64,000 bases of DNA from Pseudomonadota bacterium (lineage in GTDB: Bacteria > Pseudomonadota > Alphaproteobacteria > Acetobacterales > Acetobacteraceae), in assembly GCA_021816925.1 (NCBI GenBank), contig JAKAWQ010000012.1, forward strand, positions 1 through 64,000. Reading direction: 5' to 3'. Each line of letters starts with the position of its first letter. The stretch's first letter is position 1. The notes beneath the pieces were generated by a model. It was given only the letters and a program-made list of their open reading frames with translations. It searched no databases and was not told where the DNA came from. Below are positions 1 to 64,000 of this stretch, one piece after another. A program made the translations under genes and the position numbers.

Positions 1-152
1 GCTTTGTAGATCCACCGCAACGCGGCGCCATCCAGCTTGGGCGGGCGACCACCTCGCTTGTGCGCCGTCAGCCGGCCCCACCCGCCGCGCCGATACTCGG
101 CCAGCCAGCAGAACAAGCTGCGCAGATCGACACCGAGTGCCGTCGCCACCTG
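1..152 (-). pseudogene. IS630-family transposase, N-terminal fragment (runs off left edge)
   Basis: On the minus strand the frame from 152 down to the window edge reads as the helix-turn-helix part of an IS630-type transposase. It shows LAEYRRGGWGRL, then KRGGRPPKLDG and LRWIYKA, the usual order in that family. No start codon or upstream part is present: at about 139-152 the sequence changes into an IS3 transposase on the opposite strand, with a stretch of about 12 bases fitting both frames. The family match is memory-based but distinctive. The rest of the gene, if it survives, lies left of the window. Confidence 0.72.
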
Positions 153-666
153 GGCGGGCTTCGTCTACGTCGCCTTCGTCATCGATACCTATGCCAGGCG
201 CATCGTCGGCTGGCGTGTGTCACGGACGGCGCACACGAGCTTTGTGCTCGATGCTCTCGAGCCGGCTCTGCACGACCGGCGGCCGATCCATCGCGCCGGC
301 CTGGTGCACCACAGCGACAGGGGAAGCCAATACGTGTCCATAAAATACACTGAGCGCCTGGTAGAAGCCGGCATCGAGCCGTCCGTCGGTAGCGTCGGCG
401 ACAGCTACGACGACGCGCTCGCCGAGATCATCAACGGCCTCTACAAGGCCGAGGTCATCCATCGGCGTGGGCCATGGCGGCCCTTCGAGGCCGTCGAAAT
501 CGCCACGCTCGAATGGGTGGACTGGTTCAACCATCGCAGATTGCTGGAACCTATCGGCAACATCCCGCCAGCCGAAGCCGAAGACCGCTACTACGCTATG
601 CTCGAACAGCCAGCCGTGGCAGCGTGACTCAAACCAAACAGCCTCCGACAAACCCGGGACGGTTCA
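139..666 (+). mobile_element. IS3-family element remnant: 3' part of OrfB transposase plus right end
   Basis: Codons from about 139 to 627 encode the integrase core of an IS3 OrfB. WAGFVYVAFVIDTYARR is followed by HHSDRGSQYVS (second catalytic Asp) and SYDDALAEIINGLYK (catalytic Glu), and it ends with the usual C-terminal NHRRLLEPIGNIPPAE. The first catalytic Asp, which normally lies a few residues before this start, is missing, as are the rest of OrfB and OrfA, so the enzyme must be dead. The apparent open frame upstream to position 37 reads antisense through the IS630 fragment. After the stop at 627 come about 14 bases and then an IS-end-like sequence (641-666) that abuts an IS110 remnant. 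Confidence 0.82.
641..666 (+). repeat. Presumed right terminal inverted repeat of the IS3 remnant
   Basis: The 26 bases GCCTCCGACAAACC to GGGACGGTTCA read on the other strand as TGAACCGTCCCGGG..., the form of an IS3-group terminal inverted repeat ending in TGAACC. Immediately after it, IS110 transposase codons resume on the minus strand, so 666/667 is the likely insertion boundary. The partner left repeat is absent. Confidence 0.55.
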
Positions 667-1122
667 CAATCTGCTGCGCCGGATGGGCAAAAGTCTGCCC
701 GCACAGCCAGCGCGTATGCGCTTTGCTCCAAACGACCGGTGAAGATCCGGCCATGGCGGAGCAGAAAGGATTGCAGGTGCTGTCGCGCCCGCCGTAGCGC
801 CTCCATCACCGCGTCCCGCCGGTTGGTCTTGACACGTTCACCCGGCCGCTTCGGCACCAGCGACGGGGCGACCACGACGCACTCATGGCCAAGCGCAGTG
901 ATCTGCCTGTGCAACCCGTATCCGGTCGGGCCTGCTTCGTAACAAAAGCGTAGCTCCCGATGACATTTCGCCAGTTTGCTCACCATGCGCTCAACCGTCT
1001 CGGGCGCTGTCGATGTCACCAAAGAAGCGCACGCCGCCGTCGCGCCCTGCCTCGGCTAGGGCCACCGAAATCTTGCGCTCCGAGGTATCCAGACCGACGA
1101 AAACTTCGCTATCCTGCTGCAC
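667..1122 (-). pseudogene. IS110-family transposase remnant, frameshifted and deleted
   Basis: Reading from a GTG at 1122 on the minus strand, the frame gives VFVGLDTSERKISVALAE, the RuvC-like N-terminus of IS110 transposases. A one-base deletion near 1005 shifts to the frame with TVERMVSKLAK, ELRFCYEAGPTGYGL and VKTNRRDAV. It then jumps directly to MEALRRARQHLQSFLLRHGR, so roughly 40 residues of the DEDD domain are missing. A second one-base deletion near 733 shifts to WSKAHTRWLCGQTF, which stops at the IS3 end at 667. Two frameshifts, one internal deletion and a missing C-terminus make it non-functional. Confidence 0.82.
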
Positions 1123-1215
1123 GGCTCGTCCTCGCTATGTGTGAGGCTCTACGCTGGCCACTCCAGCGCAACCCTCACTCGTCACATATCACAGGGACGA
1201 GCCACCCCTCTGACC
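1123..1215 (-). other. Non-coding end of the IS110 remnant with a hairpin (possible bridge-RNA region)
   Basis: This stretch lies between the IS110 GTG and the apparent end of the element. It contains a perfect hairpin at 1152-1168 (CGCTGG, 5-nt loop, CCAGCG) and repeated GACGAG words. In IS110-group elements the segment upstream of the transposase encodes the bridge RNA that guides recombination. Assigning that role here is inference from position and the hairpin only. The outer element boundary is uncertain. Confidence 0.35.
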
Positions 1216-1969
1216 ACGAACATACGGTCTAGCCGATAAGGCTCGAGCGGTTGAGAGGGCTTACCCACCCGGCTTCCCAAAATTTGGAATTCCGAATTGC
1301 TCCCACCCCGTGAATCCCCTCGAATCCGCCCGAATCCTGATTGATCAGGTTCACGACCGCATCCTGGCGCCGATCGCCGGCCGGCGGCGGACGAGAGCAA
1401 CTCAAGGGTCCGGCGGCCTCGCTCAGCAGAAGCACTTTTCAGCTCAGCCCGGCGAAAGCCTGTCCGACCGGCTTGAGATCGCGGGTGCAGGGCGGCCAGC
1501 ACAACGCGCCGGCACGGCCCGCCCGGCTTCCGCTCTGCCCCTCCAGCGACGCCCGACCTCGCTGTTCCCTCGCTGTTCTGAGCGGAGCCATCCACTCCGA
1601 ACGAGGCGCGGCCGCGGCTTCAGTAAGCCCCGCTCCACAACAGGGGCCAGCCGCGCGACCAGCACAGGCCACGGTTTCCCTTGCTGCAATGGCAAATTCC
1701 CCTCCAGGATGGGCGATGTGATTCCCGCGCTCTCCGCTCCAGCCGCGCGGCAGACCCGCGCCGCTGGCCAGGAACCGGCCAGGCGATTTCGGGTTGGCAT
1801 TTGAAGCCCGGTTCGAATCCAGGGCCGACAGGCGGCCGAACCCCGCCCGCGCGGCGCGTGCTATAAGCGCGCAACCCGCCAGGCGGCGAAGAAGATACTG
1901 GCGGCAAGCGCCCGCTGCCCTCAGCCCGCCGCCCGGCCCACGCCGCGCCACTCATCGGAGGAAGCAGCC
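1216..1969. other. About 750 bp without a recognisable gene
   Basis: Long open frames occur on both strands, but their translations are Arg/Ala/Pro-rich and show no motif I recognise, as expected of GC-rich non-coding DNA. The last part holds the ribosome binding site (GGAGGA near 1958) of the dioxygenase gene. A GTTCGAATCC word near 1809 resembles a tRNA T-loop, but no cloverleaf can be built around it. Confidence 0.5.
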
Positions 1970-2767
1970 ATGCAGCTCAGCCAGGCCGACATCGGAACAT
2001 TCGAGCGCGATGGGTTTCTCTTCTTCCCCGATGTCTTCACGGCGGCGGAAGTGGCACTGCTGGCCGAAGAAGCGGGAAGAATCTTCGAGAGGGACAGAAA
2101 AGAAATCTGGCGCGAGAAATCCGGCGCCCCGCGCACCGCCTTTGCCGCCCATACCTACAACGAAGGCTTCCGCCGCTTGGGCGCCCACCCGCGCCTGATC
2201 CGCCCCGTCGAGCAGGTGTTCGGCGAAAAACTCTACATGCACCAGTTCAAGATCAACGCGAAGGCGGCCTTCGACGGCGATGTCTGGCAATGGCACCAGG
2301 ACTACGGCACCTGGCTCCGCGACGACGGCATGCCCGAGCCCCGCGCCATGAACATCTCCGTCTTCCTCGACGAGGTCATGCCCATCAACGGCCCGCTCAT
2401 GCTCATCCCGAAGAGCCACCGGCACGGAACGCTAGCGGCGGGGCACGATCTCGAGACAACCTCGTATCCGCTCTGGACGCTGGAGAAGGACGTCGTCACG
2501 CGCCTTGTGGCCGAAGGCGGCATCACGGCACCCACGGGGAAGCCGGGCGCCGTCCTCATGTTCCACGGCAACCTCGTCCACGGCTCGGCCGGCAACATCA
2601 CCCCCTATCCGCGCAAGATCGTCTATCTCACGCTGAACGCGATCTCGAACTACATCCGCAAGCCGACGCGCCCGGAGTGGATCGCGCACCGCGATTTTTC
2701 CCCGATCGAGCCCGCTCCGGACGACGCGCTCCTCCAATACGCGCGCACCCGCCGCGCCGCCGCCTGA
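1970..2767 (+). CDS. Phytanoyl-CoA dioxygenase (PhyH) family Fe(II)/2-oxoglutarate oxygenase
   Basis: A 265-residue cytosolic oxygenase of the PhyH/EctD superfamily, which hydroxylates small substrates using Fe(II), O2 and 2-oxoglutarate. The iron-binding HxD is WHQDYGTW (His109, Asp111). The distal His is in HGNLVHGSAGN (His204), with an Arg shortly after it for 2-oxoglutarate binding. The segment from the HxD through DDGMPEPRAMNIS to NGPLMLIPKSH resembles ectoine hydroxylase and its relatives, but no ectoine genes are nearby, so the substrate is open. The start is supported by GGAGGA seven bases upstream. The next gene follows after 14 bases in the same direction, suggesting a two-gene operon with a dehydrogenase that could oxidise the hydroxylated product. 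Confidence 0.85.
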   Translation: MQLSQADIGTFERDGFLFFPDVFTAAEVALLAEEAGRIFERDRKEIWREKSGAPRTAFAAHTYNEGFRRLGAHPRLIRPVEQVFGEKLYMHQFKINAKAAFDGDVWQWHQDYGTWLRDDGMPEPRAMNISVFLDEVMPINGPLMLIPKSHRHGTLAAGHDLETTSYPLWTLEKDVVTRLVAEGGITAPTGKPGAVLMFHGNLVHGSAGNITPYPRKIVYLTLNAISNYIRKPTRPEWIAHRDFSPIEPAPDDALLQYARTRRAAA

Positions 2768-2781
2768 CCGCGGGGACGACC

Positions 2782-3936
2782 ATGAAAAACGAGGTGCGCG
2801 TCGCAACCTTCGCGGGCCCGGGTGCTGCGCCCGTCATCCGCACCGTGCCGCGCCCGGCCGTGCCGCCCAAGGCCGCGCTCTTCCGGGTCGCCGCCTGCGG
2901 CGTCTGCGGCACGGACCTGCACATCCTCTCCGGCCACTGGCCGAAGCCGCTCCCCTGGCCCTTCACCCTCGGCCACGAGGTCGCCGGAATCATCACCGAG
3001 ATCGGCGCCGAGCTTACGGAGGACTACATGGGAAATCCGCTTTCCGTCGGCGCGAAAATCATGATCCCGCCGCTCATGCCCTGCGGCCGCTGCTATTACT
3101 GCGTGCACTACCCGAAGCACGCCAACAAATGCCTCACTCCCGTCTATTACGGGCGCTATCTCGGCTTCGACAAACCGCCGCATCTCTGGGGCGGCTTTGC
3201 CGAGATGGAATATGTCGATCTCGACATGCTTCCCGGCACCAAGATCTACCGCCTGCCGGACGACATGCCGCTCTGGCTCGGCACGCTGGCCGAGCCGCTC
3301 ACCTCCTGCCTCCGCGCCTTCCGCCGCGCGCAGGAAATCGGCAACTTCAACGCCGGCGATACGGTGGTGATCCAGGGCTCCGGGCCGATCGGCGTGCTCG
3401 CGATCGCCGCCGCACGCGAGATGGGCGCCGGCCGCGTCATCGTCGCCGGCGCGCCCGAGCACCCGCGGCTCGGCCTCTGCCGCCGCTTCGGCGCCGAGGC
3501 CACGCTCGACATCACGCGCCATTCGGCGGGCGCTGAAAGAATCGGCGCGGTGCGCGAGATCGCCGGCGGCTTCGGCGCGGACCTCGTGATCGATTGCAGC
3601 GGCCACCCCTCCGCCGGCCCCGAAGGCATCGAAATGCTGCGCGACGGCGGCACCTATATCGAGATGGGCCAGTTCACCGACGCCGGCGCGATCGAAACGA
3701 ACTGGCACCGCATCTGCACGAAAGACATTACGATCCTCGCAAGCTGGGCCTTCACCGCCGACGATGTCTGGGCCGGGATCAAAATGCTGGATCGCGCCCG
3801 CGCCCGCTACCCGTTCCGCGAGATGCAGGCCTGGTTCCCGTTCTCCGAAGCGGGCATGTCGGAGGCGATCGCGGCCGCGCGCGCCATGCGCTGCGTCAAG
3901 GCCACCATCGTGCCCGACGCGGCACTCGCCGCCTGA
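2782..3936 (+). CDS. Zinc-dependent alcohol dehydrogenase (MDR family)
   Basis: A 384-residue medium-chain dehydrogenase. The N-terminal GroES-like domain carries the catalytic zinc motif ACGVCGTDLH (Cys42) and GHEVAG. The structural-zinc lobe has cysteines in PCGRCYYC and HANKC. The Rossmann domain shows VVIQGSGPIGVLAIA. The ATG at 2782 starts the conserved N-terminus and has a GGGGA ribosome site; the frame stays open upstream only because it overlaps the dioxygenase gene. The family oxidises secondary alcohols or polyols with NAD(P). Pairing with a hydroxylase suggests oxidation of a hydroxylated intermediate, but the substrate cannot be read from the sequence. It converges with nadC, the two stop codons being adjacent. 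Confidence 0.85.
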   Translation: MKNEVRVATFAGPGAAPVIRTVPRPAVPPKAALFRVAACGVCGTDLHILSGHWPKPLPWPFTLGHEVAGIITEIGAELTEDYMGNPLSVGAKIMIPPLMPCGRCYYCVHYPKHANKCLTPVYYGRYLGFDKPPHLWGGFAEMEYVDLDMLPGTKIYRLPDDMPLWLGTLAEPLTSCLRAFRRAQEIGNFNAGDTVVIQGSGPIGVLAIAAAREMGAGRVIVAGAPEHPRLGLCRRFGAEATLDITRHSAGAERIGAVREIAGGFGADLVIDCSGHPSAGPEGIEMLRDGGTYIEMGQFTDAGAIETNWHRICTKDITILASWAFTADDVWAGIKMLDRARARYPFREMQAWFPFSEAGMSEAIAAARAMRCVKATIVPDAALAA

Positions 3937-4836
3937 TTACCCGCCCCGATAGTCGAGCCCGATATCGAGCGCGGCTACGCTGTGCGTAAGCCAGCCGAGC
4001 GAAATGAGATCGACCCCCGTCGCCGCGATCTCCGCCGCCCTCTCCGGCGTGATCCCGCCAGAGGCCTCCGTCACCGCACGCCCCGCGACCATCGCGACCG
4101 CCTCGCGGAGCGTCTCCGGCGCCATGTTGTCGAGCAGCACCGCGTCCACGCCCGCAACTAGCGCCGCCTCCAGTTGAGCCAGCGTATCGACCTCGACCTC
4201 GATCTTCACGAGATGCCCGATGCCGGCGCGCGCCCGCGCGATCGCCTCGCCGATGTCGCCCGCAACCGCCACGTGGTTGTCCTTGATCAGCACCGCATCG
4301 TCGAGCCCGAAGCGGTGATTCGTGCCGCCGCCCGCGCGCACCGCGTATTTCTGCGCTGCGCGCAGCCCCGGAATGGTTTTGCGCGTGCAGGTCACGTGCG
4401 TGCCGAACGGCCGCACCGCCGCTACGACACGCGCCGTCGCCGTCGCGATCCCGGAAAGATGGCAAAGGAAGTTGAGCGCCGTCCGCTCCGCCCCGAGCAT
4501 GCCGCGCGCCGGTCCTTCCACCCGCGCGATCGTCTCGCCCGGCCCGACCCGGTTTCCGTCAGCGCGTTTCACTTCGACCGCGATCGCCGGATCGAGCAGC
4601 CGGAAGGCGGCGACAGCAAAATCGAGGCCGGCGATCACGCCCGCCCGCCGCGCGACCAGCGCGGTTTCCGCCCGCGCGCCCTCGGGCACGATCGCGTTCG
4701 AGGTGAGATCACCGGCCCGCCCGAGATCTTCGGCGAGCGCCTCGCGCACCATGGTCTCGACCATGAACGAGGGGAGGGGCGCAATCGTCGCCGGCCCGGC
4801 CTCTACCGCCGCCGGCTCGCGCGCGACGTCTATCAT
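3937..4836 (-). CDS. nadC: Nicotinate-nucleotide pyrophosphorylase (carboxylating), quinolinate phosphoribosyltransferase
   Basis: A 299-residue enzyme converting quinolinate and PRPP to nicotinate mononucleotide, the last step of de novo NAD ring synthesis. Family landmarks are [11 protein letters not shown] near the N-terminus, [16 protein letters not shown], the substrate-binding [10 protein letters not shown] and AGGGTNHR, and the barrel end ASGGITPE with [13 protein letters not shown]. The ATG at 4836 overlaps the nadA stop by four bases (ATGA), so it is translationally coupled to nadA. Length is normal for the family. Confidence 0.95.
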
Positions 4837-5816
4837 TTCACCGCGAGCATTCGCTCGACCGCCCGGCGCGCGCGCGCCGCGATCGCCGGATCGATCGTGA
4901 CCTCGTGCGTCATCGTCTCGAGCGAACGGCGGATCTTTTTGAGCGTGATCCGCTTCATGTGCGGGCAGAGATTGCACGGCCGCACGAAATGAAGCTCCGG
5001 ATATTGCGCAGCCACGTTGTCGCTCATCGAGCACTCCGTCAGCAGGAGCACGCGCGCCGGGCGGTTCTTCTCCACATACTCGGCCATCCCCGCCGTCGAG
5101 CCGGCATAGTCCGCCTCCGCCACCACCTCGGGCGGGCACTCGGGATGCGCGAGCACCGTCACCCCCGGATGCGCCGCGCGAAGCTCGCGCACTTCGGCGG
5201 CTGAGAATCGCTCGTGCACCTCGCAATGCCCCGCCCATGCGATGATTTCCACCTTTGTCTCGACGGCGACGTTGCGGGCGAGAAATTCGTCCGGCAGCAT
5301 GATCACCCGCCCGGCCCCGAGCGATTCCACGATCTTCTTCGCATTGCCCGACGTGCAGCAGATATCCGCCTCTGCCTTCACCTCCGCCGAGGTGTTCACG
5401 TAAGCAACCACCGGTAACCCGGGATAGCGCTCGCGCATCAGCCGCACATCGCGGGCCGTGATCGAAGCGGCGAGCGAGCAGCCGGCGCCGAGATCCGGGA
5501 TCAGCACCGTCTTCTCCGGATTCATCAGCTTCGCTGTCTCGGCCATGAACTGGACGCCGGCCAGCACGATCGCCTCCGCCTCTGCCTCCATCGCCCGCCG
5601 CGCCAGCGCCAGGCTGTCGCCCGTGATGTCGGCAACGCAATGGAAGATCTCCGGCGTCTGATAGTTATGGGCGAGGATCACGGCGTTCCGCTCTTCCTTC
5701 AACTCCAGGATCCTCTCCACATCCTCGGCGAAGCCGCCCCACTCCATCGGCGGGATGACGCTCCGGACACGCTCGTAGAGCGGCCGGGAACGGGCAATCA
5801 CGGCGCTATGGGACAT
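4833..5816 (-). CDS. nadA: Quinolinate synthase A
   Basis: A 327-residue [4Fe-4S] enzyme condensing iminoaspartate with dihydroxyacetone phosphate to quinolinate. Landmarks are [29 protein letters not shown] (cluster Cys), [12 protein letters not shown] and CCTSGNA, with the final cluster ligands in [11 protein letters not shown] chose the ATG at 5816 because GGAGGG sits six bases upstream and family similarity begins nearby; the open frame further upstream runs through the operator. No nadB (L-aspartate oxidase) is adjacent, so the iminoaspartate source is not encoded here. The promoter region carries two copies of a palindrome probably bound by the NadQ-like protein at 6564-7502. Confidence 0.95.
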
Positions 5817-5829
5817 GGCTCCCTCCAAT

Positions 5830-5846
5830 ATGCTCGACATGAGCAT
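5830..5846. promoter_or_regulatory. Palindromic operator, proximal copy (probable NadQ site)
   Basis: ATGCTC-N5-GAGCAT, 17 bp, lies between the nadA start and the putative promoter, centred about 22 bases upstream of the nadA ATG. It matches the distal copy at 5884-5900 in the pattern ATGCTYNNCNTGAGCAT. Two matching palindromes 54 bp apart beside a regulator gene of the NAD-linked family indicate a repressor site. Binding is inferred, not shown. Confidence 0.7.
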
Positions 5847-5880
5847 TTCGGCGGCGGCAGAATGCCCCCGCAACGCCGCC

Positions 5881-5911
5881 ATTATGCTTCTCGTGAGCAT
5901 AATGCTGTCAA
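5881..5911 (-). promoter_or_regulatory. Putative nadA promoter with distal operator copy inside it
   Basis: On the minus strand TTGACA (5911-5906) serves as a -35 box, and CATAAT (5886-5881) or the overlapping AGCATA as a -10; the spacing of 19 or 17 depends on that choice. The palindrome TTATGCT-N7-AGCATAA (5882-5902) fills the spacer and -10, so a bound repressor would block polymerase. The same bases contain the stop codon of the phosphatase frame upstream. Confidence 0.6.
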
Positions 5912-6533
5912 GCCGGAGCCGGCTTCCCTGCCATGCGTTTCGCTCCGGCCTCGGTGTGACTCCCTCGCGCCGCTTGTTGGCCCGACCGCCTCGGGCGAGA
6001 AGCCAGGACTCCTGCCCCTCGTCTCGATCGCTCCCGGTCTTGTCCGGCGCACGATCCTGATCGCCTCGGCCGGCCTATGGCCGCATCCGATCAGGAGCAG
6101 GGCCGCGATCGTGCCGCTGCGGCCTTGCCCGCCCTTGCAATGGATGAGGATTTTCCCTCCCATCCCGAGATGCTCCAGGAGCGCCGGCCGCGCCCCTGCC
6201 CAGGGCTCCGCGAAGGCCTCGCCCGGCGCTTGGAAATCGCCGACCGGCAGATGGTACCACGCCATCCCGCGCGCCTTGACCTCCGCGCCGAGCCTGTGCA
6301 CGCCGAGCCCGGCAAGCTCCTCCCTCTCCATCACTGAGACAACCGCAACCGCCCCGTTTCTTGATCTCGTCGAGATCGCGGGCAAGATCGCGACGCCAGC
6401 GCCCGCTCACCGCATCATCCTGCTGCTTACCCGGGCAAAGCGCGAGCCCGATCGTTCCTTGGACGCGCGCCTGTCCGAGACCGATCTCGTCGATCCGGAG
6501 CGGATCCAAGAGCGATGTCCGGATCTCTCCCAT
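5882..6533 (-). pseudogene. Dual-specificity / CDKN3-like protein phosphatase, frameshifted
   Basis: Two frames together give one cysteine phosphatase. The N-terminal part from ATG 6533 reads PLRIDEIGLG, LALCPGKQQDD and RDLARDLDEIKK. After a G-run at 6352-6355 (minus-strand GGGG) the other frame continues with GAVAVVSVME, WYHLPVGDFQAP and the P-loop HCKGGQGRSGTIAA (HCxxGxxRS). One extra G in the run explains the shift. The C-terminus after RPGAIETRG also departs from the family pattern, so a second shift near 6015 is possible. It lies between nadQ and nadA on the same strand, with its stop inside the nadA operator. It is either a recent pseudogene or a homopolymer sequencing error; raw reads would decide. 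Confidence 0.7.
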
Positions 6534-6563
6534 GCGCCTCCTTATCTATTCTCTTCCCCGCGG

Positions 6564-7502
6564 TTATCCGCTTCTCGCCAGCGGCAGTTTCGTCCCCGTC
6601 GCGGCGCGCTCGCTCAGCACCGCGCGGCGAAACCGAAAAAGCCGCGCCGGGCGCCCGCCCGTCTCCACGCTCATTGCGTCCGTCTCCTCCACGAGGTTCT
6701 GCTGGGCGATCAGCCGGCGGAAATTCTGCTTGTGCAGGCGGATCCCCGCCAGCGCCTCCACCACCTGCTGGAGCTGCAGCAACGTGAACGAAGGCGGCAT
6801 CAGTTCGAACACCACCGGGCGGTATTTGATCTTCGCGCGGAGCCGGGCGATTCCGGTTGCGAGAATCCGCCGGTGGTCGTGCAGCATCGGGTTCCCCGGC
6901 ACCCGCCGCTCTCCCAAGCGCGCACCGGCCGTCCCGGCCTCGGCCACCAGACCGGCTTCGTAAAGAAGCTCGTAGCGCTGCAGCGAAAGCTCCTCATTCC
7001 ACGCCTGTCCGCGGAGCCCGAAGGCAATCGCCGCCCGCTCCCGCCGTGCACGCCGGCGCGCCGGTGCATCCTCCTCCGTGGCCCACGCGGCCAGAGTCGC
7101 GGCAATCAAGGCGCCGCCCGCCGCCCCGGAGCGGCGGTCCTCCCAGGGAAAATATCGATACCAACCCTGCCAGCTGGCCTCTGCCGCCCCGACCGCGCCG
7201 TTCTCACGGGTGAGCCCGAGATAGCTGATTGAGATCGTCCGCCACGCCGCCCCCGTCCCGGTCCGGTCGCGATCGGCGAAGGTGTAGAGCTGCTCCACGT
7301 AGCCGAGCGGGTGGTGCGTCTGCGCCTCGACCCAGGCGCGCAGGCCCGATTGCAGCGAACGGTGCGTGGATTCGAACGGCCCGGACGGCAGCGCCTTCGC
7401 ATCCTCGACCGTGAGCACGCGCGGCTCGCTCTCGTCGGCGGCGACGATCACGGCGATCAGCTCCGCTGCGACGGCTGCATCCGGCGCACGATCCGACAAC
7501 AT
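6564..7502 (-). CDS. nadQ: NadQ-like transcriptional regulator of NAD synthesis (COG4111 / NrtR relative)
   Basis: A 312-residue protein with a Nudix-like N-terminal ligand domain (LRAWVEAQ, LGYVEQLYTFADRDR, ISISYLGLTRE) and a C-terminal winged helix (LQQVVEALAGIRLHKQNFRR followed by GGRPARLFRF). That is the NrtR/NadQ arrangement. From established knowledge, NadQ represses nad genes in alphaproteobacteria. Here the gene lies directly upstream of the nadA-nadC region, whose promoter has two matching palindromes. The ATG at 7502 has an AGAGGA ribosome site and sits seven bases from the preceding SDR stop. The family name is from memory. The link to nadA is inference from position and operators. 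Confidence 0.68.
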   Translation of the reverse strand: MLSDRAPDAAVAAELIAVIVAADESEPRVLTVEDAKALPSGPFESTHRSLQSGLRAWVEAQTHHPLGYVEQLYTFADRDRTGTGAAWRTISISYLGLTRENGAVGAAEASWQGWYRYFPWEDRRSGAAGGALIAATLAAWATEEDAPARRRARRERAAIAFGLRGQAWNEELSLQRYELLYEAGLVAEAGTAGARLGERRVPGNPMLHDHRRILATGIARLRAKIKYRPVVFELMPPSFTLLQLQQVVEALAGIRLHKQNFRRLIAQQNLVEETDAMSVETGGRPARLFRFRRAVLSERAATGTKLPLARSG

Positions 7503-7508
7503 CGTCCT

Positions 7509-8030
7509 CTAAGATCCGCCACGCTCCGGCGGCATCCCACTCTCCTGCCAGCCTCCGTCCACGTTCAGCACGTGGCCGGTGATGAACGAGGCTTCGTCCG
7601 AAGCGAGAAACAGCGCCGCCGCCGCGACTTCCTCCGCCGTCCCGAAGCGCCCGAGCGGCGTCAGTCCGAGCCAGCGCCGCCGCGCCGCGGGGTCGTGCGC
7701 CCCCGCCGTCATCAGCGTCGCGATCGGCCCGGGCGCCAGCGCATTCACCCGGATGCCGTGCGGCGCAAGCTCCGTCGCCATAACCTGCGTGAGCGCGATC
7801 ACCCCGCCCGTCGAGGCGCTGTACGCCGCACGTCCCGCGTTGCCGCGTTGCGCCGAGACCGAAGCGATGGTCACGACCGCGCCGCGTCCGGCCGCCGTCA
7901 GTTGCTCTGACTCCGCCACGATATCGGCCGCCGCCACGCGCGCTCCCTCGGCGGCAAACCGAGCCGCGATCGCCGCGCCAATGCCGGAGAGCCCGCCGCT
8001 CACGATCGCCACGCGGTCCTGAAGCAGCAT
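7509..8030 (-). pseudogene. Short-chain dehydrogenase with large internal deletion, probably inactive
   Basis: The 173-residue frame has an SDR start (VAIVSGGLSGIGAA, Rossmann glycine motif) and an SDR end (APHGIRVNALAPGPI, ASFITGHVLNVDGGW). It is about 75 residues shorter than the usual 250: the text jumps from AAADIVAESEQL to AAGRGAVVTIASVSA, removing the NNAG region. The catalytic YxxxK reads YSAST, so the lysine is a threonine. The frame itself is intact, so the loss was in frame. It precedes nadQ by six bases on the same strand and may still be co-transcribed. I class it as decayed; a retained non-catalytic role cannot be excluded. Confidence 0.7.
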
Positions 8031-8127
8031 CGCGTCTCCTCACCCAAACCATCCGGCTCAACGTTCCGTTATCGCCGCCGATCTGCCCCGTGGGAAGAAT
8101 CCGGACGCTGGCCCAGCCTGCCCGACG

Positions 8128-8295
8128 CTACTTGATCTTGGCTTCCTTGAAGGCGACGTGCTTGCGGATCTTCGGGTCGTATTTGCGGAATTCGAGCTTG
8201 CCGGCCGTCGTCCGCGTGTTTTTCTTCGTCACGTAGAACACGCCCGTGTCGGCGGACGAAACGAGCTTGACCTGAATCGTGTTGCTTTTCGCCAT
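8128..8295 (-). CDS. rpmG: 50S ribosomal protein L33
   Basis: A 55-residue basic protein beginning [18 protein letters not shown] and containing [20 protein letters not shown] and [10 protein letters not shown], the complete L33 pattern including its C-terminal Lys-rich end. It is a component of the large ribosomal subunit. The ORF is too short for most length cut-offs. It lacks the four-cysteine zinc ribbon found in some L33 versions, as is usual in proteobacteria. It ends in TAG and is a single-gene unit divergent from the membrane-protein pseudogene, with a candidate promoter just upstream. Confidence 0.95.
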
Positions 8296-8318
8296 GGCAG
8301 GGTCCCTTGCGCCGGCGA

Positions 8319-8347
8319 AAATTGCGCATCCCGCCGCACAAGGTCAA
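8319..8347 (-). promoter_or_regulatory. Candidate promoter of rpmG
   Basis: On the minus strand TTGACC (8347-8342) is followed after exactly 17 bases by CAATTT (8324-8319), about 23 bases before the rpmG ATG. The -35 is good and the -10 weak, as is common in alphaproteobacterial housekeeping promoters. An 8-bp inverted repeat (GCCGGCGC, 11-nt loop, GCGCCGGC) lies immediately upstream at 8348-8374. Confidence 0.45.
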
Positions 8348-8497
8348 GCCGGCGCGGCCCTCAATCGCGCCGGCATGGCCCGCCGGCTTGCCGTTGTCCT
8401 CGCCCCGCCCGAGCATGTAGGACCGCAGACCGGGTCCGATGGGGGAAAATTCTAGCGGCCCTCCCCCGAACGACCAAACCCCTCTCAGGGGGAGCCC

Positions 8498-10139
8498 ATG
8501 CGCCGACCCACGCTCCGCGCCGCCGCCGTCGCCCTCATTGCGGCGCTGGCAGTCGCGCTCTTCTTCCGCGTTCAGATCGTCAACGGCTTCACCTTCCTCT
8601 TCAGCGACCGGTATGACGGCGTCATCGAGGTCTCGATCCTCGAGCACTGGTACGACGTGCTGCGCGGCCACGCCGTCTGGAACGTCACCGGATATTTCTA
8701 TCCGCACGCCGATACGCTCGGCTACAACGACGGCTATCTTCTCTACGGGCTGATATTCAGCGTCTTCCGTGCCCTCGGTGCGAACCCCTTCCTCTCAACC
8801 GAGCTTGTCAACGTCATCATCAAGACCATCGGTTTCTTCGCCTTCTATGGCTTTGCGTGCCGCGTCGTCCCGCTCGGATTTGCCTTGAGCCTGCGCGGCG
8901 CGGCGCTCTTCGTGATCGCCGACAACTCTTTCTCCCAGGCGCAGCACGCGCAACTCCTGAGCTTCTCCTTCGCACCCCTGATGGCCGGCCTCATTTGGGT
9001 GAGCGGGGTTGCCTTGGCAAACCGGGCGCGCACCCGCGGCATCGCCTTCGGGCTCGCGGCTGCGCTCTTCTACGGCGCCTGGATGCTCACCACCTTCTAC
9101 ATGGCTTGGTTCTTCGGCTTTTTCCTGATTCTCTTCGGTTGTCGGGACGTTCCTGCCGGCGCCCGCGGCCCGCCGCCGCATTTTGCATATCCTGCGACGC
9201 GAGGCTCCGGCCATCGGCCTCATCGCGGTGGGCTTCGTCGTGGCGCTCATTCCCTTCCTCCGCGTCTATCTGCCGGTCGCGCGCGCAAACGGCATGCACC
9301 GCTTCTCCGAGGTAATGCTCTATTCGCCCTCCGTCCTCGACATCGTCAACGTCGGCACCGGCAACTGGATCTATGGCGGTCTGGACCGCAGCTACAACCC
9401 CTGGCTCCGTCCAGCCCTGCCGCTCTTCAGCAAGCGAACCGTCGGCTTCACGCCGCTTCTGCTCTTGCTGTTCGCGGCCGGCCTCGTTCTCGCCTGGTTC
9501 CGCTGGCGCGATCCGCAATCCGCCCCGATCGTCACGGGCGCCGGCGCCGCCGTGCTCGGCTGGTTCCTCGTGCTGCACTTCCGCGCGTTCACCGCCTAGC
9601 ATTTCGTTTACGCGCTGGTTCCGGGCGCCAAGGCCGTGCGCGCGGTCTCGCACTACTTCATCTTCCTCGATTTCCCAGTGATCGTCATTGTGGTCTGGGC
9701 GCTGGAGCGCATTCGGCGGCGCCTGCCTGCCCTTGGCGTCGTCGCCCTTTCCGCGCTCCTGCTGGTCGAACAGATCAACCTTGTCCCACCCATCGCGCTC
9801 GATCGCCGGCAGGAAATGCGCTTTCTCGCCGCGCTTCCGCCTCCGCCCGCGGATTGCCGCGCCTTCTATGCCACGACCGAGCAGCCGCCGCCCTACATGG
9901 GCCCTGCGATCGACGGCCTCTTCAGTGGCAACGTGGCGGCCATGCTGGTCGCGACCTAGGACAACCTGCCGACCGTCAGCGGCTTCTCGAGCGTCAATCC
10001 CCCCGACTGGAACTTCGCCTATCCCGGGCGGCGGGATTACCCGGCGCGGGTCCGGCACTATGCCGCCCTGCATCACCTTAGCGATCTCTGCGGGCTTGAT
10101 TTTCGCACCAACCGCTGGCTGAAGCCGCTTTCGAAATGA
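8498..10139 (+). pseudogene. Large polytopic membrane protein (GT-C/YfhO-like), disrupted
   Basis: About 545 codons with many hydrophobic segments. It starts with a transmembrane helix, then a loop with DRYDGVIEVSILEHWYDVL and WNVTGYFYPHADTLGYNDG, in the style of YfhO/GT-C membrane glycosyltransferase-like proteins. The gene is broken three times. An extra G at 9137-9138 shifts the frame; removing it gives a smooth helix, LILFVVGTFLPAP. A TAG at 9597-9599 falls between FRAFTA and HFVYALVPGAKAVRAVS. A second TAG at 9957-9959 falls between MLVAT and DNLPTVSGFSS. Beyond each stop the frame continues with plausible sequence to a TGA at 10137-10139. Function unknown; probably envelope or glycan related. 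Confidence 0.65.
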
Positions 10140-10416
10140 GTGCGTACGGATTTCTCCCCCCCCCGCCCTGGCCCGCCTGACGCAACCCGACGCAACTCCC
10201 GATCCTGACGGCTGGTGAACGAGGAAAGGCCGTTCTTCCTCGTCTCGGGGGTCACAACAGTGCTTTTCCTTACCGGCCTTGGGTTCGGCCTGCTGGTCAT
10301 CTTCGAGTTCCGGGTCACCGGCCTCGTGCCGCGTCTTCCCACGGCCGTACGCGCCTCCGGCCCGGATAAACCTGATCGTTGGCGGCAATCGTGCAACGGC
10401 AGGCGGGTGCCGCGGT

Positions 10417-11958
10417 TCAGCGCCCTGGCGCGGTCAGCGCCCGCCCCGGCGGGGGTAGCAGCGCGGCGGCATAGGCGGCGGGATTGTCGATCAACACCCG
10501 CGCTGCCGCCATGTCCGCTTCGTTCCCGAGCGCCGCCGGGCAGGCGCTCCGAATGGCAAGGATCTGCGCCAGCGGCAGCGGTGCGCGCGCCGTCTCGTGC
10601 TCGTAGATGGCCCGCGCCATCGGCTGGACGCCCTCGGCAAGCGCGGCCATCTGCCGGTCCAGAACGGCCTGTCCGAAGCTCGTGCACACCTCGGGAAGAA
10701 CGCCGAGCCCTTGGATCGGCCATCCTCGCGGCGCCAGAACGCGGCTCCATGTGACGAACAACTCGCCCCCGTCCGGCAGCGGTTCAATCGTCTGCACCAG
10801 TCCCTTGCCAAGGGTGGCGCTACCCACCACCACCGCCCGACCGTTGTCTTCCAGCGCCGCCGCCAGGATCTCCGCGGCAGACGCGGTGCGCCCATCGACG
10901 ATCACTACCACCGGCAGCCCGCCCGCCATGTCTGTTCCGCCGGCTTGCCACACATGGGAGGCCGCCGGGTCACGCCCGGCCGTAAGCACGATGGTCCCCC
11001 GGCCCAGCAGTACGTCCGCTGCATAAGCCGCCTGGTCCAGCAGACCGCCACGATTTCCGCGAAGGTCCAGCACCAGTCCCGTCGGCGGATGCGCAACCGA
11101 AAGCCCGGCCGCGATCTCGTCGGCCAGATGCGGGCCGGTGGTGGCATCGAAAGCGCTGATGCGCAGCACGAGAATGTCGCCCCTCCGGCTTGCGAACACG
11201 GTTTCGGGCGGCACCTTCCGGCGGATCAACGCCACCTTCCGAGTGCCGCGTCCGGGAGCCGAAAGCGTCAGCACAACCTTGGTGCCGACCGGGCCCGCGA
11301 TCTCCCGCTGAAGCGCCGCAACGCTCTTGCCTCTGGCCGGCGCGCCGTCCACCAGCAGCAGCCGCTCGCCCGGATGGATTCCTGCAACCGCGGCCGGGCT
11401 CCCCGCGACAACGCCTGAAACGACGACGCTGCCGTCGGCGGCGGCAAGCGCAACTCCTGCGCCCGCGCGCCCCGAGCGATGCGCGCGCTCTGCCGCCGCT
11501 TGGCCGGGCGGCACGTACCGCGAATAGGGGTCGAAATGATTGAAGAGTTCATCGAAGAACGCTTGCGTGACCCCGGTCGGCCCAAGCGCGCGTACCCGCG
11601 CGGAATGTTTCCACGCAACCGCGGCCAGTGCGGCAATCGCCCGTCCCCAGGCCGCTGCGCTGTCTGCCGCAAGCACGGGAAGCACTGCGAGCACCCGGTC
11701 GGGTGACGCGAGCAGCAGCGTTCGTGTTGAAAGATTCGTGCTGAGCGAGGGATCGAGCGCCGAAAGCCCCCCGAGTCCCCAGAGCGCCAGCGTCGGAAGC
11801 GAATAGGCCTCCAGCGTCCGCGGCTGAATGAAGGATAGTGCCTCGCTGAATACCTGGGAGGCGAGAGTCTCCGGAAACGGCACCGTCGCCTCCGGCGGCA
11901 CCGCTGCCCGTGCCGGGACGATCAACAAGAGCAGCAGCAAGGCCCGCGAAAGGCTCAC
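10417..11958 (-). CDS. S41-family C-terminal processing peptidase-like protein
   Basis: A 513-residue exported serine protease of the CtpA/tail-specific family. It has a signal peptide (ALLLLLLIVPARA), a helical region of about 120 residues, a PDZ-like domain (AGSPAAVAGIHPGERLLLVDG, about 185-205) and the S41 core. LVLDLRGNRGG leads to the nucleophile Ser360 in DGRTASAAE and the general base Lys385 in TLGKGLVQT. The GTG at 11958 overlaps the rnr stop (GTGA), which fixes the start and implies translational coupling. Likely role: periplasmic processing or quality control. As the last gene of the pyrB-to-rnr run, it probably depends on upstream promoters. Confidence 0.85.
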   Translation of the reverse strand: MSLSRALLLLLLIVPARAAVPPEATVPFPETLASQVFSEALSFIQPRTLEAYSLPTLALWGLGGLSALDPSLSTNLSTRTLLLASPDRVLAVLPVLAADSAAAWGRAIAALAAVAWKHSARVRALGPTGVTQAFFDELFNHFDPYSRYVPPGQAAAERAHRSGRAGAGVALAAADGSVVVSGVVAGSPAAVAGIHPGERLLLVDGAPARGKSVAALQREIAGPVGTKVVLTLSAPGRGTRKVALIRRKVPPETVFASRRGDILVLRISAFDATTGPHLADEIAAGLSVAHPPTGLVLDLRGNRGGLLDQAAYAADVLLGRGTIVLTAGRDPAASHVWQAGGTDMAGGLPVVVIVDGRTASAAEILAAALEDNGRAVVVGSATLGKGLVQTIEPLPDGGELFVTWSRVLAPRGWPIQGLGVLPEVCTSFGQAVLDRQMAALAEGVQPMARAIYEHETARAPLPLAQILAIRSACPAALGNEADMAAARVLIDNPAAYAAALLPPPGRALTAPGR

Positions 11959-13772
11959 CGCGACCGGCGCTGCCCTCCGATGCGGCCACTCTCCGGGATG
12001 CCGCGGGTCCCTGGAAGCAGGTGGAAGACCAGCCGCCCGCTCACCGGGCAGGCCTGCTCGAGCCGCACTCCGACAGACTGCCCAAGCGTGAAGGAGAGAC
12101 CGCTCCGCGCACCCGAGAGGCTCGCGCTCTCACCATCATAACGCCAGAGATCTTTGGGCAACGTGGACACGGGAACGATTCCATCCGCTCCGCTTGCCAT
12201 AATTCTGACGAAAAGTGCAGAGCGCGTCACGCCCGAAATGCGCGCCTCTCCTATGCTGCCGACGTGATCGGCAAGGAGCGCCGCCTGCGCACGGGCAAGC
12301 ACACCGCGTTCGGCCTCGACGGCGCGCCGCTCGGTCACGCCAAGATGCCGGGCGATTTCGCCAAGCTCCGGCACTGCCTGCCGCTCTGGCCCGCCCTGGC
12401 CCAGTCCGAGCGCGGCGATTAGCGCGCGATGCACGAGGAGGTCCGCGTAACGGCGTATCGGGCTCGTGAAATGCGCATAAGTCGATAGCGCCAAGCCGAA
12501 ATGTCCAGCATTGGCCGCTGCATACCCGGCTTCAGGCAGGCTTCGCAGAACCCGTTCGGCCGCGACGTCCATTACCGCCGAACCGGCAAGCGACTTCAGC
12601 ACAGCGGCAAGATCGGCCGCACGGAGAAACGTACCGCCGGCCCAAGGAGCGCCGAGTTCGCTGAGCCAGGACCGGAGGCTTTGGAGTTTTTCCGCCGCCG
12701 GTGCGCCGTGCACCCGAAAAAGTCCGGGCAGGTTCCGCTTCAGCATCTCCTCCGCCGCGGCGACATTGGCGAGGATCATGTAGTCCTCGATCAGCCGGTG
12801 GCTCTCATGCCGCATCTCGGCTTGCACGGCGCGAACCCGCCCGTTCGCGTCGAGCAGCACCTTGCGCTCCGGAAGTTCAAGATCGAGCGGCCCGCGCCGA
12901 GCTCGCTCCCGCGCGAGTGCGCGCCAAGCGGCGTAGAGGTGGCCGAGCGTGCCGCGTGGCAGCCTGGCGTCATCGCCCTGATCAGCGGCCTTCTGTACCT
13001 CATCGTAGGTCAGGCGCGCCGCGCTCCGGATCAGGCCGCGGCCGAAGCGATGGCGGTGCTTGCGTCCCTCGGCGTCGATGAAAATCTCGGCGAACAGCAC
13101 GGCGCGGTCGACACCGGGGTGGAGGCTGCACCACACCTCCGAAAGCGCCTCGGGCAGCATCGGCAACACGCGACCGGGGAGATAAACGCTGTTGCCCCGT
13201 TCGAGTGCCGCCCGATCGAGTGCGCTGCCGTCGGGCACGTACTGCGCGACATCGGCAATCGCGACGACGATCCGGAAATCGTCCCCATCGGGTTCGGCGA
13301 ACACGGCGTCGTCGAAATCCTTCGCGTCCGCCCCGTCGATCGTCACCAGCGGGAGCGCGCGCAGATCCTCTCGCCTCTCGCTCTTTGCAGGGCCCGCGCC
13401 TGCCGCCTCCGCCAAGGCCGCAGAGGGAAATTCCTCCGGTAGATCAAGGCTGCGCATGGCGATCAGGTTCAACGAGTCCGCGCCGTCGAAAGGCCCGAGC
13501 CGTTCGATGACGCGCACCCGGTATGGCCCGAAGCCGCGGCCGGGCAGTGCCTCGGCGAGTACGACCTCGCCGGCCCTTGCACCGCCCGCCGTGCCGGCCG
13601 GCACCCGCCATGGTTCGCGAGCGCGCCGGTCCGCCGGCAGGATGTGCCCTGCCTCCCCCCGGCCCTGGCGGAGTGGTGTCGGATGATAGACCCCGACAAG
13701 CGGACCCTCCGGCCTATCCAACCTTCTGCCGGGAGAAATGCGCGTGGCCCGGCCCCGCCCTGGCTGCCTCAC
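11955..13772 (-). CDS. rnr: RNase R / RNase II family 3'-5' exoribonuclease (short form)
   Basis: A 605-residue exoribonuclease that degrades structured RNA. The RNB domain has the acidic metal site TIDGADAKDFDDAVF, then VVAIADVAQYV, RLIEDYMILAN and STYAHFTSPIRRYADLLVHR. A C-terminal S1 domain follows (ARISGVTRSALFVRI). RNase R is usually over 700 residues. Here the N-terminal helix-turn-helix and the first cold-shock domain are absent and the protein starts just before GHILPADRRA. The GTG at 13772 is one base after the topA stop, so no room remains for a longer in-frame N-terminus. Fourth-base overlap couples it to the S41 gene downstream. Confidence 0.88.
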   Translation of the reverse strand: MRQPGRGRATRISPGRRLDRPEGPLVGVYHPTPLRQGRGEAGHILPADRRAREPWRVPAGTAGGARAGEVVLAEALPGRGFGPYRVRVIERLGPFDGADSLNLIAMRSLDLPEEFPSAALAEAAGAGPAKSERREDLRALPLVTIDGADAKDFDDAVFAEPDGDDFRIVVAIADVAQYVPDGSALDRAALERGNSVYLPGRVLPMLPEALSEVWCSLHPGVDRAVLFAEIFIDAEGRKHRHRFGRGLIRSAARLTYDEVQKAADQGDDARLPRGTLGHLYAAWRALARERARRGPLDLELPERKVLLDANGRVRAVQAEMRHESHRLIEDYMILANVAAAEEMLKRNLPGLFRVHGAPAAEKLQSLRSWLSELGAPWAGGTFLRAADLAAVLKSLAGSAVMDVAAERVLRSLPEAGYAAANAGHFGLALSTYAHFTSPIRRYADLLVHRALIAALGLGQGGPERQAVPELGEIARHLGVTERRAVEAERGVLARAQAALLADHVGSIGEARISGVTRSALFVRIMASGADGIVPVSTLPKDLWRYDGESASLSGARSGLSFTLGQSVGVRLEQACPVSGRLVFHLLPGTRGIPESGRIGGQRRSR

Positions 13773-13773
13773 C

Positions 13774-16392
13774 TTATCCGGCGGCCTTGCGCCGCGTCTT
13801 CTCCGGCCGCGCCGCGCCGGGCCGCGTTGCCGTCTTCGCCCGGCCGCCTGCCGGCTTCCGTGCGCCGAGCGGGCGCCCCTTCTCGGCCAGGAGCGCGACC
13901 GCCTGTGCGAGCGTCACGTCGTCGAGCGCGACACCCCTGGGCAGGGTCGCCACTTTCCTCCCGTGCTGAACATAAGGGCCGAACCGCCCCTTGCGCACCA
14001 GGACATTCTCCCCGTCATCCGGGTGCGCACCGAGCATGCGCAGACCCGCCAGCTTTTTTGCCAGCACGTCCATCGCGCGATTGAGCCCCACCGCAAGCAC
14101 GTCGTCGTCGCGGTCGAGCGAGGCGAAGACATTGCCCATCCGCACGAACGGGCCGAACCGGCCGATCCCGGCGGTAATCGGCTCTCCCGTCTCCGGATGC
14201 CGGCCGATCAGCCGCGGCAGTGCGAGCAGGCCGAGCGCCTGCTCGAGCGTCAATGTCTCGCCCACCAGCCCGCGCGGAAGTGCAACCCTCTTCGGCTTCT
14301 CCTCCGCGGCTGCGCCTTTTCCTCTTTTCGTTTGCTTCTCCGCCGGCTCGCCGCGCTGCACGTAAGGCCCGTAAGGCCCGCGCCTGACCGTGACCGGCTC
14401 GCCTGTCTCGGGGTCGTTGCCGAGCACGCGGACACCTTCCTTTGGCGCCTCACCCGCCTCTCCCTCCTCGGTCGCGATCGCCAGCCGCCGGGTGTAGGGG
14501 CATTCGGGGTAGTTGGAGCAGCCGATGAACGCGCCGAAGCGCCCGAGCTTCAATCCGAGTCGTCCCTTGCCGCAGGACGGGCAAAGTCGCGGGTCCGTTC
14601 CGTTCGCTCGTGGAGGAAAGAAATGCGGGCCGAGATCCCGGTCGAGCGCGGCGATCACATCGGAGATTTTCAGATCCTTGGTCTGATCGATGGCGCCCGA
14701 AAATTCCTCCCAAAAAGCGCGCATCACCGCGCGCCAATCCGCGCGTCCGCCCGATATATCGTCGAGCTGTTCCTCGAGCGCGGCGGTGAATCCGGTATCA
14801 ACGTAGCGGTTGAAAAAGCTGACCAGGAACGCGGTGACCAGCCGCCCGCGATCCTCGGGCACGAAGCGGCGCTTCTCGAGGCGGACATAGTTCCGCTCCT
14901 GCAGGACGGAAAGAATCGCGGCGTAGGTGGAGGGCCGGCCTATCCCGAGCTCTTCGAGCTTCTTCACGAGTGAGGCTTCGGAATAGCGCGGCGGTGGCTC
15001 GGTGAAATGCTGGCGTGCCGCCACGGCACCGCGCTCCAGCGCGTCCTTCTCCGCCATCGCCGGCAGGGTGCGGCTCTCCTCGTCTTCCGCCGCCTCGTCG
15101 GGGTCCTCGTGGTAGAGCCGGTAGAAGCCATCGAAGGCAATGGTCGAGCCGGTCGCTCTGAGCCGCGTCTTCCCGGCGGCATCGGCAATCTCGATCGCCA
15201 CCTGATCGAGTTCAGCAGCGGCCATCTGCGAGGCCACCGCACGCTTCCAAATCAGCTCATAGAGCTGGCGCTGCTCGGGGGAGAGATGCTTCGCAACCTC
15301 CGCCGGTGTGCGGGCTACGTCGGTCGGCCGAATTGCCTCATGTGCCTCCTGCGCGTTCTTCGCACGGGCGGTGAATTCGCGAGGGCCGGGCGGCAGATAA
15401 CCGGCTCCGAACGCACCCCGCACATGCTCCCGGATCGCGGTCAGCGCCTCACGCGCCATCTGCACGCCGTCCGTTCGCATATAGGTGATCAGCCCCACCG
15501 TCTCGCCGTCCAGATCGACCCCTTCATAAAGCTGCTGCGCCAACCGCATGGTCGCTTGCGCCCGGAACCCGAACTTGCGGCTCGCCTCCTGTTGCAGCGT
15601 CGAGGTGGTGAAAGGCGGCGGCGGGTTTCGCCGCGTGCGCTTCTTCTCGATCGCGGCGACGCGGAAGCTCCCGGCTTCCACCGCAGCCTTGGCACGCGCC
15701 GCGTCGGCCTCCGTCGCAAGCGTGAACTGGGCGAGTTTCTTCGCGTCGAGATGGCTGAGCCAGGCGGTGAAGCGTTCGCCGCCCGGCGTGAGAAACTCGG
15801 CCTCGATGGTCCAGTATTCGCGGGCGCGGAAAATCTCGATCTCCGCCTCGCGCTCGCAGATCAACCTGAGCGCGACCGACTGCACTCGCCCCGCGCTCCG
15901 GCTACCGGGCAGCTTCCGCCAAAGTACGGGCGAGAGCGTGAAGCCGACCAGATAGTCGAGCGCCCGGCGCGCGAGATAGGCCTCGATCAGCGGCTGATCG
16001 AGCTGCCGCGGCGCGGCCATCGCCGCCCGCACCGCTCCCCTCGTGATCTCATTGAAGGTAACGCGCCGGACCGCAACCCCCTTCAGCGCGTGCTTCGCCT
16101 CGAGCATGGCCCGCACATGCCACGAGATCGCCTCGCCCTCGCGATCCGGGTCGGTTGCAAGATACAAGGTGCGGGCGCTCTTGAGCGCCTTGGCGATCGC
16201 CGAGACTTGGCTTGCCCCGCGCGCATCCGCCTCCCAGTCCATGGCAAAGTCCTGGTCGGGGCGCACGCTGCCGTCCTTGGGCGGCAAGTCCCGCACATGG
16301 CCAAGGCTTGCCAGCACGGTGTAACTGCTGCCCAGATACTTGTTGATTGTCCGGGCTTTGGCGGGAGATTCGACAACGACAACGTCGGGCAT
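13774..16392 (-). CDS. topA: DNA topoisomerase I
   Basis: An 872-residue type IA topoisomerase that relaxes negative supercoils. The Toprim domain starts VVVESPAKARTINKYLG and includes ATDPDREGEAISWH. The catalytic tyrosine is Tyr304 in GLITYMRTDGV. A four-cysteine zinc finger (LCPSCGKGRLG to GCSNYPECPYT) is followed by repeated C-terminal modules with GPYVQRGE, FGPFVRMGN and FGPYVQHG, typical of alphaproteobacterial TopA. The basic tail is Lys/Arg-rich. It begins 29 bases after dprA and ends one base before rnr, in the same operon. Confidence 0.96.
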   Translation of the reverse strand: MPDVVVVESPAKARTINKYLGSSYTVLASLGHVRDLPPKDGSVRPDQDFAMDWEADARGASQVSAIAKALKSARTLYLATDPDREGEAISWHVRAMLEAKHALKGVAVRRVTFNEITRGAVRAAMAAPRQLDQPLIEAYLARRALDYLVGFTLSPVLWRKLPGSRSAGRVQSVALRLICEREAEIEIFRAREYWTIEAEFLTPGGERFTAWLSHLDAKKLAQFTLATEADAARAKAAVEAGSFRVAAIEKKRTRRNPPPPFTTSTLQQEASRKFGFRAQATMRLAQQLYEGVDLDGETVGLITYMRTDGVQMAREALTAIREHVRGAFGAGYLPPGPREFTARAKNAQEAHEAIRPTDVARTPAEVAKHLSPEQRQLYELIWKRAVASQMAAAELDQVAIEIADAAGKTRLRATGSTIAFDGFYRLYHEDPDEAAEDEESRTLPAMAEKDALERGAVAARQHFTEPPPRYSEASLVKKLEELGIGRPSTYAAILSVLQERNYVRLEKRRFVPEDRGRLVTAFLVSFFNRYVDTGFTAALEEQLDDISGGRADWRAVMRAFWEEFSGAIDQTKDLKISDVIAALDRDLGPHFFPPRANGTDPRLCPSCGKGRLGLKLGRFGAFIGCSNYPECPYTRRLAIATEEGEAGEAPKEGVRVLGNDPETGEPVTVRRGPYGPYVQRGEPAEKQTKRGKGAAAEEKPKRVALPRGLVGETLTLEQALGLLALPRLIGRHPETGEPITAGIGRFGPFVRMGNVFASLDRDDDVLAVGLNRAMDVLAKKLAGLRMLGAHPDDGENVLVRKGRFGPYVQHGRKVATLPRGVALDDVTLAQAVALLAEKGRPLGARKPAGGRAKTATRPGAARPEKTRRKAAG

Positions 16393-16421
16393 GAGATCCT
16401 GACAAGCTGGGCCAGGGGGAG

Positions 16422-17591
16422 CTACCCCCAGGTGCCGGAACGAACGATCACCCGGTCTCCGGGTAGCAGCTCCACCCTGCCGGCAACTTCGAGTTCCAAG
16501 AGGACCGCGTTCACGGCGGCGGCAGAGAACTGGCAGCGCCGTACGAGGTCGTCAACCGTTGTCGGGGAAGAATCAAGCAATTCAAGAATTTGCGCTCGTG
16601 CCGCGGACATCTCCCCCGGCTTTTCGGCATCCTCCCCTTGCTCCGGCGCCGCGCTTGGTGCTGGACTCCCCGTCTTTGGCGAACGGGCCGGCGGAAAAAG
16701 GCTGGCCGCCTCGCCGACGGCCGCCGTAGCCGGCAAGTGCTCGAGTACGTCGGCGCCCGTCTCCACCAGATGCGCCCCCTGGCGGATCAGGTCGTTCGAG
16801 CCGCGCGTGCGCGGATCGAGCGGCGATCCGGGGACAGCGTAAAGCTCGCGCCCGCTCTCCAGTGCCAGCCGCGCCGTGATCAGGCTGCCGGACCGCAGCG
16901 CTGCCTCGATCACCACCACGCCGAGGGCGAGGCCCGCGATGATCCGGTTGCGGCGAGGGAAATGCCGCGCCTGCGGTGCCGTGCCGAGCGGCGCTTCGGT
17001 CACCACTGCGCCCCTCTCCGCGATCCGCGCCTGCAGGCCGCGATGCTGGATCGGATAGGGCATGTCGAGCCCGCCGGCGACCGCCGCCACGGTCTGCCCG
17101 GTCTCGAGCGCTCCTTTGTGCGCCGCCGCGTCCACGCCGCGCGCCATGCCTGAAACGATCGGCAGTCCCGCCTCGGCGAGCTCACCCGCAAGCTCCTCCG
17201 CGATCCGCTGGCCGTTGGCGGAGGCATTGCGGCCACCCACAATCGCCACCGCCCGCTTGCTGAGCGCCGACGCCTCGCCGAGCACGGCCAACACGGGCGG
17301 CGCGTCGGCCAGGAGGGCCAGCAGCGGTGGATAGCCGGGCTCGCCGAGAAAAAGCACCCGCCCGCCGAGTTTTTCGACCCCCGCCACCTCCGCCTCGGCC
17401 GTTCCGCGCGAGGGGACTCGCGGAGCCCCGCTCCGTCCGCCCGCCCGGGCGAGCCCCGGCAACGCGTCAATCGCCGACGCGGCCGATCCATAGCGCCCGA
17501 TCAAGCGCCGCCAGGCAACCGGTCCGATCCCTTCGGTGCGCGCCAGTCGCAGCCGATCGATGGCCTCTGCGGGCGCGCCTTCGTGCGTCAT
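16422..17591 (-). CDS. dprA: DNA-processing protein A
   Basis: A 389-residue protein that loads RecA onto incoming single-stranded DNA in natural transformation. It has an N-terminal SAM-like segment (RTEGIGPVAWRRLIGRYG), the Rossmann domain (AIVGGRNASANGQ, VSGMARGVDAAAHKGAL, FPRRNRIIAGLALG, AALRSGSLITARLA, VPGSPLDPRTRGSN) and a C-terminal winged helix (ILELLDSSPTTVDDLVRRC). The ATG at 17591 overlaps the plsY stop by four bases. The open frame upstream of it overlaps plsY and is not coding. Confidence 0.94.
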   Translation of the reverse strand: MTHEGAPAEAIDRLRLARTEGIGPVAWRRLIGRYGSAASAIDALPGLARAGGRSGAPRVPSRGTAEAEVAGVEKLGGRVLFLGEPGYPPLLALLADAPPVLAVLGEASALSKRAVAIVGGRNASANGQRIAEELAGELAEAGLPIVSGMARGVDAAAHKGALETGQTVAAVAGGLDMPYPIQHRGLQARIAERGAVVTEAPLGTAPQARHFPRRNRIIAGLALGVVVIEAALRSGSLITARLALESGRELYAVPGSPLDPRTRGSNDLIRQGAHLVETGADVLEHLPATAAVGEAASLFPPARSPKTGSPAPSAAPEQGEDAEKPGEMSAARAQILELLDSSPTTVDDLVRRCQFSAAAVNAVLLELEVAGRVELLPGDRVIVRSGTWG

Positions 17592-18166
17592 CTCCCGTCC
17601 CCGATCCGGGGTTCGGTGCCGCCCAGCAGCCGGCGAATATTGTCCCGGTGTCGCAGGAAGATAACTGCGGCAAGCAGCAGAGCGAGCCAGGCCACGGGCC
17701 ACTCGCGAAAGAGCGATGCCAGCACGGGCGCTGCCACGAACGAGGAAAGCGAGGCGACGGAGGAGATGCGCCCCACCCTCGCAACGATCAGCCAGACAAG
17801 TCCCGTCAGCAGACCGATCGGCCAAGCGGCAGCCAGGAGCACGCCCAATCCTGTCGCCACACCCTTGCCGCCGCGAAAGCCGAGCCAGGCCGGGGCCACG
17901 TGCCCGACAAGTGCGCCGAATCCCCCCGCCAACGCCGGCGTGGGCCCGAGGAGCCTCCCAGCGAGCAGCACGGCAACCACCCCCTTGCCCATGTCAAGCA
18001 GCAACGTCGCCCCGGCCAGGCCCTTGCGCCCGGTGCGCAGCACATTGGTCGCCCCGATACTGCCCGAGCCGATGCGCCGGATGTCGCCGAGCCCCGCCGC
18101 CCGCGTCAGCAGCAGTCCGAACGGCACTGAGCCGATCAGATAGCCGAGGACAAGGGCCGAGATCAC
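17588..18166 (-). CDS. plsY: Acyl-phosphate:glycerol-3-phosphate acyltransferase
   Basis: A 192-residue integral membrane acyltransferase making lysophosphatidate from acyl-phosphate, the first step of phospholipid synthesis. Family motifs are LGYLIGSVPFG, GSGSIGATNVLRTGRKG, LLDMGKG, GHVAPAWLGFRGGKGVATGLG and a C-terminal RHRDNIRRLL. Several hydrophobic segments are evident. The GTG at 18166 (GTGA overlap with the preceding gene) gives the normal length and N-terminus. Confidence 0.94.
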   Translation of the reverse strand: MISALVLGYLIGSVPFGLLLTRAAGLGDIRRIGSGSIGATNVLRTGRKGLAGATLLLDMGKGVVAVLLAGRLLGPTPALAGGFGALVGHVAPAWLGFRGGKGVATGLGVLLAAAWPIGLLTGLVWLIVARVGRISSVASLSSFVAAPVLASLFREWPVAWLALLLAAVIFLRHRDNIRRLLGGTEPRIGDGR

Positions 18167-19437
18167 CCGAATACTCGCCGCCCTCCCTTCCACGTGCCGA
18201 GAAGACGGCCCTCCAAAGCGCGGCCGTCGAAGGGCGTGTTCTGCGCCTTGCCGGGAAGGCGCCCGGCTTCCACCTGCCAGGCTCTCTCGGGAGCGAACAA
18301 GCAAAGATCGGCGGCGGCACCGGCGCTGAGCCGCCCGGCCGCAACACCGAGCAGCCTGGCCGGTCCCGCGGTGAGAAGTCCGATCGCGCGCTGAAGCGGC
18401 AGCGTTCCATTGTGCACCAGGACCAGCGTCACTGCGAGCAGCGTTGCCAGCCCTGCCCCGCCCGGCGCCGCCTGTGCAAACGGCAGCCGTTTGTCGTCGG
18501 CATCGCGTGGCTGATGGTCCGAGGCGATCGCATCGATCGTCCCGTCGACGAGCGCCCGGCACACCGCCTGCCGGTCAGCCTCTGGCCGAAGCGGCGGGGA
18601 AAGCTTGGCATAGGTTCGAAAATCGCCGATCGCCGACTCGTTGAGGTCGAAATAGGGAGGTGCCGTATCGCAGCTCACGGCAAGCCCGTCTTCTTTAGCC
18701 GCGCGGATGAGATCGAGCGCCTCGGCGGTCGAGACATGAGCGAAATGCACCGCTCCCCCCGTCAGCCGCGCGAGCCGGATGTCGCGCGCCACCTGAATCG
18801 CCTCGGCCGCGGCCGGTATCCCCGCGAGACCGAGCCGCGTGGCGAGCGGCCCCTCCGTTGCGGTCCCGCCTGCCGCAAGCGTCGGCTCTTCGGGGTGCTG
18901 CACGATCATCGCACCGAACCCCCGCGCGTAGGAAAGCGCGAGCCGCATCACCTGTGCCGGCCCGACCGTCCGCGCGCCGTCGCTGAACGCAACCGCCCCC
19001 GCCTCGCGCAACAAGCCAAGCTCCGCCAGCGCCTCCCCCGCACAGCCGCGCGTGACCGCCCCGTACGGCAGGATCGTGAGGCTCCCCGTCTCCTCGCCAC
19101 GCGCGGCGAGAAGACGCACGAGCGCCGGATCGTCGATCGCGGGCTGGCTGTCCGGCAGGCAGGCGAGCGTGGTGATGCCGCCCGCCGCCGCCGCCGCCGC
19201 CGCCGAGGTGATCGTCTCGCGATACTCGAACCCCGGCTCGCCAAGTGAGGCCCGCATATCGACAAGTCCAGGGCAGAGCACCGCGCCGCTCCCCTCGATT
19301 ATCTCCGCGCCTTCCGGCACACCGAGCGCCGTGCCCAGGTCGGCGATCTTCCCCTCGCGCACCAGAAGCTCGCCAGCGCGATCAAGGCCGGCCGTCGGAT
19401 CGAGCAGACGAACGCCGCGAAAGAGCGTGTCGGTCAT
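18163..19437 (-). CDS. pyrC: Dihydroorotase-like protein (PyrC'/PyrX type), probably non-catalytic
   Basis: A 424-residue amidohydrolase-fold protein next to pyrB. Overall it is a type I dihydroorotase (ADLGTALGVPEGAEIIEGSG, FAHVSTAEALDLIRAAK, GLATLL). The metal-binding DxHxHLREPG motif, however, reads DMRASLGEPG (residues 60-69), so both histidines and the substrate arginine are gone. The later DHAPH motif reads SDHQPRD. That pattern fits the inactive PyrC' subunits that assemble with aspartate transcarbamoylase in pseudomonads and relatives. A working dihydroorotase would then be encoded elsewhere. The ATG at 19437 shares one base with the pyrB stop. Confidence 0.82.
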   Translation of the reverse strand: MTDTLFRGVRLLDPTAGLDRAGELLVREGKIADLGTALGVPEGAEIIEGSGAVLCPGLVDMRASLGEPGFEYRETITSAAAAAAAGGITTLACLPDSQPAIDDPALVRLLAARGEETGSLTILPYGAVTRGCAGEALAELGLLREAGAVAFSDGARTVGPAQVMRLALSYARGFGAMIVQHPEEPTLAAGGTATEGPLATRLGLAGIPAAAEAIQVARDIRLARLTGGAVHFAHVSTAEALDLIRAAKEDGLAVSCDTAPPYFDLNESAIGDFRTYAKLSPPLRPEADRQAVCRALVDGTIDAIASDHQPRDADDKRLPFAQAAPGGAGLATLLAVTLVLVHNGTLPLQRAIGLLTAGPARLLGVAAGRLSAGAAADLCLFAPERAWQVEAGRLPGKAQNTPFDGRALEGRLLGTWKGGRRVFG

Positions 19438-20372
19438 CAGGCGTTCCGCCGCGGGCCGCGCGCAAGCGTATCCAGAACCGCCATCCTGACGGCGACCCCC
19501 ATCTCCACCTGCTCGCGGATCAGGCTCCTCTCCGGATCGTCGGCAACCCGACTTTCGATCTCCACACCGCGGTTCATCGGCCCTGGGTGCATCACCAGCG
19601 CATCCGGCCGCGCGTAGCTGAGCTTTTCCTCGTCCAACCCATAAAAGCGGAAGAACTCGCGCACGCTCGGCACCTGCCCGCCGGCCATGCGCTCCCGCTG
19701 CAGGCGCAGCATCATGACGATATCAACCCCGGCAAGCCCTGCCCTCATGTCATGGAACACCGCCACGCCCAGCTCCTCGACCCCCTGCGGCAGCAGCGTC
19801 GGCGGACCGACCACGCGCACCCGGCTGCCCATCGCGGTCAGGAGATGGATGTTCGAGCGCGCCACCCGCGAATGCCCGATGTCGCCGCAAATCGCCACCT
19901 CGAGCCCTTCGAGCCGGCCCTTGCGCCGGCGGATGGTGAGCGCGTCCAGGAGCGCCTGGGTGGGATGCTCGTGCATGCCGTCCCCGGCATTGATCACGGC
20001 TGCATCCACCTTCTGGGCAAGCAGGCTGGGCGCGCCGGACTGGTCGTGGCGCGCCACCAGCAGATCGCACTGCATCGCATTGAGGGTAGCCGCGGTGTCG
20101 AGCAGCGTCTCGCCCTTGTTCACGCTCGAGGTCGCAACCGACATGTTGATCACATCCGCCCCGAGCCGCTTGCCGGCAAGCTCGAAACTTGTGCGTGTGC
20201 GCGTCGAATCCTCGAAAAAGAGGTTGATCAATGTCTTGCCGCGCAACAGGTCGCGCGCGGTCTTGCCGGAACGGTTGAGCAGCACGTAGCTCTCGGCCAG
20301 ATCGAGCAGATGCGCAATCTCCAGCGGATCAAGCCCCTCGATCGCGAGCAGATGGCGGTGCGCGTAGGCCAG
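19437..20372 (-). CDS. pyrB: Aspartate carbamoyltransferase catalytic subunit
   Basis: Catalyses carbamoyl phosphate plus aspartate to carbamoyl aspartate in pyrimidine synthesis. Motifs: the carbamoyl-phosphate loop [56 protein letters not shown], and the C-terminal [11 protein letters not shown]. Family similarity extends upstream of the first GTG (20285) through [18 protein letters not shown]. In that frame no ATG, GTG or TTG occurs before an upstream stop. The likely start is therefore the CTG at 20372 or one of the ACG codons at 20375/20378, behind a GGGGGAG ribosome site. Either a non-canonical start or a start-codon mutation is present; the 5' end is uncertain. Confidence 0.93.
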
Positions 20373-20469
20373 CGTCGTCTCTCCCCCGTGCGCAACCGCA
20401 CGTTACAGGCGGTTCTTCCCGCCCGCCAGGGGATGGCGCTCCGGCGCCCACACCCTCCCCGCGCGCCGC

Positions 20470-22035
20470 CTAACGGTTCGGGTCGCCCACGCGCGGCGGC
20501 ACGGCGATGAACGGCCGGTTGCTCGAGCCACCGAAATAGGCCGGATTCTCCACCGTGAAACGGCGGTGGATCACCCAGGCACTCGTCATCTGAACAACCG
20601 CCACGCCGCCGCGCAAGATCGAGAACCGCGGCCGCCCCGGTTCGGCAGGGATCGAGAACAGCGGCAGCCCGGGAGGCTCCTGGTGGCGGAATACGCGGCT
20701 CCCCACCGCGATCGCGAGCGTCGCGGGCGTGGTCAGGGAGGCCAGCATCTTAATTCGGTTTGCGACCGCCGTCCGCCTCATCGGCTGCATGACGGCATCC
20801 GTCGTCCGCCCGCTCGGAATGATCTCCGTCCGCTCCGAATAATAGAGCGCATCGTGCACGATCGGTGGCGGCGCTCCCGCCTTGAACCAGGCGTTGAAGT
20901 AGGCGGTGAGATCGTAGAACACGAACTGCGTACCCTCCGAAGGCGAGATGCCGGTTGTCTCGAAATAGTCATTCCAGGTGACGATGTTCACGAAACGAAC
21001 AGCCCGGCGGATTGCCGTGCCCTACAGCAGGCGGAAGGCGCTGGTGTTGCGCATCTCCCAGAAGCGCGACACCTTGGGCAGCACGTCCTGGGGTGCGAGC
21101 GGCATCGTCATGCGCAAGGTGTACGGGGTCATGGCCGCGAAGAAGCCCCGGAATCCGCCGCCTTCGATCGCATTCACGTCACGCTCGCCCCAGGCCGACA
21201 TCGCATAGCCGGGCGGGGCGAAAGAGCGCGCCTCGCGCCGCCAACCGAGCAGGACCGGGATGAAGGCAGTTTCTCTCCCGCGCCCCCGGAGATCAGCGAG
21301 CACGCTCAGCCGGTATGGCGCGCCCAGGTCACCCGGCGCAAACGGGGGCGACACCAGCCTTCCGTCCGCCAGCTGATCCGCCGAAGGATAGCGCGCGAGG
21401 GTCGCGATCGCGTCCGCCATGCGCATCCCGGGCACCGCGCGCAGCGCTGCCGAATCAGGCTGGATGACGATGCGGAACCCGGCCGCAACCTCCGATGCGG
21501 TCCGCATCAGCATGTTGATCCGATCCCAGGCGTTGAACGGCCTGCCCGGTGCGATGCGCAAGAGGTCGCACGCGAACGCGTCGAGGCCGCTCCGCTCGCA
21601 TGATTTCTAATGCGTAATTGATTTGCCGCCGGTCGGCGGAGGGCCGGGGACCCACCGGCAGCGGCCTGTCGCGCAGGTACCCGCCGATGCGGCGGAACTG
21701 ACCGTGCTCCCCTTCCCCGTTGAGCGGAACGCGATGGTATGCATCATTGCCGGCAGGCACGTTGCCGAGCGGGAGCGGATAGGGCGGGAAATAATGGGCG
21801 AACGTGGTGTGCGGCGCCGCCCTCGGCACCCGCGAGGCGGGTTCCGGAACAGCAGGATCCCGGGCGGGGACTCGGGGGGCTACAAACGCTGCGGCCGCGC
21901 TTCGGATGCGCGCCCATTCCGCCGGCGAGGGCGGGCTGGCTGCGCGCACGCCGCGCCCGGCGCCAGCAGGATCAGGCCAACAACGGCCGCCAAGAGGGCC
22001 TGCGGCCCATCCGCCACTCGTCGCATTCGGATCAT
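20470..22035 (-). pseudogene. Secreted GH71-type (endo-1,3-alpha-glucanase-like) glycoside hydrolase, disrupted
   Basis: The pieces in order on the minus strand are: a signal peptide from ATG 22035 (LLAAVVGLILLAPGAACAQ); a second frame with TTFAHYFPPYPLPLGN, YHRVPLNGEG and GGYLRDRPLP; a third frame with SGLDAFACDLLRIAPG, FRIVIQPD and FIPVLLGWRREARSF; then, after a TAG at 21022-21024, the same frame continues with FVNIVTWNDYFETTGISPSEG to a TAG at 20470-20472. Frameshifts fall near 21940 and 21590. HYFPPYPL, GGYLRDRPLP and VTWNDYFETTG are features I associate with GH71 glucanases. Two shifts and an internal stop make it a pseudogene unless the assembly is wrong. Confidence 0.68.
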
Positions 22036-22353
22036 CTTCCGATTACTCACGGCTATCACTGGCCGGCCGCGTGCAGACGCCGCCCGGTTCCTCGGCTCGC
22101 CCTGCGCCCCGGCCCAAGGCACGCCGAGGGTTCACCCCAGTCCGTTGAAACTAAAGGGCGGAACCGCCCTCGGCCAATCACGATCGGAGCCTTCGATCGC
22201 CAGCCGCCCTGGCGCTTGCCGGGTCCTTGCCGAACCGGGCCGCTCTGCGGTCGGGTAACTTGTACGCGGTCACCGCCGCTCCAGGCGATATTCCCTCGAC
22301 ACGCTTTGTCGGCGCTTGTTAAATTGTGCTGGAGGCAAACAAATCCTCACGGG
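22036..22353. other. Intergenic region between GH71 pseudogene and glycan locus
   Basis: About 320 bp without a recognisable gene. It contains the short palindrome GGGCGGAACCGCCC (22156-22169), not followed by a T-run, and a candidate promoter at 22296-22324 facing right. Confidence 0.5.
22296..22324 (+). promoter_or_regulatory. Candidate sigma70-type promoter for the glycosyltransferase locus
   Basis: TCGACA (22296-22301), a 17-base spacer, then TTAAAT (22319-22324), about 30 bases before the first possible start codon at 22354. The -35 matches 5 of 6 consensus bases and the -10 matches 4 of 6. The AT-rich -10 stands out from GC-rich surroundings. Confidence 0.45.
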
Positions 22354-22881
22354 ATGGGCGAGAGCATGAAACTGGACAGCATTCTTGTTCCACAACGAAA
22401 GAGCAAGGCGAAGGCGGAAATCAAGGACGCCAAGAGCACGATAACCCGCGATGACAAGTCATCTGCGCTTTCCTTTGCCGAGATGCTGTTCGAGAGCCAT
22501 CTTGCCGGTTCCGGGGATGCCCCCCGGTTCGAAATCTCGCGGCAGTTCCTGATCCGTCTCCTGCGTCCCATGTTTGACATGGTGCGCTTCGAACCGAAAT
22601 GGTACCAGTCTGCGTACCCCGACATCGCCGCCGCATGTCAGGCCGGCGCACTCACCGACCTCAAGGCACATTATTGCGAGTTCGGGTTTTTCGAGCATCG
22701 GCTTCCCTGCTTCGTGCGTGTCGACGACACGTTCTACCTTGGCGAGTACCCCGACATCGGCGTTGCCGTTTCGGAGGGCAGGGTTGCGTCGGCGCAGTGG
22801 CATTTCGAAACCTTCGGCTTCCGTGAGGGCCGCGTGCCATCGCGCGGCTGGCGCTTTTCCGATCTCTTGGTTGACGATTAG
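22354..22881 (+). CDS. Small protein with two YPD-type repeats, glycosyltransferase-associated
   Basis: A 175-residue (ATG 22354) or 171-residue (ATG 22366) protein without a signal peptide or membrane segment. The first 30 residues are Lys-rich. Two repeats of about 35 residues occur at 83-117 (WYQSAYPDIAAACQAG to HYCEFGFFEHRLP) and 128-161 (YLGEYPDIGVAVSEG to HFETFGFREGRVP). The same repeat opens the next gene, a glycosyltransferase. I know this unit only as a recurring element in alphaproteobacterial glycan proteins and know no assigned function. It could be a docking or carbohydrate-binding module. Position and shared repeat suggest it works with the two glycosyltransferases downstream. 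Confidence 0.7.
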   Translation: MGESMKLDSILVPQRKSKAKAEIKDAKSTITRDDKSSALSFAEMLFESHLAGSGDAPRFEISRQFLIRLLRPMFDMVRFEPKWYQSAYPDIAAACQAGALTDLKAHYCEFGFFEHRLPCFVRVDDTFYLGEYPDIGVAVSEGRVASAQWHFETFGFREGRVPSRGWRFSDLLVDD

Positions 22882-23058
22882 TCGCGGTCTCGTAGCGGCG
22901 GACGTGCGGCTCGGGCGGGCAGCCCGGTGCCGCCGCGTGCCCTCTCCGCAGCTACTCACGTTTCCCGCCCAACGCGATCTGCTTTATGCCTTGCGCCACG
23001 ACCCCCGAGAATCCGTGGCGGCTGCGTTCCCTCCCGCAGCCCACGCTGAGCGGAACCG

Positions 23059-24558
23059 GTGATGGACGCAGAGCTTGCCTACCTCAAGCGCTATCCCGAC
23101 GTGGCCGGAGCCATCAAGGCCGGAACCGTCACTTCTGCGCTTGAGCATTTCCTGAATTACGGACGCTTCGAGGGTCGGGTATGGCTCGGGCCGGAACGAA
23201 CCGCCGCCGGATCGGAGCCGGTTCCTGAGCCGCCCCCTCCCGAACCGGCCGCGGTGGCCCACAACTGCGACGCCATCCTGCTCACGCAGGGATTCCTCTT
23301 CGTCGATGGCTGGGTTGACGATCGCTTCGATGGGCTCGCGGCCATCGAGGTCGCAGTCGACGGCGCAGGCCCGGTACTCTCGCTTCCTTCCTGCCGCTAT
23401 CGCCGCCAGGACGTCGAGCAGCACCTCGGTCTCTCCTCCACCTTCGAAAGCGGCTTCTGGCAGTTGTTCCGGATTCCGGCCGATCTCGGACTCGGACCGA
23501 TCGGACTCCGGCTCCGGCTCGCCTCGGGACGGGCGGTTGCGCTCGGCGCCGGCAATGTCGTGCGGCTTTCGCTTCGAGAGCATTTCGAGGCGTTCCTCGG
23601 CTTCTACGGCCGACGCCAGCTCATCGGCAGCCTGGTTGCCCGCTCGTTCTCCGAGCTTGGCCTCGGCCTCGCCGGGACGATCGAGCACATGCACAACGCC
23701 ATCCGTACCACACGCGCGGCAACCAGCGAGGGCACTTACGGTCGCCGCCCATCGCGCCCGCTGCTTTCCTTCGTCTGCTGCATCTATGGCATCCCGGATT
23801 TCCTGTTCCTGCAGGTGGCACAGTTCGCGCGCTATGCGAACCTCGAGCGCTGCGAATTCATCTACGTCAACAACAGCCCCGAGCTCGAGGAAGTGCTGCA
23901 CCGTGATGCCGAGATAGCCGCGTTCCTCTTCCGCACCTCCGTAAGCGTAATCTCGCTCAACCAGAATACCGGCTTTTCGCACGCCAACAATGTCGGCATT
24001 GCCGAGGCCCGCAGCCAGACCATCGTCGTGATCAATCCCGACGTCTTCCCGTACAGCGCGGCCAGCTTTGGCACACTCTCGCGACTCGCGCAGAAGACGC
24101 GGCACGCGCTCATCGGCGGCAAGCTCTTTTATGCCGACGGCACGGTCATGCATGGAGGCATGATCTTCATCGCCGATCCTCGCCACTCCGCGCTCGCGCG
24201 CACGAAGGTCTGGACCGTCGAGCATCCGCGCAAGGGCTTCCCTGATCTCGGAGACAGCGACACCACTCCGGTCCCCGCGGTCAGCGGCGCGCTGATGGTG
24301 TTCGACCGGGCCGATTACGACAAGCTCGGCGGCTTCGACGAACGCTTCATCTATGGTCACTACGAGGATGCGGACCTCTGCCTCCGCTTCGCCGACAAGG
24401 GATGGAAGGTGCTCTACGACGCCTCCCTTACCTTCTGGCACTACGAGGGCAGGGGCTCGATCAAGCGGCCCGAGCACGCCGGTGCGGTGCATTACAACCG
24501 CTGGCTTTTCTCGCGCACCTGGTCGGCGTCGCTCTCGCGGCAGAATAGCGAGGCCTGA
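23059..24558 (+). CDS. Family 2 glycosyltransferase with N-terminal YPD repeat
   Basis: A 499-residue cytosolic transferase. It starts with one copy of the YPD repeat (YLKRYPDVAGAIKAG to HFLNYGRFEGRVW), then a beta-rich middle region of about 150 residues (FLFVDGWVDDRFDG). A GT-A fold catalytic domain follows from about residue 235: LSFVCCIYGIPDF, FIYVNNSPE, NQNTGFSHANNVGI, VVINPDVFPYS (the DxD-like NPD), then VSGALMVFDRADYDKLGGFDERF and YEDADLCLRFADKGW. The pattern is that of rhamnosyl/glycan GT2 enzymes. The start is GTG 23059 or the adjacent ATG 23062. The next gene begins at the base after its stop. Confidence 0.86.
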   Translation: MMDAELAYLKRYPDVAGAIKAGTVTSALEHFLNYGRFEGRVWLGPERTAAGSEPVPEPPPPEPAAVAHNCDAILLTQGFLFVDGWVDDRFDGLAAIEVAVDGAGPVLSLPSCRYRRQDVEQHLGLSSTFESGFWQLFRIPADLGLGPIGLRLRLASGRAVALGAGNVVRLSLREHFEAFLGFYGRRQLIGSLVARSFSELGLGLAGTIEHMHNAIRTTRAATSEGTYGRRPSRPLLSFVCCIYGIPDFLFLQVAQFARYANLERCEFIYVNNSPELEEVLHRDAEIAAFLFRTSVSVISLNQNTGFSHANNVGIAEARSQTIVVINPDVFPYSAASFGTLSRLAQKTRHALIGGKLFYADGTVMHGGMIFIADPRHSALARTKVWTVEHPRKGFPDLGDSDTTPVPAVSGALMVFDRADYDKLGGFDERFIYGHYEDADLCLRFADKGWKVLYDASLTFWHYEGRGSIKRPEHAGAVHYNRWLFSRTWSASLSRQNSEA

Positions 24559-25866
24559 ATGCGCATCCTCGAGATCAGCCTCTTTCATCCCGAGCTCATC
24601 CGAGGCGGCGCGCAGCAGGCCGCCTACGAGCTCTTCCTCGGCATGCGCAAGAGCGGCCTCGATGCGACCCTCCTCGCCTCGGCCGACCTCTCAGGCCCGA
24701 ATGCCCTCTTCAAGCCCGGCGCCATCATCACCGGCTTCGACGGCCGCGAGAACGAATTCCTGTTCCTCTCGGATGCCTTCGATCATGCGTGGCTGCGCAA
24801 TCTCAATGTCCGCGCCCTCAAATGGTTCGAGGAGTTCCTGCTCGACCGCAAGCCCGACGTCGTGCATTTCCATCACTTCCTCACCTTCGGACTCGAGCTC
24901 TTCCTGCTTGCCCGTCGCACACTGCCGAAGGCCAGGCTCTTCCTCACGTTGCACGAGTTCCTGGCAATCTGTCGCGCCGACGGGCATATGCTTCGCACCT
25001 TCGACAAGACCCTCTGTACATCTGCGTCGGCGGTGCGCTGCCACCAGTGCTTCCCCGATATCACCCCGGAGATGTTCCGACTGCGTGAGGATTGGATCAA
25101 GCAGGCTTTCGCCGTGTTCGACGGCTTCATCGCACCCACCGCGTTCGTGCGTGACCGCTATACGGCGTGGGGTCTGCCGCCACGCAAGATCCACGTCATT
25201 TCGAACGCGCAGACTGACTACGCCACACTCGAGTCCTGGCATCTTCGCCCGCCGTCGCCGGCCGGCCGCAGCCCCCGTCGCAACCGCTTCGCCTTCTTTG
25301 GCCAGCTCGTGGACGTCAAGGGCCTCGGTGTCGTGTTCGAGGCACTCGACATCTTCGCCAAACGCTACGACGAGGATCTCATCTTCGAGATCAACGGCTC
25401 CAACCTGAAGTTCGCCTCGGAAAAATTCCGCATCCGGTTTGACGAATTCATCTCCGGCAAACATCAGTTGCCGGAGCGCATCAAGGTGAGCTGGAACGGC
25501 AGCTATGCGATGACAGACCTCCCTTCACGCATGGGGCGGATCGACTGGGTGCTGGTGCCCTCGATCTGGTGGGAGATTTTCGGCCTCGTGCTTTCCGAGG
25601 CCTTCATGTTCCGCCGCCCGCCGATCGCAAGCCGCATCGGCGGCCTTGCCGAGCGCGTGCGCGGCGAGAAAGACGGCCTCCTGTTCGACGCCGGGGACGC
25701 CAGCGAGCTCGCGGACATCTTCTACCGCGCCATCACCGAGGAGGGCCTCTGGGAACGCCTCAGCGCCGCGAGTCCCGGGGTGCCCTCGGTTGAGAGCATC
25801 GTGGAATCGCACCTCAGGGTCTTCAGCGGTCGCGCCGGCGCCGTCCGTCGCGCCCGGGCCGCCTGA
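24559..25866 (+). CDS. Family 4 glycosyltransferase
   Basis: A 435-residue GT-B fold enzyme. The N-terminal half starts MRILEISLFHPELIRGGAQQ (shortened in the family as the glycine-rich donor/acceptor loop) and has DVVHFHHFLTFG and LHEFLAICRADGH. Cysteines cluster in LCTSASAVRCHQC, a feature of some GT4 enzymes with a metal-binding insertion. The C-terminal half has FFGQLVDVKG and the nucleotide-sugar EX7E motif EIFGLVLSE. Its ATG directly follows the stop of the GT2 gene, so the pair is co-transcribed and presumably builds the same glycan. Sugar donors cannot be read. Confidence 0.86.
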   Translation: MRILEISLFHPELIRGGAQQAAYELFLGMRKSGLDATLLASADLSGPNALFKPGAIITGFDGRENEFLFLSDAFDHAWLRNLNVRALKWFEEFLLDRKPDVVHFHHFLTFGLELFLLARRTLPKARLFLTLHEFLAICRADGHMLRTFDKTLCTSASAVRCHQCFPDITPEMFRLREDWIKQAFAVFDGFIAPTAFVRDRYTAWGLPPRKIHVISNAQTDYATLESWHLRPPSPAGRSPRRNRFAFFGQLVDVKGLGVVFEALDIFAKRYDEDLIFEINGSNLKFASEKFRIRFDEFISGKHQLPERIKVSWNGSYAMTDLPSRMGRIDWVLVPSIWWEIFGLVLSEAFMFRRPPIASRIGGLAERVRGEKDGLLFDAGDASELADIFYRAITEEGLWERLSAASPGVPSVESIVESHLRVFSGRAGAVRRARAA

Positions 25867-26279
25867 CCGGCGCCACCGAGGCTTTGCCGCCGCGCGCCTG
25901 TGTCGGCCGCCTGGCCCGCTCCTGCGGCCTTCCGGTCGGCCCTGGCGAGGCACCGTGGGGCATTCCGTGCCGTCCGGCTCCCCGTTCGCTTGCCCCTCGA
26001 TCGCCCGCGCTCCGATGAACGAGTGCCCGGTGCGGCGGCGGTCGGACGTGATGCAGTCTGATCGCTGCCGGGCCCGAGGCAAGATGTCCGCCCTGCCGGA
26101 TCTGCGGATCTCACATGAACTTGAAGCACCTGCACGAATCGGGCCACCTGCCCTAGTTTCGCCATGGCAGGGGCCGATCGTGGGTCCTGGGCGATCGAGC
26201 AGCAAGTGCCCGCTGAAGGGGTGCTTGCCACTTTTTGTGTGGCCCGCGCCGGCAAAGAGGCGGGAAAGACGGGGCTGCG
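25867..26279. other. Intergenic region before the TSUP permease
   Basis: About 410 bp with no recognisable gene. The only clear structure is the hairpin with T-run at 26202-26235. Confidence 0.5.
26202..26235 (+). terminator. Rho-independent terminator or attenuator hairpin
   Basis: GCAAGTGCCC (26202-26211) pairs with GGGTGCTTGC (26219-26228) over ten base pairs including two G-T pairs, with a 7-nt loop, followed by CAC and TTTTT. It lies about 335 bases after the glycosyltransferases and only 45 bases before the permease ATG. It could end the upstream transcript or act as an attenuator for the permease. Confidence 0.5.
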
Positions 26280-27554
26280 ATGACCACGGAAACATACAAT
26301 AACAAGGTCACCCTCCTCCCGTCCGATGATTCGCTGATCCGCAAGACCGAGCTGATCATCAGCGGCGTGCTGCGCGGCGGTGTCCTCCTCAGCGTCGCCG
26401 TTATCCTCGGCGGCGTCATCTACCTCTATGTGCTGAAGCTCGTCGGTGGGCTGCACCATGCAACCTACCCCGACTCGCTGGGCGCGCTCTTCGCCGGGCT
26501 GATCCGGCTTGATCCACTGGCAATCATTGTTCTCGGCCTCATGATCCTCCTGGCAACGCCGGTCATCCGCGTCGCCGTCTCGATCGTCGCCTTCGCCATC
26601 GAGGAAGACCGGACCTACGTCATTATCACCACTTTGGTCCTCGTGATCCTGCTCTTCAGCATCTTCGGGGTTGGTGGTTGGCTCGGCCGGTCGGGCAGCG
26701 ACATCGTTCAGGACGATACGCCAACCTTCTTCGTTTTGGTGCTTCTGAGTTCGTTTTTTGCAGGAGTGGTCGGTGCACTCGTCGGCCTTGGCGGCGGCGT
26801 GTTCATCGTCCCGATCCTGACACTCGTCTTTCATGTCCCGTTCACGCAGGCAATCGGCGCCTCTATCGTCTCGGTGATCGCCACCTCGAGCGGAGCGGCG
26901 GCGGCCTACGTCCGGGATCGGATGACGAACCTCCGGGTGGGCATGTTCCTCGAGATCGCAACCACGCTCGGCGCGATCTGCGGCGCCCTCCTCAGCACAT
27001 TTCTCAATGCCCAGGTCCTTTTCATCGTTTTCGGGCTGGTCCTGCTGATCTCGGCCTTGCCGCTGATCATGCGCCTTGGCGAGGAGCTGCCGGAGGGGGT
27101 GAAGAACCACAAATGGGCGGAGAAGCTGCGCCTCCCCTCAACTTACCCGGACCGCCGCACCCAAGCGGACGTCCCGTACCATGTCGCCCACATCAAATCG
27201 GGCTTCAGCATGATGTATGTGGCCGGATTGATGTCCGGCTTGCTCGGCATCGGCAGCGGCACATTCAAGGTCTTGGCGATGGATACCGCCATGCGTCTGC
27301 CCATGAAGGTTTCCACCACCACCAGCAATTTCATGATCGGCGTCACTGCCGCCGCTTCGGCAGGCATCTTCTTCCAGCGCGGTGACATCGACCCGGTGAT
27401 CGCGGCTCCGGTCGCGCTTGGCGTCCTGCTCGGTGCAACGCTCGGCGCCAAGCTCATCACGCGCTTGTCGAACGTGCGGATCCGCAAGATCTTCGTCCCG
27501 GTCATCGGCTTGGTGGCGCTCAACATGCTGGCGCGCGGGTTCGGCTGGCTGTGA
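26280..27554 (+). CDS. DUF1634-TSUP (TauE/SafE) membrane permease fusion
   Basis: A 424-residue polytopic inner-membrane protein. Residues about 15-135 form a DUF1634 domain with three hydrophobic helices (LIISGVLRGGVLLSVAVIL, DPLAIIVLGLMILLATPVIR, TLVLVILLFSIFGVGG). From about residue 150 comes a TSUP/TauE anion-permease domain with GALVGLGGGVFIVPILTL, QAIGASIVSVIATSSGA and the second glycine motif GLLGIGSGTFKVLAMD. TSUP proteins export or import sulfite-type or organosulfur anions. The two domains are commonly separate neighbouring genes; here they are one chain with DUF1634 first. Start ATG 26280 follows a GGGAAAGACGGGG stretch. Confidence 0.85.
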   Translation: MTTETYNNKVTLLPSDDSLIRKTELIISGVLRGGVLLSVAVILGGVIYLYVLKLVGGLHHATYPDSLGALFAGLIRLDPLAIIVLGLMILLATPVIRVAVSIVAFAIEEDRTYVIITTLVLVILLFSIFGVGGWLGRSGSDIVQDDTPTFFVLVLLSSFFAGVVGALVGLGGGVFIVPILTLVFHVPFTQAIGASIVSVIATSSGAAAAYVRDRMTNLRVGMFLEIATTLGAICGALLSTFLNAQVLFIVFGLVLLISALPLIMRLGEELPEGVKNHKWAEKLRLPSTYPDRRTQADVPYHVAHIKSGFSMMYVAGLMSGLLGIGSGTFKVLAMDTAMRLPMKVSTTTSNFMIGVTAAASAGIFFQRGDIDPVIAAPVALGVLLGATLGAKLITRLSNVRIRKIFVPVIGLVALNMLARGFGWL

Positions 27555-27662
27555 CGGAGCAGCGGCGCCCGGCTCAGCACCTCCTCCTCATGCAAAGGCT
27601 TCAGGTCTCCGTGACGATCCTGTCCGGCATATTCCGTGACCCCCGCATGCCGCCGGTTGCCC

Positions 27663-28469
27663 TCAAGGGCTCATCAGCAGCGGTATGGTGCTCTCCTGGA
27701 TGAGGCGTGTGGATGTCCCGGGCATCAGCCAGTTCAAGATCTCGCCCCGCCGGTACGCACCCATCACGATCCCGTCCACCTCCGCCTGCCGCGCCTCCTC
27801 GAGCAAAACCGCTGCCGTCTTCCGCCCGTCCGCACCAACCCCCTTGTAGGTCGCGCCGGGCGCCAGCTTCTCGAGGCTCGTTCGGGCCTCGGCCAGCGCC
27901 GTTTCGTCCTGTTGCACGGCCACCACTGTGATTTGTTCGGCGCGGCCGATGAAGGGGCTGAACGCCGCGATCGCGCGCCGCAACGGCGGCACATCCTCCC
28001 AGCCCACCAACAGGCGCCGGCCGAAGGTGCCTTGCCAGCCCGGCGGTATCATGACCACCGGATGCCCTGCGCGCAGCAGCGCCGCGCGCAGCGTCTCCCG
28101 ATGCCCCACCGGCTGCGTGTGTGGCGAGGCCAGGACGACGAAGCTCGCCCTGATCCGGTGCGGTCGCAGCGCCCGCCATTCGTCGCCCCTCACCACTTCA
28201 AGCGACGCCGCCAGCCCCGATTGGCGCGTCCAGTCGGCGGCGAGATCGGCCAGGGCGTCGGTTTCCGCCTGTTCCCGCTCGTCGAGATGCTCGACCTCGT
28301 ATTCCGAGAGCTGCTCCTGGGTCGGCAGGATCAACGAGCCTGGCCCCACCTGCACATGCAACAGATGAAGCGGCTGTCCTACCGTCCGGCTGATGCTCGC
28401 GGCAACGTCGAGGCACTCCTGCGCGCCGGTGGTGGAGGCAAGCAGTACAAGGATATAGGGGTCGTCCAT
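27663..28469 (-). CDS. Universal stress protein (UspA family, tandem domain)
   Basis: A 268-residue cytosolic protein. It begins MDDPYILVLLASTTGAQECL and has a second Usp-like half with LVGWEDVPPLRRAIAAF, VDGIVMGAYRRG and the family ending STRLIQESTIPLLMSP. The length fits two Usp domains in tandem; the first lacks clear nucleotide-binding glycines. ATG 28469 gives the Usp N-terminus, whereas the open frame further upstream has no family-like residues. It is convergent with the TSUP permease. Role: general stress protection; specifics unknown. Confidence 0.83.
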   Translation of the reverse strand: MDDPYILVLLASTTGAQECLDVAASISRTVGQPLHLLHVQVGPGSLILPTQEQLSEYEVEHLDEREQAETDALADLAADWTRQSGLAASLEVVRGDEWRALRPHRIRASFVVLASPHTQPVGHRETLRAALLRAGHPVVMIPPGWQGTFGRRLLVGWEDVPPLRRAIAAFSPFIGRAEQITVVAVQQDETALAEARTSLEKLAPGATYKGVGADGRKTAAVLLEEARQAEVDGIVMGAYRRGEILNWLMPGTSTRLIQESTIPLLMSP

Positions 28470-28636
28470 GGTTGCGGCCCTTCCGAACGTTTCTGGGAAC
28501 CACGCGGGAGCAGAGGGCTCCCCGGCGCTTGACTGCATACCATAGAGCGGATCGCGGTTGACTGGAATCGCCGGAGGCAATCCCAAAGTAGCCACGGGTT
28601 GGGTAAATCCGCTCGGGAAACCGAAGGCGGGCGTGT

Positions 28637-29632
28637 TCAGCTTGGCCGGACAGGCTCCGGGCCCCGCTCCGCGCGCGTGGCGGGAAGATCCTCCTCGATG
28701 AACGCCCGCAGAAGTTCTCCAAGCGGCTCGTGCGCCGCGAAACCGAGCCGGCTCGCGCGCTCCGGAACGAACGCGGCTGGCCAGGACGCGATGATCCCGG
28801 CAACCTCGGGGTCCTCGACGCGCCGCACCAAAGAGGCCGCCCCGGGCTTCACCGATTCAAGCGCGGCCAGCATCTCACGGACGCTCACACTCAACCCTGG
28901 CGGGTTGATCCCCCGATCGACCCCCATTGGCCGGCTGTCGAGGGCCGCTGCGTGCGCCAGCCAGTCAATGACCCGCCTCGGACTCGCCACCCAGACCGCA
29001 AAATCCTCGCTGACCGGCAGTTCTGCCGAAAGGCCAAGGAGCGGCTCGCGGATGATCGCCGAGACGAAGCTTGACGCCGCCCGGTTCGGCCGCCCCGGCC
29101 GCACGATCACCGTCGGCAGCCTGAGGTTCACCGCATCGAGAAACCCTCGTCGGCTCGCGTCCTGGAGAATGAGCTCCGAGGCCGCCTTTTGCGCGCCGTA
29201 GCTGTTGGCCGGGATCTGTCGCGCGTCGTCGCCGAGCACGGCATTCTGTCCGCCGCTGAAGCTCGCCACGCTCGAGGTGAAAACGACGCGCGGCGGATGC
29301 GAGAGCCGCCGGCAAGCGGCAATCACCCGCTCCGTGCCACCGAGATTAACCCTCATCCCGAGATCGAAATCGGCCTCTGCCGCCGCGCTGACGATCGCGG
29401 CAAGGTGGAACACCACGTCCGTTCCTTGGGGGATCGCCTCCTCCGGCAGCGCTGCCACGTCGCACGCCCTGCACTCGATCGGGAAGCGCGCTGGCGGTGC
29501 GGGCGGTCGGGAAAGGTCCGAGAGCACGAGCCTGGCGAGTGGCTGCGTGCCGAGGCGTCCCTCTCGGGCGAGCTTTCCGACGAGCTTCCGCCCGAGGAAG
29601 CCGCCCGCCCCGATAACTGCGATCTGCATCAT
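28637..29632 (-). CDS. denD: NAD-dependent epimerase/dehydratase, D-erythronate dehydrogenase-like
   Basis: A 331-residue extended SDR. It has MQIAVIGAGGFLGRKL (Rossmann glycines), VVFHLAAIVSAAAEADFDLG, VVFTSSVASFSG, catalytic YGAQK, and NLRLPTVIVRPGRPN followed by SSFVSAIIREPL. The AIVS-A-AEADFDLG and REPLLG features are those of DenD (D-erythronate 2-dehydrogenase), which feeds four-carbon sugar acids into central metabolism. The usual partners (DenI, OtnK, OtnC) are not in this window, so the exact substrate is uncertain. Two consecutive ATGs (29632, 29629) follow a GGAAGGA site. IS256 debris lies directly upstream. Confidence 0.72.
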   Translation of the reverse strand: MMQIAVIGAGGFLGRKLVGKLAREGRLGTQPLARLVLSDLSRPPAPPARFPIECRACDVAALPEEAIPQGTDVVFHLAAIVSAAAEADFDLGMRVNLGGTERVIAACRRLSHPPRVVFTSSVASFSGGQNAVLGDDARQIPANSYGAQKAASELILQDASRRGFLDAVNLRLPTVIVRPGRPNRAASSFVSAIIREPLLGLSAELPVSEDFAVWVASPRRVIDWLAHAAALDSRPMGVDRGINPPGLSVSVREMLAALESVKPGAASLVRRVEDPEVAGIIASWPAAFVPERASRLGFAAHEPLGELLRAFIEEDLPATRAERGPEPVRPS

Positions 29633-29690
29633 CTTTTCCTTCCCCATTCCCCCGTCGGTGCATTGGCTCGCGCTTGATCGAAAGCCCGCT

Positions 29691-29831
29691 CTCGCCGCGC
29701 CCGGCACCGGACAGCGCTTCCGCGTCCGGCTCCATCCGCCGCTGCGCGGCAAAGCCGATCATCTCGCAGAGAAACCTCGCCTCAGAGCCCTTCTCCAGAA
29801 GCGCGCGAAGGGCGATCTTATCGTCGGTCAT
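29691..29831 (-). pseudogene. IS256-family transposase, N-terminal remnant
   Basis: From an ATG at 29831 the minus strand encodes about 47 residues: MTDDKIALRALLEKGSEARF, then CEMIGFAAQRRMEPDAEALS and GAGRGE, the conserved beginning of IS256-type transposases. Beyond that the frame leaves the family pattern and runs into the denD upstream region. No catalytic residues remain. It may have carried the original promoter region of denD aside or provided a new one. Confidence 0.72.
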
Positions 29832-30264
29832 CGCGGCGCTCTCCAAGGTTAGAGTTGCGTTCGACGACCCAACCCTACCCTGGAACACCCCGGTGACCAC
29901 CGCTCTCGATAAGTGGCGCGCCTACGTCGGACCCCTCGCAATCGCTTCGGCAGGCCATTAACGCGCAGCTCCCGCACCATCAATGGGGACACGACTGCAT
30001 TAGCTGGCGCCCCGTGCTGATCGGTCAGTTCAAGTGCATACGACACACATCGCTCAATTCTGACGACTCGGGCTTCTTCCGAAGGCCGGATGTCGAGCGA
30101 ATTCCTTTGTTGCCCTCGATGGCATGGAACCCGCTGCCATCTAGACCATCACGCGCGGACGTTGCAGGGATTCGCTGGCGGGTGTCGTGTAAAGCGTTGA
30201 TTGCGTTTACTGAATTGGGGGTCGAGACCAAGCAGTCCACGCCAACGCGAGAGCCACACCCGCC
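29832..30264. other. Intergenic stretch between two IS remnants
   Basis: About 430 bp of locally lower GC. No convincing gene: the longest minus-strand frame near 30000 has no motif I recognise. The last 80 bases are probably the left end of the IS1380 element, but I could not define its terminal repeat. Confidence 0.4.
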
Positions 30265-30990
30265 ATGTCCGAAGATACGCTCCTGCCGTTCGATTTCCCA
30301 GCCGTCGGGCGCAAGAAAGTCACCGCCGCGTTCGGCGGCGGGCGCCTCACATCCGATGGCGGCGTGATGCTGCTGGCCGCTGCCGAACGGCATCTGGGTA
30401 TCGCCGACAGGCTGGCAGCCTTGATCGCCGACCCGCGCGACCAGAAACTCGTGACGCACAACGGCAGCGACATTCTGCGGGCGCGGATCTTCGCCATTGC
30501 CTGCGGCTATGAGGATGCCAACGACCTCGATCGCCTGCGCAGCGATACCGGCTTCAAGCTGGCCTGCGGGCGCCTGCCCGACAGCGGCCCCGATCTGTGC
30601 TCGCAACCCACTGTGTCGCGCTGGGAGAACGCGCCCACCAGGCACGAAGTGGCGGCCATGAGCTACGCCATGATCGATATCTGTTGCGTCAGTTACCCTC
30701 GCCCGCCGCGTGGGGTGACGCTGGACATCGACGACACCGTCGATGTGGTGCACGGCCACCAGCAGCTCGCGCTGTTCAACGCGCACTACGATGAGCGCTA
30801 CTTCCTGCCGATCCATGTCTACGGCGCGGCCACCGCGCGCTCGGTCGCGGTGCTGCTGCGACCCGGCAAGACCCCCCTCGGGCCACGAGGTGCGCGGGCG
30901 CATCCGGCACCTCATGCGCCGCATCCGCACCCATTGGCCGCGCACGAAACTGACCATCCGTGGCGACAGCCATTGCGGTCGCTTATGTGG
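30265..30990 (+). pseudogene. IS1380-family transposase, frameshifted and truncated
   Basis: Starts MSEDTLLPFDFPAVGRKKVT, then SDGGVMLLAAAERHLGIADR, ILRARIFAIACGYEDANDLD, TLDIDDTVDVVHGHQQL and HYDERYFLPIHVY, the typical N-terminal half of an IS1380 transposase with its first catalytic Asp region. Six C bases at 30872-30877 (five would keep the frame) shift it; the +1 frame continues SGHEVRGRIRHLMRRIRTHW and KLTIRGDSHCGR, then stops matching near 30990. The catalytic C-terminal half is absent. Confidence 0.83.
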
Positions 30991-31469
30991 ACGGCCCCAT
31001 GGCGACAAGACTCTTCTATCTATCAGGTCTGTCTACCAGGCCGCCGAAGTTGGCCCTGATTGGCTGCGGTTTCTGTCGATGGCCAATAGGATTGCGATAG
31101 GCTACAGGCACAAGCCATTCGCAACACCGGGAGCGGTAGACGGTCAGTCGCGGCCGAACCCGCCTGGCGGGTCGATCGCCTGGAGTTCGGCGAGATCAAG
31201 ATCGCAGATCGCCCCCCATGTGATCGAGACCGCGACGCGGGTACCCATCGCGTTCGCCGCCTCATGTTCCGAGGCCGAGCTGTTCGGAGGCATCGCGCGC
31301 CGCCTCGCGGGTATCAGGCCGCGACAGAGAAACGGCCCAATTCAGCCGAACAGAGAAACACTACCGGCCGGGTAGCACACCGCACGGGGGTCAGTTCTTC
31401 GCGTCGTCAGGGGACAATTCCGGATGTCGCTGGACAACCGGTCAAACCGCGCCGATTCCGCGCTGCACT
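30991..31469. other. No recognisable gene; transposon-scarred region
   Basis: About 480 bp between the IS1380 remnant and the penicillin-binding protein fragment. Frames on both strands are short and give no family match I can name. Confidence 0.45.
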
Positions 31470-31649
31470 ATTGCAGGAAACGTCGGCACCACCGCGGACT
31501 TTCGTAACGCGTGGTTCATTGGCCTGGGCAACGGCGACGTGATCAGGGTGTGGCTGGGCAATGACCATGCGGCGCCCTTGCATGATGTCATGGCCGCCGG
31601 ACCCGCAGTCGAGTTGTTCGGCGAGGTTGCTCTCGCCCTCACGGGATGA
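31470..31649 (+). pseudogene. C-terminal fragment of a class A penicillin-binding protein
   Basis: Fifty-nine codons ending in TGA encode AGNVGTTADFRNAWFIG, then VWLGNDHAAPLHDV and PAVELFGEVALALTG. This is the end of a PBP1-type transpeptidase domain, where the normal text is KTGTT-DFRDAWFIG, VWVGNDD and a GGGLPA element. The catalytic KTG has become NVG and GGGLPA has become AAGPAV, so it is both truncated and degenerate. No upstream PBP sequence is visible in any frame. It does not appear as a long ORF. Confidence 0.62.
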
Positions 31650-31938
31650 GCAAAGGCCGTTCCGCATAGCGGTCGCATCGGCGCGAGTCCCGGTCGCCAC
31701 CATGCCTCGGTCCGGTTGCGGCGAGCGCCTCATGGCGGACGGTCTCAGCCGCGGCTTAGCGGCATCGCCGATCCCGTTCAAAGACGTCGCGAACCGTTGA
31801 CTCGTGCCCTGCCGAGGCTGCAAGCTTGCCATGAACAGGGCGCAGAACGGCCCTGCTGGGAAAGCTTCCGGACGGACGGCGCCAGTACCGCGCCATCGTC
31901 GTCTCGCCGCGGGGGGCTGCCTGGAGAAGGAGGGCCAC

Positions 31939-33186
31939 GTGAAATCAAAACTCTTCGCTGCCTGTTTCGGTCTGGCACTTTTGGCTGGGGCCGCGTGCCT
32001 CGGGCCGGCGAAGGCGGCCACCGTCGGACCCGTCACCGATCCACTCGGCGTGGTTCGTATTCCAAAGGGGGCGCCGATCGAGATCGGAGGCTATTGGGTG
32101 CTCTCCGGGCCTGATACCGCGCTCGGTCTCGACGAACAACGCGGCGTCGAGGTCGCCATTCACGACATGGGCGGCAAATTGCTCGGCCACCCGATCCAGT
32201 TCCACCCCGAGGACGACCAGTGCACCGCCGAGGGCGGGCAGACTGCGGCGACCAAGCTTGCCTCGATCCCCAACATGGTCATCGTGATCGGCCCGGCATG
32301 CTCCAGTGCAGCAACCCCCGCGGCGCCGATCCTCTGGCAGGCGGGCATCACGGATATCGGAACTGCCTCGACTGCGCCCTCGCTTACCGCGCCGAACCGG
32401 CCAAAGGGTTTCTACGGCTTCGCGCGCACCATCTTCAGCGACAACGACCAAGGCGCATCGGACGCAAACTACCTGTACAAGGTGATGAAATTCCGCACCG
32501 CCGTTGCGATCCAGGACGGCAGCCCGTACGCAGACCAGCTTGCCCATGTCTTCGCCGCCGCGTTCACCAAGCTCGGCGGCAAGGTCTTCTCGATCGAGGG
32601 CGTGACGCCAACCGAGGTCGATATGCACCCGGTGCTCACACGCATCGCCAGCGAGAAGCCGGATGTCGTCTATATGCCGATCTTCGTCGCCGCGGCGGCG
32701 CAGATCCTTCGCCAGTCCAAGCAGGTTCCGGGCCTGCAGCACACGATGATCTATGGCGGCGGCGCGCTGATGGCGCCCGACATGATCGAGGCAGCCGGCC
32801 CCTCGATCGTTGGTTTCCACATCGGCTATCCCGACATCTCGCCCAAGGCTCTCGGCAAGACCTACCCACATCTTCTCGCCGAGTACAAAAAGATGTTCGG
32901 TGAGGCGCCGATCTCCGGCTACCACGCGAACGCCTACGATGCCGCCGTGCTGGCCTTCAAGGCGATCAAGGAGGTCGCGAAGACGGATGCCGCAGGCAAT
33001 CTCTATATCGGCAAGATGGCACTGCGGAATGCAGTCTTCGCCACGAAATTCGAGGGTGCCAGCGGCCCGATCGCCTGCAACCCGTACGGGGAGTGCGCCA
33101 AGTTCAAGCCGGCGGTCTACGAATTCACCAACGCCAATCCCAAGACCTTCAAGATCGGCGTCAATCCGAAACGGATCTGGCCGTAA
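31939..33186 (+). CDS. Branched-chain amino acid type ABC transporter substrate-binding protein
   Basis: A 415-residue periplasmic binding protein (type 1 fold, LivK-like). A signal peptide runs VKSKLFAACFGLALLAGAAC to AKA. The mature part begins with IEIGGYWVLSGPDTALGLDE and GVEVAIHDMGGKLLGHPI, typical of this class, and has VIVIGPACSSAATPAAPI. The GTG at 31939 is preceded by AAGGAGGG with five bases spacing, which fixes the start. It is the first gene of a five-gene importer operon. LivK-class proteins also bind aromatic acids, amides and urea, so the ligand is not certain to be a branched-chain amino acid. Confidence 0.9.
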   Translation: MKSKLFAACFGLALLAGAACLGPAKAATVGPVTDPLGVVRIPKGAPIEIGGYWVLSGPDTALGLDEQRGVEVAIHDMGGKLLGHPIQFHPEDDQCTAEGGQTAATKLASIPNMVIVIGPACSSAATPAAPILWQAGITDIGTASTAPSLTAPNRPKGFYGFARTIFSDNDQGASDANYLYKVMKFRTAVAIQDGSPYADQLAHVFAAAFTKLGGKVFSIEGVTPTEVDMHPVLTRIASEKPDVVYMPIFVAAAAQILRQSKQVPGLQHTMIYGGGALMAPDMIEAAGPSIVGFHIGYPDISPKALGKTYPHLLAEYKKMFGEAPISGYHANAYDAAVLAFKAIKEVAKTDAAGNLYIGKMALRNAVFATKFEGASGPIACNPYGECAKFKPAVYEFTNANPKTFKIGVNPKRIWP

Positions 33187-33211
33187 CGCCGATACCATCC
33201 CGACGCCGGGG

Positions 33212-34297
33212 ATGAGCGCCGGCGACGTTGCCGCCCTCGGCGGCGCCCGCCTGCCGCGCCTCGGGGCGGTCGGGATGGCCCTCTGGACCGTGCGGTTCCT
33301 CGTCTTCGGCGTCGTTGTCGCCGGCATCATCGGAACGATCGTCAAGGATCGCTATACCGCCGCCCAGTGGTTCGACTTCGTTCTCTTCGGCCTGACCATC
33401 GGCAGCATCTACGCGCAGATCGCGCTCGGCTACACGATGGTCTACGGCGTCCTGCGCCTGATCAATTTCGCGCACGGCGACATCATGATGAGCGGCGCCT
33501 TCGCCGGCTTGTTCGTCGCGAATCCGCTCGAGAACTCCGGCTTCCTCGAGGCGCACCCCGTGCTCGGCATGGCAGCGATCCTTGCGGTCGCGATGACGGT
33601 CTCGGGCGGCATCGCAGTCCTGACCGAGCGTATCGCCTATCGCCCGTTCCGCCGTGTGCGCGGCCTCGCCCCGCTCATCTGCGCGATCGGGGTGTCGTTC
33701 TTTCTGGAGCAGACGTTTCGCGGGTTTTTCGGCTCAGGGGTCAAATCCTATCCTGATCCATCCTGGCAGCGTGCCGCGTTCCATTTCGGTGGAGTGGAGG
33801 TACCGCGAATCGACGTGCTCGTGATGGTGCTGGCACTGGCCTTCATGGCGGTGCTCTACGCGATCGTGCAGCGCACCCGCATGGGAACGGCCATGCGCGC
33901 GGTTTCGGAAGATCCCGAGGCGGCGGCGCTGATGGGCATCGATATCGACAAGGTGGTGGTGTTCACCTTCCTGCTCGGCGGGGCGATGGCGGGCATTGCG
34001 GGCGTCTTCTATGCGTTCCTCTACAAGCAGGTCTATTTCTACATGGGCTTCACGCCGGGCATCAAAGCCTTCGGCGCGGCAGTGCTTGGCGGCATCGGCA
34101 ACATTCCCGGCGCGGTGCTGGGCGGATTTTTTCTGGGACTCGTCGAGTCCGTCGGACCGACGCTCGTCCTTGACGGACTCGGCATCCCGGCGCCGTACCA
34201 GTTACGCGACGTTATTGCCTACACGCTGCTGATCATGGTGCTGATCTTTCGCCCGGAGGGAATCCTCGGCGAACGCATGGCGAGGAAGCGCGCATGA
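33212..34297 (+). CDS. Branched-chain amino acid type ABC permease (LivH family)
   Basis: A 361-residue inner-membrane permease. LivH features: LFGLTIGSIYAQIALGYTMV, GVLRLINFAHGDIMMSGAF, ERIAYRPFRRVRGLAPLICA, the cytoplasmic loop RTRMGTAMRAVSEDPEAAAL (coupling to the ATPase) and FGAAVLGGIGNIPGAVLGG. It has about 40 extra N-terminal residues before the core, with one additional hydrophobic helix, if the ATG at 33212 is used. It overlaps the next permease gene by four bases. Confidence 0.92.
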   Translation: MSAGDVAALGGARLPRLGAVGMALWTVRFLVFGVVVAGIIGTIVKDRYTAAQWFDFVLFGLTIGSIYAQIALGYTMVYGVLRLINFAHGDIMMSGAFAGLFVANPLENSGFLEAHPVLGMAAILAVAMTVSGGIAVLTERIAYRPFRRVRGLAPLICAIGVSFFLEQTFRGFFGSGVKSYPDPSWQRAAFHFGGVEVPRIDVLVMVLALAFMAVLYAIVQRTRMGTAMRAVSEDPEAAALMGIDIDKVVVFTFLLGGAMAGIAGVFYAFLYKQVYFYMGFTPGIKAFGAAVLGGIGNIPGAVLGGFFLGLVESVGPTLVLDGLGIPAPYQLRDVIAYTLLIMVLIFRPEGILGERMARKRA

Positions 34298-35958
34298 AGC
34301 TGCTTCGCGGGAGTATCGCCACCGGGTTGATGTTCGGCATCGGCGGGGCTTATCTCGCGCTTGTCGGGGTGCTGATGATGATGCAAAAGCGCCCCGTCGT
34401 ATTCGGCGCCTTCAGCCTCGGGCATACAGCCCTCCTCCTGCTCGGCCTCGGCACTGGAGCCATGGTGGCGCGGCACAGGGAGTCCCGTGCGGTTGCGCTC
34501 GGGCTCGGATTGCTGGCCGGCCTCGCGGCCGCCCTGCCGATCGCACTGCTCGGACTCACCATTGCCACCCTGCCCCTGCAGGCCATCTTCATCGCTGCCT
34601 CGCCTGCGCTTGTGCACATGCTGAGCTTCGGTCTTGCCCCACCGCAGGGTGCGGCGGCGATGCTCGGTGTAGGAAGCCTCGCCGCATTGTCGGGTGCTGC
34701 CCTTGCGATCAGCCCACCGCGGCTTCGCCGCGCCGTCATTGCCGGCGGCATGGCAGTGGTGGTCGGCGGCGTCTTTCAGGAGCTGATCCAGCTCATCCTG
34801 CAATATGGCGGACCGATCGGCGCCGTGCGCGATTTCCTTTACACTTGGCAAGGTCTGCGTCCGGAGGGAGCGGCCGCACTGTTCCTCGCGGCCGCGGCCG
34901 CAAGTGAGACGCTTTCCTGGTTGCGCGGAACACCGCACGCCGCAGGTGCCGACGAGCGACGCCGGCGGCGGTTCATAGCAGCGGGCCTCGCGCTCCTCGT
35001 CCTCGTCCTGATGCCGGTACTTGCCGGTGCCTATATCGGCCAAGTGCTGATGCTGGTTGGGCTCTACATCCTTATGGGCATGGGGCTCAATCTCGAGGTC
35101 GGGCTCGCTGGCCTCCTTGATCTCGGCTTTGTTGCGTTCTTCGCAGTTGGCGCGTACACGACCGCCCTCCTGACCTCGCAAAGCGCACTGGCGCTCCTGC
35201 ACCTCACCTATTGGGAGGCGATGCCCGTCGCGGTGCTCACGGCGGTCGTCGGTGGCATGCTCTTCGGTCTGCCTGTCCTTGGGGTGCGCGGGGATTATCT
35301 CGCGGTCGCCACGCTCGGGCTTGGGGAAATCGTCCGTATCATCGTGCTGTCAGATTTCGCCGCTCCGCTGCTCGGCGGCCCGCAGGGCGTGCTCGATATC
35401 CCCAAGCCGCGCATCGGTAGCCTCGAACTCGCAAGCCCCGTCGCGCTCTTCTACCTCACGCTCGTTTGTGCGGGGGTTGCCGCCTTCATTGCCTGGCGGC
35501 TGGAAAACTCGCGCCTTGGCCGAGCATGGGAGGCGCTCCGCGACGACGAGGACGTGGCGCAGGCGCTGGGCATCAACCTCGTCCGCTCGAAACTCCTCGC
35601 CTATGGCCTCGGCGCCGCGTTCGCCGGGCTTGCCGGCTCGATCTTCGCGGTCATGCTGGGATCGGTCTATCCCTCGAGCTTTCAGCTTCTGATCTCCATC
35701 AACGTCCTGGCGTTGATCATCGTCGGCGGGATGGGCAGTCTTCCAGGCGTCGTCCTCGGCGCGATCGCCCTCATCGCCCTGCCCGAGCTTTTGCGGGAAT
35801 TCGGGGACTATCGGTACCTCTTCTATGGCGCGGTCCTCATCGTCATGATGCGCCTGAAGCCAGAGGGCCTTTGGCCTTCCGAGGTTCGCAGCCGCGAGCT
35901 GCACGCCGCCGAAGAGCCGGCGGACGCAGGCATGATCCCCGCCGCTGAGCGTCCCTGA
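34294..35958 (+). CDS. Branched-chain amino acid type ABC permease (LivM family) with long N-terminal membrane extension
   Basis: A 554-residue permease. The LivM core lies in the last 330 residues: GLYILMGMGLNLEVGLAGLL, LGFVAFFAVGAYTTALL, GVRGDYLAVATLGLGEIVRI, NSRLGRAWEALRDDEDVAQA and GGMGSLPGVVLGA. Before it lie about 225 residues with several further hydrophobic segments (MFGIGGAYLALVGVLMMMQ, AVALGLGLLAGLAAALPIAL, AVIAGGMAVVVGGVFQELI) not part of a standard LivM of 320-420 residues. The extension could form an accessory membrane domain. ATGA overlap with the LivH gene. Confidence 0.9.
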   Translation: MKLLRGSIATGLMFGIGGAYLALVGVLMMMQKRPVVFGAFSLGHTALLLLGLGTGAMVARHRESRAVALGLGLLAGLAAALPIALLGLTIATLPLQAIFIAASPALVHMLSFGLAPPQGAAAMLGVGSLAALSGAALAISPPRLRRAVIAGGMAVVVGGVFQELIQLILQYGGPIGAVRDFLYTWQGLRPEGAAALFLAAAAASETLSWLRGTPHAAGADERRRRRFIAAGLALLVLVLMPVLAGAYIGQVLMLVGLYILMGMGLNLEVGLAGLLDLGFVAFFAVGAYTTALLTSQSALALLHLTYWEAMPVAVLTAVVGGMLFGLPVLGVRGDYLAVATLGLGEIVRIIVLSDFAAPLLGGPQGVLDIPKPRIGSLELASPVALFYLTLVCAGVAAFIAWRLENSRLGRAWEALRDDEDVAQALGINLVRSKLLAYGLGAAFAGLAGSIFAVMLGSVYPSSFQLLISINVLALIIVGGMGSLPGVVLGAIALIALPELLREFGDYRYLFYGAVLIVMMRLKPEGLWPSEVRSRELHAAEEPADAGMIPAAERP

Positions 35959-35977
35959 GCCTCTGCAGTACGCTGCC

Positions 35978-36814
35978 ATGCCCGACCAACCGCTGCTGCT
36001 CTGCCGCCGTATCACGAAGCGTTTCGGCGGCATCGCCGCGCTTGCCGATTTCGATCTCGCGGTAGCTGAAGGCAGCATCCATAGCATCATCGGCCCGAAT
36101 GGCGCAGGCAAGACCACCGTCTTCAATTGCATCACGCGGAATCTCCGGGCGACCTCGGGCGAAGTCATGTTCCGCGGTGAGCGCATCGACGGCCTCACCC
36201 CCGATCGCGTCGCTGCCGCCGGGATCAGTCGCACCTATCAGAACATCCGTCTCTTCCGAAACATCACCGCGATCGAAAACCTCCTGGTCGGCCAGCACCT
36301 TCATCTCCGCTCGCACTGGTGGGGTGCCATCCTCGGAACGCCCCACACGCGCCTCGAGGAGGCGCGCGCGCATGCGGAGGCGCTGCGCCTTCTGCGTTTC
36401 ATCGATCTCGCCGGCCGCGGCGACCTGCTCGCCCGCAATCTTGCCTACGGTGAGCAGCGCCGCCTCGAGATCGGCCGTGCGCTCGCCACACGACCAAGGC
36501 TTCTCCTTCTCGACGAGCCGACAGCAGGGATGAACCCGCACGAAACCTCCGGCATGATGGCTTTCATCCGCAAGGTGCGCACCGAGTTCGGCATTACCAT
36601 CCTGCTCATCGAACACCAGATGCGCGTCGTGATGGGAATGTCCGACCGTGTCAGCGTGCTCGATCACGGCGCCAAGATCGCCGAAGGCACGCCCGCCGAG
36701 GTGCAACGGGATCCCGCTGTGATCGAGGCCTATCTCGGCGTCAAGGGTACCGCACCCACGGCCGCCCGCGACCACGCCGCGTCCATGCTTGGCGCGGCCG
36801 CTCCGGAGTGTTGA
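35978..36814 (+). CDS. Branched-chain amino acid type ABC transporter ATPase (LivG family)
   Basis: A 278-residue ATPase. Walker A is GPNGAGKTT (39-47), the LivG-type signature is LAYGEQRRLEIGRAL, Walker B is LLLLDEPTAGMNP, the switch His is in LLIEHQMRVVMG, and the C-terminal AYLGVKG is typical. It begins 19 bases after the LivM gene and is followed by the second ATPase after one base. It forms the heterodimeric motor with LivF. Confidence 0.93.
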   Translation: MPDQPLLLCRRITKRFGGIAALADFDLAVAEGSIHSIIGPNGAGKTTVFNCITRNLRATSGEVMFRGERIDGLTPDRVAAAGISRTYQNIRLFRNITAIENLLVGQHLHLRSHWWGAILGTPHTRLEEARAHAEALRLLRFIDLAGRGDLLARNLAYGEQRRLEIGRALATRPRLLLLDEPTAGMNPHETSGMMAFIRKVRTEFGITILLIEHQMRVVMGMSDRVSVLDHGAKIAEGTPAEVQRDPAVIEAYLGVKGTAPTAARDHAASMLGAAAPEC

Positions 36815-36815
36815 G

Positions 36816-37523
36816 ATGCCGCTTCTCGAGCTCACGGGAGTGCACGTATTCTATGACAAGATCGAGGCGCTGAAGGGCATATCGCTGGGCGTCGAGCCGA
36901 GCACGATCGCGACACTCGTGGGCGCCAACGGCGCCGGCAAATCCACCACGCTCCGCGCGGTCAGCGGCCTTGTCCATCCGCGCGCGGGAACAATCCGTTA
37001 CGACGGCACGGCGTTGGCCGGGCGAGGTGCGCACGAGATCGCCGCCATGGGCCTCGTTCAGGTCCCCGAGGGACGGCGCATCTTCGGCCGCCTAACGGTC
37101 GAGGAGAATCTGGCCATGGGTGCATTCACTCGCCGCGATCGCCGCGCCGTCGCCGAGGACCGCGAGCGGCTGCTCACGCTCTTTCCTCGGCTGCGCGAGC
37201 GGCTTCACCAGGTCGCCGGCACGCTCTCGGGCGGCGAACAGCAGATGGTCGCGACGGCGCGCGCGCTGATGGCCCGCCCACGCATGCTGCTGATGGACGA
37301 ACCCAGCATGGGTCTCTCGCCGATGCTCGTCGAGCAGGTCTTCGAAACGATCCGCGCGATCAACAAGGAGGGCGTCACCATCTTGCTCGTCGAACAGAAC
37401 GCACTCATGGCGCTCTCCATCGCCGACCATGGCTATGTACTCGAAAGCGGTCGAATCGTGCTTTCCGGTCCTGGCCGCGACCTGCTCGACGACGATCGCG
37501 TCCGCCACGCCTATCTCGGCTGA
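36816..37523 (+). CDS. Branched-chain amino acid type ABC transporter ATPase (LivF family)
   Basis: A 235-residue ATPase. It has MPLLELTGVHVFYDKIEALK, Walker A VGANGAGKST, LVQVPEGRRIFGRLTVEENL (LivF hallmark), signature LSGGEQQMVATARALM, Walker B LLMDEPSMGLSP and VEQNA in the H-loop position. The ATG at 36816 follows the LivG stop by one base. Its 3' end overlaps the convergent VOC gene by 13 bases. Confidence 0.93.
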   Translation: MPLLELTGVHVFYDKIEALKGISLGVEPSTIATLVGANGAGKSTTLRAVSGLVHPRAGTIRYDGTALAGRGAHEIAAMGLVQVPEGRRIFGRLTVEENLAMGAFTRRDRRAVAEDRERLLTLFPRLRERLHQVAGTLSGGEQQMVATARALMARPRMLLMDEPSMGLSPMLVEQVFETIRAINKEGVTILLVEQNALMALSIADHGYVLESGRIVLSGPGRDLLDDDRVRHAYLG

Positions 37524-37933
37524 GCACCTGGGGGCGCCGCCTCGCCGGGCCCGCCGGCCCGGTGGCACAGGGCTGCAATCTTGTTGCCGTCGAGGTCCCG
37601 GACATAGGCCGCATAGTAGCTGGCGTGGTAGTGCGGGCGGAGCCCTGGTTCGCCCTCATCCTTGCCGCCCAGCTCGACGGCCTTGCACCAGAAACGATCG
37701 ACCGCGGCACGCGAGGGGGCGAGGAAGCTCACCGAAACGCCATTGCCGGCGCTCGCTGCCGTGCGGTCGAACGGCCGGGTCACGTAGAAGCCGCCGTCGC
37801 CTTCCCGTCCCCAGCCCGCGTAGCCCACTCCGCTCCTTTCCCGCTTGATGCCGAGCTCGCCCAGCACCGCGTCGTAGAAGGCGATCGCATCTGCCACATT
37901 GTTCACGCCGAGGGTGAGATGGCTCAGGATCAT
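37511..37933 (-). CDS. VOC (glyoxalase/bleomycin resistance) superfamily protein
   Basis: A 140-residue protein with one vicinal-oxygen-chelate unit: MILSHLTLGVNNVADAIAFY, AVLGELGIKRE, VSVSFLAPSRAAVDRF and AAYVRDLDGNKIAALCH. His5 and the C-terminal region hold plausible metal ligands. The function (isomerase, dioxygenase or resistance protein) cannot be inferred. It is convergent with livF (13-bp overlap) and divergent from the M20 peptidase gene. The open frame upstream of ATG 37933 is not family-like. Confidence 0.82.
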   Translation of the reverse strand: MILSHLTLGVNNVADAIAFYDAVLGELGIKRERSGVGYAGWGREGDGGFYVTRPFDRTAASAGNGVSVSFLAPSRAAVDRFWCKAVELGGKDEGEPGLRPHYHASYYAAYVRDLDGNKIAALCHRAGGPGEAAPPGAQPR

Positions 37934-37988
37934 GGGGTGATAATAATCGTGCGTCCGGCCGGTGGAAACATCTGCTAGAGGGACCTGC

Positions 37989-39227
37989 ATGCCCGCCACT
38001 GCACTTCGCGAGTTCCTTGCCGCCCGGCGCACGCGCCAAATCGACTTCCTCGCCGCGCTCGTCCGCCAGCCGTCTGACAACCCACCGGGTGACTGCGCCC
38101 CGCACGCCCGGGTCGCCGCCGCCCTCCTCGAGGAACTCGGCTTTGCGGTGGAGCGCCACCTCGTGCCGGCTGATGAGGTCCGCGCCGCTGGCCTCGTCAG
38201 CATTACCAACCTTATCGTCCGGCATCGTTTCGGCCCCGGCCCCGTCATCGCCCTCAATGCACATGGCGACGCCGTACCCCCGGGCGCGGGTTGGACGAGG
38301 GATCCCTACGGGGCCGGCATCGCCGACGGTTGGATGTACGGCCGCGGTGCCGCTGTCTCGAAGTCGGACTTCGCCACCTATGCCTTCGCACTCCTGGCGC
38401 TCCGTGAGGCAGCGCCGCCGCCCGGTGGTAGCATCGAGCTACATTTCACCTATGACGAGGAATCGGGCGGTATCCTCGGCCCGCCATGGCTGCTGGCTCG
38501 CGGGCTTTGCGCACCGGACTATGCGATCTCGGCCGGCTTCTCCTATGCCGTCGTCACTGCGCACAATGGTGTGCTGCATCTCGAAGTCGAGGCGCGCGGC
38601 CGCTCCGCACATGCTGCAAAACCGGCGAGCGGGGTCGATGCGCTCGCGGCGGCCACGGCCATCCTCTCCGCGCTGTATCGATCCCGTGACGCCCTTGCCG
38701 AGCGGATCTCGGTCACGCCCGGCATCGGCAGCCCGCAACTCACCGTGGGCCTGATCGCCGGTGGCATCAACACCAACGTCGTGCCGGACCGCGTCACCTT
38801 CCGCCTCGATCGCCGCATCATACCGGAGGAAGATCCCGGGTCGGTGGAGGCCGAACTCCGCGCACTGATCGAGCGGGAGGTTCGGAGCGTTGCCGGAGCT
38901 GCCGTCGAGATCCGGCGGCTCCTGCTGGCCGAGCCCCTCCGCCCGCTCCCGAGTGCCGACCGGCTTGCAAGCATCCTCGCACGGCACGCGACGGAAATCA
39001 TGGCCGAACCGATCGGTTCGGCCGGACTGCCGCTCTATACCGATGCGCGGCACTATGCGGCGCGCGGCATCCCCACGGTTTTGTATGGAGCCGGGCCGCG
39101 CACGATCGAGGACGCGAACGCGCATCGTGCCGATGAGCGGGTGCCGCTTGCCGATCTCGCCAGGGCAACCGAGATTCTGGCACTCGGCCTCGCCGATCTG
39201 CTCAACCCTGATGGATTCTTGGCATGA
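37989..39227 (+). CDS. M20 family metallopeptidase / amidohydrolase (ArgE-DapE type)
   Basis: A 412-residue di-zinc hydrolase. The metal site is built by His92-x-Asp94 in NAHGDAVPPG, Asp126 in GRGAAVSKSDFATY, Glu157-Glu158 in YDEESGG, and a C-terminal His in NAHRADERV. A dimerisation insert lies between them (LEVEARGRSAHAAKP). Substrates of this family are N-acyl amino acids, peptides or ureido acids. Start ATG 37989 has GAGGG upstream. It overlaps the phosphoribosyltransferase gene by four bases. Confidence 0.88.
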   Translation: MPATALREFLAARRTRQIDFLAALVRQPSDNPPGDCAPHARVAAALLEELGFAVERHLVPADEVRAAGLVSITNLIVRHRFGPGPVIALNAHGDAVPPGAGWTRDPYGAGIADGWMYGRGAAVSKSDFATYAFALLALREAAPPPGGSIELHFTYDEESGGILGPPWLLARGLCAPDYAISAGFSYAVVTAHNGVLHLEVEARGRSAHAAKPASGVDALAAATAILSALYRSRDALAERISVTPGIGSPQLTVGLIAGGINTNVVPDRVTFRLDRRIIPEEDPGSVEAELRALIEREVRSVAGAAVEIRRLLLAEPLRPLPSADRLASILARHATEIMAEPIGSAGLPLYTDARHYAARGIPTVLYGAGPRTIEDANAHRADERVPLADLARATEILALGLADLLNPDGFLA

Positions 39228-39886
39228 CGTTCGCGGACAGGCACGAGGCCGGACGGAAACTTGCGGAGAAACTCCTCTCCTTCCAGGATCGTGATCCGGT
39301 GGTTCTTGCCCTGCCGCGGGGTGGCGTGCCGGTCGGCTACGAGATTGCGCGCGCGCTCAGCGCTCCGCTTGATCTCGTCCTCGTGCGCAAGCTCGGCGCG
39401 CCCGGTCAGCCCGAACTCGCAATCGGCGCAATCGCGCTCGGCATAAAGCCCGAGATCGTCACGGATCAGAATCTGATCGCCGAGCTTGGGGTGACGTCCA
39501 CCGAACTCGCCGCAATTCAGGCCCGCGAGCTGCAGGAACTTGGGCGGCGGCGCGAACGCTATTGCGCCCACCGGCCGCCGGTTCCTCTTGCCGGCCGCAC
39601 CGCCATTCTCGTCGATGACGGCATCGCCACCGGAGCAACCATGCGCGCGGCCCTGCGCGCCACCCGCGCCGCGGCCCCGGCGCACCTCGTGCTTGCGGTC
39701 CCGGTCGCGCCGCCGGAGACGTTGACGGAGCTTGCCGAAGAGGCGGACGAGATCGTCTGCCTCGAGCGGCCGCGTCGCTTCTTCGCTGTTGGCCAGTTCT
39801 ACCGCTCCTTTTCGCAGCTCGAGGACCAGGAGGTGCTTGATCTTCTCAACCGGGCGCGGCTGCCGCCGACAGGCCGCGCGCAATAG
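39224..39886 (+). CDS. Phosphoribosyltransferase family protein
   Basis: A 220-residue type I phosphoribosyltransferase-fold protein. The PRPP loop is AILVDDGIATGATM (127-140). The N-terminus FADRHEAGRKLAEKL and LALPRGGVPVGYEIARAL, with LVRKLGAPGQPELAIGAI, matches the group of predicted phosphoribosyltransferases often linked to stress or archaeal-type genes rather than a specific salvage enzyme. ATGA overlap with the M20 gene. Its stop is four bases from the convergent rsmD stop. Base specificity unknown. Confidence 0.88.
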   Translation: MTFADRHEAGRKLAEKLLSFQDRDPVVLALPRGGVPVGYEIARALSAPLDLVLVRKLGAPGQPELAIGAIALGIKPEIVTDQNLIAELGVTSTELAAIQARELQELGRRRERYCAHRPPVPLAGRTAILVDDGIATGATMRAALRATRAAAPAHLVLAVPVAPPETLTELAEEADEIVCLERPRRFFAVGQFYRSFSQLEDQEVLDLLNRARLPPTGRAQ

Positions 39887-39890
39887 CGCT

Positions 39891-40442
39891 TCACGGGTAG
39901 CGAAAAAACCCGAGGCGAGCCGCACCGTGCCGCCGCTCGGCAAGCAGCGTAGCAAGTGGGGGTAGCGTGCTATCCGCCGCAGTCTCAACAACCACGAACG
40001 CGGCGGGCGCGAGCCAGCCCGCGGCCACGAGCGCTGCGAGTGCGCGCGCGGGAAGCGCCGCCTCGCCGTAGGGCGGGTCGAGAAAGACCAGACTGCATGG
40101 CGCGCCCGGAGGCGGTCGCGCGGCGTCGGCGGCGATGATACGGGCGCGGCCCTCCATTCCGCAGCCGGCGATGTTGGCGGAGAGCGCGCGGCACGCGCGC
40201 GCATCGGTCTCGAAGAAGACTGCCTCCGCAGCACCGCGCGAGAGCGCCTCGAGCCCGAGTGCACCGGAGCCGGCGAAGGCGTCGAGCACACGCGCCCCCT
40301 CGATGGTGCCCGGCTCCGACCAGGGCGCGTGGGCCAGGATATCGAAGAGGGCCTGACGTACCCGGTCGGCGGTCGGGCGGGTTGCGCTGCCTGCGGGCGC
40401 GATCAGGCGCCGGCCGCGCAACGCCCCGCCGATGATTCTCAT
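39891..40442 (-). CDS. rsmD: 16S rRNA (guanine(966)-N(2))-methyltransferase
   Basis: A 183-residue SAM-dependent methyltransferase. MRIIGGALRGRRL and TRPTADRVRQALFDIL are the RsmD hallmark start. Motif I is VLDAFAGSGALGLEALSRGA, and the catalytic N6/N2 motif is FLDPPYG (120-126). It modifies G966 of 16S rRNA during 30S assembly. ATG 40442 overlaps the rluB-like stop by four bases; the longer open frame upstream overlaps that gene and is not used. Confidence 0.93.
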   Translation of the reverse strand: MRIIGGALRGRRLIAPAGSATRPTADRVRQALFDILAHAPWSEPGTIEGARVLDAFAGSGALGLEALSRGAAEAVFFETDARACRALSANIAGCGMEGRARIIAADAARPPPGAPCSLVFLDPPYGEAALPARALAALVAAGWLAPAAFVVVETAADSTLPPLATLLAERRHGAARLGFFRYP

Positions 40443-41182
40443 TGTTTGCCGAGCTGCTCCCGGAGCACCTTTGCCGGGACTTCCTGGACCGCGCCGCGCG
40501 GCAACTGGCCGAGCTGGAAGGGACCGTAGGCGACCCGGATCAGGCGGGTGACGGAGAGCCCGAGATGAGCGAGCACACGACGCACCTCGCGGTTCCTGCC
40601 CTCGCCGAGGCCGATGCTGAGCCAGGTGTTGGCACCTTTGCGTGCGTCCACGGCGGCCTCGATCGGACCGTAGGACACATCGCTGATGGTGACGCCGCGG
40701 GAGAGTCCGGCGAGCGCGGTTTCTTCCACCGTGCCATGCACGCGCGCCCGATAGCGCCGGCGCCATCCGGTGGAGGGAAGCTCGAGACGACGAGCAAGAG
40801 CACCGTCGTTGGTCAGCAGCAGGAGCCCCTCGCTCGTGAGGTCGAGGCGGCCGACGCTGATGACCCGAGGCAGGCCGGGCGGAAGATTGGAGAAGACGGT
40901 CGGCCGGCCTTGCGGATCGCTGTGGGTCGTCAGCAGACCCGGCGGCTTGTGATAGCGCCAAAGGCGGGTGCGACCCGGTTGCTCGACCGCGCGCCCGTCC
41001 ACCTGCACGAGGTCGCCGGGCTGGACGAATGTCGCCGGGTGCGGAACGATTGCGCCGTTGAGCCGGACGCGCCCGGAGGCGATGAGCGCTTCGGCGGCGC
41101 GGCGGCTGGCGACGCCGGCGGCGGCGAGGAAGCGGGCGATGCGTGTCCCGCGGCCGGTGGCTTCGGCGGCCTGTTCGTTCAT
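40439..41182 (-). CDS. rluB: 23S rRNA pseudouridine synthase, RluB/RsuA family
   Basis: A 247-residue RsuA-type pseudouridine synthase. The N-terminal S4 RNA-binding domain is RIARFLAAAGVASRRAAEAL. The catalytic Asp114 lies in VGRLDLTSEGLLLLTNDG, and the later motifs are YRARVHGTV and GRNREVRRVLAHLGLSVTRL. RluB-like position next to rsmD supports a 23S target, but RluE/RluF relatives are alternatives. It sits between a glutamine amidotransferase gene and rsmD with ATGA overlaps at both ends. Confidence 0.88.
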   Translation of the reverse strand: MNEQAAEATGRGTRIARFLAAAGVASRRAAEALIASGRVRLNGAIVPHPATFVQPGDLVQVDGRAVEQPGRTRLWRYHKPPGLLTTHSDPQGRPTVFSNLPPGLPRVISVGRLDLTSEGLLLLTNDGALARRLELPSTGWRRRYRARVHGTVEETALAGLSRGVTISDVSYGPIEAAVDARKGANTWLSIGLGEGRNREVRRVLAHLGLSVTRLIRVAYGPFQLGQLPRGAVQEVPAKVLREQLGKQ

Positions 41183-41895
41183 GACCGGCAGGCCGCGATC
41201 AGGGCCTCGAAGAGACGACGGTCGCCCGGGTCGATCAGGAATTCCGGGTGCCACTGCACGCCGATGCAGAATTTTGTGTGCGGGAGCTCGATACCTTCGA
41301 TCACGCCATCCTCGGCGCGGGCATTGACGATGCCTTCCCCGGGTGTGGCTACTGCCTGATGGTGCGATGAGTTCACCATCATCCGTTCCGTGCCCACGAT
41401 CCGCGCGAGCACTGTCCCTGCCACCACCGCTACCGCATGCCCGGCCTCGTGCCGGGGCCCCGGCTGTTCGTGCGCAAGCGCGCCCGGAACCTCCGCCGGA
41501 ACATGCTGGATCAGGTGGCCGCCGAGCGCGACCGCGAGAAGCTGCTCGCCGCCGCAGATGCCAAGCACTGGCATGCCGCGTGCCAGAGCGCCCCGGAGCA
41601 GTGCGAGCTCTGCCGCTGTCCGATCCTCCTTGAGCACCACGCTCGCGTGCCGGCCCGCCGCGCCGTAGAGCGCCGGATCGACATCGAAGGCCCCGCCCGT
41701 CACGACGAGCGCTGCGATCTCGTCGAGATAATCCCCGGCCAGGCCCGCGTCATGCGGCAATGCCACCGGCAGCCCACCCGCCCCGGCAATGGCGGCCGCA
41801 TAGTTCTGCCGCATCGCATACCATGGATAGGGCGAATATCCACCCGCCGCCTCGGCATCGAGCGTCAAGCCGATGATCGGTCGCCGCGTCTGCAT
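41179..41895 (-). CDS. Class I glutamine amidotransferase-like hydrolase (PuuD type)
   Basis: A 238-residue member of the gamma-glutamyl-GABA hydrolase family. RPIIGLTLDAEAAGGY opens the protein, LVVTGGAFDVDPALYG precedes the nucleophile Cys114 in PVLGICGGEQLLAVALGG, and MVNSSHHQAV and IGVQWHPEFL supply the catalytic His-Glu. It probably hydrolyses gamma-glutamyl conjugates of amines or amino acids. It lies 14 bases after a LysR gene and overlaps rluB by four bases. Confidence 0.85.
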   Translation of the reverse strand: MQTRRPIIGLTLDAEAAGGYSPYPWYAMRQNYAAAIAGAGGLPVALPHDAGLAGDYLDEIAALVVTGGAFDVDPALYGAAGRHASVVLKEDRTAAELALLRGALARGMPVLGICGGEQLLAVALGGHLIQHVPAEVPGALAHEQPGPRHEAGHAVAVVAGTVLARIVGTERMMVNSSHHQAVATPGEGIVNARAEDGVIEGIELPHTKFCIGVQWHPEFLIDPGDRRLFEALIAACRS

Positions 41896-41909
41896 CGCCG
41901 TTTGCCCAC

Positions 41910-42833
41910 TCAGCCCCCACTTGGCATGGCCCACGGCGCCTCGGCCATCCGTGCAGCCAAGAAATCGATCACTACCTGCACGCGCGCCGACCGCGCGCGC
42001 TGCGGAGGCGTAACGATGTTGAGCGCGATGGCCGGCGGCGACCAATCCGGCATCACCGTCTCGAGCTTTCCCTGCTCCAGATCCTGCCGAATCACGAACT
42101 CCGGCTGTACGGCAAGCCCGAGGCCGGCGAGAAGCGTGGGCCCGAGCACATCGGCATTGTTCGCACGGAGCGGCCCGGCGGGCACGACCTCGACCTCCGC
42201 GCCTGAGAGATGGCGGAAGCGCCACCGGCCGGGTGCTGGCAGGTACGCATAGCCCAGGCAGGCATGGCCCGTAAGCTCGCTCGGGTGGGAAGGTCGGCCG
42301 TGGCGCCGGAAATAGGAAGGTGCTCCCACGAGCCGCCGCCGCACCTGGCAGAGGCGCCGCGCCCGCAGGCTCGAGTCCGGCAGGGTCGCGATACGAAGGG
42401 CGAGATCGAAACGGCCCTCGATCAGGTCCACGATTTCGTCGCTGAGGTCGAGATCGATGGTGATCTCGGGATAAGCCTCCAACAGCGCCGGCAGGAGCGG
42501 AGCCAAATGAGCAATTCCGAACGACATCGGGGCGGCCAGCCGCACGACGCCCCTCGGGTTGGCCGATTGCGCCAGCGCCGCCTCTTCAATTGCGTCGACC
42601 TCGGCAAGCAGGTGCGCCGCCGCCGCCGCTGATGTGCGGCCGGTTTCGGTAAGCGAGAGCCGACGTGACGTACGATTGAAAAGAGGCGCTCGGAGCCGCA
42701 CCTCCAGGCGAGCGATCGTCTTCGAGACCGTCGCTTTCGAGAGAGCGAGTTCGGCAGCGGCGCGGCTGAAGGAGCCGGTCTCGGCTACCTTGGCGAAGAC
42801 GATCCAAGCCCCGAGGTCGGGGTGTCGTGGCAT
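41910..42833 (-). CDS. LysR-family transcriptional regulator
   Basis: A 307-residue regulator. Winged HTH at the N-terminus: FAKVAETGSFSRAAAELALS followed by KATVSKTIARLEVRL and PLFNRTSRRLSLTETG. The C-terminal effector domain is PBP2-like (GVVRLAAPMSFGIAHLAPLL, FDLALRIATLPDSSL). It is transcribed away from the isochorismatase-pirin island, and a GAAAC-N5-GTTTC element begins 10 bases upstream of its ATG. The same element is found before the pirin operon, so this protein is the likely regulator of both, responding to an unknown small molecule. The AaeR/DhcR-type subgroup is possible. Confidence 0.88.
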   Translation of the reverse strand: MPRHPDLGAWIVFAKVAETGSFSRAAAELALSKATVSKTIARLEVRLRAPLFNRTSRRLSLTETGRTSAAAAAHLLAEVDAIEEAALAQSANPRGVVRLAAPMSFGIAHLAPLLPALLEAYPEITIDLDLSDEIVDLIEGRFDLALRIATLPDSSLRARRLCQVRRRLVGAPSYFRRHGRPSHPSELTGHACLGYAYLPAPGRWRFRHLSGAEVEVVPAGPLRANNADVLGPTLLAGLGLAVQPEFVIRQDLEQGKLETVMPDWSPPAIALNIVTPPQRARSARVQVVIDFLAARMAEAPWAMPSGG

Positions 42834-42842
42834 GGTGATCCA

Positions 42843-42900
42843 GGAAACAATCCGTTTCTATTCTTTCCACTTTTTGACCGGCACCACCAGTGCGATCCTT
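42843..42900. promoter_or_regulatory. Conserved regulatory element, copy 1 (probable LysR site)
   Basis: The perfect inverted repeat GAAAC-AATCC-GTTTC (42844-42858) is followed by TATTCTTTCC, a TTTTTGA block and AGTGCGATC. Copy 2 at 43963-44017 matches nearly base for base over about 55 bp. This copy sits between the LysR start and the first hydrolase gene, as expected of an auto- and cross-regulatory site. Binding is inferred. Confidence 0.68.
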
Positions 42901-43071
42901 TCACCGCCAGAGTTGAGAGACCAGGCTCTCGTGTGGGCAGACGCCGCTTGCGACAAGCCGGGCCGGACGACGGCATTGGACGCGGCGCACGGAAAGGCCG
43001 CACGGCCGGCTGGAAGCAGTATATTCCCGTCCGCTTCTTCGAAACCACCACCCCAACTGAAAGGAAAGCCC

Positions 43072-43833
43072 GTGACAAATCGCCCTCCCGACATCGTGAG
43101 CCCAGTCACCGATAGGATGTTGCCGCAGGTTACCTCGGCCGACGAAGCGCGCGCCAACGGACGCGTGCCTTACGACAAGCCGACTCCCGGCAATGCGATC
43201 ATGCTGTTCATCGACCATCAGGTCGGCCTGATGGCAGGTGTTCGGGATTTCCCGTCGTTGGCCGAGTACAAAAGCAATGTGATCGGTCTTGCACGCACCG
43301 CGAAGGCGCTGAAAATGCCGGTGCTGCTCTCCTCTTCGAATGCGCAGTGGCAAAATGGCGACACCTTATCCGAGATCAAGGAGATTTTTCCAGACGAGCC
43401 GATCTACCGCCGAACGGGCATCATCAATTGCTACGAAGATCCGACCTTCCGCAAAGCGTTCGAGACGCTGGTCGCAAGGTCAGGACGCCGGCACATCATC
43501 ATCTCGGGGGTGACGATCGGCACCTGCTGCGCGATGCCGACATTGTCCCTGCTGCACGACGGCTACAGCGTCTTTCCGGTGATCGATGCCTCGGGCGCGT
43601 GGAATCACTACGAGGCCGAGGCGGCAATGTCGCGGATGGCGCGAGCCGGCGCCGATCTCGTGACGACATTTGCGCTTGCGTGCGAATTGCAGGGCGACTG
43701 GAAGCTGCCGACGGCGAATGACATGCTCGCGCCATTCCAGCACAATCTGTCCGAGTACGGATTCGTGCTGCAAAACTTCTGGAACAATGCGAATCAGCAT
43801 ACGGTTCCCGACCCCTTCGGAATGGTGAAGTAA
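43072..43833 (+). CDS. Isochorismatase-fold cysteine hydrolase (YcaC-like) 1
   Basis: A 253-residue member of the isochorismatase superfamily. The catalytic Asp48 lies in IMLFIDHQVGLMAGV. The basic residue region is YRRTGIINCYEDP, in the YcaC-like form (arginine where others have lysine). The nucleophile is Cys152 in SGVTIGTCCAMPTLSL. The GTG at 43072 is preceded by AAAGGAAAG. It is 238 bases from the divergent LysR gene, with the regulatory element between. Members hydrolyse amides such as nicotinamide, ureido acids or unknown substrates; nothing here fixes the substrate. Confidence 0.87.
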   Translation: MTNRPPDIVSPVTDRMLPQVTSADEARANGRVPYDKPTPGNAIMLFIDHQVGLMAGVRDFPSLAEYKSNVIGLARTAKALKMPVLLSSSNAQWQNGDTLSEIKEIFPDEPIYRRTGIINCYEDPTFRKAFETLVARSGRRHIIISGVTIGTCCAMPTLSLLHDGYSVFPVIDASGAWNHYEAEAAMSRMARAGADLVTTFALACELQGDWKLPTANDMLAPFQHNLSEYGFVLQNFWNNANQHTVPDPFGMVK

Positions 43834-43962
43834 CTGCTGGCGCGCCTCGCCCGAGCGCGCCGCAGGTCGGACCTCCAACCGCGGGTGCCGCCATGTTGGA
43901 CGCTGATCCGTCGTCGTCGCCTTTCGGCGCCGCGGAGAAGGGGTTTTGTGGCATGGGACTCT

Positions 43963-44017
43963 GGAAACGGTCCGTTTCTATTGTTTCCCTTTTTGATTCA
44001 AGTGCCAGTGCAATCTT
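43963..44017. promoter_or_regulatory. Conserved regulatory element, copy 2, before the pirin operon
   Basis: GAAAC-GGTCC-GTTTC (43964-43978) is followed by TATTGTTTCCC, TTTTTGATT and CCAGTGCAATC, matching copy 1. It ends about 45 bases before the pirin ATG. Conservation outside the palindrome suggests that the promoter core is shared too. The element separates the first hydrolase gene from the pirin operon, giving two co-regulated units. Confidence 0.68.
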
Positions 44018-44063
44018 CCGAGCCAAGCGATCGAACCGCCCACTCGCGGGCAAGGGGGAAAAC

Positions 44064-44762
44064 ATGATCGACGTTCGGCCATACCGGAGTCTCGGCGGCG
44101 GACGGCACGATTGGCTCGACACGCGACACCATTTCTCCTTCGCCGACTATCACGACCCGTCCCGGATGGGCTGGGGCAGCCTGAAGGTCTGGAACGACGA
44201 CGAGATCGCGCCGGGGACCGGCTTTGCACCGCATCCGCACGCGAACATGGAGATCATTACCTATGTTCGCGAGGGGGCCATCTCGCACGAGGACAGCCTC
44301 GGCAATCGCGGCCGCACCGAGGCGGGCGACGTGCAGGTGATGAGTGCGGGCAGCGGCATCCGGCATGCGGAATACAATTTCGGACCCGGCCCGACGGCGA
44401 TCTTCCAGATCTGGATCCTTCCCACCAACCGCGGCGGCGCGCCCGCCTGGGGCCAGAAGCCGTTTCCGAAATCCGATCGCGCCGGGCGGTTCGTGACGCT
44501 CGCGAGCGTCTTCCCGGCGGATGGCGGCGCGCTTCCGATCCGCGCGGATGCCCACGTGCTCGGCGCAACGCTGAAGGCAGGTCAGAGCGCCGAATACGCA
44601 CTCGGTCCGGGGCGGCACGCCTATCTCGTTCCGGCCGCAGGACTCGTCGAGGTGAACGGCATCCGCCTCGCGACGCGCGACGGGGCGGCGATCGAGGACG
44701 AGCCGACGCTGACCCTCACGGCGATCGAGGATGCGGAGATCGTTCTCGTCGATACTGTCTGA
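44064..44762 (+). CDS. Pirin family protein (YhaK/quercetinase-like bicupin)
   Basis: A 232-residue cupin protein. The metal site is complete: His57-x-His59 in APHPHANMEIITYV, His101 and Glu103 in GIRHAEYN. The start RSLGGGRHDWLDTRHHFSF and DPSRMGWGSLKVWNDD are YhaK-type signatures. Pirins act as redox-sensitive metal proteins, and some have quercetin 2,3-dioxygenase activity. ATG 44064 has an AAGGGGGA site. First gene of the operon running to 48808. Confidence 0.92.
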   Translation: MIDVRPYRSLGGGRHDWLDTRHHFSFADYHDPSRMGWGSLKVWNDDEIAPGTGFAPHPHANMEIITYVREGAISHEDSLGNRGRTEAGDVQVMSAGSGIRHAEYNFGPGPTAIFQIWILPTNRGGAPAWGQKPFPKSDRAGRFVTLASVFPADGGALPIRADAHVLGATLKAGQSAEYALGPGRHAYLVPAAGLVEVNGIRLATRDGAAIEDEPTLTLTAIEDAEIVLVDTV

Positions 44763-44791
44763 TCCTACTGGACCCCGAGGAGGACCTACCC

Positions 44792-45445
44792 ATGCCCAGC
44801 GCCAAGGCCGCCCCCGGCCGCACTCTCCTGAGCCCGTCCGACCACACGCTCATCATGATCGACCACCAGTCGCAGATGGCGTTCGCGACGAAGTCAATCG
44901 ATGCCGTGATGCTGCGCAACAACGCCGCCCTTGTCGCCAGGGCGGCGAAGGAGTTCGACGTTTCGACCATTCTCACGACAGTCGCAGAGAAGACCTTCTC
45001 GGGGCCGATGTTCGACGAGATCAAGTCCGCTTTCCTGCAGGACGCGGTGATCGACCGGACCACGATGAACGCCTGGGAAGACGCAAAGGTCATTGCGCGC
45101 GTCAATGCCATCGGCAAGCCGCGCATCGTGCTCGCAGGCCTCTGGACGTCGGTCTGCATCGTCGGCCCTGCCCTTTCGGCGATCGACCAGGGTTTCGAGC
45201 TGTATGTCATCGCCGACGCCTGCGGCGATGTCTCCGTGGAAGCGCACGATCGCGCCATTGAACGCATGGTGCAGGCCGGCGCGCGTCCGATGACCTCGCT
45301 CCAATATCTGCTGGAGTTGCAGCGCGACTGGGCGCGCTCCGAAACCTACGATCAGACGGTGCAGACGGCGATCGCGCACGGCGGGGCCTATGGCCTCGGG
45401 CTCATCTACGCAAAAACGATGTTCGCTGGCCGCGAAGGCCACTGA
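44792..45445 (+). CDS. Isochorismatase-fold cysteine hydrolase (YcaC-like) 2
   Basis: A 217-residue hydrolase. Asp24 is in LIMIDHQSQMAFA, the RTTMNAWED segment gives the YcaC-type active-site arginine, and the nucleophile Cys122 is in AGLWTSVCIVGPALSA. It is related to but shorter than the hydrolase at 43072 and closer to YcaC itself. It begins 29 bases after pirin, behind a GAGGAGGAC ribosome site. Two such hydrolases under the same regulatory element suggest either two related substrates or two steps. Confidence 0.88.
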   Translation: MPSAKAAPGRTLLSPSDHTLIMIDHQSQMAFATKSIDAVMLRNNAALVARAAKEFDVSTILTTVAEKTFSGPMFDEIKSAFLQDAVIDRTTMNAWEDAKVIARVNAIGKPRIVLAGLWTSVCIVGPALSAIDQGFELYVIADACGDVSVEAHDRAIERMVQAGARPMTSLQYLLELQRDWARSETYDQTVQTAIAHGGAYGLGLIYAKTMFAGREGH

Positions 45446-45449
45446 TCAG

Positions 45450-45641
45450 GTGAACGCCGGCGAAGAGGGCGCCGCCGTGCTCCAGGCCATTGTCGGGATA
45501 GGGCTTGGCTTTGCCGTCGGCGCCTTTTGCCGCGTTTTCGACATTCCCTCGCCCGCCCCGCCCCGCATCACGGGCGCGGTCATCCTGATCGCAATGACGC
45601 TCGGCTTCATCGCAGGCGGCTTCATCGCCGGCCCGCGATGA
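45450..45641 (+). CDS. XapX-domain membrane protein 1
   Basis: A 63-residue protein with two hydrophobic helices (VLQAIVGIGLGFAVGAF and TGAVILIAMTLGFIAGGF) joined by the XapX hallmark DIPSPAPPRI. Start GTG 45450 lies four bases after the preceding stop; an internal GTG at 45477 is an alternative that would still keep both helices. XapX proteins have no established function. It overlaps the next, related gene by four bases. Confidence 0.75.
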   Translation: MNAGEEGAAVLQAIVGIGLGFAVGAFCRVFDIPSPAPPRITGAVILIAMTLGFIAGGFIAGPR

Positions 45642-45862
45642 AGCCCGCGCTCGGCATCCTCGTCGCCTTCGCCGTCGGTTTCGCCTGCCGATCCTTCGGC
45701 ATTCCCTCGCCCGCCCCACCGGCCCTCACTGGTGCGTTGCTCGTCCTTGCCATGACCGTCGGCTACCGTGCCGCCGACAGAGCCATCGCGACGCGCGCCG
45801 TCCATTCCCACGACTGCGCCGGTCCAACGGGCCAGAGCGCCCATCGAGGAGATGCGCCATGA
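45638..45862 (+). CDS. XapX-domain membrane protein 2
   Basis: A 74-residue protein: MKPALGILVAFAVGFACRSF, then GIPSPAPPALTGALLVLAMT with a second helix and a hydrophilic tail of about 25 residues containing His and Cys. The PSPAPP motif and two helices repeat the layout of the preceding gene, so the pair arose by tandem duplication or works as a heteromer. ATGA overlaps on both sides (45638-45641 and 45859-45862). Confidence 0.75.
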   Translation: MKPALGILVAFAVGFACRSFGIPSPAPPALTGALLVLAMTVGYRAADRAIATRAVHSHDCAGPTGQSAHRGDAP

Positions 45863-47721
45863 CCGATGCTCCCGACCTCATCTTGCACAACGCGAAGCTC
45901 ACCACGCTCGACCGCGCCACGCCGCTTGCAACGGCCTTCGCCGTGAGAGGCGCCCGGTTCAGTGCCGTCGGCGACGACGCGGAGATCCTCGCCCTCGGCG
46001 GCGCCGGGACGCAGGTCATCGACGCCGGCGGCCGCCGCGTCATTCCCGGCCTCGCCGACAATCACACCCACGTCATCCGTGGCGGGCTCACCTACAATCT
46101 CGAGTTGCGTTGGGACGGGGTCGCAACCCTCGCCGACGCGCTGGCGATGCTGAAAGCGCAGGTTGCCGTCACGCCGCCGCCGCAATGGGTGCGCGTGGTC
46201 GGCGGCTTTACGCGCCACCAGTTCGTCGAGAAGCGCCTGCCGACGCTCGACGAGATCAACGCGGCGGCACCCGAGACGCCCGTCTTCATCCTCCATCTCT
46301 ATGATCGCGCCCTGCTCAACGCCGCCGCGCTTCGCGCCTGCGGTTATACGAAGCACACACCCGACCTACCCGGCGGCGAGATCGTGCGCGATGCGGCGGG
46401 CGAACCCACGGGCCTCCTGATTGCTACGCCGAACGCGACCATCCTCTATGCGACGCTTGCCAAGGCACCGAAGCTGCCGCCCGAGTACCAGATCAACTCG
46501 ACCAAGCTCTTTCTGCGCGAGCTCAACCGCCTCGGTGTCACCAGCCTGATCGACGCCGGCGGCGGCTTTCAGAACTATCCCGAGGATTACGCGATCATCC
46601 AGAAGCTCGCGGACGCAGGTGAGCTCACGGTCCGCATCGCCTACAATCTCTTCACCCAAAAACCGAAGGGCGAGAAAGAGGATTTCCTGCGCTGGACCTC
46701 CTCGGCCCGCTACAAGCAGGGTGACGATTATTTCCGCTTGAACGGCGGGGGCGAGATGCTGGTGTTCTCGGCCGCGGATTTCGAGGATTTCCGCCAGCCC
46801 CGACCCGAGATGTCGCCCGAGATGGAGTCCGAGCTCGCGGCCGTCGTTCGCATTCTCGCCGAGAACCGCTGGCCTTGGCGCCTCCACGCCACCTACGACG
46901 AAACGATCGGGCGCGCGCTCGACGTGTTCGAAAACGTCGCCTGCGACATTCCGCTCGACGGCATCCACTGGTTCTTCGACCACGCCGAGACGGTCACTGA
47001 CCGCAACCTCGCGCGCATCGTCCGCTTGGGCGGCGGCGTCGCCGTTCAGCACCGCATGATGTACCAGGGGGAGGACTTCCTCGCCCGCTACGGCGCCGCC
47101 GCCACCGAGCGCACCCCACCCGTTGCGCGCATGCTGGAGATGGACCTCCCGGTCAGCGCCGGCACCGATGCGACGCGTGTCGCCTCCTACAACCCCTGGG
47201 TCAGCCTTGCCTGGCTGGTCACCGGCCGTACCCTCGGCGGCACGCGGCTCTATCCCGCGCGGAACCTGCTGGATCGCGAGATGGCACTCCGCCTCTGGAC
47301 GGAGAAAGTAAGCTGGTTCTCCAACGAGGAGGGCGAGAAAGGCAGGATCGTCGCCGGCCAGCTCGCCGACTTCGCGGTCCTCGACCGTGATTATTTCGCC
47401 GTGCCGGAGGACGAGATCGTCCACATCACCGCCCTGCTCACCGCGGTCGGCGGCAAGGTGGTGCACGGTAGTTCCGGCTTCGCCAGCCTGGCCCCGCCCA
47501 TGCCCAAGGTCATGCCCGGCTGGTCGCCGGTCGGCCGTTTCGGCGGCTACCAGGCCGCACGCCGCGCCGAGGCCGTCAGTCCGCGCAGCCTCGATGCCTG
47601 CTGCAGCAATGCCTGCGCCGTGCACGGCCACGCCCACGCCTGGGCGCGCCGCCCGGCCGCCCCGGTCTCCGACGAACGCGGCTTCTGGGGCGCGCTCGGC
47701 TGCTCGTGCTGGGCGTTCTGA
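45859..47721 (+). CDS. YtcJ/AepA-like metal-dependent amidohydrolase with Cys-rich C-terminus
   Basis: A 620-residue amidohydrolase (amidohydrolase 3 group). The N-terminal composite domain is ILHNAKLTTLDRATPLATAF, and the metal motif is LADNHTHVIRGG (His69, His71). Later landmarks: HWFFDHAETVTDRNL, VAVQHRMMYQGEDFLAR, LPVSAGTDATRVASYNP and GQLADFAVLDRDYFAVPEDE. The last 45 residues are unusual: ACCSNACAVHGHAHAWARR and a terminal GCSCWAF give five cysteines and two histidines, perhaps a metal or redox site. No signal peptide. It is translationally coupled to XapX 2 (ATGA) and shares one base with the DoxX start. Confidence 0.88.
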   Translation: MTDAPDLILHNAKLTTLDRATPLATAFAVRGARFSAVGDDAEILALGGAGTQVIDAGGRRVIPGLADNHTHVIRGGLTYNLELRWDGVATLADALAMLKAQVAVTPPPQWVRVVGGFTRHQFVEKRLPTLDEINAAAPETPVFILHLYDRALLNAAALRACGYTKHTPDLPGGEIVRDAAGEPTGLLIATPNATILYATLAKAPKLPPEYQINSTKLFLRELNRLGVTSLIDAGGGFQNYPEDYAIIQKLADAGELTVRIAYNLFTQKPKGEKEDFLRWTSSARYKQGDDYFRLNGGGEMLVFSAADFEDFRQPRPEMSPEMESELAAVVRILAENRWPWRLHATYDETIGRALDVFENVACDIPLDGIHWFFDHAETVTDRNLARIVRLGGGVAVQHRMMYQGEDFLARYGAAATERTPPVARMLEMDLPVSAGTDATRVASYNPWVSLAWLVTGRTLGGTRLYPARNLLDREMALRLWTEKVSWFSNEEGEKGRIVAGQLADFAVLDRDYFAVPEDEIVHITALLTAVGGKVVHGSSGFASLAPPMPKVMPGWSPVGRFGGYQAARRAEAVSPRSLDACCSNACAVHGHAHAWARRPAAPVSDERGFWGALGCSCWAF

Positions 47722-48125
47722 TGCGGAGCAATCTCGCCCTTCCCTTGGGATCGCCGTGGCTCGACCGGCTCGCCCTCCTTCTCCTCTGCGCGGCATACAT
47801 CGAGGGCGGGATCGACAAGCTCTTCGATTTTCCTGGCGCAGTCGCGGAGCAGGCGCATTTCGGCCTCGTCCCGTCTGTTCCATTCGCTATTGCGACAATC
47901 GTAACCGAACTCGGCGGCTCGGCCCTGGTGCTCGCCGGGCGACTCCGATGGCTCGCCGCGCTCTGGCTCGCCGGCTTCACTTTCATCGCCAGCCTGACCG
48001 CCAATGCCTTCTGGTTCATGCCGCCCGGCGGCGCGAAGTTCATGGCTGAAAACGCCTTTTTTGAGCATCTCGGGCTGGTCGGCGGCTTCCTCCTGGTCCT
48101 GCTCCAGGATCTCCGCGCGCGATGA
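47721..48125 (+). CDS. DoxX family membrane protein
   Basis: A 134-residue inner-membrane protein with four hydrophobic segments. DRLALLLLCAAYIEGGIDKL, VPSVPFAIATIVTELGGSAL, WLAALWLAGFTFIASLTANA and EHLGLVGGFLLVLLQDL match the DoxX layout of four helices, with the glycine after the first and the Glu in the second. DoxX proteins are linked to quinone/thiosulfate oxidation and redox stress, but the function here is not known. Its ATG shares a base with the amidohydrolase stop and its end overlaps the DUF1275 start. Confidence 0.87.
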   Translation: MRSNLALPLGSPWLDRLALLLLCAAYIEGGIDKLFDFPGAVAEQAHFGLVPSVPFAIATIVTELGGSALVLAGRLRWLAALWLAGFTFIASLTANAFWFMPPGGAKFMAENAFFEHLGLVGGFLLVLLQDLRAR

Positions 48126-48808
48126 AACCCTCTCTTCCGATCCTCCTCAGCATCAACGGCGGCTACGTCGATACCGCCGGCTTTCTAGCGCTTCAGGGGC
48201 TCTTCACCGCTCACGTCACTGGCAACTTCGTCACTGCCGGCGCCGCGCTTGTCTTCGGGACTTCCGGCGTGGTGGGCAAGCTTCTCGCTCTGCCCGTCTT
48301 CTGCATCGTCGTCGCATTCGTCCATCTCGCCGGCCGCGTCCTTGCCGCGCGCGGTACGCCGCCGCTTCGCGCGCTTCTCCTTGTCAAGCTCGTTCTCCTG
48401 GTCGCCGGCGCGGTGATGGCCGTGCGCCTCGGCCCCTTCCCGAACGGCGATACCTGGCCGGCCCTCCTCACCGGCATGACCCTGGTCTCTGCGATGGCAG
48501 TGCAGAACGGCGCGCAGCGCGCTCACCTCTCTTCCGCCGCGCCCACCACCCTCATGACCGGCAATACCACGCAGGTGGTGATCGACCTCGTCGATCTGCT
48601 GCACGGCCTGCCCGGCCCGCAATCGGCCGCCGCCCGCGCACGGCTCACCGGCATGCTCGGCAACATCGTGGCTTTCGCCGCCGGTTGTGCGGCGGCGGCG
48701 TTCTTCTTCGCCTTCACTCGCATGTGGTGCTTCGCTGTCCCGCCGCTGATCGCGCTCGCTCAGGTGGGCGTCCACGCGAACTTGCCCGCGGCCGTGGTCC
48801 CGCGATAG
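48122..48808 (+). CDS. DUF1275 (YoaK) family membrane protein
   Basis: A 228-residue polytopic protein. The DUF1275 signature LSINGGYVDTAGFLALQGLF and HVTGNFVTAGAALVFG opens it, followed by AMAVQNGAQRAHLSSAAPTT with LMTGNTTQVVIDL. About six hydrophobic segments. Function unestablished in the family. It is the last gene of the pirin operon by overlap. Confidence 0.9.
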   Translation: MKPSLPILLSINGGYVDTAGFLALQGLFTAHVTGNFVTAGAALVFGTSGVVGKLLALPVFCIVVAFVHLAGRVLAARGTPPLRALLLVKLVLLVAGAVMAVRLGPFPNGDTWPALLTGMTLVSAMAVQNGAQRAHLSSAAPTTLMTGNTTQVVIDLVDLLHGLPGPQSAAARARLTGMLGNIVAFAAGCAAAAFFFAFTRMWCFAVPPLIALAQVGVHANLPAAVVPR

Positions 48809-48858
48809 GACTCCGCCCGTCCCTGGACGCCCTCGCCAGCCGCGTGCATCAAAGGCCC

Positions 48859-49305
48859 ATGTCCGCGATGGGGATCGCACTCGAGGAGGCCCGCGCCGCG
48901 GCCCTCCGCGGCGAGGTGCCAGTCGGCGCCGTCGTGCTCTCTCCGGAAGGCGCCGTGCTCGCGCGCGCCGGCAACCGCATCGAGGAAAAGGACGCCGCCG
49001 CCCACGCCGAATTGCTCGCGCTCACTGCCGCCGCTCGCCGGCTCGGGCAGCCACGCCTTCCGGGCTGCGATCTCGTGGTGACACTCGAGCCCTGCCCGAT
49101 GTGCGCGGCCGCGGCGAGCCTCTTCCGCATCCGCCGTCTGGTCTTCGGGGCCTACGACCCCAAGGGCGGCGGCGTCGAGCATGGCCCCCGCATCTTTTCC
49201 TCTCCCTCCTGCAACCACCACCCGGAGGTCATCGGCGGCGTGCAGGCATCCGAATGCGCCGTGCTATTGCGAGACTTCTTTGCAGCCCGACGGCGGGAAG
49301 CCTGA
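48859..49305 (+). CDS. tadA: tRNA-specific adenosine deaminase / nucleoside deaminase
   Basis: A 148-residue zinc deaminase. His49-Ala-Glu51 (AAHAELLALTAAAR) and Cys79-x-x-Cys82 (TLEPCPMCAAA) form the zinc site; RLVFGAYDPKGGGV follows. TadA deaminates the A34 wobble base of tRNA-Arg to inosine. Short guanine or cytosine deaminases share this fold, so tadA is likely rather than certain. It starts 50 bases after the pirin operon and may be co-transcribed. Confidence 0.82.
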   Translation: MSAMGIALEEARAAALRGEVPVGAVVLSPEGAVLARAGNRIEEKDAAAHAELLALTAAARRLGQPRLPGCDLVVTLEPCPMCAAAASLFRIRRLVFGAYDPKGGGVEHGPRIFSSPSCNHHPEVIGGVQASECAVLLRDFFAARRREA

Positions 49306-49311
49306 GGGCTT

Positions 49312-49749
49312 TCAGGCTCCGACGACCTCGAATTGCACGTCCACATTGCCGCGCGTCGCGTGCGAGTAGGGGCAGATCTTTTCATGCGCTTCCTTCACCA
49401 AAGCCGCCAGATCTGCCTGCGACAAGCTCTTGTCCTCCACGTGCATCTTGACCGAGATCCCGAATCCGCCGCCATCGCGCGGGCCGATCGAGACGGCGGC
49501 CGTGACGCGCGCCTTGCTCGCGTCCTTCTTCTGCTGCTTCGCCACGAAATCAATCGCGCCGCCGAAGCAGGCCGCGTACCCGGCCGCGAACAGATGCTCG
49601 GGCGTCGCCGTCCCGGGCTTGCCCGGCCCTCCCATCGCCTTCGGAACGGAAAGCTCGGTCTTCACCACGCCGTCGCTCGACTGGGTATGTCCGTTGCGCC
49701 CGCCACTCGCCGTCGCGGTTGCGGTGAAAAGCGGAGTGATCCTGTCCAT
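49312..49749 (-). CDS. ohr: Organic hydroperoxide resistance protein (Ohr/OsmC family)
   Basis: A 145-residue peroxidase reducing organic hydroperoxides. The catalytic cysteines are Cys61 in AAGYAACFGGAIDF and Cys126 in EKICPYSHATRGN, the Ohr arrangement. The N-terminus FTATATASGGRNGHTQSSDG and PGKPGTATPEHLFAAGYA are characteristic. ATG 49749. No ohrR neighbour is visible in the window. Convergent with tadA. Confidence 0.92.
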   Translation of the reverse strand: MDRITPLFTATATASGGRNGHTQSSDGVVKTELSVPKAMGGPGKPGTATPEHLFAAGYAACFGGAIDFVAKQQKKDASKARVTAAVSIGPRDGGGFGISVKMHVEDKSLSQADLAALVKEAHEKICPYSHATRGNVDVQFEVVGA

Positions 49750-49944
49750 GCACCCTCCGATCATCTGCGCCTGCCGTTGAACGCGACGCCCGTCTGTCAA
49801 CCTTGCGGGCCGCCCGGATCACCCGTACTCCGTTCGGCCGGCTAATGCTACCCGCCGACAGCCCGAGACATCCCATTGCCGCCCTGGACGTCCTGGCCAA
49901 TAGTGCGCGCGGTCGAGACATCTCCCGGAACAAGGATCAATCGG

Positions 49945-51438
49945 ATGCGCCGGCGTCTTCCTCTCCTGGTCGCACTGCTCACCGTTCCCCTTTTGACGCA
50001 ACCGGCCAGGGCCGCCGGCAAGACGACGCTCACCGTCGATCTCGCGAACGATGCCGCCACCCTCGATCCCCAGCTGCAGTGGGATACCGACAGCTACACC
50101 GTTTATCGCAACATCTTCGACAATCTCGTCACACGCGATGTCACAGGGAAGATCGTCCCGCAGGTGGCGGCCGCCTGGCATTACGTCAATCCGACCACCA
50201 TCGTCTTCACCCTGCGCAGGGATATCCGCTTCCAGAACGGTACCTCGCTCACTGCGGCGGATGTCGTCTTCAGCATCCGGCGCATCACCAATCCCTCGTT
50301 CCGCAGCCCGCAGCTTTCCCAGTTCGACACCATCCGCTCCGTCGACATCACCGGCCCGGACCAGGTGACACTTCACCTCAAGACGCCTTACGCGCCGCTT
50401 CTCGCCCAGCTCGTCAAGCTTTCCATCGTTCCCAAGGCCTATGTCGAGAAGGTGGGCAACACCCAATTCAACGAGCACCCGATCGGCAGCGGACCTTACC
50501 GGCTCGAGAAGTGGCAGCACGGCGTTGAAATCGTGCTGGCAGCCAACGGCGCCTACTGGGGCGGCAAGCCGCCCTTTCCCGCGGTGATCTTCCGGGACGT
50601 CCCCTCGGACGCCACGCGGTTGGCCGATCTCCGCACCGGCCGCGCCGACATCGACCATCAGATGACGCCTGACGACGCGAAGGCCATTGCACGCGATCCG
50701 GCACTCAAGGTTCTGAGCACACCGACCGAGCGCGTCGGCTACCTTTTTATCAACGCCGCCTACGGGCCGACGAAGAACGTGCTGGTGCGCCGTGCGATCG
50801 CCATGGCGATCGACCGCAATGCCATCATCCAGGCCCTGCTCCAGGGCTATGCCAAGCCCGTCAACATTCTGCTCACGCCCGCGAGCTTCGGCTACGTTTC
50901 CGACGTTCCCGCCTGGCCCTTTGATCCAAAGGCGGCGCGGGCCCTGCTCGAAAAGGCGCATGCGGTCGGGGCGCACCTCACCTTCCTTACCTCGCCCTCC
51001 TACAATCGCCAGATCACGGAAGCGATCCAGCAGATGCTCGACAATGTCGGGCTCAAGGTCGCGATCGATCAGGTGGACCAGCCGACCTTCCTCCGCCGGC
51101 GCGAAGGCCCGGCCGCCCACGCCGGCAACCTCGCACAGGGTCTCTGGTCGTGCGCGTGCCAGGATGCCGACGGGACGATCTGGCCACTCTTCCACAGCGG
51201 CAGCATCTGGTCGAAATATTCCAACCCGGCCTTCGACAAGCTGGTGGATGCGGCGCGGACCTCGCTCGATCCGAAGCAGCGTCTGGCCGACTATCACGCC
51301 GCCTTCGAGATCCTGCACCGGGACGTGCCGGGAATCGGCCTCTATCAGGCGTACGCCATTTATGGCGCGCGCAAACAGCTGCAGTGGATGCCAACACCGA
51401 ACGAGGCGTTCTTCGTGATGAGCATGCGCTGGAAATAG
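49945..51438 (+). CDS. Peptide/nickel-type ABC transporter substrate-binding protein
   Basis: A 497-residue periplasmic binding protein (SBP_bac_5). The signal peptide is MRRRLPLLVALLTVPLLTQP ending ARA. The body has DAATLDPQLQWDTDSYTVYR and NIFDNLVTRDVTG, FTLRRDIRFQNGTSLTAADV and ADIDHQMTPDDAKA, the common layout for dipeptide/oligopeptide binders. ATG 49945 is preceded by AAGGATC. First gene of an importer operon with two permeases, an embedded dehydrogenase, two ATPases and an MFS transporter. The ligand may be a peptide, opine or glycoside. Confidence 0.9.
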   Translation: MRRRLPLLVALLTVPLLTQPARAAGKTTLTVDLANDAATLDPQLQWDTDSYTVYRNIFDNLVTRDVTGKIVPQVAAAWHYVNPTTIVFTLRRDIRFQNGTSLTAADVVFSIRRITNPSFRSPQLSQFDTIRSVDITGPDQVTLHLKTPYAPLLAQLVKLSIVPKAYVEKVGNTQFNEHPIGSGPYRLEKWQHGVEIVLAANGAYWGGKPPFPAVIFRDVPSDATRLADLRTGRADIDHQMTPDDAKAIARDPALKVLSTPTERVGYLFINAAYGPTKNVLVRRAIAMAIDRNAIIQALLQGYAKPVNILLTPASFGYVSDVPAWPFDPKAARALLEKAHAVGAHLTFLTSPSYNRQITEAIQQMLDNVGLKVAIDQVDQPTFLRRREGPAAHAGNLAQGLWSCACQDADGTIWPLFHSGSIWSKYSNPAFDKLVDAARTSLDPKQRLADYHAAFEILHRDVPGIGLYQAYAIYGARKQLQWMPTPNEAFFVMSMRWK

Positions 51439-51447
51439 TGCGCCGGG

Positions 51448-52368
51448 ATGCTTCGCCTTGTCGCGTTGCGCATCGGCCAGGCGGCGGTGTCGATCTGGGG
51501 CGTTCTCACTATTATCTTTTTCATCCTGCACCTCTCCGGTGATCCCACGCTCCTCCTGGTGCCGCCCGATGCGAGCCGGCATCAGATCGCGCTGCTGCGC
51601 CACGAGCTTGGCTTCGACCGCCCGCTCCTCGTCCAGTATCTGGCCTACCTCGGCCGGCTGCTGCGTCTCGATCTCGGCCAATCGCTTGTGCAGCGGTTGC
51701 CCGTCGCGCGGATTCTGGCCTCGCGTATCCCCTATACCGTTGAGCTTACTTTCGGCGCACTCGTCGTTGCCACAGCGATTGGCCTGCCGACGGGAGCGGC
51801 GATGGCGCTCTGGCGGGGACGGTGGGTGGAGCGCGTTCTCGTCCCCATCGTACTTGCTGGCCAAAGCCTGCCTACGTTCTGGTCCGGCATCCTGCTGATC
51901 CTGCTCTTCGGGGTCGTACTCGGGTGGCTGCCCACCTCCGGCGCACAGGGCTTCAGCGCACTGATCATGCCTTCGGTCGCGCTCGGAGCGCTCACCATGG
52001 CAACCTTCGCACGCATGATGAGAATTGCCATGCTCGACGAACTCTCCCGCGATTACGTGACGGCCGCACGCGCTCGCGGCCTCTCTTTCGTCGCCGTCGT
52101 GCTGCGCCACGTGTTGCGCAATGCCGCCATCCCGATCATTACGATTGCCGCCCTCGAGATCGGCAATCTGATGGCCGGTGCCGTGATCGTCGAGACGGTC
52201 TTTGCGTGGCCCGGCATTGGCCAGCTCGCCATGCAGTCGATCGCCGACCGGGATTTCCTCGTCGTCCAGGCGGTTGTGCTGTTCGTCTCGGTCGTCTACG
52301 TACTCTCGAGCCTGCTCGCCGATCTCGCTTATGCCGTGATCGATCCGCGCATCCGGCTTACGCCGTGA
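51448..52368 (+). CDS. Peptide/nickel-type ABC permease (DppB family)
   Basis: A 306-residue permease with six predicted helices. DppB features: the N-terminal LRLVALRIGQAAVSIWGVLT, periplasmic loop GDPTLLLVPPDASRHQ, FDRPLLVQYLAYLGRLLRLD, the coupling loop SRDYVTAARARGLSF with RHVLRNAAIPIITIAALEIG, and VFAWPGIGQLAMQSI. It begins nine bases after the binding protein stop. The next permease overlaps by four bases. Confidence 0.93.
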   Translation: MLRLVALRIGQAAVSIWGVLTIIFFILHLSGDPTLLLVPPDASRHQIALLRHELGFDRPLLVQYLAYLGRLLRLDLGQSLVQRLPVARILASRIPYTVELTFGALVVATAIGLPTGAAMALWRGRWVERVLVPIVLAGQSLPTFWSGILLILLFGVVLGWLPTSGAQGFSALIMPSVALGALTMATFARMMRIAMLDELSRDYVTAARARGLSFVAVVLRHVLRNAAIPIITIAALEIGNLMAGAVIVETVFAWPGIGQLAMQSIADRDFLVVQAVVLFVSVVYVLSSLLADLAYAVIDPRIRLTP

Positions 52369-53219
52369 GCGGCGCGACCGGTGGCGTTCTCCGCCTGCCG
52401 CGCAGCATCCGCGCTCTTGCAGCAATCCTCGGTGCCTATGCTGCAGTGGCCATCCTTGCCCCTTGGCTTGCGCCGCACAATCCGCTGCACCAAGTGCTCC
52501 TGCTGCGCCTGCGCCCGCCGCTCTATCGTTCACCCTCAGGCACGATCTATTGGCTCGGCACGGATGATGTCGGACGCGACCTCCTCTCGCGCGTGATCTT
52601 TGGCGCACGCGCCTCGCTGTCGGTTGCCATACTTTCGGTCTCCGTCTCGCTTCTTGCCGGCACACCGCTTGGCCTGCTGGCCGGCTGGTTCAGAGGCTGG
52701 CCCGCGATGATCATCATGCGCATCGTGGATTCCATGCTTTCGATTCCGGCGATTTTGCTTGCGGTGCTGACCGTCGCCGTGCTGGGGCCCGGCTTTTTCG
52801 ATCTGATCCTCGTGCTCGGCCTCACCCGCTGGCCGCGCTACACGCGCCTTGCTTATGCTCAAACCCTGCAGATTGCGACACGCCCCTTCATTCGCGCCGC
52901 CGAGCTTGCCGGCGCACGAACCGGACGCATTCTGCGCCGCCACGTGCTTCCCAACATCGCCGGGCCTCTCCTTGTCCTTGCCACGACCGAATTCGGCCTC
53001 ATGATCCTCTTCGAAGCGGGTCTTTCCTTCCTCGGGCTCGGCATCCAGCCGCCCTACCCGAGCTGGGGTTCGATCATGAGCGATGGCCGCCAATATGTCG
53101 GCCGCGCCTGGTGGATGACCGTCTTTCCCGGCGTCTGCCTCTTCGGTCTTGTGCTGACCGTGAACCTCTTGGGCGACAGGCTGCGCGATCATCTCGATCC
53201 GCGATCCGCCTACAGATAG
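52365..53219 (+). CDS. Peptide/nickel-type ABC permease (DppC family)
   Basis: A 284-residue permease. HNPLHQ followed later by YWLGTDDVGRDLLSRVIFGA is the DppC hallmark; then RASLSVAILSVSVSLLAGTP, the EAA-type loop FIRAAELAGARTGRILRRHV, and EAGLSFLGLGIQPPYPSWGS. Start GTG 52365 (GTGA overlap) is the natural choice; a GTG at 52386 is an alternative. The next gene is 13 bases downstream. Confidence 0.92.
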   Translation: MSGATGGVLRLPRSIRALAAILGAYAAVAILAPWLAPHNPLHQVLLLRLRPPLYRSPSGTIYWLGTDDVGRDLLSRVIFGARASLSVAILSVSVSLLAGTPLGLLAGWFRGWPAMIIMRIVDSMLSIPAILLAVLTVAVLGPGFFDLILVLGLTRWPRYTRLAYAQTLQIATRPFIRAAELAGARTGRILRRHVLPNIAGPLLVLATTEFGLMILFEAGLSFLGLGIQPPYPSWGSIMSDGRQYVGRAWWMTVFPGVCLFGLVLTVNLLGDRLRDHLDPRSAYR

Positions 53220-53232
53220 AGGAGGAAGAGCC

Positions 53233-54003
53233 ATGGACTTCACCGATCGGCGCGTCGTTATCACGGGAGCGGCCGGCGTCATCGGCGGTTGGATCGCGGG
53301 CGCCTTTGCGCGCGCGGGCGCCCGACTCTGTCTCTCCGATATCCGCGCCGAGGCGCTGGGCGGACGCATTGCCGAACTCGGGCGCGATCCGGAGACGATC
53401 CTCCTTCACGCAACCGATCTCATGGAGGAATCGTCGGTCGATGAGCTCGTCGAGCTGGTACGCCGCCACTGGGGCGCACCCGATATCGTCGTCAATAACG
53501 CGGGCGTCTATCCGCGCGGCACGCGTCTCGTCGATCTTCCCCTTGCCGAATGGGACAGGATCATGGGCGTCAATGTGCGTGCGTCGTTTCTTGTTTCACG
53601 CGGCATGGCGCGCCTGATGATTGCATCCGGGATCGGCGGCACGATCATTATGATCGGCTCCGGTGCCGCACGGCAGATGCGCGCGACCTCGGTGGCCTAT
53701 TGCACGTCGAAGACCGCCGTCGAGCGGCTGGCCAAGGGTCTCGCCCTCGAGCTCGCGCCGCATCGCATCCGCGTCAACGTGGTCGAGCCTGGATTCGCTC
53801 CGGGCAGCACGGCAAGCCCCCTGCCGGAGGATTACGTCGCGAAGATGCTCGCACGCATACCGCTCGGACGCACCAGCGGACCCGACGATGCGTCTTCTGC
53901 CGTACTCTATCTCTGCTCTTCCGTTGCCGGCTTCATAACCGGTGCAGTGCTCAGCGTGGACGGCGGCAACTCCATCGGCACGTTCGAACCATCGCCCGGA
54001 TGA
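53233..54003 (+). CDS. Short-chain dehydrogenase/reductase embedded in the ABC importer operon
   Basis: A 256-residue classical SDR. TGAAGVIGG (glycine motif), NNAG (88-91), and the active site Ser143, Tyr156, Lys160 (YCTSK) are all intact, as is APHRIRVNVVEPGFAPG. It lies 13 bases after the second permease behind a GAGGAGGAAGAG site and overlaps the first ATPase by four bases. Dehydrogenases inside transporter operons usually act on the imported compound, so oxidation or reduction of the ligand is likely. The substrate is unknown. Confidence 0.9.
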   Translation: MDFTDRRVVITGAAGVIGGWIAGAFARAGARLCLSDIRAEALGGRIAELGRDPETILLHATDLMEESSVDELVELVRRHWGAPDIVVNNAGVYPRGTRLVDLPLAEWDRIMGVNVRASFLVSRGMARLMIASGIGGTIIMIGSGAARQMRATSVAYCTSKTAVERLAKGLALELAPHRIRVNVVEPGFAPGSTASPLPEDYVAKMLARIPLGRTSGPDDASSAVLYLCSSVAGFITGAVLSVDGGNSIGTFEPSPG

Positions 54004-54944
54004 TGCCTTCCGCCGCACTCGACGTCACGAACCTCTGCATTACCATCGGCGAAACCGAAGTCGTCCAGAACGCAAACCTCGCCGTCGGCCGCGGCGAAGT
54101 GCTGGCGCTTGTTGGCGAATCCGGATCCGGCAAGTCGCTCACTGCGCTCGCCCTGCTCGGGCTGCTGCCGCGCGCCGCACGCCTTACGGGGGGCCGGATT
54201 CGCCTCGAAGGAGAGGACATCGCCCGGCTTCCTGAACGGCGCATGCGGGCGCTGCGCGGCCGCCGCATCTCGATGATTTTCCAGGAGCCAACGGCTGCGC
54301 TCGACCCGCTTGCCCCGGTCGGCCGGCAGATCGCGGAAGCCCTGCCCGGCGCGTCGCCTGCGCACATTGTCGCCATGCTCGCCGAGGTCGGCATCGCCGA
54401 CCCCGGAGCCAGTGCTCGCCAGTATCCCTTCGAGCTTTCGGGGGGAATGTGTCAGCGCGCCATGATCGCAAGCGCTCTTATCGCCGGGCCCGCGGTTTTG
54501 ATCGCTGACGAGCCCACCACCGCGCTCGACGTCACTATCCAAGCGCAGATTCTCGATCTTCTGCGCAAGCTTGCGCACGAACGCCAGGCCGGGATCCTGC
54601 TCATCACGCACGATCTCGGCGTGGTCGCCGACATCGCCGACCGCGTCAGCGTGATGTACGCCGGCCGCATCGTCGAGACGGCGCCCGTCTGGGAGCTGTT
54701 TGCGCGCCCGCGCCACCCTTACACCGCGTTGCTGCTGGCCAGCATTCCCCGCCTCTCCGACACGCCCAAAGCACAACTGCGGGCGATTGACGGCAATGTC
54801 CCCTCACTTACCGAACTCGGGCCCGGCTGCCGTTTCGCCCCTCGCTGTCCGCTTGCCGGCGAACGCTGTGTCATCGCCCCGCCGCTCGAGGACCGCGGCG
54901 GAAACCATCTCTCCGCCTGCTGGCATGTCGATCGCCTGCCATGA
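54000..54944 (+). CDS. Peptide/nickel-type ABC transporter ATPase (DppD family)
   Basis: A 314-residue ATPase. Walker A GESGSGKS (39-46), Q-loop [16 protein letters not shown], signature [15 protein letters not shown], Walker [18 protein letters not shown]-loop [17 protein letters not shown], and the oligopeptide-type C-terminus with [19 protein letters not shown] 54000 overlaps the SDR stop. Two adjacent ATGs (54000, 54003) are possible starts. Confidence 0.93.
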
Positions 54945-55906
54945 CGCTCCTCGCGGTTACGGATCTCACGGTCCATTTCCCCTCGCGCCGCGGCCCGCCG
55001 GTGCGCGCCGTGGACGGCGTTTCCTTCACCATCGCCGCGCACGAGACCCTCGGCCTGGTCGGCGAATCGGGTTGCGGCAAGACGACCGTTGCAAACGCCG
55101 TGCTCGGCCTGGTCCAGCCGACCGCGGGCAGCATCCGGCTGAACGGCGAAGAGCTCGCCGGCGCCAACCGCGCGCGGCTGCGCACGCTCCGCCGGCGCAT
55201 GCAGATGGTGTTCCAGGATCCGGCCGGTGCGCTCAACCCGCGCCTAACGATCGGCGGTGCGATCGCCGAACCGCTCGTCACCCGCGGTCTTGCCCGGGGC
55301 GCCACCGCGCGTGCGCGTGTTGCCGAACTCCTGAATGCCGTCGGCCTTCGTCCCGATCATGCGCCCCTCTTTCCACACCAACTCTCAGGCGGGCAGCGCC
55401 AGCGCGCGGTGATTGCACGCGCGATTGCCCTTACCCCGGCACTGCTGGTGTGCGACGAACCGACCTCCGCCCTCGACGTCTCCGTGCGCGCGCAGATCCT
55501 CAATCTCTTTCTCGATCTCCAGCGTACGCAGGGCATGGCGCTGCTTTTCGTCTCGCACGACATCACCGTGGTCCGCCATGTGTCGGACCGTGTGGCAGTC
55601 ATGTATCTCGGCCGCCTCGTCGAGGTGGCGGCGCGCGATACGCTCTTCGCCGCTCCGCGCCACCCCTACACGCGTGCGCTGCTCGCTGCGGTTCCGGAAC
55701 CCGACCCGGCGGCGCAACGAGGCCGCCCGCGCCTTCGCCTCGCGGGCGAGATCCCGAGCCCCGCGGCTCCGCCGCCCGGCTGCACATTCCACACCCGCTG
55801 CCCGCTTGCGATTCCACGCTGCCGCGCCGAACCGCCCGCCTTGCGCGCGCTCGGCGGGACGTTCGTTGCCTGTCATCGCGCCGAGGAGGGACAGAAGGAT
55901 GCATGA
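54941..55906 (+). CDS. Peptide/nickel-type ABC transporter ATPase (DppF family)
   Basis: A 321-residue ATPase. Walker A GESGCGKTT (41-49), VFQDPAGALNPRLTIGGAI, signature LSGGQRQRAVIARAIAL, Walker B LLVCDEPTSALDVSVR, H-loop LLFVSHDITVVRHVSDRV, and C-terminal PPGCTFHTRCPLAIPRC. ATGA overlap with the DppD-type gene. It completes the importer. Confidence 0.93.
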   Translation: MTLLAVTDLTVHFPSRRGPPVRAVDGVSFTIAAHETLGLVGESGCGKTTVANAVLGLVQPTAGSIRLNGEELAGANRARLRTLRRRMQMVFQDPAGALNPRLTIGGAIAEPLVTRGLARGATARARVAELLNAVGLRPDHAPLFPHQLSGGQRQRAVIARAIALTPALLVCDEPTSALDVSVRAQILNLFLDLQRTQGMALLFVSHDITVVRHVSDRVAVMYLGRLVEVAARDTLFAAPRHPYTRALLAAVPEPDPAAQRGRPRLRLAGEIPSPAAPPPGCTFHTRCPLAIPRCRAEPPALRALGGTFVACHRAEEGQKDA

Positions 55907-56019
55907 CGGCATGCCCCCTCTGCCCCCGGTCTTGCCGACCGCCCGGCTCGCCCTATGCTCCCCAATCGGGCCCAACCCGGCTGGGCAAGACGAAACGGGA
56001 CGAGACGAGGAACCAGAAA

Positions 56020-57288
56020 ATGTCCGACCCTGCCGCCCACGAGACACGCAAGGCCGTGGCTGCTGCGGCCATCGGCAATGTGCTCGAATGGTACGATTTC
56101 GGCGTTTACGTCTTCTTCGCAGTCGATATCGGCCACAATTTCTTCCCGAACGCCGGGCGATCGGTCGCGCTGCTCGCCAGCTTTGCCGTGTTCGGCGTCG
56201 GGTTTCTCGCCCGCCCGGTCGGCGGGATTGTGCTCGGCCGACTCGGAGACACGCGCGGCCGCAAGCTCGCTCTTACCCTCACCATCGCAATGATGGCGGT
56301 CGGCACCATCGTGATCGGCATTCTCCCGACCTACGCCAGCATCGGCATTGCCGCACCCGTACTCCTGGTCCTCGCTCGTCTCCTGCAGGGCTTTTCCGCC
56401 GGCGGCGAATGGGGAGGATCGACCGCCTTCATGGTGGAATGGGCGCCTGCAAGCCGGCGCGGCTGGTACGGAAGTTGGCAGCAATCCTCGATCGCCGCGA
56501 GCCTGGTGCTGAGCTCCGCCGTCGGCGGCATCATCTATTCTGCTCTTCCCCATTCTGCCGTCACAAGCTGGGGATGGAGGCTGCCGTTCCTCGGCGGCAT
56601 CGTCATTGCCGTCGTCGGCTTCTACCTGCGCCGCCAGGTGGAGGAAACGCCCGTCTATCGCGCCTATCAGGAGCGAAGCACAGCCGCTCCTGCACACCCC
56701 GAAAGGGACTTCCTGCTCGGCTTGAAGGCGTTCGGCTTCACCATCCACTGGACGGTCGCCTTCTACATCTTCCTCTCCTATATGCCCACCTTCATGCGCC
56801 TGCATGGGCATCTCTCCGCCGCTGCCGCTCTCTGGTCAAACACGATCGGCCTCATTGTCCTGATGGTGCTCATCCCCCCGCTCGGTGCCCTCTCCGATCG
56901 GATCGGGCGCAAGACACTGCTTCTCATCTCCTGCGCAGCCTTCATCGTTCTCCCGATTCCATTCTTCCGCGTCATTCTCGGCAATCCCGGGTTCATCACG
57001 GTCGCTTTCCTGCAGATGATTTTCGGAGCGTCCATCGCCTTCTTTTCGGGGCCAGGACCGGCCGCGATCGCCGAACTCTTCCCGACAAGCTCGCGCTCGA
57101 CCTGGATGACGCCGGCCTACGCGCTCGCGGTCGCGATCTTCGGCGGCTTCGCACCTTTTATTGCGACATGGTTGATAGGCCTCACCGGCTCGCCCATGGC
57201 ACCGACCTACTACGTCATCGCTGCGGCGGTGGTGAGCTTCCTCGTCATTCTCTCCTTCCGTGAGACCGCACACGCACCGCTTGCCTGA
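56020..57288 (+). CDS. MFS transporter, metabolite:H+ symporter (MHS) family
   Basis: A 422-residue membrane transporter with 12 helices. MHS/ProP-type signatures: AAIGNVLEWYDFGVYVFF, then ARPVGGIVLGRLGDTRGRK, RLLQGFSAGGEWGGSTAFMV, SWGWRLPFLGGIVIAVVGFY and SDRIGRKTLLL. Family members import dicarboxylates, osmolytes or aromatic acids. ATG 56020 lies 113 bases after the ATPase gene. The open frame upstream of it overlaps the ATPase and is not coding. Probably a second uptake route linked to the same catabolic locus. Confidence 0.9.
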   Translation: MSDPAAHETRKAVAAAAIGNVLEWYDFGVYVFFAVDIGHNFFPNAGRSVALLASFAVFGVGFLARPVGGIVLGRLGDTRGRKLALTLTIAMMAVGTIVIGILPTYASIGIAAPVLLVLARLLQGFSAGGEWGGSTAFMVEWAPASRRGWYGSWQQSSIAASLVLSSAVGGIIYSALPHSAVTSWGWRLPFLGGIVIAVVGFYLRRQVEETPVYRAYQERSTAAPAHPERDFLLGLKAFGFTIHWTVAFYIFLSYMPTFMRLHGHLSAAAALWSNTIGLIVLMVLIPPLGALSDRIGRKTLLLISCAAFIVLPIPFFRVILGNPGFITVAFLQMIFGASIAFFSGPGPAAIAELFPTSSRSTWMTPAYALAVAIFGGFAPFIATWLIGLTGSPMAPTYYVIAAAVVSFLVILSFRETAHAPLA

Positions 57289-57294
57289 CCGGCA

Positions 57295-58851
57295 CTACCA
57301 AACGCCGAAGAAAACGCCGGCCTCCTTGTGCCGGTCGGTCGCCGCAGCCACTTCGTCGTCCGTCATCGTCACCCGACGTTTCAACCCGCCGTGCCAATCG
57401 AGCAGCAGCGCACGCATCTCTGCCCGCACCTGCTCGTGTGAGTTCGACGTGCCGAGATCGGAGAACTCCTCGGGATCGTCGGCAAGATCGAAGAGCTGCG
57501 GGGGAAAGCCGATCCAGTGTACGTATTTCCAGCGTGCCGTGCGCACCATCCAGCCGCGACAGTCGGCAGGCCCGCGCTTAAGGGTGAGCCGCGCCCGACT
57601 GAATGAATAATCGAGCTCGGAGAACACCGCTCTGCGCGGCGCGGAGTCAGCCCCCGCCAGAAGGCGGGGCAGGAGCGAATGGCCTTCGATCCGGTGCGAG
57701 GGAAGCGAAATTCCAAGGCCCTCGAGAATTGTCGGCAAGACATCGATCGTCGAGACCAGCTCTTCGGCAACGACGCCCCGCACGCCCTCCGGATGCGCAA
57801 TGATCAGTGGCACGCGCTGGATGGTGTCATGAAACAGCTCCTTCTCGCCGAGCCAGTGATCGCCGAGGTAATCGCCGTGGTCGGAAGTAAAGATGACGAG
57901 CGTGTCCTCCCACCGGCCGAGCCGCTCCATCAGATCGAACAGCCGTCCGAGATGATCGTCGATCTGCTGGACCAGCCCCTGGTAGACGCGGCGGATTGGC
58001 CAAGCCACCTCTTCGCGCGCGAAATTCACACTCACCTCGCGCTGGAGATAGGCCGCGTACACCGGGTGCGCTTCTGCTCTCTCCCGTTCAGTCCGCCGGA
58101 GTGGCAGACACTCCTGCTGCGCGTAGAGCCCATGGTAAGGGGCCGGCGCGATATATGGCCAATGCGGCTTCACATACGAGAGATGCAACATCCATGGGCG
58201 ACCACCTTCGGACTCAATGAATCGCATCGCCCGGTCGGTCATATACGCTGTCTCGGACTCTTCCTCGCGCACCCGCGCCGGGAGATGTGCGTGCCGCATC
58301 TGCCAGCCGCTTCGCACGTTGCCCTCCGCATCCAGGACGCTGATCACCCACTCGCCCCACGGCTCCTTGGCCACATAGCCGTGGGAGCGGAGAAACGCCG
58401 GGTAGCCACTTTCCGCTCCGGGCGCATGATGCCCGTCATAACGGTCGATCTCGCGGAAGCCCCCGGCCGCCAAAAGCAGCCCGACCTTGCTCGCCCCGTC
58501 GATCGCAAGCCGCGCGAGTCCCTTGCGGTCCGGGATCACGTGCGACTTGCCCGCCAGCACGGGCATGACGCCGGCTTCCTCGAGGTATTCGCCGAGCGTC
58601 ATCTCGCCAACTGAAAGCGGCACACGGTTCGATGTCGCGCCGTGACTCGACATGTATCGTCCCGTATAGAACGACATCCGCGAAGGGCCGCAGATGCCGG
58701 AAGCGACGAAGGCACTTGCGAAGCGGACACCGCGCGCCGCCAGCGCATCGATGTTGTGTGTCCGAATCGTCGGATGCCCGTAGCATCGGAGATGGTCCCA
58801 GCGGAGCTGATCGCACATGATGAAAAGGACGTTTCGCACGCTTGTCGGCAT
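57295..58851 (-). CDS. Sulfatase / phosphonate monoester hydrolase-like alkaline phosphatase superfamily enzyme
   Basis: A 518-residue hydrolase without a clear signal peptide. VLFIMCDQLRWDHLRCYGHP (metal-binding Asp), then SGICGPSRMSFYTGRYMSSH, the C-x-P-S-R motif with Cys54 as the likely formylglycine precursor, and TSDHGDYLGDHWLGEKEL with the second metal site. Cys rather than Ser implies maturation by a formylglycine-generating enzyme, which is not in this window. ATG 58851 follows GGAAGG; an earlier TTG at 58872 is less likely. It cleaves sulfate esters or phosphonate/phosphate monoesters; which one is open. Convergent with the MFS gene. Confidence 0.87.
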   Translation of the reverse strand: MPTSVRNVLFIMCDQLRWDHLRCYGHPTIRTHNIDALAARGVRFASAFVASGICGPSRMSFYTGRYMSSHGATSNRVPLSVGEMTLGEYLEEAGVMPVLAGKSHVIPDRKGLARLAIDGASKVGLLLAAGGFREIDRYDGHHAPGAESGYPAFLRSHGYVAKEPWGEWVISVLDAEGNVRSGWQMRHAHLPARVREEESETAYMTDRAMRFIESEGGRPWMLHLSYVKPHWPYIAPAPYHGLYAQQECLPLRRTERERAEAHPVYAAYLQREVSVNFAREEVAWPIRRVYQGLVQQIDDHLGRLFDLMERLGRWEDTLVIFTSDHGDYLGDHWLGEKELFHDTIQRVPLIIAHPEGVRGVVAEELVSTIDVLPTILEGLGISLPSHRIEGHSLLPRLLAGADSAPRRAVFSELDYSFSRARLTLKRGPADCRGWMVRTARWKYVHWIGFPPQLFDLADDPEEFSDLGTSNSHEQVRAEMRALLLDWHGGLKRRVTMTDDEVAAATDRHKEAGVFFGVW

Positions 58852-59032
58852 TGGTTTGCCTTCCAGGGTCAACTGCGCGCCTCAGCGCCGCGAGTGACCG
58901 ATGATCCGACATTCTTGCTGTGCCCGCCAGCCTGCAGTGGCCCGGATCAGGCCGGAATGCGGGTGACGGGCCCCTTGATGAGGGAGGAACACCGGGAAAC
59001 AATCGGCAATCGGGGCAGAAGGAACAGGCCGC

Positions 59033-59836
59033 ATGCGTCCGTACGAAGGGATCCGCGTCATCGATGCGACGCACGTGCTGGCCGGCCCGATGGCGATGAC
59101 CGGCACGCCAAACGTCAATCCGATCGAGATCGGCGTCCCGGCCGTCGATTACGCAACCGGCACAACCGGCGCCTTCGCTCTTGCCGCCGCGCTCCTCCAG
59201 GGCGAGCGCACGGGCCAGGGTCAGCATATCGATCTTGTAATGCTGGACGTCGCCCTGATCCTCGCCGGCTCGCACCTCGCGAACTACCTCACGACCGGCA
59301 AAGCCTCGAAGCCCTCCGGCAACGAGCATCCGTATGCGACCAGCGGTTGCTACGCAGCCAAGGAGGGCCTCCTGATGCTCGGCGCCTCCAACCTCCGCCG
59401 GCAACGCCGCCTCTGGCGCGTGCTCGGGCGGGAGGATATGGCCAAGCGAACGAACGAGGAGCGTGAGGCGGCGCGTGGGCAGGAAAGCGCCGTGCTCGCG
59501 GAGCTGCTGTTCGAGCGTGCTGCCGCGGAGTGGGAGGAGCATCTGCAGGCACGCCACGTGCCGACCGCGCGCGTGCGCACGCTCGGCGAGGCGCCCGCCG
59601 ATCCGCATCTCGCCAGCCGCAACGTTCTGCATCGCTTCACCGCCGCACCCGGCATCGTCAAGGGGTTCACCGTGCCCGTGGCCGCATTCCGCTTCGCCCA
59701 CGGAGGGCCGGAGGTGACGAACGCCCCCCGCCCGACCGGCCGGCACACCTCCGGGGTGCTGGGCGAACTCGGCTACAATGAAACGGAAATCGCGGCTTTG
59801 GCCGCTTCCGGCGCAATCGGGAGGATCGAACAATGA
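59033..59836 (+). pseudogene. Family III CoA-transferase with large internal deletion
   Basis: The frame opens like a CaiB/BaiF transferase (MRPYEGIRVIDATHVLAGPM) and then jumps to MTGTPNVNPIEIGVPAVDYA, which normally lies about 110-120 residues later. Later family text is present: GTTGAFALAAALLQGERTGQ, HIDLVMLDVALILAG, and the C-terminal NEHPYATSGCYAAKEG. The catalytic Asp region and much of the CoA site fall in the lost part. The reading frame is intact (267 residues against about 390-400). It overlaps the next gene (ATGA), so it may be kept for coupling. I think it inactive. Confidence 0.72.
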
Positions 59837-60729
59837 GCGTACGCATCGGCGCCAATCCGATCGCCTGGAGCAACGACGATCTGCCGGAGCTCGGCGGCGA
59901 GACAGCCCTCGAAACCTGCCTTGCTGAGGCCCACCAGGCCGGCTTCGCCGGCATCGAAAAGGGCAACAAATTCCCTACCGACCCCAAGGCGCTCAAGGAA
60001 GTGCTCGAGCGTCACGGGCTCGTCTTCGTCTCCGGCTGGTACGGCGCCGAGCTTCGCACGCGCTCTCTCGAGGCCGAGATCGCGGCGATGCAGTCGCATT
60101 TCGATCTCCTGCACGCCATGGGCTCCGCGGTCATGGTGTTCGCTGAGACCGCGGGCACGGTGCAGGGCCGGCGCAACGTGCCGGTCACCGACCGGCCGCG
60201 CATGCGCGAGGCGGAATGGCCGGGCTTTCTCGACCGGCTCGGCCGGCTCGGAGAGTGGATGGCCGTGCGCGGCGTCCGCATCGCCTTCCATCCCCACATG
60301 GGGACAGTGATCGAAAACGCTGAAGAGATCGACCGCCTGCTCGAGGGAACGCCGCCCTCGGTCGGCCTGCTTCTGGATACCGGGCATCTCTTCTTTGCCG
60401 GCGCAGATCCGGCAGGAATCGCCGTCCGCTGGGCCGCGCGCATCAATCACGTCCACGCCAAGGATATCCGCGCCGAGGTGCTCGCCCGCGTGCGCTCCGA
60501 ACGCCTGAGCTTCCTCGATGCTGTCGTTTCAGGCGTGTTCACCGTGCCGGGCGACGGCACGCTCGACTTCTCCACCGCACTTGCCCCGCTCGCCAAGGTC
60601 GGGTACGCCGGCTGGCTGATCGTCGAGGCCGAGCAGGATCCGGCGAAGGCGCACCCGCTCACCTATGCGCGCAAGGGCTATGCGCATCTCCGCGCCGTCG
60701 CCGAGCAGGTCGGTTTTCGAATCACCTGA
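59833..60729 (+). CDS. iolE: IolE-like sugar phosphate isomerase / myo-inosose-2 dehydratase
   Basis: A 298-residue TIM-barrel protein of the xylose isomerase-like group. VRIGANPIAWSNDDLPELGG and GFAGIEKGNKFPTDPKALKE are strongly IolE-like, followed by FVSGWYGAELRTRS, GVRIAFHPHMGTVIE, LLLDTGHLFFAGADP, NHVHAKDIR and a C-terminal WLIVEAEQDPAKAHPLTYAR. In inositol breakdown IolE dehydrates 2-keto-myo-inositol. No other iol genes are adjacent, so a related inosose or sugar acid may be the substrate. ATGA overlap with the CoA-transferase frame. Confidence 0.83.
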   Translation: MSVRIGANPIAWSNDDLPELGGETALETCLAEAHQAGFAGIEKGNKFPTDPKALKEVLERHGLVFVSGWYGAELRTRSLEAEIAAMQSHFDLLHAMGSAVMVFAETAGTVQGRRNVPVTDRPRMREAEWPGFLDRLGRLGEWMAVRGVRIAFHPHMGTVIENAEEIDRLLEGTPPSVGLLLDTGHLFFAGADPAGIAVRWAARINHVHAKDIRAEVLARVRSERLSFLDAVVSGVFTVPGDGTLDFSTALAPLAKVGYAGWLIVEAEQDPAKAHPLTYARKGYAHLRAVAEQVGFRIT

Positions 60730-60761
60730 GCCCGGAGCCGGCAAACCCAAAGGAGCGGGCG

Positions 60762-61736
60762 ATGAACATCTGTATGGCGGGCTACGGAATGATGGGGGTC
60801 TGGCATTCCGAAGCCTTGAAACGAACGGACGCCGTGCTGCACACCGCCGTCGGCCGGCGCGCCGAGGCGGCCTCGGCCTTTGCCGAGCGCTTCGGCTACC
60901 GCAAATGGACGACCTCGCTCGCCGACGCGCTCACCGATCCGGACATCGATATCGTCGTGCTGGCAACCCCGAGCGAGCGGCACGAGGAGCAGGCGATCGC
61001 CTCGCTCGCGGCCGGCAAGCACACGCTGATCGAGATCCCGATCGCGATGAGCCTCGCCGGCGCCGAGCGCGTGGTGGCGGCCGGCGAAAAGAGCGGCAAA
61101 GTGTATGGCCTCAGCCATCCCATGCGATTTCGCGCCGAACGCGAGGCGTTGCGGTCGCGCCTTAGTGCCGGAGAGGAAAGACTCCGCCACATCGCCGGGC
61201 GCTTCTTCATTCCCCGTCTCAGGAACGTCGGCGCCACCGGCTATGTGCGAAGCTGGACCGACAACATCCTCTGGCACCATTTCTGTCACTTCGTCGATCT
61301 TGGTCTCTTCCTCTTTGATGGCACGCCGATCCGTCGGGTCCAAAGCCATCTCGGCGCGTGCCACGAGAAGACAGGGATCCCGATGGAATGCGCCGTTCTT
61401 GTCGAGACCGAGGGTGGTGCAACCCTCCTCGTGCACGGCTCCTACCACGCCGCCTTCCGCCTCTACGACAAGCTGATCGTGACCGACCGCGACACCTATT
61501 TCTTCGATACGCTCGCCGCCACTCTCCGCGCCTCATCCGGCACGGTTGCCATGGAGAGCGAGCAGGAGAACGCCGCCCGCATCATCTTCGATTTCCTCGA
61601 AGCCGTACGCACGCACCGATTGCCCCGTGCCTCCGGCCCCTCCGTGCTGCCGGCCATGCGCGTGCTGCAGAGCGTGCAGGATGCGTGGGACGCCCGCTAT
61701 GGGTTACGCGCGATTCCCGGCCGGCCAATCGACTAA
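60762..61736 (+). CDS. Gfo/Idh/MocA family oxidoreductase
   Basis: A 324-residue NAD(P)-dependent oxidoreductase. The Rossmann start is MNICMAGYGMMGVWHSEAL, followed by DIVVLATPSERHEEQAIASL. In the usual EKP motif the lysine is replaced: IEIPIAMS (Glu91-Ile92-Pro93), which may alter or abolish the standard hydride-transfer chemistry. The C-terminal domain has LWHHFCHFVDLGLFLFDG with His residues typical of inositol dehydrogenase relatives. It follows iolE by 32 bases with a GGAGCGGG site. Paired with IolE, a polyol or inosose substrate is likely. Confidence 0.87.
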   Translation: MNICMAGYGMMGVWHSEALKRTDAVLHTAVGRRAEAASAFAERFGYRKWTTSLADALTDPDIDIVVLATPSERHEEQAIASLAAGKHTLIEIPIAMSLAGAERVVAAGEKSGKVYGLSHPMRFRAEREALRSRLSAGEERLRHIAGRFFIPRLRNVGATGYVRSWTDNILWHHFCHFVDLGLFLFDGTPIRRVQSHLGACHEKTGIPMECAVLVETEGGATLLVHGSYHAAFRLYDKLIVTDRDTYFFDTLAATLRASSGTVAMESEQENAARIIFDFLEAVRTHRLPRASGPSVLPAMRVLQSVQDAWDARYGLRAIPGRPID

Positions 61737-61772
61737 CGGGTCGGCCGGGTCGCCGCAAGCAGGCTGTCGCGG

Positions 61773-63479
61773 TCACTGCGTTCCTTTAGCTATCTCTCCG
61801 GTCGCCGGATCAAGAATGAGCGGCGGATTCTTGCCGCCCGCTGAGGAGAAGTCGAACATCCCCATGATCGACCCTGCGGTCGCGTCGAAGGAGCCGCCGC
61901 CAAGCCGCTCGCCGTGCAACCAGTTGTCTTCGATGAAGCGCACGACCGAGGCCTGCGAGATGCGCGCATGGTTCACGTTATTCACTTTGGCCCAGGGCGA
62001 GATCACGAGGAACGGAAGGCGCGTGCCGGGGCCGCAGCGCCCGTTCACGGGCTTGCCGGCCAAGCCAGGCAGCGGCGTTCCGGTGCCGCACCTGCCGGGC
62101 CCGTCAAGCTGGTCCGCCTCCTTGTCGAAGGAAGGGTTCGTCGGCGTGGCGAAGGCGTGATCGTACCAACCGTCGGAATCGTCCCACGTAATGATCACCG
62201 CGGTGCTCTTCCAGTTCGGCTGACGCTCGAGAAAATTGACGAGGGTGACGATGCCCGTCTGTTCGTCGAGCGGATTGGAATAACCGGCGTGCCCGTCCTG
62301 ATAGCCGGGCTGCTTGATATAGGAGACGGCGGGGAGATCCCCCGCCTTCACGGCTGCGTAGAAATCCCGAAGTCCGTATTCGTGGTTTGCCGGATCGGGC
62401 TTACCGTCGTGCGCGAAGCTGTAGCCGATGTCGGCAACCGAAGCCGGGCGGGCGTGCGTCGGATTGGCGGTGGACGCGTAGTACTGGAACCAGTTGTGGT
62501 GCGGGATGTAGTCCGTGATCGCCCGGTGCATGACGCTCGAGTAGGTGCTGCGCCGGCAGCCCGTGGTGCCGTTCGCATTCCTGCCCGCAAGATCGAATCC
62601 GCCCATGAAGCCGCCCCACGTAAGGCCGGCCTTGTTGAGGAGATCGCCGATGTTCTTTCCCTCCATCATTACCTGGTTGGCGTGGTTCGAGCAGACGTCG
62701 TAAGCCGGATCGACGTCGCTGATCAGCGTGAGCGCGCCAGCACCGTCGTTGATGAAGTACGATGGTACGGCCAGCGTGAACGGCTTCTTCGTTGTGGCAA
62801 CGAGGCGCACGCCGTTCGTCTGGCCCGACACCACCTCGAGCGCGCCCGGCGTCGAGGGGCCGTAGGTGTCGGTATAGGCGTTGTCGCTCATCGCGAAGTG
62901 CCGGGCGTAGTTCCAGAGCGCGGTGACGGTGTTGCCGTCGAAATAGCCCATCACCTGACCTCTGGTGCCGAAGGCGCTGGCACGGCCCGGCGTACCCTTG
63001 CCGGTGTATTTCGGGAAAAGATCGGCCTTGCCGTGATCATAGGCCTGCTGCTCGGCGGTGTAGCCGTGATCCTGATCGGCCGTCGCGGCCTGGCTCCGGT
63101 CGAGCCGGAACGGCTCGGCGGCCGCGGCGCCGTTGGCCGGATTGGTGAAGTTGGGATTGTTGGTAAGGAGATGCGCGTTCAGAAGATTGTTGACGAAAGG
63201 CGTTCCGGGAGCGGCGGTGAAGGTTGGCTCACCGGGGGGATTCTTCGCTTGTGGGTAGGTGGCGAAATAGTGATCGAACGAGACATTCTCGTCGTAGATC
63301 ACCACCAGATGCTTGATCGGCGTTGCCGTCGGGGCCGCATCCGCCGGATTGGGCCTGCCGGGCCGCGCCGGCGCCACCGCGCCCACCGTGGGTACGGCAT
63401 CGGACGGGAGTGCCGCGAGAGCGAAACCGGCCAGGAGCGCTCCGGCAGCAGCCGAGAGCAGCCTCGTTCGTGTTTTCAT
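61773..63479 (-). CDS. Secreted phosphoesterase, phospholipase C / acid phosphatase AcpA family
   Basis: A 568-residue exported protein. The signal peptide LLSAAAGALLAGFALAALPS is followed by the family opening IKHLVVIYDENVSFDHYFAT and AYTDTYGPSTPGALEVVSGQ. Later: HNWFQYYASTANPTHARP, VSYIKQPGYQDGHAGYSNPL and VIITWDDSDGWYDH, with LPFLVISPWAKVNNV near the end. This is the PF04185-type bacterial phosphoesterase with an alkaline phosphatase-like fold. It may hydrolyse phospholipids or phosphate monoesters in the periplasm or outside. Start ATG 63479 with GGGAGAGA upstream. Its 3' end is 37 bases from the Gfo/Idh stop. Confidence 0.9.
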   Translation of the reverse strand: MKTRTRLLSAAAGALLAGFALAALPSDAVPTVGAVAPARPGRPNPADAAPTATPIKHLVVIYDENVSFDHYFATYPQAKNPPGEPTFTAAPGTPFVNNLLNAHLLTNNPNFTNPANGAAAAEPFRLDRSQAATADQDHGYTAEQQAYDHGKADLFPKYTGKGTPGRASAFGTRGQVMGYFDGNTVTALWNYARHFAMSDNAYTDTYGPSTPGALEVVSGQTNGVRLVATTKKPFTLAVPSYFINDGAGALTLISDVDPAYDVCSNHANQVMMEGKNIGDLLNKAGLTWGGFMGGFDLAGRNANGTTGCRRSTYSSVMHRAITDYIPHHNWFQYYASTANPTHARPASVADIGYSFAHDGKPDPANHEYGLRDFYAAVKAGDLPAVSYIKQPGYQDGHAGYSNPLDEQTGIVTLVNFLERQPNWKSTAVIITWDDSDGWYDHAFATPTNPSFDKEADQLDGPGRCGTGTPLPGLAGKPVNGRCGPGTRLPFLVISPWAKVNNVNHARISQASVVRFIEDNWLHGERLGGGSFDATAGSIMGMFDFSSAGGKNPPLILDPATGEIAKGTQ

Positions 63480-63595
63480 GGCATCTCTCTCCCCTCTCTA
63501 GCGAATGCTGCCTCGTCAATCGCATCCAGTTATCGCAACGCCGGCAGCTTGCGCATGAACCAATAATGACAACGACGCGGCACGGCGGCCCCGAA

Positions 63596-64000
63596 TTATC
63601 CGCCTTTCTGGCCCGACGCGCCATCGGCGCGCCGAGATCGGAGATCCCGCCGCTCCGGACCGAAGACGGTGACCGGCCCCTCGATTCTGAGCCCGACCTC
63701 CTCACCCACGCGCGGGCACATATGCCCGGCCACCCGCGCGCTCAGCTCCTCCGGGCTCTCGGCTGCCTCGCACAGGACCAGGAAGACGCTGGCATCGTGC
63801 CCATAAAACGTCACGCCGCTCACCCGCGCGCGGGCGTCCGCAAGCTCGCCCAACGGCACGAGGCGAATCTGCTCGGGACGTACCAACACCTCGACGGGTC
63901 CCTCCGGCATGCCGGGAGCGAGTGTAAGCCGGCCGAGGCTGCAGCGCACCGCGCCGGCCGCAGCATGGCCGCTCAGAATCACCGCATCGCCCACGAAACG
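63596..64000 (-). CDS. ABC transporter ATP-binding protein, C-terminal part (TOBE domain), partial at right edge
   Basis: The visible 134 codons, which start outside the window, show FVGDAVILSGHAAAGAVRCS, EVLVRPEQIRLVP and VTFYGHDASVFLVL, then a TAA at 63596-63598. This is the TOBE domain that follows the ATPase in FbpC/PotA/UgpC-type subunits. The RPEQIRLVP and lack of the sugar-type pattern favour an iron(III) or polyamine importer (FbpC/PotA-like). The ATPase domain and partner genes lie beyond 64000. Confidence 0.75.
   Translation of the reverse strand, partial: RFVGDAVILSGHAAAGAVRCSLGRLTLAPGMPEGPVEVLVRPEQIRLVPLGELADARARVSGVTFYGHDASVFLVLCEAAESPEELSARVAGHMCPRVGEEVGLRIEGPVTVFGPERRDLRSRRADGASGQKGG

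Follow-up and report, generated by a model that had tools for sequence, protein, structure and literature searches.

The window, that is, the whole stretch of 64,000 nucleotides of an Acetobacteraceae genome that was analysed, encodes a small protein of 175 aa and a glycosyltransferase of 499 aa, and this gene pair is part of one operon-like array (Table 1). The open reading frame of the small protein covers positions 22354-22881 on the plus strand; its upstream start at 22354 adds four residues, and the alignment with two further loci (L032 and L033) suggests that translation begins at the second methionine, at 22366. A gap of 177 bases separates this frame from that of the enzyme, which has a GTG at 23059 and an ATG at 23062 as possible start codons. 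The enzyme gene is directly followed by a GT4-type gene; a GT4-type gene occupies the same position in L032, while open reading frames of similar size lie there in L033 and L034, and this third gene is apparently kept in the genus of the window.

Table 1 Features of the small-protein and glycosyltransferase locus (positions of the window).
Feature	Position	Strand	Basis
Small two-unit protein	22366..22881	+	Open reading frame; start from alignment with L032/L033
Helix 63-76 ahead of unit 1	22540..22581	+	AlphaFold2 model, alignment A1
YPD unit 1, small protein	22588..22707	+	Profile; short helices, mean pLDDT >90
YPD unit 2, small protein	22720..22839	+	Profile; AlphaFold2 model
GT2 glycosyltransferase, 499 aa	23059..24558	+	Pfam PF13641, PF00535
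YPD unit 3, enzyme N-terminus	23071..23184	+	Profile; helices within residues 2-35 of model
Pro/Glu-rich linker between unit 3 and enzyme remainder, predicted disordered	23191..23256	+	pLDDT
Beta domain of enzyme	23257..23568	+	Model; profile comparison 80%, P 1.4e-5
GT-A catalytic core, NPDV (D328) and ED (E436, D437)	23719..24441	+	Invariant columns of alignment A5; PDB matches
GT4-type glycosyltransferase, 435 aa, third gene	24559..25866	+	Pfam

Elsewhere in the window, an open reading frame on the minus strand (20470-21561) matches the C-terminal part of GH71 alone (E 2.1e-13, positions 225-374 of the 375 of the profile) and adjoins a second frame that has no Pfam match, so that this region is possibly a split or decayed GH71 gene. 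Positions 26235-27554 encode a TauE/SafE-type transporter that carries a DUF1634 domain as well.

The YPD unit in the small protein and the enzyme

An earlier note on this DNA had described three copies of a YPD repeat, two in the 175-aa protein and one at the start of the GT2 enzyme, and these copies proved real: a unit profile run against the six-frame translation of the window matched these three places (E 4e-14, 2e-13 and 1e-13; 46-48 bits), the next-best match had an E-value of 4.3, and 20 shuffles reached at most 9.7 bits. The motif drawn there agrees with the family profile (FDxxxYxxxYPDVxxA...HFxxxGxxEGRxP), and the repeat stands as described except for its length, given as about 35 and measured here as 40 residues. 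The profile was built from 67 of 79 family rows with those of the window's own genus excluded; since the rows had been gathered by a search that started from the units of the window, a mild circularity remains. A direct search with the small protein, in which no profile was used, recovers the enzyme's copy of the unit in the same genome (E 0.0023). The three units of the window share 14-17 of 40 residues pairwise, and the period in the small protein is 44 residues. Conservation among the 79 units collected is highest for Tyr, Gly and Arg (100% of the filled rows each), followed by His (97%), the final Pro (92%) and the Asp of YPD (86%).

The small protein matched no family in Pfam, NCBIfam or PHROGs, and a phmmer search against PDB sequences returned one match at chance level (E 0.95). 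The profile search of the repeat proposed in the earlier note brought up no named family above the cut-off, the unit consensus giving only sub-threshold matches in Pfam and NCBIfam, and a known helical repeat family was rejected for lack of any match above the cut-off in Pfam, NCBIfam and PHROGs. As in TPR, Sel1 and other helical repeats of Pfam, short helical repeats serve here as modules; the unit differs from these in its consensus staying below the cut-off, in the missing Pfam match of the small protein and in the missing fold match in the PDB. A well-described domain with an unrelated role, which the note had named as evidence against its proposal, appeared in none of Pfam, NCBIfam, PHROGs and PDB.

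An AlphaFold2 model of the small protein, based on alignment A1 (19 sequences), has a mean pLDDT of 82.5, with block means of 93-98 over residues 71-170 and low confidence over residues 1-40. Each unit is modelled as three or four short helices with helix 63-76 in front, and this helix sits in a region whose sequence varies by partner class. The sequence shows no signal peptide or membrane helix to the eye, and the small protein is probably cytosolic. With this model, Foldseek found no PDB structure at E ≤0.001 (best E 5.0) and VIA-align placed 0 of 28 chains at Z ≥2, so that neither program offers a solved fold from the PDB, a missing match being no proof of a new fold. The best structure-level matches to viral models ranged from E 0.01 to 0.05, led by a Hyperionvirus GT2 (E 0.01) and including a FkbM methyltransferase, a glycosyltransferase and a dTDP-sugar reductase of Hyperionvirus; these are no more than suggestive, since none reaches E 0.001. 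Among the papers listed by our literature searches, in a library without most subscription journals, none concerns the YPD unit.

Domain order of the glycosyltransferase

By Pfam, the 499-aa protein is a GT2 glycosyltransferase, matching PF13641 with 40.1 bits (cut-off 27; E 5e-10) and PF00535 with 27.0 bits (cut-off 23.3; E 5e-6). Its NPDV and ED motifs, which we take to be the catalytic motifs (DxD-like and ED) of a GT-A enzyme, are invariant over eight homologues (alignment A5), and membership of the GT-A fold is borne out by a VIA-align Z of 19.5 to 6yv7 over 193 residues (rmsd 2.7). The enzyme model, computed from eight sequences, reached a mean pLDDT of 74.7 (four other models, 53-69). 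It runs from the unit helices (residues 2-35) through the low-confidence Pro/Glu-rich linker (mean pLDDT 48 over residues 41-50, 40 over 51-60 and 71 over 61-70) and the beta domain (67-170) to a helical stretch and the GT-A core at about 221-461. Hence the enzyme shares with the GT2 family its Pfam matches and core and differs from it by the N-terminal YPD unit, the flexible linker and the beta domain. Among the PDB matches listed, all lie within residues 227-499 (Z up to 19.5), and residues 232-498 alone are spanned by at least a fifth of them; because the matches cover this part, the beta domain and the unit are barely tested against the PDB.

The GT2-GT9 enzymes (L086, L039 and others) carry four N-terminal copies of a beta domain of about 84 residues with a conserved Gly-Trp, and a profile comparison linked this domain to that of the window's enzyme (probability 80%, P 1.4e-5). 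A beta-domain profile drawn from a single protein (three copies) missed the enzyme of the window, and one made of 40 copies matched no enzyme of up to 660 aa at E-values up to 10. The two kinds of beta domain are probably related, a relation of moderate strength because only the profile-profile comparison, made on rows gathered with a joint profile, connected them.

Small genes and their partner enzymes in Acetobacteraceae

Searched with the small protein (P0001), 29 of 60 genomes including its own gave a match at E ≤0.01, distributed as 29 of the 36 same-family genomes and 0 of the 24 others, with large multi-unit proteins among the matches. The A1 search matched 146 of 249 family genomes at E 1e-15 and 67 of 102 genera, both numbers including large multi-unit proteins. 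The small proteins themselves can be aligned as a single family, in which a helix precedes the two units. This bears on the idea that the small protein arose by gene fission and merely hitch-hikes as the functionless leftover of an enzyme's repeat region: enzymes that carry several units at the N-terminus are indeed common and the pair lies in one operon-like array, but debris would decay, whereas this family is kept across many genera and its members also stand beside enzymes that have no unit, which makes such an origin very improbable.

Genomic stretches of up to 20 kb around the matches were read in sets of 20, 60 and 20. The set of 60 was chosen manually among listed matches that had a short open frame, mostly by score and with the neighbours unseen (rows listed outside it include G067, G131, G137, G203 and G223), and the last set of 20 was chosen because its frames were long, contained in-frame stops or might be fused. 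The counts leave out a duplicate (L172), a second partial hit in one frame (L179_1), two loci from outside the family (L214, L215) and two stretches of the first set that were not used as small genes (L050, L051). Among the resulting 100 small-module genes, 75 have a partner-class gene on the same strand within 500 bp (68 downstream, 7 upstream), namely 73 glycosyltransferase genes and two FkbH-like ones, the latter not glycosyltransferases by Pfam (L043 matches FkbH_N only). A further five are fused to a GT61-type enzyme and 20 have no such neighbour. By partner class, as defined by ourselves from clustering and profiles with Pfam run on representatives, the neighbours comprise WbsX (35), GT2-GT9 (19), the window's class (16), GT2-GT1 (3) and FkbH (2). 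Rows not picked for fusion stand beside a partner-class gene in 66 of 79 cases; the 21 rows of the fusion-picked set divide into nine beside, five fused and seven with none.

Three genomes from two genera account for the five fused rows (two each in L169 and L170; that in L181 has one unit). The one fusion that was scanned, L169:5223-6914, is GT61 by Pfam (E 2.1e-9), and the other four GT61-type fusions are its homologues. The single-unit partners L035, L036 and L040 gave no Pfam match at E 0.01; they share 33-35% identity with the window's enzyme and keep its motifs. Some of the unpaired small genes stand near sugar genes of other kinds; for example, that of L131 lies between an epimerase gene and a PfkB-plus-cytidylyltransferase gene, an arrangement that we take to resemble ADP-heptose synthesis genes, and that of L048 has a GT61 gene on the other strand. 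Three genomes (G061, G197 and G094) hold an orphan copy (L129, L132 and L100, respectively) in addition to a WbsX-class paired one (L102, L092 and L085), with the orphans L132 and L100 lying no more than 1 kb from where the sequence read ends. A non-enzymatic small protein beside a glycosyltransferase in most loci, with an invariant Tyr in each unit, could also be the acceptor, i.e., a priming protein that the enzyme glycosylates. However, the same module is fused to GT61-type enzymes, and the invariants look structural because enzyme-borne units have them as well, so that we regard this role as very improbable.

The earlier note had linked the two proteins through their shared modules and had suggested docking between them or on a common glycan. 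The link between them holds up, in adjacency, co-inheritance and fusions; docking through the shared unit fails as a general rule. If the units of the small protein packed against that of the enzyme, both partners should carry units, which is the case for the window's and the WbsX class, but in the GT2-GT9, FkbH and GT2-GT1 classes, where 13 of the 24 neighbours were tested, all 13 showed no unit even with filters off (best stretch 15 residues, E 0.077). Window-type enzymes were found at 33 places in 32 of 249 family genomes at E 1e-60, of which 30 were read and, with one starting at a contig edge, 29 counted: 20 have a small gene upstream and nine do not. All nine keep the unit nevertheless; for L268 the stretch shows 376 bases upstream, and L282 has units nearby on the opposite strand. 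Among the 20, L283, with a stop inside the gene, has no unit in the frame read. Mapped on the enzyme tree, the small gene switches between present and absent three times. Unit and small gene therefore come and go separately, given class partners without a unit and enzymes without a small gene, and on these two grounds unit-to-unit docking was rejected as the general link and is unlikely overall. Two of the nine enzymes without a small gene belong to genomes (G095 and G248) that the family-wide search left without a match at E 1e-15, indicating that a window-type enzyme can probably work without the small protein.

In a quick tree built from the 100 small modules, five changes suffice for the six partner classes, the minimum possible, and 13 with 'none' as a seventh label, compared with a shuffled mean of 56.7 and none of 200 shuffles as low, on a tree in which 38 of 97 inner branches are weak and the GT2-GT1 rows fall in two places. 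By eye in alignment A1, the region ahead of the units is class-specific. A functional link between small protein and enzyme is well supported by adjacency, by co-inheritance by class and by the natural fusions. Glycosyltransferases with a small partner protein are already known, as in the two-component systems Alg13/Alg14, PssD/PssE and DesVII/DesVIII. Like the small partners of these systems, the YPD protein adjoins and is co-inherited with a glycosyltransferase, a conserved gene pair being seen in the 73 glycosyltransferase neighbours and five fusions; it differs by having no match in Pfam, NCBIfam or PHROGs and by going with several enzyme classes. Neither the module nor its combination with several enzyme classes carries a name in the libraries that we searched.

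With a probability of roughly 0.5, we read the small protein as a non-catalytic accessory subunit of the adjoining enzyme. What the computation shows is the unit and its family, the gene pairs and fusions, the match between small protein and enzyme class, and predicted folds; physical contact, acceptor binding and any effect on activity are inferred. Against an accessory subunit stand the 20 small genes without a neighbour and the nine window-type enzymes without an adjoining small gene, and the agreement between small protein and enzyme class could also arise by linkage alone.

Units outside the family and a possible role in glycan synthesis

With the unit alone as query, 36 of 299 genomes in a phylum sample gave a match at E 1e-4, three of them in the window's own family. 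Forty outside-family stretches were read and yielded 47 unit-bearing frames, 46 of which were scanned by Pfam: Glycos_transf_2 (13) and Glyco_trans_1_4 (12) were commonest, and RTX repeats (4), WsaF (3) and RgpF, sulfotransferase and Ig-like domains (2 each) followed among the 25 of 57 families listed. Of the plasmid records 95 match, the 40 rows listed being mostly annotated as glycosyltransferases, methyltransferases, calcium-binding proteins or hypotheticals; phage records gave one match at E 0.01. A survey of 385 genomes, with at most 10 candidates scored per genome, had suggested a small protein confined to Acetobacteraceae, as outside-family matches at E 1e-12 begin at model position 41 or later.

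The standalone small protein also occurs outside Acetobacteraceae, and its restriction to this family is rejected by L214 (genome G791), L215 (genome G772), Bradyrhizobium and Gemmobacter. L214 and L215 each encode a standalone two-unit protein, in L214 among closely packed genes in which a four-unit GT2-plus-GT4 enzyme of 992 aa overlaps the small gene if its first possible start is used. On Bradyrhizobium plasmids, standalone two-unit proteins were found in 14 records, the small protein following a WbsX enzyme in the one record checked by Pfam and a protein annotated as GH99-like in another; polysaccharide gene clusters of both Bradyrhizobium and Gemmobacter hold such standalone relatives. 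Gemmobacter fulvus has a small two-unit protein among rfbCBDA (dTDP-rhamnose) and heptose genes; the gene before it (L287 3223-4680) joins the N-terminal module of the small protein, with one unit, to a longer protein without a Pfam match, whose P-loop looks sulfotransferase-like. The Bradyrhizobium protein also matches, with 38.6% identity over residues 46-146, a 134-aa protein of Komagataeibacter saccharivorans that is encoded between a GT61 gene and a glycosyltransferase gene.

A further explanation, in line with the docking on a common glycan suggested in the earlier note, is that the YPD units bind glycan directly: the small protein and the unit of the enzyme would then hold the same acceptor with no need for contact between the two, and secreted YPD proteins would adhere to the cell's surface polysaccharide. 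The range of carriers (GT2, GT4, GT61, WbsX, RgpF, sulfotransferase, methyltransferase, RTX and Ig-domain proteins) favours direct binding, as do the weak structure matches to giant-virus sugar enzymes and the units kept in enzymes that have no small gene nearby; moreover, units joined to RTX repeats in likely secreted proteins count against an accessory subunit, because docking to an enzyme makes little sense there. Yet the conserved Tyr, Asp, His, Gly and Arg may be structural alone, and the agreement between small proteins and enzyme classes argues for a more specific link, which leaves direct glycan binding possible but well short of likely.

Returning to the accessory subunit as the preferred reading, the 175-aa protein, probably in the cytosol, would work with the glycosyltransferase encoded right after it. 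Both carry members of the YPD module, a previously undescribed set of predicted short helices that many bacteria add to enzymes for making or decorating surface polysaccharides. In the enzyme the unit is predicted to hang on a flexible linker ahead of the beta domain and the GT-A core, where it most likely brings the enzyme to its acceptor, which would be a growing glycan of the lipid-linked or LPS type, or to the complex holding this acceptor, and the region of the small protein ahead of its units would set which enzyme is served. The unit, which belongs mainly to glycan-building enzymes, would thus serve these enzymes for targeting or for binding the acceptor; acceptor binding or recruitment accounts most simply for the enzymes, for the RTX-type proteins and for unit and small gene being gained and lost independently. 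More tentatively, and with doubt prevailing, the YPD unit might represent a new fold and a general module for acceptor recognition or assembly in surface-glycan synthesis that extends to secreted proteins and giant-virus sugar enzymes, with the standalone proteins as exchangeable, class-matched subunits that bring GT2, GT9, GT61, WbsX and FkbH-like enzymes to one glycan.

Bacterial encounters with hosts, phages and surfaces are governed by surface glycans, and glycosyltransferases such as those read here carry long unannotated N-termini. A recurrent module without a name in the libraries searched, found on enzymes and as their standalone partner, offers a testable handle on how acceptors are found, and the YPD module would let annotators name proteins that are now called hypothetical.

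The outside-family material also holds frames of unusual size or layout. L245, L250 and L251 are very large open frames in which several YPD units lie towards the C-terminal end of the sequence that was read, and 18 units lie along another very large frame in L247. On an E. coli plasmid (L284 4505-7243), two YPD units stand at the C-terminus of a methyltransferase, in what looks like a capsule-type export locus.
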